A stretch of DNA of 33,774 nucleotides from Candidatus Cloacimonadota bacterium (lineage in GTDB: Bacteria > Cloacimonadota > Cloacimonadia > Cloacimonadales > Cloacimonadaceae). Below the pieces are notes generated by a model. It saw nothing but the letters and a program-made list of their open reading frames with translations, made no database searches and was not told where the DNA came from. Location of the stretch: contig JAKQNZ010000099.1 of NCBI GenBank assembly GCA_029565535.1, positions 1-33,774 on the forward strand, in the 5' to 3' direction. Position numbers and translations under genes: made by a program. Shown piece after piece: positions 1 to 33,774 of the stretch. Every line of letters starts with the position of its first letter. Within the stretch, counting starts at the first letter, position 1.

Positions 1-1569
1 GCCGCCAGCACCATCAGCGCGCCATAAGCCGCAAACGCGACAGTCATCATCCAGCCGCCAACCGTTGATTGAAAATTGCTCAGTATATAGACTGTCGCTA
101 AGCTGAACGCTCAGATTGCCGTTTATCCCTCTGATTGCCAGATCGTTAAATAACACTGTAAGAGTGGGATAGGTATGGCTTGTGCCTACGGTTAGGGTTC
201 CACTTAGGGGGCTAAGGCTGGGATCGCTGTTATATTCATGCGCACCGATATCAGGTGTATTGGGATCACGGAGCAGGTTTCCATAATCATTGGTTACTCC
301 ACATGGCAAACCGAGATTATCCAGCCAGGGGCTAAGGGTTTGTAACTGGCTATTCAGCAGGGGGTTAATGCTGTAGTTTGTCCCACCTGCCACCGAGGCA
401 AATTCAGCCAGGGTGGTGTAGTAATTATTACCAATCTTTGCCAGATTTAGGTAATGGGCATAGAGATTATTATGCTCTACCAAAGCGTTTGAGACAGAAT
501 AGAGGTATAGGGCTACACCATATCCGCTGGCGACCATCATGTTGTTTTTCGCCACCAGGTTGCTTCCGGAAAGGTAGAGGGCTGCAGATGCGGAGGTTCT
601 GGACTTGTTATCTATGGAGTTGTGGGCAAGAAAGAGGTTGCTGCCACCATTGACGACGATTCCATAAGCATCGCTGTCGTAATTTGGATTGTAGATATTA
701 GCTCCACTCATCTTGACGAGATTATTCAATATTTGCGGCGTGGAAGAAGCACTGAAGCTGCTATTGGCAATATTGATGCCGTTTGTCTTTGCATAGATGT
801 TGCATCTGGCAATTTCCAGTTCTCCGCTGCATTGATCCAGGCTGATTCCGCTTGTGCAGTCGTTTATCAAAGCGCTCAGAATGCTTATGCCGCTTGCCTG
901 TTTCAGGTATATAGCTCCGCTGCCGCCGGTATGCGCATTTGCCCAAAAAGACCAGTTTGAATGCTGGGTAAGGCTGCTATTGGGATAGGCATAGATATGC
1001 GTTCCGCCGCCCACAAAGCTATTCAGCTCGAAGCTTATGTCGTCCGAATCGTTGTTTCCGTCTGCAATAAAGGAAATGGCTTCGTTGTTCCAACTGCTAG
1101 TGCTGGCAGCACCCAAGAAAACGTTGTTTTGAAAGCTAAGTTCGTCGCTGTTTCCATAAACTGCAATGCTGCGCGCATAAGTTCCGGCAGGAAGGAACTT
1201 CAGTTTACTGATCAGAATTTTGGAATTGTTGTTAATCTTCAGGATGTAGTTGTTTTCCGAACTTGAGTATGGATTTGTCAGGTTTACTTCCGCATCGCCA
1301 TTGGCTGTGATGATCAGATCATGTTCACTTCCGGGACGGCTGATAATAAAGGGACCTTCATAGCTGCCGGCATTCAGGATGAAGCTTACGTCAGCGCTTT
1401 GGCCTTCGCTGTTAAGCTGGTTCAAAGCTGCCTGAAAATTAAGAAAATCAGCTCCTGCGCCGCCTACGCTGTAGTTACCTGCAAGAGGCAGGGCATTCAG
1501 GCCGGATGCAAGACCAAGCAAAATGCTCAACATAAGAAATGTGCTGCGCATAAAAAGTTTTGACGTCAT
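1..1569 (-). CDS. Secreted right-handed beta-helix repeat protein (partial, C-terminus off the left edge)
   Basis: The reading frame is open from an ATG at 1569 to base 1 (523 codons, no stop), so the C-terminus lies outside the window. The start follows a GGAG box 7-8 bases upstream. A second in-frame Met sits six codons later. Residues 1-28 form a signal peptide: basic start, hydrophobic core LMLSILLGLASGL, then NALP. The module from about residue 28 (GNYSVGGAGADF, then a statement ending in AGSYEGPF) and the Asn/Ser/Ile-rich repeats after it look like the Beta_helix/pectate-lyase-like family. The helix closes near residue 440 with the DIGAHEY motif common at the end of such domains. A second similar module starts near residue 460 (GTLTVGTSHTYPTL). 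The likely role is an extracellular or surface protein, perhaps carbohydrate-binding or adhesive. No catalytic residues could be assigned. Any C-terminal sorting domain would lie beyond the window. Confidence 0.85.
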   Translation of the reverse strand, partial: MTSKLFMRSTFLMLSILLGLASGLNALPLAGNYSVGGAGADFLNFQAALNQLNSEGQSADVSFILNAGSYEGPFIISRPGSEHDLIITANGDAEVNLTNPYSSSENNYILKINNNSKILISKLKFLPAGTYARSIAVYGNSDELSFQNNVFLGAASTSSWNNEAISFIADGNNDSDDISFELNSFVGGGTHIYAYPNSSLTQHSNWSFWANAHTGGSGAIYLKQASGISILSALINDCTSGISLDQCSGELEIARCNIYAKTNGINIANSSFSASSTPQILNNLVKMSGANIYNPNYDSDAYGIVVNGGSNLFLAHNSIDNKSRTSASAALYLSGSNLVAKNNMMVASGYGVALYLYSVSNALVEHNNLYAHYLNLAKIGNNYYTTLAEFASVAGGTNYSINPLLNSQLQTLSPWLDNLGLPCGVTNDYGNLLRDPNTPDIGAHEYNSDPSLSPLSGTLTVGTSHTYPTLTVLFNDLAIRGINGNLSVQLSDSLYTEQFSINGWRLDDDCRVCGLWRADGAGG

Positions 1570-1645
1570 AAGTTATCTCCATACACTCATTGTAATTATA
1601 GTAGTTGCTCCGCACCTTTTATCGGCACGAAGTATTTCTGAGTGC

Positions 1646-1674
1646 ATAAGCTGGAAGCCCTGCCTTTGTGTCAA
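1646..1674 (-). promoter_or_regulatory. Candidate sigma70-type promoter for the beta-helix gene
   Basis: On the minus strand a perfect TTGACA (1674-1669) is followed after 17 bases by GCTTAT (1651-1646), a weak -10 (3 of 6). It lies in the 135-bp gap between the 1600-residue protein and the beta-helix gene, about 75 bases before the start codon. The -35 and spacing match the candidate promoter of the ribosomal operon. This is sequence pattern only. Confidence 0.3.
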
Positions 1675-1704
1675 GCAAAAACAGAAATCTCGTTTGCAGG
1701 ATCG

Positions 1705-4700
1705 CTATGGATTTACTTTTAGCCCACTATCAATAATGCTTGGTTGTCCCAAGAGCTTACTTGCGGAAAATCTGCTTGGCAGGTCTTCAAATCCAATTCC
1801 ATATTCTGCGGTGATCTTGTAAAAAAGGCTTTGGATAGGATAGCTGAAAACTTCCGTATGCAGGTATGTAGTTGAGATCGAGGAATCCAGGTAGTGGTCC
1901 TGGTCTGCCGGGAAATCCGGCGTAAAGCCTACATAGATATTGTACCAATCTATGCTAAGTGGATTTCCATATACGTCTTCCTCAACCGGCTGCCAGCTTA
2001 AGCTAAGATCGTTGCCTTGGCGGATGGCAATGAAGCCAGATGGGGAAAGTGGGCTGGAAATCTCTCCGAAATAGGCGTGCACTTCATTGGAAAGCGGAGT
2101 GCTATTCCCTGCCTGGTCTATGGCTCTTACTCTGAAGCGATAGAAGTTATGCGGCAGTAAACCCGTGATCTGAGTTATTATGCTACCATTACCCTGAGTG
2201 GCAAGCAGAGAATCATTAAGACAGCTCCATACACTATCAGCCAGGCTGATTTCGGCATGAGGAGCATAGTAAACTTCATAGGTCTTGAAATAGGTATCGG
2301 AGGAGGCAGACCAGGATAACTCAACAGCCGTATCGGTTACCAGCGGTTGATTCAGGCTGACGATGGCGGTTGGGGCAATTGTATCGATTTTTACTATCCA
2401 GTCATCACTAATGCCCTCTTGTCCGTTCAATCCACTATAGCCTGTGTAGCCATTGATGTCCTGCGCCTGGAATTCAAAATGCAGCTCGTGGCCATCGCAA
2501 CTGAAAGTTGCCGGCACCTGGACAGCTACAAGCGCTCTGCCATTCAGGTTTAGCGAGTTAGCATAGGGCATTGCACTTTTTGAAGCTGGATTGATACTGG
2601 CAGAGCCGGGATGATATAGTTCTATCGAAGCTTCTGGCACATTCTGCCATGATTCACTGGGATCGTAAACACCATTGCCGTTCATATCGAAACGGTATTT
2701 CAAAGTGGAATTCTCTACTCCATAATAATCGAAGAAACTGCAGCCCAAGGTTACGGTTCTGGTAGTTTGCCAGGCTGGATCGGGTTGATTGGAAGGTATG
2801 GAAGCACTGATAGCCGGTGGAATGCTAAGGGGGGTAAGCATCACAGAAGAGGATAAATCTGAGGCATTTCCATATCTATCCACAGCTCTGATGGCGAACC
2901 AATAATAGCAGTTCAATTCGAGGCTGTTCATCGTTAACGAGTCCGTAGTCCTGATCCCCAAAGCAGGATTGTCGGCAGGCAGCCAGCAGATATCACTCAG
3001 GTCTACATTGCTTGTTTTAGAGATATAAAGCTCATAACGCAGAAAATCAAGATCAGTTATGGGCGTCCAACTAATAACTGCTTCGGAAGTGGAAATTGAT
3101 GTAGCGGCCAGATCAGTAACCTCAGAAGGTGCAGCAGTGTCGATATTTACGTGATAATCATCCGCTATGCCATCTTGATGCAAACTGCCGCTGTAGCTGA
3201 AGCCTGTTCCGGCCAGGTCTTCGCCTTTGAATTCATATTTCAGGTTACTACCGTCCACCGCATATTGAGCTGCTACCCTGATCTCCAGGATTTGGCTGTC
3301 TTGGTAGCCGGAAATGGGAATCCAGGTTTCACCGGGATCATAACTACCATTGCCATTGGCATCGATTCGATATTGCAAACTGGCCGCATTTATCAATTCA
3401 TCGTCTATGGCCATTATTCCAATATTCAAGTCTCTGGAATGGCAATCAAGATGTTCTGTGTCCGGATAGGGCTTGGCGAAATACACAGCTACCGGGGTAT
3501 AACCGCTTAAGCAAAAATCATCCACATTCCAGAAATTGGTGGCAGAGGAAGTGGCAGTGAAAGACCAGCGGAAACGGACATTGCTTTGATTTGCTACAAG
3601 GACAGATATATCATAAACCTTATTTCCGCTATCGGCTATGGCGGCGAAGTTTTGAATATTCGTCCAAGTGATGCCATTAGTGGAAATCTGGAAGATAGCC
3701 GAAGAATTGGTATTGGAAACATAGTTATGCCAAAATGAAACCTGTATTTTCTGGTAGCGGGAGCAATTGTAAGTAGGGGATAACAGCTTCTCGCTGGCAG
3801 TATTGGACACGGTGTTCAGAACTTTCAGGCTATAGTCGGTTCCTGCATCCACAACCGGGGTCCAGGGGAAAGTAGTTGAGCCTGAATGTTGAACCGTCCA
3901 GCCGGCAGGCAAGCTTGGGGAATCGAAGTTTTCCAAATTATTGAAAGCTCGACGCTGAACCTGTGCCGAGAAAATAGGCTCAGAAAAGCTACCATTGCTG
4001 TAATTTGCTATAACGGCATAACGGTAAACACCAAATGCCAGGTTTGCCCAAGCAAGATCAGTGTAGCCAAGCTCAGTTTGCGTGGAAAGCAGTGTCCAGA
4101 CCGCATTATTGCTTTCCTCGCCGTATAAGAACCGATATACAGAATAGTTTGAAAATTCCCTTTGATCCGGGTTTTGACTGGCGCTATGGAACTGCGCTCC
4201 AAAGGCTTTTGTGTTATAGCCCCAGCTAAGCACAACGGAAGTACCCAGGTTGTTTTGGACGGCTGTGAAAGTATCCGGAGTATTAAGCTCTTCAGGTAGG
4301 AGCACATCGCCCACATTCACATCACTGGCCCACACTCTAAAGGTTTGAGAAACAGGGTTATAACCGGTTTTATTGAAAACTACCGAACAACCATAATAGT
4401 TTGGAATATTGAAGCTGAAGTTTCCGCTGGCATTAGTCTGCGTAATGCTGTATTGATTACCGTGAGTAATCATCACATTGGCCAGGCCAGTGCCGGGATT
4501 GTTGTAGCCAACTATCCTGCCGAAAACCTGGGAAGTTTTAGTAAAGGCATAATAGCCCATTCCCGGGGCATTGCTAACCGTCACTCTATGATTTATGCTG
4601 TCGATCACGGCAGAGTTTAGCTTTATCCAGCTGATGCCATCGTAGGAATGAACCACTTCCAAAGCGCTCTGTGAATAGCCATTCAGCATGTCGGGACTAT

Positions 4701-6507
4701 ATTGTAATACGATCTGGCTGAGAGTAAGATTTGGCAGTACATGGGAAGGTATCAGATTCCACCAGATCTTTACTGCATCCTGGAAGAAACCGGGAATCGA
4801 ATAGCAATTGGTTTCCACGGCCAGATTGCTTACCCGGGCAGCATAATCGGCATTGGGACGAACGACAGCGTTATAATAGCTTTTATCGCTTGTAGTATTG
4901 GTGCTGCGCTTCAAGGATATCCTGCCGAAATTACTGATCGATCCGGTGATGCTGGAATTCACATTGGGCAGAGTGAGGGTGGCGTTTTCGCCTACTGAGC
5001 AGACGGAATTGCTCGCTATTGTAAATCCAGTCATCACGTTAGTGCCTGTGAACACGAAATTACTGCCTTGTACTTCAGTGTAGTTTATGCTGAAGGTAGC
5101 TGCCGGGCTGGCAATCAAGTTGATGGTCCGCTGGCCAACTCCTGTTAGAAATAGCCGGTAAATAGCTATACTGCCCATATTCGTCAAGTTACCCTTTAGT
5201 GCAATGTATATGTTGTATACATTTGAAGTAATTGTTCCATAGTTAACCAGATCACCATACATACTGACAGTGTGGCTACCATTAGCACCGCTATTTTGTA
5301 ATGTCCCGTTTACTGTTGTTAAACCATTAAAAACTACTGCCCCATCTACTGTGTTTACTACTCCATTGACCTGAATGCTATCATAAAAAGTAATCGTTGA
5401 TAGGGTGGCATTGTAAATGGAAGAATTACCTCCTCCATAGATAAAACCATTTGTTAATACAGCGTTTTTAAGCGTATTACCCTCCAAGCGAAGGTTGTGT
5501 TGGTTTAGAAAAAAGGTATTTCCATTAAACAAGAGATTGGTACCTAACACCAGACTTCCTGATGGGTTGCTGTTTTCAAATATACAATTGAACACAACCG
5601 AATCTCCTTGCGAGATCGTTTGGTTTTCCACACCTGAGAAAGTAATCTTATTAGGTGTAAAAGTCCCATCATAAAACCACAAATCTCCTCTTAACGAGAT
5701 GTAAAGGTTATAGTGGTTTGATGTAACCGTTCCATAGTTAATCAGATCACCATTCATGACGACAGTGTGACTACCATTAGCACCGCTATTTTGTAATGTC
5801 CCGTTTACTGTTGTTAAACCATTAAAAACTACTGCCCCATCTACTGTGTTCACTACTCCATTGACCTGAATGCTATCGTTGACAGTTACCGATGAAAGGC
5901 TAACATTATCGATAATTGAATCTCCGCCTCCCACTATAGAACCGCCTGATAAGCCGACATTTGAGATTTTGTAGCCGGATAGTTGTAGGGAAGTAGCACC
6001 AAGTCCGAATGATTTATCGCTGAACATACAGCTGCTGCCTAATAGAATATTGCCTGTGGATTTGCTGCTCAGAAAATAGCAGTTAAAAGTCAGAGCTTCA
6101 GCTTGAGTAATAACCTGGTTGCCAGAGCCAATCAAGGTAAGCCTGTAGGGTGAGAAGGTGCCGGAGAGATGCGTGAGGTTGCCCATCAAACTGATGAAAA
6201 AATATGAAGAACCATTACACGTGATCCCTTGATTTATAAAATTGCCGGTAACTGATAGTGTGTAGCTGCTACCATTGGTCTGCAGTGTCCCCGCCGGAAG
6301 AACCGTTATGGATTTGCAGTAGCGATTTCCATTCACATTGATTGTCGAACCAATCTCTACATCCATGGTGCTATCGGGGACAACATGTTCAATCCAGCTA
6401 TTGGGGTCGGTCCAGTTACCACCTGAGGCGGTGGAGTGAATTGTTATGCTGCTCAGGTTTGCAGCGATTATCAAGATCAGAATTAAGCCTAGGAATGTCT
6501 TTTGCAT
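1705..6507 (-). CDS. Large secreted multidomain surface protein (beta repeats, choice-of-anchor-like domain, Fn3 domains)
   Basis: This 1600-residue protein starts at an ATG with an AGGAG box 7 bases upstream. Residues 1-20 are a signal peptide (FLGLILILIIAA). Residues about 25-490 hold G/N/T-rich beta repeats with a period of 165 residues. Segments 211-249 and 376-414 are identical in protein sequence. Residues about 660-740 resemble a carboxypeptidase regulatory-like domain (VFGRIVGYNN, TNASGNFSF). Residues about 740-850 resemble Fn3. Residues 858-1003 resemble a cleaved-adhesin/choice-of-anchor J domain (ENFDSPSLPAGW near the start, FWNVDDFCL near the end). Fn3-like segments lie near 1127-1227, 1378-1482 and 1486-1585, separated by domains carrying NGNGSYDPGE and NGNGVYDPSE motifs. 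No YPNPFNP-type sorting domain is present at the C-terminus, unlike the neighbouring secreted proteins. It is probably an adhesin or other cell-surface protein; substrate unknown. Confidence 0.85.
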   Translation of the reverse strand: MQKTFLGLILILIIAANLSSITIHSTASGGNWTDPNSWIEHVVPDSTMDVEIGSTINVNGNRYCKSITVLPAGTLQTNGSSYTLSVTGNFINQGITCNGSSYFFISLMGNLTHLSGTFSPYRLTLIGSGNQVITQAEALTFNCYFLSSKSTGNILLGSSCMFSDKSFGLGATSLQLSGYKISNVGLSGGSIVGGGDSIIDNVSLSSVTVNDSIQVNGVVNTVDGAVVFNGLTTVNGTLQNSGANGSHTVVMNGDLINYGTVTSNHYNLYISLRGDLWFYDGTFTPNKITFSGVENQTISQGDSVVFNCIFENSNPSGSLVLGTNLLFNGNTFFLNQHNLRLEGNTLKNAVLTNGFIYGGGNSSIYNATLSTITFYDSIQVNGVVNTVDGAVVFNGLTTVNGTLQNSGANGSHTVSMYGDLVNYGTITSNVYNIYIALKGNLTNMGSIAIYRLFLTGVGQRTINLIASPAATFSINYTEVQGSNFVFTGTNVMTGFTIASNSVCSVGENATLTLPNVNSSITGSISNFGRISLKRSTNTTSDKSYYNAVVRPNADYAARVSNLAVETNCYSIPGFFQDAVKIWWNLIPSHVLPNLTLSQIVLQYSPDMLNGYSQSALEVVHSYDGISWIKLNSAVIDSINHRVTVSNAPGMGYYAFTKTSQVFGRIVGYNNPGTGLANVMITHGNQYSITQTNASGNFSFNIPNYYGCSVVFNKTGYNPVSQTFRVWASDVNVGDVLLPEELNTPDTFTAVQNNLGTSVVLSWGYNTKAFGAQFHSASQNPDQREFSNYSVYRFLYGEESNNAVWTLLSTQTELGYTDLAWANLAFGVYRYAVIANYSNGSFSEPIFSAQVQRRAFNNLENFDSPSLPAGWTVQHSGSTTFPWTPVVDAGTDYSLKVLNTVSNTASEKLLSPTYNCSRYQKIQVSFWHNYVSNTNSSAIFQISTNGITWTNIQNFAAIADSGNKVYDISVLVANQSNVRFRWSFTATSSATNFWNVDDFCLSGYTPVAVYFAKPYPDTEHLDCHSRDLNIGIMAIDDELINAASLQYRIDANGNGSYDPGETWIPISGYQDSQILEIRVAAQYAVDGSNLKYEFKGEDLAGTGFSYSGSLHQDGIADDYHVNIDTAAPSEVTDLAATSISTSEAVISWTPITDLDFLRYELYISKTSNVDLSDICWLPADNPALGIRTTDSLTMNSLELNCYYWFAIRAVDRYGNASDLSSSVMLTPLSIPPAISASIPSNQPDPAWQTTRTVTLGCSFFDYYGVENSTLKYRFDMNGNGVYDPSESWQNVPEASIELYHPGSASINPASKSAMPYANSLNLNGRALVAVQVPATFSCDGHELHFEFQAQDINGYTGYSGLNGQEGISDDWIVKIDTIAPTAIVSLNQPLVTDTAVELSWSASSDTYFKTYEVYYAPHAEISLADSVWSCLNDSLLATQGNGSIITQITGLLPHNFYRFRVRAIDQAGNSTPLSNEVHAYFGEISSPLSPSGFIAIRQGNDLSLSWQPVEEDVYGNPLSIDWYNIYVGFTPDFPADQDHYLDSSISTTYLHTEVFSYPIQSLFYKITAEYGIGFEDLPSRFSASKLLGQPSIIDSGLKVNP
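5266..5382. repeat. Internal near-identical repeat, copy A
   Basis: This 117-bp segment inside the 1600-residue protein gene differs from copy B (5761-5877) at only two positions by eye. Weaker similarity continues for about 30 bases on the lower-coordinate side. Copies are 495 bp apart, exactly 165 codons, so the frame is kept. Both encode the same 39 residues starting DSIQVNGVVN. The near-identity suggests a recent duplication or gene conversion. Confidence 0.9.
5761..5877. repeat. Internal near-identical repeat, copy B
   Basis: Partner of the 117-bp copy at 5266-5382, in the same orientation and frame, two mismatches by eye. It encodes residues 211-249 of the large surface protein; copy A encodes residues 376-414. 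The surrounding 165-residue units are clearly more diverged than this core. Confidence 0.9.
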
Positions 6508-7017
6508 CTTTATACTCCTGTTTTCACGTTGTAATATCTGGTTCTCGTTCTGTTCTGTTGTTTTGTTGGGGCATATATGTTAAGCTTAGCACTTCAATAG
6601 GGTTTGGTAATATTTACTAAACTTCATATACAATCATGTCAGCTATTTTTTCTCACATATTTTGCGTGCTACATTATGTCAAGCGATATTTCGATTCCCA
6701 TTTCTGTTTGGAGAGCTCCATCTTAAATAGCTTTACTACCCCAGACACCATTAGCTCGTTCATATCTACGTTTACTACTTATTGATGTAGAATCCTTTGC
6801 GAGAGCAAAACATGATAGGCTGGCAATTCTTCACAATCAGATTACCTTATATGACAACAAGTAAACTGACTATACTTGGTTCAGTTGTGAAGAGAATGTC
6901 TGCAAACCAGCCGGATTTATCAAACAGCAGATCATGCATATATTCGGGCTGAGAACCAGATTGTTACATTGATGGCATAACCGATTGACAAACAAGTGAT
7001 AACTGGAAAGGAACGAA
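6508..7017. other. 510-bp divergent intergenic region
   Basis: This spacer separates the minus-strand surface-protein gene from the plus-strand Nif3-family gene. I see no convincing coding sequence or RNA gene. It holds a candidate minus-strand promoter (6654-6682), a 21-base imperfect palindrome at 6602-6622 (9-bp arms with one G.T pair), and a 16-base string at 6581-6596 that also occurs at the end of the secreted-protein gene at 33554-33569. The middle part (about 6690-6960) shows nothing I can name. The Nif3 gene has a GGAAAGGA ribosome binding site just before its start. Confidence 0.6.
6654..6682 (-). promoter_or_regulatory. Candidate promoter for the large surface-protein gene
   Basis: On the minus strand TTGACA (6682-6677) is followed after 17 bases by TATGTG (6659-6654), a poor -10 match. 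Transcription from here would give a leader of about 140 nt containing the 6602-6622 palindrome. It is supported only by the perfect -35 box and its position. Confidence 0.3.
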
Positions 7018-8103
7018 ATGAAGATTCACGAAATAATGCGTAGCATCGATAACTTTGCCCCAACAACATTGGCGATGAACTGGGACAACGTAGGTCTGAT
7101 GGTGGGACAGAGGGACTGGGAAGTTAGCAAAGTATATGTAACGCTTGACGTTACGCCAACCGCAGTGGAGGAAGCCATATCGAAGGGATGTCAGCTTATC
7201 CTCAGTCATCATCCTTTGATTTTTAAGGCCCAGAAAAGCATTACCGACCCACTACTGATCAAGCTTATCCAGAATAGTATTGCGGTTATTAGCCTGCATA
7301 CCAATTTTGATGTGGCGGAGGACAGCGTAAATCATGCCCTGGCTCAAGCATTGGGATTCACCGTGATCGACCGGCTGACAGAAGAAAGCGGTGCGGGATA
7401 TCAACATCTTGTGGTCTATTGCCCTGTGGGACACGAAGACAGGATAAGCGAAGCAGCCTGGAACGCCGGAGCCGGAAAGATCGGCAGCTATCACAATTGT
7501 GCAATCAAGCACGAGGTGACAGGCTATTTCAGCGTAGAAGAACGCTCCAATCCCTTTGTCAGGAAGCCTGAAGGCAGTTCCGTGCAAGAAACCGCCCTGG
7601 AATTCATGTGTGATTCATTCAAACTCCACAGCGTTCTGAAAGCCATCAAAATCGCTCATCCCTATGAAACTCCAGCGCTATACCACTTTCCGGTGAGCAA
7701 CTCCAATCCGGCTTATGGTCTGGGTTTGGTATGCAAACCGGAACAGGAATCAGGTTTACACGAGCTTGCCACAAGGGTGAAGGAGCGTTTGGGTTGTCCG
7801 CATACCAAGCTGTGGACAGCCGGTAAAGACCTGGATACTCCGATAAGGAAAATAGCCATTTGCGGTGGCTCTGGAGGAACGCTTCTTGCAGCAGCCAGTG
7901 CCAAAGCTGAGCTATTTATAAGCGGGGATATAACTTACCACACATTCCTGGACAGCCGCATCCCAATTATTGACGTTGGGCATTTCTATACAGAATATCC
8001 CGCTTTACATAAGCTTGGCGCTTTTATTAAAGGGATAGGACTGGCCGCAGAGATCATGCAGCCGGAAAAACATGAGTATAGTAGGTTCTTATCACTACCC
8101 TGA
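7018..8103 (+). CDS. Nif3/YbgI family dinuclear metal-centre protein (DUF34)
   Basis: The 361-residue protein starts at an ATG after a GGAAAGGA box. The NIF3 metal-binding residues are visible: H64 and H65 in LSHHPLIF, D98 in HTNFDVA, and H322 and E326 near the C-terminus (GHFYTEYPAL). The length and the central segment of about residues 130-235, with HPYE at 214-217, mark the long form found in many bacteria, which carries a PII-like insert between the two halves of the metal domain. Family members are often annotated GTP cyclohydrolase I type 2, but the cellular role is not firmly established, so no enzyme is assigned. It appears monocistronic, lying between two long spacers. Likely cytoplasmic. 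Confidence 0.9.
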   Translation: MKIHEIMRSIDNFAPTTLAMNWDNVGLMVGQRDWEVSKVYVTLDVTPTAVEEAISKGCQLILSHHPLIFKAQKSITDPLLIKLIQNSIAVISLHTNFDVAEDSVNHALAQALGFTVIDRLTEESGAGYQHLVVYCPVGHEDRISEAAWNAGAGKIGSYHNCAIKHEVTGYFSVEERSNPFVRKPEGSSVQETALEFMCDSFKLHSVLKAIKIAHPYETPALYHFPVSNSNPAYGLGLVCKPEQESGLHELATRVKERLGCPHTKLWTAGKDLDTPIRKIAICGGSGGTLLAAASAKAELFISGDITYHTFLDSRIPIIDVGHFYTEYPALHKLGAFIKGIGLAAEIMQPEKHEYSRFLSLP

Positions 8104-8574
8104 AGTAGAGAATCATATTCAACTTATAAAGAAAATCACCTTTCCTTATCCATTGCTTGACCAGGGATTTACTTTGTAACATATTTTTCTCCCATCTGGA
8201 TTTGTGCTTGAGATAGATCTCAAATCATTGTTACAGGTGAAGGTATGCAACACTTTTCTTATTAGGTGGGATGGATATCAGCTTCGAAAACACACTGGTA
8301 AAGTTATTGGATTACTCCTGGACTGGATATATCTTCTCTGCAAGTTCTCGAAATCCTATTTTATCAATATACCTTGAAAACAAGGCGTAGTTCCACCCCA
8401 TCATCTGCCTCGCAGTATGGGAGCAATAAGCGTGAAATAAGCGTCCGACGCTTAATTCACGCTTATTGCTCTCGAAATACCTCAGAGTTGTGAAAAAATG
8501 ATGTGCCAATGAGTGATTGTCTTTGTCTAAAAAATACTTAGATTGTTAGTTAGAATCTGTCTGGGGAGGATGAG
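8104..8574. other. 471-bp intergenic region with two dyad structures
   Basis: This spacer lies between the Nif3-family gene and the phosphorylase gene. I see no reliable gene. It has a nested dyad at 8175-8235 (outer TGTAAC/GTTACA, inner TTGAGAT-AG-ATCTCAA at 8208-8223) and the strong palindrome at 8421-8471 described separately. A 65-codon minus-strand frame (8312-8509) reads through the palindrome and is not supported. No clear Rho-independent terminator follows the Nif3 gene. Confidence 0.6.
8421..8471. promoter_or_regulatory. 51-bp four-box palindrome upstream of the phosphorylase gene
   Basis: Two 25-base arms flank a single central base (8446) and match with one mismatch. Each arm contains two direct copies of TAAGCGT spaced 11 bp apart: plus-oriented at 8427-8433 and 8438-8444, inverted at 8448-8454 and 8459-8465. 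The 11-bp spacing, about one helical turn, is what a cooperatively bound operator would look like. The sequence could also fold as a long RNA hairpin or be a mobile palindromic unit. It ends 103 bases before the phosphorylase start. No T-run follows, so a simple terminator is unlikely. Confidence 0.6.
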
Positions 8575-11031
8575 ATGAAAGACGCTTTAAAAGAAAAGAT
8601 TTCCCGCACCGAGATCCAGGACAGTGCCGAGAATATCGTTACCCGTTTTATTTACCATCTGAAATACACACAAGGCAAGGACCAGTTTTCCACCACTCCG
8701 ATGGACTGCTATCTCAGTTTTGCCGCTTCAGTGAAGGACATTTTACTTGACAAATGGCTGAAAACCCAACCCAAGGAATATGCCGCCCAGCGTAAAAGAG
8801 TTTACTATCTGTCCTTGGAATACCTGATCGGACGCAGCTTGAATAACGCCATCCTGAACCTGGACATCACCAAACAGAGCCAGAAAGCCTTGGAAGAAAT
8901 GGGTTATGACCTCAGCATAGTCAGCGAACTCGAATGGGATGCAGGCCTTGGAAACGGAGGATTGGGAAGGTTAGCGGCCTGTTTTTTGGATTCACTATCC
9001 ACCCTTAGAATCCCTGCTTTCGGCTACGGCATCCGCTATGAATATGGCATTTTTTTCCAACACATCAAAAATGGCGAACAGGTCGAAACACCCGACAACT
9101 GGCTTCGTTACGGCTCTGTTTGGGAGATTGGCCATCCCGAAAGGCTGTTCCCCGTCCAGTTTGGCGGATATGCCAGGGAAACGATGGATCATGAGGGCAA
9201 TAAACATAGCCAGTGGATTCCCGCCGATACGGTGATGGCCATGGCTTACGACTATCTGATTCCAGGTTTTCAAAACGACTATGTAAACACGCTTCGACTG
9301 TGGAGCGCCAAGAGTAGCCGTGATTTTAACCTAAGCTACTTCAACGAAGGTGATTACGTTCAAGCAGTGGCGGATAAAAACCACGGCGAAATGATTTCCA
9401 AAGTGCTTTATCCAAAAGACAACAAAATGCAGGGCAAGGAATTGCGCCTTAAACAAGAGTATTTCTTTGTCTGCGCTACTCTTCAGGATGTTTTACGCCG
9501 GTTCCACAAAAAAGATAATGATCTCAGGAATCTGCCCGAAAAAGCTGCCATACAAATGAACGACACCCACCCCGCCATCGCTGTGGCAGAATTGATGCGC
9601 CTGTTGGTGGATGAAAAGAATTTGAAATGGGAAATCGCCTGGGATATCACTCAACAAACTCTGGCTTACACGAATCATACGATCCTGCCCGAAGCCTTAG
9701 AAAAATGGCAGCTTAACCTCTTTGAGCAGATACTCCCCAGGCATCTGCAAATAATCTATGAGATAAACTTCCGCTTTCTGTCTCACCTGCGCCTGAATGC
9801 CTTCCCCGATCAGGAACTGATCCGTAAGGTGTCAATAATCGAGGAAGAACCGGTAAAAAGTGTGCGCATGGCAAATCTGGCTATCCTGGGTTCACATAGC
9901 ATCAATGGAGTTTCCGCTCTGCATTCAGAACTGCTGAAAACACATGTCTTCAAAGAGTTTTATAGCCTTTTCCCTGAGCGCTTTAATAACAAAACCAATG
10001 GGATAACCCCACGACGTTGGCTGATGCTCTGCAATCCACGTTTGACCGATCTGATCAGCAAAGCCATTGGTCCTGCCTGGAAAAACGATCTGATGCAATT
10101 GGAAAAGCTGAAAGTATACCGGAACGACAAAACTTTCCTGGAAGACCTGGGTGAGGTCAAGCTTCTGAACAAACAGGATTTCTGCAGTTATGTGGCAGAT
10201 ACGCACAAAAAAATCCTGAATCCCGACAGCATCTTCGATTTTCAGGCCAAACGCATTCACGAATACAAGCGACAACTTTTAAACGCCCTGGGCATCATCC
10301 ATCTGATCCTGAGAATAAAACGCGGCGAAGATATCTTTCCCCAGAGCTTTTTCTTCGCCGGAAAGGCTGCTCCCGGCTATTACGAAGCGAAACTGATCAT
10401 TCGCTTTATCACTGCCCTCAGCAGCTATATTGAGCATGATAAGCAGCTTTCTGAAAGACTTTCTGTGCTATTTCTACCGAATTACCGGGTTACCCTGGCC
10501 GAACGCATCATGCCCGCCGCTGAAATCTCCAAACAAATTTCAACCGCGGGAACCGAAGCCTCTGGAACCGGCAACATGAAATTTGCCCTGAACGGAGCTC
10601 TGACTATCGGAACCCTGGATGGAGCAAATATTGAAATGCGCGAAGCCTGTGGAGCCGATAACTTCTTCCTCTTCGGCATGACTGCCGCGGAAGTGGAACA
10701 CCTGAAGGCAAACGGCTACCATCCCTACGAGCTGATGCACAGCAACCAGGCCTTGAAGGATATCTTCGATTTTATTCAGTCCGACGAACTCTGCCCCCTA
10801 AGCCCGGGATTATTTACTCCCTTGCTCGATCTGCTGCTGCACCAAGGCGACTTCTACTGCCTGATTGCCGATTTGCCTGATTACCTGAGGGTTTGCTCGG
10901 AAGCGGCCAAAACCTATCAGAACAAGGCTGTTTGGAACGCCATGTCGCTGGCCAATATTGCTGCAATGGGGCGTTTCTCTTCCGATGAAACTATCAAAGG
11001 CTATGCCAGAGAGATCTGGAAAGTGATGTAA
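8575..11031 (+). CDS. glgP: Glycogen/alpha-glucan phosphorylase (GT35)
   Basis: This PLP-dependent enzyme releases glucose-1-phosphate from alpha-1,4-glucans. At 818 residues it has the normal length for the glycogen/maltodextrin phosphorylase family and is collinear with it: the N-terminal block with YYLSLEYLIGRSL (77-89), GLGNGGLGRLAACFLDSL (124-141), the NDTHP segment (329-333), NGITPRRWL (475-483), KRIHEYKRQL (559-568), and the PLP motif EASGTGNMKFALNG with the cofactor lysine at K669. The start ATG has a strong GGGAGG box 5 bases upstream. Substrate preference (glycogen, starch or maltodextrin) cannot be decided from sequence. It stands alone, convergent with polA; only 33 bp separate the two stop codons, with no visible terminator. 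Confidence 0.95.
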   Translation: MKDALKEKISRTEIQDSAENIVTRFIYHLKYTQGKDQFSTTPMDCYLSFAASVKDILLDKWLKTQPKEYAAQRKRVYYLSLEYLIGRSLNNAILNLDITKQSQKALEEMGYDLSIVSELEWDAGLGNGGLGRLAACFLDSLSTLRIPAFGYGIRYEYGIFFQHIKNGEQVETPDNWLRYGSVWEIGHPERLFPVQFGGYARETMDHEGNKHSQWIPADTVMAMAYDYLIPGFQNDYVNTLRLWSAKSSRDFNLSYFNEGDYVQAVADKNHGEMISKVLYPKDNKMQGKELRLKQEYFFVCATLQDVLRRFHKKDNDLRNLPEKAAIQMNDTHPAIAVAELMRLLVDEKNLKWEIAWDITQQTLAYTNHTILPEALEKWQLNLFEQILPRHLQIIYEINFRFLSHLRLNAFPDQELIRKVSIIEEEPVKSVRMANLAILGSHSINGVSALHSELLKTHVFKEFYSLFPERFNNKTNGITPRRWLMLCNPRLTDLISKAIGPAWKNDLMQLEKLKVYRNDKTFLEDLGEVKLLNKQDFCSYVADTHKKILNPDSIFDFQAKRIHEYKRQLLNALGIIHLILRIKRGEDIFPQSFFFAGKAAPGYYEAKLIIRFITALSSYIEHDKQLSERLSVLFLPNYRVTLAERIMPAAEISKQISTAGTEASGTGNMKFALNGALTIGTLDGANIEMREACGADNFFLFGMTAAEVEHLKANGYHPYELMHSNQALKDIFDFIQSDELCPLSPGLFTPLLDLLLHQGDFYCLIADLPDYLRVCSEAAKTYQNKAVWNAMSLANIAAMGRFSSDETIKGYAREIWKVM

Positions 11032-11064
11032 CTGGATTAGGAACCTTCTGACCGCTTTGCCTTC

Positions 11065-13821
11065 TCAATGCGCCTCAAACCAGTTTTGGCCTGTTCCCAG
11101 GTCTGTCTTCAGCTGCACCACGTTGCGCCAGATCTCCGGTAAAGCGTTTTCCATGCAGCCTTGCACCAGGCTTCTGGCCTCATCCAAGGTGGATTTGTGC
11201 ACCTCGAACACCAGTTCGTCGTGTACCTGCAGGATCATTCTGAGGTCATCGCGTTTGTTGATTAGCTGGTGGATGTTGAGCATGGCAATTTTTATGATGT
11301 CTGCTGCGCTGCCCTGAATGGGCATGTTTACCGATACCCGCTCAGCCTCGCTTTTCAGTCCCTGGTTCTTGCTGGTGATATTTGGCAGATATAGTCTTCG
11401 GCCAAAAAGAGTCTCGCAGTAGTGCTCCTGGTGCGCTTTTTGGATGCAGCTATTGATGTAAGTGCGGATAGAAGGAAATTGGGCGAAATAGCTTTCGATG
11501 ATGGCTTTTGCTTCGCTAAGACTGATCCCCAGTTCTCGTGAAAGTTTGCGCTGTCCCATCCCATATAGAATTCCGAAGTTGATGGTTTTGGCAGCCCGGC
11601 GTTGATCGCTGCTAACCTCATCCAGAGCAACCGAATAGATTCTGGCGGCAGTTCGTTTGTGAATATCCTGATTATTGCGGAAAGCCTCGATCAATAGCTC
11701 GTCCCTGCTCATCAAAGCCAGGAGTCTCAGCTCGATCTGCGAATAATCCGCTGCCATAATCAGGTGCTGTGAGTCCCGCGCACAGAAGGCTTTGCGTATT
11801 TCACGTCCCAATTCGGTACGAACCGGGATATTCTGCAGATTAGGATTTGTGGAGGAAAGCCGGCCCGTGGAAGCCACAGTTTGATTGAAGGAAGAATGGA
11901 TGCGGTTCGTAAGCGGATTCAGCATCTTTGGCAGAGCGCTTACATAGGTTGACTGCAGCTTGCTAAGCTGGCGATATTGGATTAGCTGAGCTGCGATCTC
12001 ATAATCTTCAGAAAGCTCTTCCAGCACGCTGTTGTCAGTGGAAAAACCGGTTTTGGTCTTTTTGCGGTTGGGCAGGCCTTTCTCCTCGAAGAGCAGCTTG
12101 GCGAGCTGTTGTGTGGAGTTCAGGTTAAATTCATATCCTGCATACTGATAGATGGCATCGATCAGTTTCTTTAGCTCCAGATTGATCAGATGCGAGATAT
12201 CGCTCAGGATGCTGGTATCGATTGCGACCCCGTTTTCCTCCATCTTCTGCAACACCCTGATCAGCGGTAATTCTATGTTGTCGTAAAGGTTGGCCATGGG
12301 GCTGAAGTCGATTTTCCTACGATAAATCGGATAAAGCTGCCAAACCGCCCAGGCATCTTCAGCAGCGTAAACACAAGCCTTCCCGGTATCCACCAAATCA
12401 AAGCTGATCTGGCTTTTCCCTTTTCCAATCAGTTCGGTGATAGGTATCATTGCGTGATTCAGTTCGCGCAGGGCACAGGCGTCCAGGGAATAGGAATTGA
12501 TGCCTGGATCCAGCACATAAGCTGCCAGCATGGTATCGAAGATGGGGTTCTCCAGCTTCAGCCCATGCCTGCCTAAAACACAGAGATCGTACTTCAAATT
12601 ATGCCCCAGAAGATGTTTTCCAGCAAGTGCTGATTCCAGGTGGCGCAGCACTTCCTTTAAAGGAAGATTGTCGCTTAGTTGATGTCCCAAAGGAAGATAA
12701 TAGGCTTTATCGCCGGCCATGCAAAGAGATATCCCCACCAGGTTTGCCTGCATGGGATCAAGCGCATCGGTTTCAGTGTCGATGCTAATCATTTCGCTTC
12801 TTTTTATCTCATTCAGCAAGCCAACAAATCCCAGCTTGTCCACCAGAACAGCTTCAAACTCAGTTTGCTGTTGTTCGCTCAGCTTCTCTGGCTCAGGTTT
12901 TTCCGGCTCTGCAAAGATATCATCCTGATATTCGTTAGCTATGGATGGGCTTTGCTGCAAAGGATACTTCTGTTCTATCTTGCGGCGTAGCGAGCTGATT
13001 TCATGCTCGATCAGCAGAGGCAGGGCAGCTCTTAGATTTCCTGGATCGAACTGCAAATCGCTAAGCTCAGAAACGGAGAGGGGAACTGAAATATCTATGG
13101 TTGCCAGATGCTGTGAAAGATAAGCATTCTCCTTTTCTTCTTTCAGTTTTTCGGCAAAGCGGGATTTTATCTTATCCAGATTGGCGTAGATTCCGTCCAG
13201 GCTTTGATATTCCTGCAGGAGTGCTTCGGCGGTTTTGGCTCCTATGCTTTTGACGCCTGGGATGTTGTCAGATGAATCACCCACCAGGGCCAGGTAATCC
13301 ACAAACTGCTGCGGCCAGACTCCGTATTTATGGTACACTGCCTGGGAATCAAGCCTGATGTCCTTCATGGGATCGAGCAGGCTGGTGCGCTCGTTCACCA
13401 ATTGGCAATAGTCTTTGTCGCTCGTTACCAGAACGATTTCTGCCTCGTTTTGGAAGCGGTTTGCCAGGGTTCCCAGGATATCGTCGGCTTCGAAGCCATC
13501 CTTGCCAAGCTCTGGCAAGCCAATTAAGCGGAAAAACTCGTGAACCCGCTCGATTTGGGCTATCAGATCATCAGGCATGGGAGGCCGATTTGCCTTGTAA
13601 GCTTCGTAAATATTGTGCCTAAAAGTGGGCGGCTTACGGTCAAAGGCGATGGCGAGATGGCTGGCCTGGGTGATTTCCAGCAGGTGCATGAAGGAGTTTA
13701 TCACTCCATAAATCGCGCTGATGTTCATTCTTTTGCTGTTTATCAGAGGATTTTTGATAAAGGCAAAGTGCGCTCTGTAAAGCAAGGCGGAACCGTCGAT
13801 CAAGTAAAGCTTGTGTCCCAT
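11065..13821 (-). CDS. polA: DNA polymerase I
   Basis: This 918-residue protein has all three Pol I activities by motif. The 5' nuclease domain occupies about 1-290 (MGHKLYLIDGSALLYRAHFA; D134/D136 in TSDKDYCQL; GDSSDNIPGVKSIG near 181-194). The 3'-5' exonuclease domain occupies about 320-510, with proofreading residues intact: D348 and E350 in DTETD, D412 in HNLKYD, D489 in YAAED. The polymerase domain carries motif A (D692 in ADYSQIE), motif B (RRAAKTINFGILYG, 741-754) and motif C (H867-D868-E869 in QVHDELVFE), and ends in GQNWFEAH. The frame is open 56 codons further upstream, but the family start is the ATG at 13821, which overlaps the previous stop as TAATG, so translation is probably coupled. 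Roles: Okazaki fragment processing and repair. Confidence 0.97.
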   Translation of the reverse strand: MGHKLYLIDGSALLYRAHFAFIKNPLINSKRMNISAIYGVINSFMHLLEITQASHLAIAFDRKPPTFRHNIYEAYKANRPPMPDDLIAQIERVHEFFRLIGLPELGKDGFEADDILGTLANRFQNEAEIVLVTSDKDYCQLVNERTSLLDPMKDIRLDSQAVYHKYGVWPQQFVDYLALVGDSSDNIPGVKSIGAKTAEALLQEYQSLDGIYANLDKIKSRFAEKLKEEKENAYLSQHLATIDISVPLSVSELSDLQFDPGNLRAALPLLIEHEISSLRRKIEQKYPLQQSPSIANEYQDDIFAEPEKPEPEKLSEQQQTEFEAVLVDKLGFVGLLNEIKRSEMISIDTETDALDPMQANLVGISLCMAGDKAYYLPLGHQLSDNLPLKEVLRHLESALAGKHLLGHNLKYDLCVLGRHGLKLENPIFDTMLAAYVLDPGINSYSLDACALRELNHAMIPITELIGKGKSQISFDLVDTGKACVYAAEDAWAVWQLYPIYRRKIDFSPMANLYDNIELPLIRVLQKMEENGVAIDTSILSDISHLINLELKKLIDAIYQYAGYEFNLNSTQQLAKLLFEEKGLPNRKKTKTGFSTDNSVLEELSEDYEIAAQLIQYRQLSKLQSTYVSALPKMLNPLTNRIHSSFNQTVASTGRLSSTNPNLQNIPVRTELGREIRKAFCARDSQHLIMAADYSQIELRLLALMSRDELLIEAFRNNQDIHKRTAARIYSVALDEVSSDQRRAAKTINFGILYGMGQRKLSRELGISLSEAKAIIESYFAQFPSIRTYINSCIQKAHQEHYCETLFGRRLYLPNITSKNQGLKSEAERVSVNMPIQGSAADIIKIAMLNIHQLINKRDDLRMILQVHDELVFEVHKSTLDEARSLVQGCMENALPEIWRNVVQLKTDLGTGQNWFEAH

Positions 13822-14162
13822 TACACTTCTTCTTTCAAGGCTTCCCAATACTCTATTGCCCTGCGGTGGTGAGGAATAACTATGGAGCCGCCTACCAGAA
13901 GAGCTATGGCAAAGGTTTCCTGTAATTCTGCATCGCTTATCTGCAAAGCTTTGCATTGACCCAGGTGATAGCGGATGCAATCGTCGCAACGCAGCACCAG
14001 GGAAGCAACCAGGCCCAGCAGTTCTTTTGTTCTTGCGCTCAGTGCAGCTTCGGCATAGGCGGCGTGATCAAAGGAATAAAAGCGTTTCACGTTCAGATTG
14101 GCCTTGTCGAGGGCAAGCTCGGTTAGGCGGGTACGTTCGGCATTAAATTCTTTTGGTTTCAT
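13821..14162 (-). CDS. Carboxymuconolactone decarboxylase/AhpD-like protein
   Basis: This small protein of 113 residues has the CMD/AhpD fold signature: C59-D-D-C62 followed by H66 (LRCDDCIRYHLGQC), and the helix EALSARTKELLGLVASL before it. The CxxCxxxH arrangement is typical of AhpD-like members with thiol peroxidase or disulfide reductase activity rather than true decarboxylases, which lack the Cys pair. It overlaps the dehydrogenase stop by one base (TGATG) and the polA start by one base (TAATG), so it is the middle gene of a coupled operon. The exact substrate is unknown. A role in redox protection is an inference from the Cys pair. Confidence 0.85.
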   Translation of the reverse strand: MKPKEFNAERTRLTELALDKANLNVKRFYSFDHAAYAEAALSARTKELLGLVASLVLRCDDCIRYHLGQCKALQISDAELQETFAIALLVGGSIVIPHHRRAIEYWEALKEEV

Positions 14163-15256
14163 CAGTGCGTCCTTACTTTTTCCAAAATCAAGCGAACCTG
14201 ATATTCGCTGACGGGGAAAGGATTGAGAGCCATGTTGCGACTGGCCATGATCTGGGGTATGGCCTCAACGATAAAGGCGTCCGAAAGAGGCAGGGTTTTT
14301 GGGAAGGGAAGGCTGTTCAGCCAGGTCAGAAACCCTTTGCGGGTTGTATTAACTGCGCTGAACAGGCTTTCCAGATCGCTGCCAATGGCAGGATAATATA
14401 GCTCCATCACCGCTTCCATAACCATGGCATTGGCCAGGCCATGCGGAACGCCATAGTCTGTGGTTAATGGATATCCTGCCGAGTGCTGCAAGGTTGTGCT
14501 GCCCTGGGCGATCACCATTCCGCCATACAGAGAGGCTTGCATCAGCTTTTCTCTGGCCAGAAGGTTGTCCGGTTCGTTCAAAACCAGGGGGAGGTATTCC
14601 ATCAGGTTGGCAATGCCCTTGTAAATCAGGGGCAACACAAGGGGAGTACGCAGCTTGCTGTAGATGCCTTCCAAAAGGTGGCTCAGGGCGTCGAGAGCGG
14701 TATTCAGAGTGACGTTTGACGGGCTGCTGAGAGTGTAAACGGGGTCCAGAATTGCCAGCCTTGGAAAGGCCAGAGAATGCCCAAAACCAGCTTTTCTGCG
14801 GGTTTCGTAATCTGTTAGAACGCTATATTGAGTGGCCTCGCTCCCGGTTCCGGAAGTGGTGGGAATCGCCACCAGGGGATAGGCCTTTGCGAAGCGCTGG
14901 GTGTCGTAAAGCTCATTCTTTTGCAAATCGTTTGCCGCAGCCAGTGATATTGCCTTTGCGGCATCGATGGGGCTTCCACCTCCGATTGCGACTATGAAAT
15001 CGCAGGAACTGGCTTTGAAAAGCTCTTTGCCCTGGATGACGCTTTCCAGGCTGGGGTTTTCGCTGATGCCGTCATAGACTGCATAATCGATTCCAAACTC
15101 AGATAGTATTAGCTGGCAATCCCGAAGGGCACCACTCGCTTTGGCGCTGGATTTACCGGTAACCACGAAGGCCTTTTTGCCGAGGTTCTGCAGTTCTGGT
15201 TTTGCTTTCTGCAAGGCCTGGCTGGCGAAAATAATCTTTACGGGACAGAAAAACAT
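14162..15256 (-). CDS. Iron-containing alcohol dehydrogenase
   Basis: This 364-residue protein belongs to the group III, iron-dependent alcohol dehydrogenases. The NAD(P)-binding glycine motif is at 91-101 (IGGGSPIDAAK) and a second conserved motif at 131-140 (IPTTSGTGSE). The four expected iron ligands are visible as D189, H193, H258 and H272 (ALDALSHLLEG, LQHSAGY, GVPHGLANA). It would interconvert an alcohol and an aldehyde or ketone; the substrate cannot be read from sequence. The start ATG at 15256 follows a GAGGAAA box. It is the first gene of an operon with the AhpD-like gene and polA. Metabolically it has no obvious link to polA. Confidence 0.92.
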   Translation of the reverse strand: MFFCPVKIIFASQALQKAKPELQNLGKKAFVVTGKSSAKASGALRDCQLILSEFGIDYAVYDGISENPSLESVIQGKELFKASSCDFIVAIGGGSPIDAAKAISLAAANDLQKNELYDTQRFAKAYPLVAIPTTSGTGSEATQYSVLTDYETRRKAGFGHSLAFPRLAILDPVYTLSSPSNVTLNTALDALSHLLEGIYSKLRTPLVLPLIYKGIANLMEYLPLVLNEPDNLLAREKLMQASLYGGMVIAQGSTTLQHSAGYPLTTDYGVPHGLANAMVMEAVMELYYPAIGSDLESLFSAVNTTRKGFLTWLNSLPFPKTLPLSDAFIVEAIPQIMASRNMALNPFPVSEYQVRLILEKVRTH

Positions 15257-15313
15257 GTTTCCTCATTTAATGATGCTTTTTAGAAAATCTAATCTGTTTA
15301 GTGGGGTTTGACA

Positions 15314-15334
15314 TAAAAAAAACCTCAAAGGTTT
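15314..15334 (-). terminator. Candidate Rho-independent terminator after the M1 peptidase gene
   Basis: Read on the minus strand, a 6-bp stem AAACCT/AGGTTT with loop TTG (15334-15320) runs into a series of T residues (eight in a row counting those in the stem). It lies between the peptidase stop and the dehydrogenase start, in the right orientation to end peptidase transcription. The stem is short and AT-rich, so efficiency may be modest. Confidence 0.5.
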
Positions 15335-15463
15335 CTCACCATAAGCGGTACCATCTTAGCCGGTCAAACTATATTTCTGGCTTTCTTATCCCATACCCAT
15401 CCATATCTTACCCAATGTTTATAAGATGGGCATAGGGTGGAAACAGGATGGGATAGAGCGTAG

Positions 15464-15482
15464 CTCCGTCATACTGACGGAG
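15464..15482 (-). other. GC-rich hairpin directly after the peptidase stop codon
   Basis: CTCCGTCA (15464-15471) and TGACGGAG (15475-15482) form a perfect 8-bp stem with a 3-base loop, two bases past the peptidase stop. No T-run follows on the minus strand, so it is either part of a compound 3' end, an mRNA-stabilising hairpin or a Rho-dependent site. Confidence 0.4.
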
Positions 15483-15484
15483 GC

Positions 15485-18412
15485 TCACTTTAGCAGGCTG
15501 AGTTTTTTCTTCAGTTCTCCCTTGGGATGCTGGTAACGCAATAGATATATGCCCGAAGCCAGGGGATTTCCATGGGAGTCGAGGCCATTGAAGCTCAGTT
15601 TGCATTCACCTTGGGGTAGTTCGGAATTCAACAGGCTGCACACTTTCTGGCCTTTCAGATTGTAAACATCCACTTTTGCTTGGCCTGATACGGGCTGATA
15701 GAGGTTTATCTTGGTGCTGGGATTGAAGGGATTTGGATAGGCTGACAACCTGGCTTGCCGCACCGGAGTTAGATCATCCTCGGCGGGTAGTTCGGGATTC
15801 AGCCAAGGCATAAGAATGAATAGCGCATTGTGTACTTGCTCAAATTGCATGAAGTAAAGCGGTATTCCAAAGAGGATCAGTCTTCCCGGCCCTTCGTGAT
15901 GGAAAGCGATGCTATTTCCGTTGCCAGCAGACCCCGCAGACATCTCGGCAGAATAAAAACTCTGCTCAACGCCGGTAAATGTATAAATATAAGGCAACAT
16001 CCCGTTCCAGGTAGGCAAGGTTTTGGCCGGATCAACGATAAGAGGAGTAAGTTGGTCGAAAATATGCGGTTGTGCGCTAATCAGACAGGCATTATTGTCA
16101 TATACTATGTTTACGTCTCCGGCGAATCGCTCCAGAAAAGCCGGAGTGAGGATGGAGACGGTTTTCCAGCCGCTTAGCAGTAGTCTTCCCCCACCCTGGA
16201 GGTAGCCGCTGAGGTTGTTCAGGTTATCCTGCAGCAGGTTTTGGGAAAAGTCGTCAGCATGCCATAATACTGCTTTGTAATTGCCGAGTTCGGCTAGCGA
16301 GGGTAAACCCTGCGTAGCACAATCCCAGAAATGAAGAGGGCCGTTCAAACCGGCAAAGGCGGCCGTGTAAAAGCTGTCCACCATAGCATCGTCCGGATTG
16401 ATGTTTGCTCCGGTGCCATCCCTGGTTTCGTCCACCACCAGTTGTTTGTACATAAAGCTGAAGGCAACCGGCGTAGCGGAAAGAACAGGGGAAAAAGCCG
16501 AGAGAAAACCATTGTTGGCAACCACCTGCAGCCGGTAATCGTAGCTGATGCCGTTGGTGGCCGTATCATCCAGGTAGTTCAGATTCTGAATGGGATTGGG
16601 AGTAAGCAGAGTCCAGCTTTGGATTGAGCTGGGTTTGCGGTATATAAGATAAGAGCTATCAGCGCTGGGCTCAAAAACATCCCAGGAAAGCAGCACGCTT
16701 TCGTTGGATGGCAAGCATTCCACAAGCAGGGGTTTTCTTTCGCCTAGCTCTCTTAGCAGCGCCCAATGGTTATGATTGGCCGAAACCGTATAGTTTTCCC
16801 CAGCGCTCCCATACAGGAATTGATTTTGATGCCCAGCCGGGGTAGCCATTACCAATAGCGAATCGCTGATTCCATTGAAACTGAAGCGGAAGGGTATCTC
16901 CACCTCAAAATTTGTGGCAGTAGGGGAGGTCGACCTGGCTATTAGCATTGTTCTATCCAGGTCTGCGGCATTCCAAAGGCTGTATTCCACGCTGGGAATG
17001 CCGGAACCATAAATCCACTGATTGAAAAACTGGTCTAGATCCTGTCCGCTGATTTGCTCTGCGAGAGCTTGAAACTCGCTGGTAATTGCATTGCCATGGC
17101 AATAGGTGCTGAAGTATTGCTGTAAAAGCTGGAAGAAATTGGCATTTCCGATTTTGAGCCTCAGCATGTGCAAAACCGAGGCGGCCTTTTCATAGGAGGG
17201 GGGTGCGAAGTAATTTGTAAAACTTGGATTGTAGATGGTCTGGGGTCCCTGGCTGTTTTCATAGCCGAGGTAATAAGAATGGTAGCTACTGGCTACATAA
17301 TCCACTGCAGATTGCCAGCCGAAGCGATAATCTGTCCAGAGTTGCTCACTGTAGGTGGCAAAACCTTCGCTCAGCCAAACATCCTTGAAGGTTAAAAAAC
17401 TCACCGCATCGCCATACCATTGGTGAGCCAGTTCATGAGCAATGGTTGGTTCATAGGTTCCCTGCCCATTGATAATGTAGTTCCCCAACGTGGTCATGGT
17501 TTGGTGTTCCATGGCGCCGTAGGTGCTCATATTCACCGTTGCATTGCCGTATTTTTCAAAGGGATATGCTCCGAAAAGCTGAGAAAAATAAGCGATCATT
17601 TGCGGTAACCGCTGCAGGTCGCTCAGGGCATTTGTATATTGGCTTTGCATCACGAAATTCTGAACAGGCAAATTGTCTTGCTGCGGAACGGTTTGATTGA
17701 TCTCCACATAAGGCCCGGCGGTGATGCAAACCAGGTAAGTGGTCATAGGGTGCTGGCCGATCCAATCTGTGGTGGAAGTGCCATTGTTGTTATTGGTGAT
17801 ACCGGTTCTCAGCCCATTGGCGGCTACCTTCCAATCGCTGCGCATAGTGATGTGCAGGTCCACGATTGCCTTGTCCCAGGGATGATCGTAGCACGGCCAC
17901 CAATTGCGTCCAGCATCCGGATCGGAAATGGTGAAAACTGTGTTTGTGCCAAAAATCATGCCGATATGATAGGCATCGCTGGTAAGCTGGGGAATGCCGC
18001 TGTAAAAAACCTGAGTGGTGAACTGCTGCCCCGAAGCCACGTTGCAAGCGATAGTCAGGTTCTCTCCGGTGTGGGTAAAACCGGCTGGACTGCCGTTTAC
18101 CAACACATTGCTAACCGTTAAATGCCTTAGTTCGTAGGTGATGGAGCTAAGATTGGCCGTGGCGTTTACCGTGGCCAGCACGTTGCCGTTTATCTGATGT
18201 GAGGCGTCGTTCACGCTAAGCGTAATCACGTATTTTTGCACATCGAAGCCATGAGCCGAATCGGCTCGCACCGGTTCGTAAGCCCGATAAACGGAATTTG
18301 GCTGATTGTATTTGCGGGAAGGCGACGCATCCCAATTTGGAATGGCACAAAGCGAAGCTCCCAGAAAAAGCAGACAAATCAGGAGGCTGATATTGTTTCG
18401 GTTCAGCAGCAT
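15485..18412 (-). CDS. Secreted M1 family metallopeptidase with C-terminal sorting domain
   Basis: A zinc aminopeptidase-like protein of 975 residues. I chose the ATG at 18412, which has a GAGG box 5 bases upstream and leads straight into a signal peptide (MLLNRNNISLLICLLFLGAS, then LCAIP). The frame stays open to 18457. The M1 domain covers about 45-545: substrate motif GAMEH at 299-303 (GxMEN in classic members), zinc motif H326-E-L-A-H330, and third ligand E349 in WLSEGF. Then follow an Fn3-like domain (about 560-650), a GATase-like alpha/beta segment of about 220 residues (653-875, containing AVLWHADDF and GGGRLLLSGWK), and a FlgD-like/Por secretion C-terminal domain (890-975; YPNPFNPSTKI, NLKGQK, ASGIYLLRY). 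The likely role is extracellular peptide breakdown by a protein-fermenting cell. Confidence 0.92.
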   Translation of the reverse strand: MLLNRNNISLLICLLFLGASLCAIPNWDASPSRKYNQPNSVYRAYEPVRADSAHGFDVQKYVITLSVNDASHQINGNVLATVNATANLSSITYELRHLTVSNVLVNGSPAGFTHTGENLTIACNVASGQQFTTQVFYSGIPQLTSDAYHIGMIFGTNTVFTISDPDAGRNWWPCYDHPWDKAIVDLHITMRSDWKVAANGLRTGITNNNNGTSTTDWIGQHPMTTYLVCITAGPYVEINQTVPQQDNLPVQNFVMQSQYTNALSDLQRLPQMIAYFSQLFGAYPFEKYGNATVNMSTYGAMEHQTMTTLGNYIINGQGTYEPTIAHELAHQWYGDAVSFLTFKDVWLSEGFATYSEQLWTDYRFGWQSAVDYVASSYHSYYLGYENSQGPQTIYNPSFTNYFAPPSYEKAASVLHMLRLKIGNANFFQLLQQYFSTYCHGNAITSEFQALAEQISGQDLDQFFNQWIYGSGIPSVEYSLWNAADLDRTMLIARSTSPTATNFEVEIPFRFSFNGISDSLLVMATPAGHQNQFLYGSAGENYTVSANHNHWALLRELGERKPLLVECLPSNESVLLSWDVFEPSADSSYLIYRKPSSIQSWTLLTPNPIQNLNYLDDTATNGISYDYRLQVVANNGFLSAFSPVLSATPVAFSFMYKQLVVDETRDGTGANINPDDAMVDSFYTAAFAGLNGPLHFWDCATQGLPSLAELGNYKAVLWHADDFSQNLLQDNLNNLSGYLQGGGRLLLSGWKTVSILTPAFLERFAGDVNIVYDNNACLISAQPHIFDQLTPLIVDPAKTLPTWNGMLPYIYTFTGVEQSFYSAEMSAGSAGNGNSIAFHHEGPGRLILFGIPLYFMQFEQVHNALFILMPWLNPELPAEDDLTPVRQARLSAYPNPFNPSTKINLYQPVSGQAKVDVYNLKGQKVCSLLNSELPQGECKLSFNGLDSHGNPLASGIYLLRYQHPKGELKKKLSLLK

Positions 18413-18592
18413 GATAACCTCGGTAACTAAATTTTCTCTGCTAGCCAGGACATGCAAATTTGCTTCCAGGGCTAAGAGTATTTTTCATATATAAAGATTC
18501 GGCGAGTATGAGTTGTGATTTTTTGCAGATATCCCAGAAGAAACTCCAGATTAGGAAGATGCTTCCCAGGCTTGCATTTATCAAAAAACTAT

Positions 18593-18621
18593 TTGACAGA
18601 TTTACGGAGCTAAAATCTTAT
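18593..18621 (+). promoter_or_regulatory. Candidate promoter of the S10-spc-alpha operon
   Basis: A perfect TTGACA (18593-18598) is followed after 17 bases by TCTTAT (18616-18621, 4 of 6 to TATAAT). It lies in the divergent region between the M1 peptidase and rpsJ and would give a leader of about 250 nt. It is the best promoter-like sequence ahead of the ribosomal cluster. Confidence 0.5.
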
Positions 18622-18703
18622 GTTCAAACTAAGTAAAAAGTGCGCAATGCGCCAAGCACAAGTCCCAGATTTTGCAGGGGCTTATAGTTCTTTAGGAGGA
18701 ACA

Positions 18704-18877
18704 ATGTTATCCTTTAACCGGGATACTCTATCTGAGTATCAGAGCGGTTTGGGCTTTGCCCAGGTCCGCCCCATTAACCCAACTAACCGCAGATTAAAAT
18801 CCTGTCCTGCTGGCGGAGCCCTGCGCTCTTTTTGCCACTATGCACAGGGGATTTCTGCAAAGCATCCGTGGAGGTAA
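18704..18877 (+). CDS. Possible leader ORF of the ribosomal operon (57 codons)
   Basis: An ATG at 18704 follows a consensus AGGAGGAACA ribosome binding site. It opens a 57-codon frame (starting MLSFNRDTLSEYQ, ending ISAKHPWR). Its last Arg codon AGG is part of the rpsJ ribosome binding site GGAGG (18870-18874). The TAA stop ends three bases before the rpsJ GTG. That geometry would couple its translation to S10. I recognise no homologous protein family. The peptide has no clear domain, so it may act only as a regulatory leader, or it may be chance. The two leader hairpins at 18722-18769 lie inside it. Confidence 0.35.
   Translation: MLSFNRDTLSEYQSGLGFAQVRPINPTNRRLKSCPAGGALRSFCHYAQGISAKHPWR
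18722..18769 (+). promoter_or_regulatory. Leader hairpins upstream of rpsJ, possible r-protein autoregulation element
   Basis: Hairpin 1 is GATACTC/GAGTATC with loop TATCT (18722-18740). Hairpin 2 is TGGGC/GCCCA with loop TTT, extended by an outer GCGG/CCGC stem across a small internal loop (18744-18769). In Escherichia coli the S10 leader is the target of L4 control. Similar control here is inference from position; no specific L4-site consensus was identified. Confidence 0.4.
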
Positions 18878-18880
18878 AAA

Positions 18881-19207
18881 GTGAGTAAACACGACAATCG
18901 TATCCGGATCAAACTGAAAGCCTACGACCATCGCCTTTTGGATCAATCAGTCGCTGAGATCGTGAAATCTACTCGCAACACCGGCGCCAAAGTCGTTGGT
19001 CCGATCCCGTTGCCGACCGACCGCTCGGTTTATACGATTTTGCGCAGCCCCCATGCCGACAAGAAAAGTCAGGATCAATTCCAGATGCTGGTTCACAAAC
19101 GTTTAATTGATATCGTGAATCCCACTCAGCAGACCACCAACGCGCTTAAAAAGCTGGCTCTGCCTGCCGGAGTTCATGTGGAAATCAAGGCCAACACCAG
19201 GAGCTGA
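18881..19207 (+). CDS. rpsJ: Ribosomal protein S10
   Basis: This 108-residue 30S protein (and NusB partner in antitermination in other bacteria) is collinear with the S10 family: [18 protein letters not shown] at the start, the tip-loop segment [10 protein letters not shown], and [18 protein letters not shown] in the C-terminal half. It starts at GTG (18881) after GGAGG with a 6-base gap. First gene of the cluster; S12, S7 and EF-G genes do not precede it. Two bases separate its stop from rplC. Confidence 0.97.
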
Positions 19208-19209
19208 AC

Positions 19210-19842
19210 ATGATCGGATTAATTGGAAAGAAAATTGGCATGACGCAGATCTTCGACGCAAGCGGCAAGGTTATTCCCGTTACGGTTATCAAAGCCGGCC
19301 CCTGCAAAGTGATCTGCAAAAGAACCGAGGCAGAAAACGGCTACATAGCCCTGCAGCTTGGTTATGAAGAAATTCCTGAACGCAAGGTAAGCAAACCCTT
19401 GCAAGGACACTTTAAAAAGAACAATAGCGGATACTACCGTTATATCCGCGAATTCCGTCCTTCCTATGGCCAGGAGATCGAAGAGATCAAGATAGGCGAC
19501 GAGCTGAAGGCCGATTTCTTTGGCGAAGCCGACACGGTGAGTATCACCTCCAAATCCAAGGGACGTGGCTTCACCGGTGTGATGAAACGTCATGGTTTTG
19601 GCGGTTTCATATCCACCCATGGCAGCCATGAATCCTTCCGCGGACCTGGCTCTATTGGTCAATGCGCCCAGCCGTCCCGTGTTTTCAAAGGCGTGAAAAT
19701 GGCCGGTCAGCATGGCAATGCCCAGGTGACGGTGCGCCATCTCACGATAGTGAAAGTGGATGCCGAGAATGGCTTGATCATGGTGAAAGGTGCGGTTCCC
19801 GGACACCGTAACTCCCTGGTTACGATTCATAAGGAACAATAG
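19210..19842 (+). CDS. rplC: Ribosomal protein L3
   Basis: A 210-residue 50S assembly-initiator protein. It begins with the typical [15 protein letters not shown]. The central extension that reaches the peptidyl-transferase centre is visible ([41 protein letters not shown]). The stretch [15 protein letters not shown] contains the Gln region that is methylated in some species. The ribosome binding site AGGAG sits in the last codons of rpsJ. Length is close to the E. coli protein (209). Confidence 0.97.
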
Positions 19843-19853
19843 GTGGTGAACTG

Positions 19854-20489
19854 ATGGTAAAAGCAAAAAAATATAATGTCAATGGCGAGCTTCTGGGCGA
19901 GATTGAATTGCCGTCCGCTGTTTTCGACGTTGACGTAAATTCCCCCCAAGTGCTTTTGCACGAAGTGGTAACCATGTATTTGGGCAACCAGCGTCAGGGC
20001 ACTGTACAAAAGAAAAACCGCAGTATGACTGCCGGTAGCACCAAGAAGCTGTTCAAGCAGAAAGGTACTGGAAACGCCCGTCAGGGTACCCGCAGAACCC
20101 CGGTTCGCGTACATGGCGGAAAGGCCTTTGCGATTTATCCAAAGGATTGGTATCGTCCCATTCCGCGCACCAAGAAGCGTATGGCTTTGAAAGTAGCCCT
20201 TACGGATCGGGCCCGTGATGGCAGAATCATGATCGTGGAAGGTCTCAGCTTTGAGCAGGCCAGCACCAAGAAAGCCCTGGAACTTCTGGGCAAGATTATT
20301 CCTGAGAAGGGACGCAAGCTGGTGGTGACCGATGGGCATCATCTGCCCACCGTGAAAAGCTTCACCAACCTCCCCGATGTGCTTACCGATCGTGCCGACG
20401 GCCTCTATGCCTATGAAGTGCTGAAAAGCAGCTACATCGTTATGAGCGGCGAAGCTCTGAAAAAAGTGGAGGAGGTATTCAGCTCATGA
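19854..20489 (+). CDS. rplD: Ribosomal protein L4
   Basis: A 211-residue 50S protein whose extended loop lines the exit tunnel. That loop is recognisable at about 57-95 ([30 protein letters not shown]). The C-terminal half shows the usual L4 ordering of VDG-like and LLGKII segments. In E. coli L4 is the repressor of the S10 operon, which makes it the natural candidate to act on the leader at 18722-18769. The ATG at 19854 is preceded by GGTGG. The stop overlaps rplW by ATGA. Confidence 0.96.
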
Positions 20490-20773
20490 TACACCCGCGC
20501 AACATCCTGATCAGTCCGATCATCACAGAAAAAAGTGGCAATCAACTGCAAGCCCAGAACTCCTACAGTTTCAAGGTTAGCATCAATGCCAATAAAATCG
20601 AGATAAAGCACGCCATCGAACGCATCTTTGCCGTGAAGGTAGTGGCTGTGAATACTATCCGCTATATGGGTAAACCCAAACGCCTGGGTAAATACAGCGG
20701 CAAACGTCCCGATTGGAAGAAAGCCATAGTAACGCTTCGCGAAGGCGACAAGATCGCCGATTTTGAAGCATAA
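20486..20773 (+). CDS. rplW: Ribosomal protein L23
   Basis: A 95-residue 50S protein at the tunnel exit, a docking site for trigger factor and SRP. The family hallmarks are [14 protein letters not shown] at the start, [19 protein letters not shown], and the loop [19 protein letters not shown]. It overlaps rplD by four bases (ATGA), and the GGAGG box lies in the end of rplD, so translation is probably coupled. Confidence 0.96.
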
Positions 20774-20784
20774 AGAGGTGAAGA

Positions 20785-21615
20785 ATGGGTATTAAGAAAT
20801 ACAAACCGACCACTCCGACCCTCCGCTTCCGCACGGGTTACACCTTCGACGAGATAACTGCCACAGCGCCGGAAAAATCTCTGCTGAAGCCGGTGCGTAA
20901 AAGCGGTGGACGTAATAACACCGGTAGGATCACCTGCCGTCATCGTGGTGGTGGCCATCGCCGTCATTACCGCATCATAGATTTCAAGCGCGACAAAGCT
21001 GGTATTCCAGCCAAAGTCGCATCGATCGAATATGATCCCAATCGCACTGCCCGCATCGCCCTGCTGCACTACGTAGATGGCGAAAAGCGCTATATCATTG
21101 CTCCTGACGGCCTGGAAGTGGGTGCCAAGGTGATGAGCGGTCCCAATGCCGAAATAGCCGTCGGAAATGCCATTCCGCTGGAAAAGATTCCCTTGGGAAG
21201 CGTGGTTCACAACATCGAACTGAAGAAAGGCAAAGGCGGCCAGATTGCCCGTAGCGCTGGTACCTTCGGTCAGATTGTGGCCAAGGACGGCGATTATGTG
21301 CATGTGAAAATGCCTTCGAACGATGTGCATTTGATCCGCAAGGAATGCCTGGCCACCATGGGACAGGTTAGCAATCAGGATCACAGCCTGATTCAGATCG
21401 GCAAAGCCGGACGCAAACGCTGGAAAGGCATACGCCCTACCGTCCGCGGTGTGGCAATGAACCCGGTTGATCACCCCATGGGTGGTGGAGAAGGCAAGAC
21501 CTCTGGAGGAGGACACCCCGTGTCTCCCTGGGGCAAGCCTGCCAAAGGCGGAAAAACCCGCAAAACCCGCAAATACAGCGATAAATACATCGTGAAAGCG
21601 GTTAAAAAGAGATAG
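20785..21615 (+). CDS. rplB: Ribosomal protein L2
   Basis: This 276-residue protein binds 23S rRNA domain IV and is needed for subunit joining and peptidyl-transferase activity. Clear motifs include [19 protein letters not shown] near residue 45-63, the [19 protein letters not shown] stretch, and the C-terminal [18 protein letters not shown] with its conserved histidine, then the basic tail. The ATG at 20785 has AGAGGTGAAGA upstream. Eleven bases follow rplW. Confidence 0.98.
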
Positions 21616-21631
21616 TGTGAGGATATAGAAA

Positions 21632-21907
21632 ATGGCACGTTCGATTAAAAAAGGCCCCTTTGTAGACGCCCATCTGCTGAAGAAAGTGGAAGTGCTGGAT
21701 ACTGACGGCAAGAAAAGCGTGATCAAGACCTGGTCCCGCCGTTCCGTGATCATCCCCACCTTTATCGGCCATACCTTCAGCGTTCACAACGGGCACAAAT
21801 TCGTCCCCGTATATGTAACCGAGAACATGGTTGGCCACAAGCTGGGTGAGTTTTCTCCCACTCGTACCTACCGCGGACACAAAGAGAAGAAGAAAAAGGG
21901 CAAATAG
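21632..21907 (+). CDS. rpsS: Ribosomal protein S19
   Basis: A 91-residue 30S head protein that pairs with S13 near the A-site finger. The sequence is a near-textbook S19: [67 protein letters not shown], with a Lys-rich tail. The ribosome binding site is GAGGATATAGAAA. Spacing of 16 bases to rplB. Confidence 0.98.
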
Positions 21908-21917
21908 GAGATAGCAA

Positions 21918-22256
21918 ATGGAAGCAACAGCAAAATTACGTTTTACCCGCGGTTCAGCCCGCAAGGCTCGCTTGGTGCTGGATACCATTCGCTACAAGCG
22001 CGTAAGCGAAGCCCAGAATCTTCTGAAATTTTCACGTCGCAGAGCCGCCACTGCCATAGGCAAGCTGCTTGATTCGGCCATTGCCAATGCCCAGGTGAAA
22101 GACCCCAAGGTTGATCTCAGCCAGATGTTCGTAACCGTGGCAACCGCAGACGAAGGCCCTCAAATGAAGAGATTTATGCCCAGAGCTCAGGGAAGAGCCT
22201 TTATGATCAGGAAGCAAACCTGTCATATCTCCCTGGAGATTCAAACCATAGAATAG
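21918..22256 (+). CDS. rplV: Ribosomal protein L22
   Basis: A 112-residue 50S protein lining the exit tunnel. The family pattern is RFTRGSARKARLVLDTIRYK, then GKLLDSAIANAQ, the tunnel hairpin with MKRFMPRAQGRAFMIRKQT, and the C-terminal HISLEI strand. The ATG is preceded by AGGAGATAGCAA. Ten bases separate it from both neighbours. Confidence 0.97.
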   Translation: MEATAKLRFTRGSARKARLVLDTIRYKRVSEAQNLLKFSRRRAATAIGKLLDSAIANAQVKDPKVDLSQMFVTVATADEGPQMKRFMPRAQGRAFMIRKQTCHISLEIQTIE

Positions 22257-22266
22257 GAGGAAAACC

Positions 22267-22914
22267 TTGGGACAAAAGATACATCCTGTCCTTTACCGCC
22301 TCGGTGTTAATAAAGACACCGAATCCATCTGGTTTGCTCAAGGAACATCTTATGTGGATTTTCTCCAGGAAGACATCAAGATCCGGAGCTACATCCACAA
22401 GCGCTTGAACGGTAAATCCGTATCCAAAGTGAAGATTTCCCGTAAAACCAGTTCTATCACCATAGATATCCACACCGCCCGTCCGGGGCAGGTGATCGGA
22501 AAGAAAGGCGAAGACATCGACAAGCTTCGCAACGAACTGAACGTTCTGATCAACAAAAACCGCAAGAATCCGCTTACCGTGGCCATCAATATCGAGCCTA
22601 TCGATAAGCTGTGGCTGGATGCCCGACTAGTGGGACAAGAGATTTCCCGCCAGTTGGAAGAGCGTGTTTCCTTTCGCCGCGCCATGAAAATGGCTATCCG
22701 CAATGTTATGAAAGAAGGCGGACAAGGCGTGAAGGTGCAGGTTTCCGGCCGTTTGGGCGGAGCCGAGATTGCCCGTACGGAACGTTATAAACAAGGCCGC
22801 ACCCCGCTGCATACCCTGCGTGCCGACATCGACTATGCCCATGTGGAAGCCAATACCACCTATGGCGTGATCGGCATCAAGGTCTGGGTATACAAAGGCG
22901 ATATTTTAGGCTAA
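22267..22914 (+). CDS. rpsC: Ribosomal protein S3
   Basis: A 215-residue protein of the mRNA entry tunnel with helicase function. It starts at TTG (22267) after AGGAGG; the reading MGQKIHPVLYRLG matches the conserved start. The KH domain carries GQVIGKKGEDIDKLRNEL (GKKG as the GxxG loop), and the C-terminal domain carries GGAEIARTERYKQGRTPLHTL, DYA and TYGVIGIKVWVYKG. The tail after this is very short compared with the E. coli protein (233 residues). Confidence 0.97.
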   Translation: MGQKIHPVLYRLGVNKDTESIWFAQGTSYVDFLQEDIKIRSYIHKRLNGKSVSKVKISRKTSSITIDIHTARPGQVIGKKGEDIDKLRNELNVLINKNRKNPLTVAINIEPIDKLWLDARLVGQEISRQLEERVSFRRAMKMAIRNVMKEGGQGVKVQVSGRLGGAEIARTERYKQGRTPLHTLRADIDYAHVEANTTYGVIGIKVWVYKGDILG

Positions 22915-22926
22915 AGGAGAGAAGGA

Positions 22927-23346
22927 ATGTTAGCCCCCAAAAAAGTAAGACATCTCAAGATGATGAAAGGCAAAAGAAGTGGCCTTTCCTGGACTGGATG
23001 CAACGTTTCCTTCGGCGATTATGGATTGATCGCCCTCGAGGATGCCTTTATTTCCAGCCGCCAGATAGAAGCCGCCCGTATTGCCATCACCCGCCATATG
23101 AAACGTTTGGGAAAAGTATGGATCAGGATATTCCCGGATAAGCCAATCACTCAGAAGCCGGCAGAAACCCGTATGGGAAAAGGCAAAGGCGCACCTGAGT
23201 ATTGGGTAGCCGTGGTTCGTCCCGGTCGCGTGCTTTTCGAGATCGAAGGTGTGGACATCAAGATCGCCAAAGAAGCTATGCGTTTAGCAGCTCATAAACT
23301 GCCGATCAAGACCCGTGTAATCGCTCGGGAAGGAGTGGAACTATGA
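22927..23346 (+). CDS. rplP: Ribosomal protein L16
   Basis: A 139-residue 50S protein near the A-site tRNA elbow. Matches: [40 protein letters not shown], the loop [25 protein letters not shown] (about 60-84) and [12 protein letters not shown]. The start ATG follows AGGAGAGAAGGA. The stop overlaps rpmC by ATGA. Confidence 0.97.
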
Positions 23347-23537
23347 AGACCGAAGAAATCCGTGACCTTAGCGTTACCGAGCTGGAAACCAAGCTGGAAG
23401 AACTGCGCATCGAGCTTTTCAACCTGCGTTTTCAGAAAGCCAAAAACCTGCTCGATCGTCCTGACCGGATTCGCATCGTCCGGCGCGATATTGCCCGGAT
23501 TATTACCATCATCAAAGAAAAAGAGCTAAAGGCTTGA
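23343..23537 (+). CDS. rpmC: Ribosomal protein L29
   Basis: A small helical protein of 64 residues at the tunnel exit next to L23. It shows the two-helix pattern of the family: [22 protein letters not shown], then [20 protein letters not shown]. It overlaps rplP by four bases, with a GGAAGGAG box inside the end of rplP. Confidence 0.96.
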
Positions 23538-23545
23538 GGTGACAA

Positions 23546-23800
23546 GTGGCTGATAATAGAAAAATGATCAAACAGGGAATTGTCGTTAGCGACAAGAACG
23601 ATAAGACCATAGTGGTTCGTGTTCAGCGTCAATTCATCCATCCGCTGTATAAAAAGACCGTGCGCCGCCATAAGCAATTCATGGCGCATGATGAGACCAA
23701 CGACGCCCACGAAGGCGATGTGGTTCAGATTATGGAATCACGTCCCATGAGTGCCCGGAAACGCTGGACTCTGCACAAAATAGTAGAAAGAAGCAAGTAA
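23546..23800 (+). CDS. rpsQ: Ribosomal protein S17
   Basis: An 84-residue OB-fold 30S assembly protein. Signature segments are [58 protein letters not shown] and LHKIVERSK. It starts at GTG (23546) after GAGGTGACAA. Last gene of the S10 block; 13 bases separate it from rplN, so the S10 and spc blocks are joined without a visible terminator. Confidence 0.97.
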
Positions 23801-23813
23801 AAGGGGTTTTGGA

Positions 23814-24182
23814 ATGATTCAAGTTCAAACCATGTTGAATATCGCCGATAACTCCGGCGCAAAGAAAGCAATGTGCATCAAGGTTCTTGGCGGCACAAAG
23901 CGGAAATATGCGTCGATTGGTGACGTTATTGTAGTCGCGATCAAATCTGCCACTCCCGGTGGCAAAGTGAAGAAAGGAACCGTCGAAAAAGCTGTGATCG
24001 TTCGCACCCACAAAGAAGTGCGCCGTCCGGATGGCTCTTATATCCGTTTTTCGGATAATGCAGCCGTGATCATCGACGAAAAGCACGAACCCAAAGGCAC
24101 CCGCATTTTCGGGCCGGTAGCTCGTGAGCTGCGCGAACATCATTACATGAAGATCGTTTCGCTGGCACCGGAAGTGCTGTAG
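23814..24182 (+). CDS. rplN: Ribosomal protein L14
   Basis: A 122-residue 50S protein at the subunit interface. It is typical throughout: [70 protein letters not shown] and [10 protein letters not shown]. The ribosome binding site before the ATG is weaker and further away than in the neighbours (GGGGTTTTGGA). Confidence 0.98.
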
Positions 24183-24193
24183 GAGGAGAGAAA

Positions 24194-24514
24194 GTGGCAA
24201 CGAATAAACTGAACCTCAAGAAAGGTGACTTTGTGGTGGTGATCTCCGGGGAAGACAAAGGCAAAAAGGGCCACGTCCTGAAAGCCTTTCCGAAAACCGG
24301 ACGCGTCATCGTGGAAAAAGTGCACATGATCAAAAAGCATGCCAAGCCGACCCAGCGCAATCCGCAGGGTGGGATCATCACTATGGAAGCTCCCATCCAG
24401 GCTTCAAACGTGATGCTGTTCAACGAGAAGCTGAATGCCGTTTCCAAACCGGTATTCGTAGTGCGTGAAGGCCATCGCGTCCGCGTTTGTAAAAAGAGCG
24501 GCGACGAGCTGTAG
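24194..24514 (+). CDS. rplX: Ribosomal protein L24
   Basis: A 106-residue KOW-domain protein that initiates 50S assembly. KOW motif: KKGDFVVVISGEDKGKKGHVL at the N-terminus. Then VEKVHMIKKHAKPTQRNPQGG, a conserved stretch, and a basic C-terminus. Starts at GTG (24194) with AGGAGGAGAGAAA upstream. No zinc cysteines are seen. Confidence 0.97.
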   Translation: MATNKLNLKKGDFVVVISGEDKGKKGHVLKAFPKTGRVIVEKVHMIKKHAKPTQRNPQGGIITMEAPIQASNVMLFNEKLNAVSKPVFVVREGHRVRVCKKSGDEL

Positions 24515-24529
24515 AGGAGAGAATAGTAA

Positions 24530-25075
24530 ATGAACCGTTTGAAAGAACAATACAAAGCCCAGGTGGTGGGAGCCCTTACCAAGCGTTTTGGCTACAAGAA
24601 TCCCCATCAGGTTCCCAAGCTGGACAAGATAGTGGTAAGCATGGGTGTGGGTCATGCCACCCAGAACAAAGCCCTGTTGGATAATGCAGTGAAGGATATG
24701 GAACAGATCTGCGGACGCAAGGTGATCGTTACCAAAGCCCGTAAATCCATCTCCAACTTTAAACTGCGTCAGGGCATGCCCATCGGCTGCAAAGTAACCC
24801 TGCGGGACGAAGTGATGTATGAATTTTACGATCGCCTCATCTCCATCGTAATTCCCCGTATTCGCGATTTCCGCGGCATCCCGGCCGACTCCTTCGACGG
24901 CAGAGGAAATTTCTCCTTTGGCCTGAAGGAACAGACTGTATTTCCCGAGATCGAATACGACAAGGTAGATGCCATTCGCGGGCTGAATATTACCATCGTA
25001 ACCACAGCACACACCGATGAAGAGTGCCGTGAACTGCTCAGCGAACTGGGAATGCCCTTCCAGAAGAATCAATAA
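24530..25075 (+). CDS. rplE: Ribosomal protein L5
   Basis: A 181-residue 50S protein that binds 5S rRNA and contacts S13 in the head bridge. Family landmarks: [18 protein letters not shown], the [24 protein letters not shown] run (about 65-88), [36 protein letters not shown] and [20 protein letters not shown]. Start ATG after AGAGGAGAGAATAGTAA. Confidence 0.98.
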
Positions 25076-25085
25076 GGAGAGATAA

Positions 25086-25271
25086 GTGGCCAAGAAATCA
25101 CTCATCATCAAACAGCAACGCACCCCCAAGTTCCAGGTTAGAAAATACAACCGTTGCATGATCTGCGGCCGGCCCCGCGCTTTTATGCGCGACTTTGGCA
25201 TGTGCCGTCTATGCTTCCGCAAGTATGCTTCCATGGGACAGATTCCCGGGATTACCCGCAGTAGCTGGTAA
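25086..25271 (+). CDS. rpsZ: Ribosomal protein S14, zinc-binding type Z
   Basis: This is the short, 61-residue zinc form of S14. Four ligand cysteines appear as two CxxC pairs, in [10 protein letters not shown] and CRLCFRKYA, followed by the end [11 protein letters not shown]. It starts at GTG (25086) after AAGGAGAGATAA. The zinc-independent, ~100-residue form is not seen here. The next recognised gene, rpsH, is 149 bp away, the longest gap between recognised genes in the cluster; it is filled by the small ORF at 25272-25424. Confidence 0.97.
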
Positions 25272-25424
25272 ATGAGAATGACGGTAAGCTCCTGCTCGAA
25301 CTGCGGATGCAATACGAATGAAATACGGATGGGATTCGTATTTCAAACGCAATGCTTTCCCAATTCAAGCCGGTTTGACTTATCCAAGAAAGAAAACACA
25401 CAGATAAATGAGGAAAACAAATGA
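25272..25424 (+). CDS. Possible 50-codon Cys-containing ORF between rpsZ and rpsH
   Basis: An ATG begins on the base right after the rpsZ stop (TAA-ATG). The frame runs 50 codons to a TGA that overlaps the rpsH ATG as ATGA. It would encode a peptide with a C8-x2-C11-x-C13 cluster (SSCSNCGCNTNE) and another Cys at 28, ending ENTQINEENK. No family is recognised. The usual strong ribosome binding site is missing, so it would depend on coupling to rpsZ. Codon choice (AGA, CGG) looks unlike the neighbouring ribosomal genes, which favour CGC/CGT. It may be a chance frame across a regulatory spacer. Confidence 0.25.
   Translation: MRMTVSSCSNCGCNTNEIRMGFVFQTQCFPNSSRFDLSKKENTQINEENK
25320..25344 (+). 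promoter_or_regulatory. Strong RNA hairpin upstream of rpsH
   Basis: GAAATACGGAT (25320-25330) and ATTCGTATTTC (25334-25344) form an 11-bp stem with one G.U pair and a GGG loop. An alternative stem, AATACGAAT/ATTCGTATT, uses the same right arm with 25311-25319. No T-run follows, so it is not a simple terminator. A role in S8/spc operon feedback is possible by position, but the internal-loop core known from the E. coli S8 site is not visible. Confidence 0.5.
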
Positions 25425-25834
25425 GTGTTAGTGATCCGATAGCTGATGCATTGACCAAGATCCGCAATGCATATCGTGCCGGACATGCGCAGGTGATCGT
25501 GAACCATAACCGGCTCGTAGAAGCCCTGGTGAACATCCTTGCCGCCGAGAATTTTGTGAATAGCGTGCAGATTCTCGATAAAGATCCGGAGCACAAGATT
25601 AATTATAAGCGAATAATGGTAATCCTTCGCTACACCAATGCCGGTGATCCGGTCATGCAAGGATTGGTAAGAATTTCCAAGCCCGGCCGCCGCGTGTATG
25701 TGAAAGCCGACAACCTGCCCAGCGTTTACAACAACACCGGCTGTGCCATCATCTCCACCAGTAACGGTGTGATGGTAGACCGCGATGCTCGCCTGAAACG
25801 TGTGGGCGGCGAATACGTCTGTAAAGTTTGGTAG
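25421..25834 (+). CDS. rpsH: Ribosomal protein S8
   Basis: A 137-residue 30S central-domain protein, autoregulator of the spc operon in E. coli. N-terminal SVSDPIADALTKIRNAY and C-terminal RISKPGRRVYVKADNLP, GCAIISTSNGVMVDRDARLKR and GGEYVCKVW are characteristic. The start ATG follows AATGAGGAAAACAA. The unusual 149-bp spacer with a hairpin precedes it. Confidence 0.97.
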   Translation: MSVSDPIADALTKIRNAYRAGHAQVIVNHNRLVEALVNILAAENFVNSVQILDKDPEHKINYKRIMVILRYTNAGDPVMQGLVRISKPGRRVYVKADNLPSVYNNTGCAIISTSNGVMVDRDARLKRVGGEYVCKVW

Positions 25835-25844
25835 GGAGGATATT

Positions 25845-26417
25845 GTGTCACGCATAGGCAAAGCCCCCATCAAACTTAGCTCCGGAACAGAATTGAAACT
25901 AAACGGCGAAGTAGTGAACGTAAAAGGGAAACTGGGCGAACTCAGCTATACCCTGATGCCTGGAATCACTGTGGAAATGGAAGACAATATCGTGCATGTA
26001 AAGCGTAGCGACGACACCAAAGGTCAGCGTGCTCTGCATGGCCTTACCCGCGCCTTGCTGCAAAACATGGTAACCGGCGTAAGCGATGGCTTCCAGAAAA
26101 TCCTGCATATCTTCGGAACCGGCTATAGCTCCGAAGTGATAGGCCCCTGGTTGAAACTGACTCTGGGATACTCCCACGATATTCTTCTCCAGATTCCGGC
26201 CGGACTGCAGGTTAGCACCGAGGCCGTTCCCCGTTCCAAGGGGACTCGTTCAGACTTCACCAGCATTATTACTATCAAAGGGATCGACAAACAACTGGTC
26301 GGTCAGTTTGCGGCTCAGGTTCGCGGTTGCCGTCCTCCCGAAAACTACAAGGGCAAAGGCGTCCGCTATAATGATGAGTATGTAACTATCAAAGCCGGAA
26401 AAGCCGGGTCAAAATAA
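25845..26417 (+). CDS. rplF: Ribosomal protein L6
   Basis: A 190-residue 50S protein near the factor-binding centre. I place the start at GTG 25845, preceded by AGGGAGGATATT; this gives the family N-terminus MSRIGKAPIKLSSG. The frame opens 15 codons earlier inside rpsH, but that extension has no match to the family. Two L6 repeats are present; the second ends PPENYKGKGVRYNDEYVTIK, followed by the AGKAGSK tail. Confidence 0.97.
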   Translation: MSRIGKAPIKLSSGTELKLNGEVVNVKGKLGELSYTLMPGITVEMEDNIVHVKRSDDTKGQRALHGLTRALLQNMVTGVSDGFQKILHIFGTGYSSEVIGPWLKLTLGYSHDILLQIPAGLQVSTEAVPRSKGTRSDFTSIITIKGIDKQLVGQFAAQVRGCRPPENYKGKGVRYNDEYVTIKAGKAGSK

Positions 26418-26431
26418 GGGAAGGTAAAGAA

Positions 26432-26803
26432 ATGATAAAACCTACAACAATAACCAAAGCCGCCCTCCGTGCCCGTCGCCGCGCTGCCATCCGCAAACGT
26501 CTCAGCGGTACAGCAGAACGTCCCCGCTTGGTGGTAAATCGCTCGTTAAATCATATCTATGCGCAGATCATCGATGATGTGCGCGGGATTACCCTGGTGT
26601 CGATGTCCACTCTCGCCAAAGAAATGCCCGCAACGGACGGTAAAAAGAAAACCGAAAAAAGCTTTGAAGTTGGCGTAAAGTTGGGCGAAAAAGCCCTCGC
26701 CGCCGGAATCACCAAAATAGCTTTCGACCGCGCCGGATACAAATATCACGGCAGAGTGAAAGCCCTGGCCGATGGTGCCCGCAAAGCCGGGCTGATATTC
26801 TAA
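26432..26803 (+). CDS. rplR: Ribosomal protein L18
   Basis: A 123-residue 5S rRNA-binding protein. The basic N-terminus (RARRRAAIRKRLSGTAERPR) leads to VNRSLNHIYAQIIDD, and the C-terminus has AFDRAGYKYHGRVKALADGAR, the family signature. ATG after AAGGGAAGGTAAAGAA. Confidence 0.97.
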   Translation: MIKPTTITKAALRARRRAAIRKRLSGTAERPRLVVNRSLNHIYAQIIDDVRGITLVSMSTLAKEMPATDGKKKTEKSFEVGVKLGEKALAAGITKIAFDRAGYKYHGRVKALADGARKAGLIF

Positions 26804-26814
26804 GGGAGGATACT

Positions 26815-27333
26815 TTGAATTACGAACAGCACCAGACTGAAGAAGAAAGATTAGTAGAAAAAATAGTGGAAACCCGGCGTGTGGCCAAAGTCGTGAAAGG
26901 CGGCCGCAATTTCAGTTTCTCGGCCATCGTAGTAGTGGGCGACAAACAAGGCAACGTTGGTGTAGGCAGTGGCAAAGCCAATGAAATAGTTGATGCCATT
27001 CGCAAAGCCAAAGAAAAAGCCACCAAGAATATGTTCCGGGTTCCGATCGTGAAAGGAACCGTTCCACATGAGATCGTAGCACGTTATGGCGCATCCCGCG
27101 TGATGATCAAGCCGGCCTCTCCGGGTACTGGAGTTATCGCAGGCGGAACCACTCGCGCCATCTTTGAAGCAGCCGGGATCGAAAACATCCTGTGCAAATC
27201 TCTGGGCTCCAATACCCCCACTAATGTGGTGAAAGCCACCGTGAACGGACTGAAAGCCATGCGTACAATGGCCGACATATCCCGCCTGCGCAATAAAACC
27301 ATGGCGCAATTAACCGGCCGGGAGGAGAAATGA
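26815..27333 (+). CDS. rpsE: Ribosomal protein S5
   Basis: A 172-residue protein for decoding accuracy and mRNA entry. The double-stranded RNA-binding-like N-domain has [18 protein letters not shown] and [22 protein letters not shown]; the C-domain has [22 protein letters not shown] and [17 protein letters not shown]. It starts at TTG (26815) after GGGAGGATAC. The stop overlaps rpmD by ATGA. Confidence 0.97.
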
Positions 27334-27515
27334 AGCTGAAAGTGACCCAAATCCGCAGCACGATAAATAGAATTGAAGACCACAAGCGGGTAGTCGAATC
27401 CCTAGGTCTTGGGAAGATCGGCAAAAGCCGTATTCATAACGACACCCCCAGTATCAGAGGTATGATCAAAAAGGTCGGATACCTCCTAAAAGTCGAAGAA
27501 TTGCAGGGAGAATAA
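27330..27515 (+). CDS. rpmD: Ribosomal protein L30
   Basis: A 61-residue 50S protein of the short bacterial form. Matches: [20 protein letters not shown], then [20 protein letters not shown] and [13 protein letters not shown]. It overlaps rpsE by four bases with GGGAGGAG inside the end of rpsE, and its stop lies two bases before rplO. Confidence 0.96.
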
Positions 27516-27517
27516 CG

Positions 27518-27973
27518 ATGTTAACCTTAAGCAATATTGGCAGACCAGCCGGAAGAAAAAACAAGAAACGTCTGGGAAAAGGCCAGGGCTCCGGATGGGG
27601 ACACCAGGCTGGCCGCGGACACAAGGGCAAAAAAGCCCGAGCCGGTGGAAACGTTTCTCCCGCTTTTGAAGGTGGTCAGATGCCCATGCATCGCCGCCTG
27701 CCCAAACGCGGTTTCAAGAATATCTTCCGGGTCGGCTACCGCGCCCTGAATCTGGAACGCCTGCAAGGCCTGGAAGAAACTGAATTCGACGTAAGCACCC
27801 TCGAAAAGATGGGCCTGATCCCCTGCAAAGGTAAGAAGGCAATGGCTCCGGTGAAGATTTTGGCTGGAACCAAGGAAGAATTCACCAAAACCGTCAACAT
27901 CAAAGCTCATGCCTTTTCCGAAAGAGCCAAAGAGCTGATCGAAAAGAACGGTGGCAAGGCGGAGGTAGTGTAA
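27518..27973 (+). CDS. rplO: Ribosomal protein L15
   Basis: A 151-residue 50S assembly protein. The extended Gly/Lys-rich N-terminus is typical (KRLGKGQGSGWGHQAGRGHK, then FEGGQMPMHRRLPKRGFKN), and the C-terminal domain has VKILAGTKEEFTKTVNIKAH and FSERAKELIEKNGG. ATG after CAGGGAGAATAACG. One base separates it from secY. Confidence 0.97.
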   Translation: MLTLSNIGRPAGRKNKKRLGKGQGSGWGHQAGRGHKGKKARAGGNVSPAFEGGQMPMHRRLPKRGFKNIFRVGYRALNLERLQGLEETEFDVSTLEKMGLIPCKGKKAMAPVKILAGTKEEFTKTVNIKAHAFSERAKELIEKNGGKAEVV

Positions 27974-27974
27974 C

Positions 27975-29288
27975 TTGTTAAAAACCATAGGTAACATGTT
28001 CCGGATACCGGACCTGAAGAAGAAGATACTGTTCACCGCGCTGTTTTTGGTGCTCTACCGCCTGGGAAGTTTTATTCCGGTTCCCGGTGTGGACGCCAGT
28101 GCGCTAAGGGCTTTCTTCGAAGGTGCCAGGGAAGGCGGAAACACCCTCTTTGGTCTCTTAGACCTCTTTGTGGGTGGAAACTTCGAGCGTGCTTCAGTTT
28201 TTGCGCTGGGAATCATGCCCTATATTACCGCCTCCATCGTTATCCAGCTTTTGGGAAGCATTATTCCTTATTTTGAAAAGCTGCGCAAAGAAGGTGCCGA
28301 TGGGCAAAAGAAGCTGAATCAGATTACCCGTTATGGAACGGTTGGTCTGGGCGCTTTCAATGCCATCACCATCACCATGTGGCTCACCAATCTTTCCGGA
28401 GGGGTTGTTCCCGCTCCTGGAGTGTTGTTTCATCTTACCGGGATCATTACCCTGATTACCGGAACCATGATTGTAATGTGGCTGGGTGAACAGATTACGG
28501 AACACGGAATTGGCAATGGGATATCGCTGATCATCTTTGCGGGTATTATCGCCAGATATCCGGAAGGTTTCATCAGAATGTTCCAAAAGATTGGAGCGGA
28601 TCCCAGCTACACCTGGAAGGCCGTGGTTGCGGTAGTTCTGATGGTTCTGGTAACCGCAGCGGTAATCTTCGTAACCGAAGCCATCCGTAAAATCCCGGTG
28701 CAGTATGCCAAGCGTATCGTGGGTCGCAGAGTATATGGCGGTCAAAGCACCTATATTCCTTTGCGGGTAAATACCGCAGGCGTGATTCCGATCATCTTTG
28801 CCCAAAGCATCCTGATGTTTCCTGCCACCATTGCTGCCCTTTTTGGCAGAGGTGGGGGATTTTGGGCTACCTTGCAGAGATGGCTGTCTCCTGGTGCTGC
28901 GCTTTACACTCTCCTTTATGTTGCATTGATCGTGTTCTTTGCCTATTTTTATACATCGATGGTGTTAAACCCCACCGAAATGGCAGAGAACATGGTAAAA
29001 TACGGTGGTCATATTCCAGGGAAAAAACCCGGAAAGAAAACTGCCGAATACATCAATAACGTGCTGGTACGCATTACTCTGCCAGGCGCTATCTTTTTTG
29101 CCTTTATCGCTTTACTTCCCGAGATTATGAGCAACCAGTTTGATCTGCCTTTCTACTTTGGCGGAACGGGGCTGATTATCGTGGTTGGCGTGGCGCTGGA
29201 TACCTTGCAGCAGATCGAATCACACCTGGTGATGCGGCACTACGACGGTTTCATGAAGAAAGGCAAACTGCGCGGACGTTCCAGTTAA
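27975..29288 (+). CDS. secY: Preprotein translocase subunit SecY
   Basis: The channel subunit of the SecYEG translocon, 437 residues with about ten hydrophobic segments. The N-terminus has IPDLKKKILFTALFLVLYRLG and the plug-side PVPGVD; the TM2 region has FALGIMPYITASIVIQLL; later EQITEHGIGNGISLIIFAGI and the loop with IPVQYAKRI and YIPLRVNTAGVIPIIFAQS. It ends in a basic tail (MKKGKLRGRSS). I use TTG at 27975, which has GGAGG nine bases upstream in rplO; an ATG eight codons in is the alternative. It exports the many signal-peptide proteins of this organism. Confidence 0.97.
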   Translation: MLKTIGNMFRIPDLKKKILFTALFLVLYRLGSFIPVPGVDASALRAFFEGAREGGNTLFGLLDLFVGGNFERASVFALGIMPYITASIVIQLLGSIIPYFEKLRKEGADGQKKLNQITRYGTVGLGAFNAITITMWLTNLSGGVVPAPGVLFHLTGIITLITGTMIVMWLGEQITEHGIGNGISLIIFAGIIARYPEGFIRMFQKIGADPSYTWKAVVAVVLMVLVTAAVIFVTEAIRKIPVQYAKRIVGRRVYGGQSTYIPLRVNTAGVIPIIFAQSILMFPATIAALFGRGGGFWATLQRWLSPGAALYTLLYVALIVFFAYFYTSMVLNPTEMAENMVKYGGHIPGKKPGKKTAEYINNVLVRITLPGAIFFAFIALLPEIMSNQFDLPFYFGGTGLIIVVGVALDTLQQIESHLVMRHYDGFMKKGKLRGRSS

Positions 29289-29291
29289 GCT

Positions 29292-30050
29292 ATGATTTAC
29301 CTCAAAACGCCTTCTGAAATTGATAAAATGCGGGAAAGTTGCCAGATAATCGCCGGGCTGCTGGATAGCCTGCATGAGCTGATCAAGCCTGGAGTGAATA
29401 CTCTGGACTTGGATGCCTATGCCGAAGAATATATTCGCAGCCGGGGAGGAACACCCTCATTCAAGGGTTATCAGATTCCTGGGCTCAATCCTTTCCCTGG
29501 TTCCATCTGCGCCTCGGTGAATTCTGCGATTGTGCATGGAATTCCCAGCCGCAAAGTGGTTCTGAAAGAAGGTGACATCATTGGTATCGATGTTGGTGTG
29601 GTAAAAGAAGGTTATCATGGCGATGCAGCCCGCAGCTACCGGGTGGGCGAGATCAGCTCTGCGGCAGAGAACCTGATGCAGATCACTGAAACCAGCCTCT
29701 ACCTGGGGATCGCAGCCGCAATACCTGGGAACCGGGTCGGCGATATCAGCCATGCCATAGGATCCTTTATCGGGAAAAACGGCTATTACGTAGCAGACAA
29801 CCTTACCGGACACGGGATAGGCCGCAGTTTGCACGAAGAACCCCAAATTCCGAATTCCGGTAAGCCCGGGCGTGGACCCCGCCTAGCCGCAGGGATGACC
29901 CTGGCTATCGAACCCATGGTAAACATTGGCACCAACCGTGTAACTGAGAAGGGCTGGGAGTTTTGCGTGGCGGATAATTCGCTTTCTGCGCACTTCGAGC
30001 ACACAATACTGGTTACCGACACAAAACCCGAAATTTTGACAGCCCTGTGA
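29292..30050 (+). CDS. map: Methionine aminopeptidase, type I
   Basis: Removes the initiator Met from nascent proteins. At 252 residues it has the type I length. The five metal ligands are in place: D100 (GIDVG), D111 (HGDAARS), H174 ([13 protein letters not shown]), E207 (AIEPMV) and E236 (SAHFEHT), with the conserved H82. It starts three bases after the secY stop with no strong ribosome binding site, so it is probably coupled to secY. The adk gene, often found between secY and map, is absent here. Confidence 0.97.
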
Positions 30051-30063
30051 GGATAGCAAAATT

Positions 30064-30282
30064 ATGAGTAAATCTGGCGTTATCGAAGTGGAAGGCGTAG
30101 TAACCGAAGCCCTTCCGAATACCACTTTTCGCGTGCAACTGGAAAATGGCCATGAGATACTGGCTCATTCATCCGGTAAAATGCGAATGAATTATATCAG
30201 AATCCTGCCTGGCGACAAGGTGAAAGTGGAGCTCTCTCCCTATGACCTTTCCCGTGGCAGAATTACCTACCGTTATAAATAA
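30064..30282 (+). CDS. infA: Translation initiation factor IF-1
   Basis: A 72-residue OB-fold factor that binds the 30S A site during initiation. The whole sequence is canonical: [60 protein letters not shown] and ITYRYK. ATG at 30064 after GAGGATAGCAAAATT. Forty bases follow before rpmJ. Confidence 0.98.
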
Positions 30283-30322
30283 AAATGATTGCATACAGCC
30301 CTGTGGCTAGCAAGGAGAAACC

Positions 30323-30439
30323 ATGAAAGTGAAAGCTTCCGTGAAATTGATCTGCAAAGATTGCAGAATCATCAAACGCTTCGGCGTTATCCGTGTAATC
30401 TGCAGCTCCAACCCTAAACATAAACAGAGACAAGGTTAA
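30323..30439 (+). CDS. rpmJ: Ribosomal protein L36
   Basis: A 38-residue 50S protein of the zinc (C+) type. The expected ligands are C11, C14, C27 and H33 ([27 protein letters not shown]). ATG at 30323 after CAAGGAGAAACC; stop TAA at 30437-30439. Its position between infA and rpsM is the common bacterial arrangement. Confidence 0.97.
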
Positions 30440-30450
30440 GGAGGAAACAC

Positions 30451-30819
30451 TTGGCACACATCGCAGGTATTGAACTTCCCAGAACCAAGCGTCTGTTCAT
30501 TGGGTTAACCTATATCTACGGCATCGGTCGCACCCTTGCCAAAGAGATCTGCAAAAAAGCAAACATCGATGAAATGAAGAAAGTGGCTGATCTAAGTCTT
30601 GATGAAGAAAAGATCCTTCGCGACATCATTCAGAACGAATATGTGGTGGAAGGCAGCCTCAGAACCCAGGTAGCCATGAATATCAAGCGCCTGATGGAAA
30701 TCGGGTGCTATCGCGGCATGCGCCATAAACGCGGTCTTCCGGTTCGTGGACAAAGGACTCATACCAATGCCCGCACTCGCAAAGGCCCCCGTGGCAGCGC
30801 TATTAAGAAGAAGAAATAG
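30451..30819 (+). CDS. rpsM: Ribosomal protein S13
   Basis: A 122-residue 30S head protein with bridges to L5. Begins [26 protein letters not shown]-like (positions 1-26) and has the C-terminal [19 protein letters not shown] and [12 protein letters not shown], then a Lys tail. It starts at TTG (30451) after AAGGAGGAAACAC, which follows the rpmJ stop. Confidence 0.97.
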
Positions 30820-30827
30820 GAGTAATC

Positions 30828-31217
30828 ATGGCTAAGAAAACCCGAGTAAAGAAAAAACGCGTGCGTCTGGCTTTTGATGAAGGCCTGGTCTTTGTCCATT
30901 CCAGCTTTAATAACACCATCATTTCGCTTACCGACCGGGCTGGAAACGTTCTGGCCTGGAGCAGCGGCGGAAAGATCGGTTATAAAGGATCCCGTAAGAG
31001 CACTCCCTTTGCCGCCCAGATGGCTGCTTCCGAAGTAGCCAAAGCCGGTGCGGAAATGGGTATCCAAAAGGTTGGCGTGATCGTGAAAGGCCCCGGTGGG
31101 GGACGTGAATCCGCTATCCGTGCGGTAAATGCCGCCGGCTTGAGAGTCACCATGATCAAGGACGAAACCCCCATTCCTCATAATGGATGCCGTCCACCCA
31201 AAACCAGAAGGATCTAA
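30828..31217 (+). CDS. rpsK: Ribosomal protein S11
   Basis: A 129-residue 30S platform protein beside the Shine-Dalgarno helix, the same length as in E. coli. Matches: [58 protein letters not shown] and the end [16 protein letters not shown] after AGGAGTAATC, eight bases from rpsM. Confidence 0.98.
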
Positions 31218-31228
31218 GGAGAGGAAGA

Positions 31229-31846
31229 ATGGCCAGATATACAGGACCAAAAGCAAAACTTTGCCGTAAATTCGGTGAGAACATCTTCGGCACCGCCAAA
31301 TACGATAGGATTATCGGCAAGCGCAAATATCCATCGGGACAACATGGTAAAAACATGCGTCGCAAGCTTTCCGATTATGGCGTCCACCTGAAAGAAAAGC
31401 AGAAACTGCGCAGCACCTATTGCCTGTTGGAAAAGCAATTCCGCAATTACTTCTTCAAGGCTGCCAAGGCCAGTGGAGTAACCGGCGACAACCTGTTGCA
31501 GACCCTGGAACGTCGTTTTGATAACGTAGTGTACCGCATGGGCTTTGCCGTTACCAGAATGCAGGCTCGCCAGTTTATAAACCATGGACACTTTCAGATC
31601 AACGGCAAGAAGGTGGACATTCCTTCTCAGCTTTTGAAAGAAGGCGATATCGTAGAAGTGAAACCCCAAAGCCGTGGCATCAAACCCTTGGTGGAAGCCA
31701 TGGACAGAACCGAAGTCAGCTCGCCCTTCGCTTGGTTGAGCATAGATAAAGAAAATTTCCGCGGTCAATTCAATGCAATCCCCGCAGCCAGCGAGATTCC
31801 GGTCTCCGTGGATCTGCGTCTCATTGTTGAGTTCTATTCCAAGTAA
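31229..31846 (+). CDS. rpsD: Ribosomal protein S4
   Basis: A 205-residue 16S 5'-domain assembly protein, also a repressor of the alpha operon in E. coli. I start it at ATG 31229, after AAGGAGAGGAAGA; the frame is open 14 codons further up inside rpsK but without family similarity. N-terminus ARYTGPKAKLCRKFG; S4 domain near 95-150 with ERRFDNVVYRMGFA and ARQFINHGHFQINGKKVDIP. It lacks the N-terminal zinc cysteines, so it is the C- form. Confidence 0.97.
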   Translation: MARYTGPKAKLCRKFGENIFGTAKYDRIIGKRKYPSGQHGKNMRRKLSDYGVHLKEKQKLRSTYCLLEKQFRNYFFKAAKASGVTGDNLLQTLERRFDNVVYRMGFAVTRMQARQFINHGHFQINGKKVDIPSQLLKEGDIVEVKPQSRGIKPLVEAMDRTEVSSPFAWLSIDKENFRGQFNAIPAASEIPVSVDLRLIVEFYSK

Positions 31847-31873
31847 TGCCGCTATCAGCTTTAAGGAGCAGCC

Positions 31874-33034
31874 ATGATGTATCTTGAACCACTGCAAATG
31901 CCCGAAACCGTGGAACACGACAAAGCGTCGTATTCACGCAATTACGGCAAATTTGAAATCGGCCCTTTGGAACCGGGTTTTGGAACCACGCTGGGTAACA
32001 CCCTGCGCCGGATTCTGTTATCCAGTATCCAGGGAGCTGCGGTTCGTTTTGTACGGATTGAAGGCTTGCACCACGAGTTTTGCCCCATTCCGGGAACCAA
32101 TTCCGATTATATCGATTTGATCCTGCGAATCAAACAGCTCGTGATCCAGTCCAATTCCGTGGAAGAAATCCCCATTGTTTTGGAACATAAGGGCAAAGGG
32201 GTGATCACCGCTTCGCTGATCCAGGAAAACTCCCACATAAAGATTATCAATAAGGACCTCTATCTTTTGGAAGTAGTGGAAGATATTGACTTCAAGCTGG
32301 AAATGATCGTGGGAATCGGACGCGGCTACGTATCTGCAGACCGTCAGAATCCTGAAGGTAAAGCCATTGGCTTTATCCCGATCGATTCCATCTATTCGCC
32401 CATCCTGAAGGTGAATTTCAGCGTTACCCATCAGCGGGTGAAAGAAAGAATGAATTTCGACCGCTTGATTCTTGAAATTCATTCCAATGGTGCCGTGGAA
32501 CCGATGATTGCGCTTTTCCTGTCTGCCAAAATCCTGAAGGATATGGCCGCCAAGATAGCTCTCTTTGAAACAGAGCCGGAATACATCCGCGACATCGAGC
32601 TCGATCCTGACCTCGAAGAGAAAGAACGCATCCTGCGCATGAGCGTAAAGGAAATTGAACTGACCGTCCGCGCTGCCAATTGCCTGGCAGGCGCAAAAAT
32701 CGAAACCATCGGCGAACTCGTTTCCAAAAGCGAAGCTGAAATGCTCAAATTCCGGAATTTCGGCAAAAAATCCCTGGAAGAGATCGTTCTAAAACTAAAA
32801 AAATACGACCTGGAACTAGGTATGGACGTGGAAGGCATCTATCGCAAGATAAAAGAAGCCCGCAGCCGCGGTATCCTGCCCCCTGAAGATTCTCCAGCTC
32901 CGGCTACTCCTGCTCCCAAAAAGGAAAAGAAAGTGGCCGAGGAAACCCCGGAGCCTGAAGATGTGGTTACCGCCACACCCCGTAAACCAGTTCCAGCCCC
33001 CAAAAAGAAGGTGAAAAATGCGACACAGAGTTGA
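31874..33034 (+). CDS. rpoA: RNA polymerase alpha subunit with long C-terminal tail
   Basis: A 386-residue subunit that nucleates RNA polymerase assembly. The N-terminal domain shows EPGFGTTLGNTLRRILLSSI and GAAVRFVRIEGLHHEF; the middle has PIDSIYSPILKVNF. The C-terminal domain retains the DNA/activator residues: VRAANCLAGA, IGELVSKSEAEMLKFRNFGKK-SLEEI. Beyond this is an extra ~53-residue Pro/Ala/Lys/Glu tail (334-386), so the protein is longer than E. coli alpha (329). The final 17 bases overlap rplQ. ATG 31874 follows AAGGAGCAGCC; a second ATG is the next codon. Confidence 0.97.
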   Translation: MMYLEPLQMPETVEHDKASYSRNYGKFEIGPLEPGFGTTLGNTLRRILLSSIQGAAVRFVRIEGLHHEFCPIPGTNSDYIDLILRIKQLVIQSNSVEEIPIVLEHKGKGVITASLIQENSHIKIINKDLYLLEVVEDIDFKLEMIVGIGRGYVSADRQNPEGKAIGFIPIDSIYSPILKVNFSVTHQRVKERMNFDRLILEIHSNGAVEPMIALFLSAKILKDMAAKIALFETEPEYIRDIELDPDLEEKERILRMSVKEIELTVRAANCLAGAKIETIGELVSKSEAEMLKFRNFGKKSLEEIVLKLKKYDLELGMDVEGIYRKIKEARSRGILPPEDSPAPATPAPKKEKKVAEETPEPEDVVTATPRKPVPAPKKKVKNATQS

Positions 33035-33425
33035 AGGTAGAAAATTCGGACGAGAAACTGATGCCAGACGCCTGATGATGAGAAACCTGGTAAAATCCAT
33101 GGTGGAACACGGTCAACTGAATACCACCCTGGCCAAAGCCAAAGAAATGCGCCGCTACGTAGAACGTGTAATCACCTACGGCAAAGCCAATACCGTGCAT
33201 GCCAGAAGACTGGCCTATAGCGTCCTCGGCGATAGAACCCTGGTGAAAAAGCTGTTTGACGAAATCGCACCAGCTTTCGAAGGCCGCAACGGTGGCTATA
33301 CCAGAGTGCTCAAAGCCGGCTTCCGTAAAGGCGATAGCGCACCCATGGCCATCATCCAGTTCGTGGAAGAATCTACTATAAAACCTAAAAAAGATGCTAT
33401 CAAGGCAAAAGACCTTAATAAATAA
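33018..33425 (+). CDS. rplQ: Ribosomal protein L17
   Basis: A 135-residue 50S protein at the tunnel exit. MRHRVEGRKFGRETDARRLM, RNLVKSMVEHGQLNTTLAKAKE, and GGYTRVLKAGFRKGDSAPMAII are typical. It starts inside the end of rpoA (17-base overlap), with GAAGGTGAAAA as a likely ribosome binding site. Last gene of the cluster; the terminator follows six bases after the stop. Confidence 0.97.
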   Translation: MRHRVEGRKFGRETDARRLMMRNLVKSMVEHGQLNTTLAKAKEMRRYVERVITYGKANTVHARRLAYSVLGDRTLVKKLFDEIAPAFEGRNGGYTRVLKAGFRKGDSAPMAIIQFVEESTIKPKKDAIKAKDLNK

Positions 33426-33431
33426 AAAATT

Positions 33432-33490
33432 CGCATCTAACATAAAGAGCGGCTGGCTCAGGCTGGCCGCTCTTCTGTTATTTAGATGCG
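33432..33490. terminator. Nested hairpin, probable bidirectional terminator
   Basis: The inner stem pairs 33445-33457 with 33462-33474 (13 bp, two G.U pairs, loop TCAG). The outer stem pairs CGCATCTAA (33432-33440) with TTAGATGCG (33482-33490). On the plus strand the inner stem is followed by TTCTGTTATTT. On the minus strand the outer stem is followed by AATTTTTTATTT. It lies between the convergent ends of rplQ and the minus-strand gene at 33559 and can serve both. Confidence 0.85.
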
Positions 33491-33558
33491 GGAAGAGAAA
33501 AACTACTGCAAACGGTAAAGAATTTGATTGCTTAGGCTTTACAGCTTTATAGATAAGC

Positions 33559-33774
33559 TTAGCACTTCACCAATTTTACTCTCTTAACCGCCTTGCCATC
33601 CAAGTATAACTGCAGTATATAGATTCCGGAAGCCACTGCTCTACCGCTATCGTCACAGCCTTCCCAGGCCAGGGTTTGAAATCCTTTGCTCAGGCTTCCC
33701 TGCTGCAGGATGCGGACCAGCTGTCCTTTCAGGTTGTATAGCTTTAGCTCCACTTCGCTCTGCTTAGCAAGTTC
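33559..33774 (-). CDS. C-terminal end of a secreted protein with FlgD-like sorting domain (partial)
   Basis: The frame is open from the right edge (33774) to a TAA at 33559, 71 codons, so the N-terminus is outside the window. The GTG at 33753 is an internal codon, not a start: the residues before it (ELAKQSE) fit the beta strand expected there. VELKLYNLKGQLVRIL, then WEGCDDSGRAVASGIYILQL and a short basic end (KRVKLVKC), match the FlgD-like/Por C-terminal domain seen at the end of the M1 peptidase. The passenger function is unknown. Confidence 0.85.
   Translation of the reverse strand, partial: ELAKQSEVELKLYNLKGQLVRILQQGSLSKGFQTLAWEGCDDSGRAVASGIYILQLYLDGKAVKRVKLVKC

Follow-up and report, generated by a model that had tools for sequence, protein, structure and literature searches.

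An 11-bp-phased palindrome upstream of glgP in a Candidatus Cloacimonadota genome, a probable copy of a dispersed intergenic repeat class

REPs and REPINs are short non-coding intergenic palindromes that form species-specific families of tens of copies, and their movement in trans is attributed to Y1 (RAYT) transposases (PMC3733652, PMC3116915). REP stems measure 5–13 bp (GTAG) or 8–9 bp (CGTC), and at one end a tetranucleotide tag, GTAG or CGTC, is left unpaired (PMC3733652, Table 1). In the Bacteroidales, Porphyromonas gingivalis carries the BrickBuilt MITE, a dispersed intergenic element of tandem short units that is present in 19 copies per genome; its units are 23 bp long, run in one direction and lie between leader and tail segments (PMC4596501). 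TAACTGA direct repeats occur in Beggiatoaceae, Cyanobacteria and Bacteroidetes as head-to-tail heptamers of one conserved sequence, which are located mostly just upstream of start codons and are almost never inverted (PMC4679880).

The palindrome analyzed here lies upstream of glgP in a 33,774-bp stretch of a Candidatus Cloacimonadota genome (the window). Together with its counterparts in the same genome and in relatives, it resembles REPs and REPINs in being short, non-coding and intergenic and in forming species-specific families of tens of copies. However, the arms are about 20–49 bp long (25 bp in the window copy and up to 49 bp in relatives), and direct 11-bp units are repeated along each arm, an arrangement that is not a stated REP feature. 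No unpaired GTAG or CGTC tag was present in the flanks of the window copy (...CAGTATGG and TCGAAATA...), CGTC being confined to the arms, and identity with GTAG/CGTC REPs was rejected on both tag and stem length. BrickBuilt looked close in being dispersed between genes and built of tandem short units, but was rejected because of its 23-bp units, which form no facing 11-bp arrays. TAACTGA repeats likewise looked close, as short intergenic direct repeats common to distant phyla, and were rejected as head-to-tail heptamers. A search of the open-access literature found no prior description of 11-bp palindromic repeats or of Cloacimonadota palindromes. The class is REP/MITE-like in behavior, lacks the tag and the stem length of REPs, and is apparently undescribed.

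Anatomy of the palindrome

The palindrome occupies part of the 471-bp gap between the stop codon of a DUF34/NIF3 gene (8103) and the start codon of glgP (8575), both genes being read in the same direction (Table 1). Its 25-bp arms are 96% complementary over a total length of 51 bp, with a single base at the center, and the TAAGCGT cores follow each other at 11-bp steps inside each arm. Coordinates and arm complementarity thus confirmed the first-pass annotation, which had described a near-perfect 51-bp palindrome with four TAAGCGT boxes, arranged as facing direct pairs at an 11-bp repeat with one mismatch over 25 bp. The inverted-repeat score was 22, whereas three rounds of local shuffling, applied to 190 kb of the genome, yielded no score higher than 12. 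Folded as single-stranded DNA, the palindrome reached -24.8 kcal/mol versus -5.0 kcal/mol in shuffles (z = -11.8). Chance origin is ruled out by the shuffles and the folding. TAAGCGT itself was found six times in the window versus 2.9 times expected; the exceptional feature is the arrangement of the boxes, and the boxes alone are unremarkable. The best internal period was 11 with a combined run score of 16, and the palindrome thus consists of facing arms with an 11-bp period. In a looser scan, the two top-scoring palindromes of the window both had period 11.

The window contains another palindrome of this class, in decayed form, between an rpsN-like gene (25086–25271) and an rpsH-like gene (from 25421), both named from reading of the translations. 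Its unit resembles a family in the congener G004.

Table 1. Locations of the palindromes, their parts and the neighboring genes. Positions are those of the window unless contigs are given.
Feature	Position	Strand	Description
DUF34/NIF3 gene	7018–8103	+	Upstream neighbor
11-bp-phased palindrome	8421–8471	.	11-bp units in two pairs that face each other across base 8446
Left arm	8421–8445	+	GAGCAATAAGCGTGAAATAAGCGTC; 25 nt
Right arm	8447–8471	-	GACGCTTAATTCACGCTTATTGCTC; one mismatch to left arm, base 8437 opposite 8455
Unit core TAAGCGT 1	8427–8433	+	
Unit core TAAGCGT 2	8438–8444	+	
Unit core TAAGCGT 3	8448–8454	-	
Unit core TAAGCGT 4	8459–8465	-	
glgP	8575–11031	+	Glycogen/starch (carbohydrate) phosphorylase; PF00343, 1037 bits
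Decayed member of the same class	25291–25373	.	Units GCAATACGAAT / GAAATACGGAT; arms 73% complementary
TCATACCRCTA sites	Window's genome (G000), contigs C6, C8, C10, C14, C32, C61 and others		Loci L212–L237

Dispersal of the architecture and replacement of the unit

When up to three mismatches were allowed, the AAGCGT palindrome was a single-copy sequence in its own genome, and among 107 genomes of the order a less strict pattern that kept the box spacing fixed matched no other. Among 85,000 species genomes, four AAGCGT cores in the same arrangement as in the window copy were matched in only three, namely Candidatus Cloacimonadota isolate clean597 (G066), which belongs to the window's family, and two Bacteroidales. 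Of 125 genomes in the phylum, 9 matched a three-core pattern and none the reversed control pattern. Copies were numerous in two of these relatives (58 strand matches in G017 and 17 in G009), with units such as AAGCGTTAATC, and in aligned copies an arm comprised as many as four 11-bp units. It is on anatomy and on kinship with these copies that the AAGCGT palindrome of the window is assigned to the class. In G017 (L141–L160), another hairpin, GCAGCATCGGCATGCTGC, often stood beside the AAGCGT palindromes, forming composite elements reminiscent of BIMEs. A viral origin was rejected, as the box patterns had no match in viral contigs.

In the window's own genome, the same 2+2 unit layout at nearly the same length (48–52 bp) was found at 24 sites with an unrelated unit, TCATACCRCTA, for which no match was obtained in 49 other genomes of the family. 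The alternative offered by the first-pass annotation, a mobile palindromic unit, is supported with the qualification that the AAGCGT version is single-copy here and the dispersed copies carry another 11-bp unit. Across 18 TCATACC copies, pairing in the spacer columns of both outer units was preserved by double changes (A-T to G-C in five copies and T-A to A-T in three, possibly from few independent events), and column 19/30 of the inner unit was not compensated. The same genome also contains, at locus L193 (3486–3540), a long hairpin with 25-bp arms (CTCCCCTCCCCTAATCCGAAAGCGG...) that has no 11-bp period.

Because the preceding patterns presupposed AAGCGT, the period of the arms was then compared without reference to any sequence. 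Long palindromes were collected from stretches sampled in the window's genome and its relatives, about 1.3 Mb of Cloacimonadota that within the order covered the window's family, and internal direct periods of 5–25 bp were compared. Of the 50 Cloacimonadota palindromes with repetitive arms, 46 had a period of exactly 11, three of 22 and one of 5. Because copies inflate such counts, related sequences were merged. This left 21 Cloacimonadota clusters whose arms were repetitive, of which 19 had period 11 and one had period 22. Two Bacteroidales genomes gave period 11 in six of seven palindromes, and the same scan of 200 kb of E. coli K-12 gave none. The sample is biased for G066, G009, G107 and G108, whose stretches were chosen on contigs known for AAGCGT elements, and unbiased for the other genomes. 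The Cloacimonadota palindromes comprised about 20 different unit sequences. Units recorded in the scan include TCATACCRCTA, AAGCGTTAATC, TCCCATATCAT, TCATTGCCCAC, CCTGCCRCGAC, TCATCAGGGAG, CCTTAGTATAA and, in Bacteroidales, TACGGTTAGAC. The 11-bp phase is thus constant while the sequence of the unit is freely replaced.

With a crude ORF caller, none of 43 located elements fell inside a long ORF. Their neighboring genes were convergent in 15 cases, tandem in 12 and divergent in 11, with five elements at contig edges, indicating no strong preference of orientation. One orthologous intergenic region was compared by means of a conserved block, which anchors it on one side. G066 and G062 carried palindromes that differ in their 11-bp units, at distances of 233 and 216 bp ahead of the block; in G033 a third palindrome stood about 590 bp ahead of it, and none was present in G064, G026, G063, G036 or G061. 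The G066 element was found in many copies in G063, G067, G030 and G036, and gave flank matches only in G013 and G062. This pattern suggests the gain, loss and replacement that are typical of dispersing repeats, from which we infer transposition itself. The class thus combines one architecture with intergenic dispersal, species-specific amplification and patchy presence in orthologous intergenic DNA. It is multi-copy, dispersed, non-coding and intergenic in the manner of MITEs, the AAGCGT version being the one that is single-copy in this genome. No obvious target-site duplication was seen in the flanks of the window copy, the regions compared offered no exact empty site, and no autonomous parent element was found; the entire element is the inverted repeat.

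Candidate explanations and a possible mobilizer

The first-pass annotation had favored a cooperative operator for an undescribed regulator of glucan breakdown. On this reading, as developed here, a winged-helix or similar protein bound to the two direct 11-bp boxes of each arm would control glycogen breakdown. The glgP start codon lies 104 bp beyond the palindrome, whose sequence is unique in the genome, and the direct 11-bp spacing recalls the boxes of the OmpR family. PhoB/OmpR-type regulators bind 11-bp direct repeats; their operators, however, are conserved before the genes of a regulon and are neither facing arrays nor dispersed with replaced sequence. Single-copy occurrence was borne out, but conservation was not: a comparable palindrome was absent from all 14 other glgP loci examined, including seven of the same genus (74–77% protein identity), and therefore it is no conserved glgP operator. 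NIF3 was likewise not found as the neighbor of glgP at these 14 loci. The same anatomy stands between unrelated genes in relatives, and with unrelated sequence it recurs 24 times in this genome. Both the absence from orthologous glgP loci and the scattering elsewhere had been named by that annotation as evidence against its proposal, and we consider an operator very improbable. An intrinsic terminator of the NIF3 gene is scarcely credible. A strong hairpin does lie downstream of the stop codon, but no T run follows either arm, so that the palindrome is not a standard terminator; it was also missed by a terminator scan, is located 317 bp beyond the NIF3 stop codon, and has symmetric internal repeats that termination would leave unexplained.

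Two further readings address the class as a whole. If the elements were transcribed, proteins might bind or cleave them as double-stranded RNA, with effects on how stable the mRNA is, how it is processed or where transcripts end. Double-stranded RNA forms an A-form helix with 11 bp per turn, which the phase of the units matches exactly. The fold is very stable, the outer spacer columns of the TCATACC family stay paired, and the second window copy lies between two ribosomal-protein genes of the same direction. On the other hand, divergent intergenic regions hold the elements as frequently as tandem ones, the inner-unit column 19/30 lacks compensation, and some loops are of zero length (e.g., TCCCATATCATTCCCATATCGCGATATGGGA...), which is easier to reconcile with a dyad in DNA than with a loop in RNA. 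Rfam 15 at the gathering score returned no known structured RNA in the window or at the elements of eight loci that hold them, and an RNA function appears unlikely. A chromosome-organizing or segregation site, at which a nucleoid protein would bind phased arrays whose copy number is maintained for that purpose, would agree with the dispersal, the intergenic placement and the helical phasing. Against such a site, the unit sequence varies between and within species, several unit families occur together in one genome (G004 and G012), and the density of long palindromes in the stretches sampled from close relatives varies between 0 and about 87 per Mb; we regard this role as quite improbable.

The palindrome upstream of glgP is, in our judgment, probably one member of a dispersed class of short non-coding palindromic repeats that is present in Cloacimonadota and in two Bacteroidales genomes. 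It belongs to this same judgment that the copy would have no dedicated role in glgP regulation, and that glgP transcription would be affected, if at all, only incidentally. Each arm of such an element is a head-to-tail array of two to four units of exactly 11 bp, with the arms facing each other around a short or zero-length center. The elements would be non-autonomous and copied by a putative trans-acting protein, which may read repeated contacts one helical turn apart, either on the duplex or on a single-strand hairpin.

Since Y1 transposases move REPs, Y1 (HUH) transposases were sought as candidates for this protein. Nine period-11 palindromes were found in 84 kb around 30 Y1 loci versus four in 139 kb of glgP loci, a 3.7-fold difference with a one-sided p of about 0.02 that is uncorrected and confounded by intergenic content. 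The association between Y1 genes and palindromes is weak. Copy number had no clear relation to the presence of Y1_Tnp alone, and G001 and G011 possessed Y1 genes with no palindrome in the sampled stretches. Related Y1 genes of the same subfamily (81% identical) were found beside different units in G067 and G021, an observation that suits an IS targeting palindromes as well as it suits a mobilizer. NCBIfam classes the Y1 proteins as IS200/IS605 and not as REP-associated transposases; two of three matched the RAYT model, far below the cut-off. An IS200/IS605-like Y1 (HUH) transposase acting in trans might thus be put forward, tentatively, as the leading candidate, and another DNA-binding protein may fill the role instead.

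Further observations concern individual Y1 loci. Loci L202, L204 and L205 contain related IS200-like tnpA genes that share 75–81% identity. Their 5' non-coding region is conserved and rich in repeats, and an 11-bp-phased palindrome follows 24–260 bp downstream. On contig C10 of the window's genome, a partial Y1 transposase gene at the contig end (L189, 11881–12300) is located about 490 bp from a TCATACC palindrome.

A more speculative extension, which we consider possible and hold with less than even confidence, is that these are mobile palindromes shared across phyla, whose machinery may recognize the architecture of facing 11-bp-phased units more than their sequence, each species, or even each element family of a genome, having its own unit at an unchanging phase. 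Sequence tags are the usual means of defining dispersed palindromes in bacteria, and a class with an invariant phase and interchangeable sequence would escape family-based searches. Such a class would imply a recognition rule that is so far undescribed. Palindromes phased at 11 bp should not be taken for gene-specific operators, and an arm period of 11 provides a simple, testable signature with which the protein that reads or mobilizes the elements could be sought in phyla that are poorly cultured.
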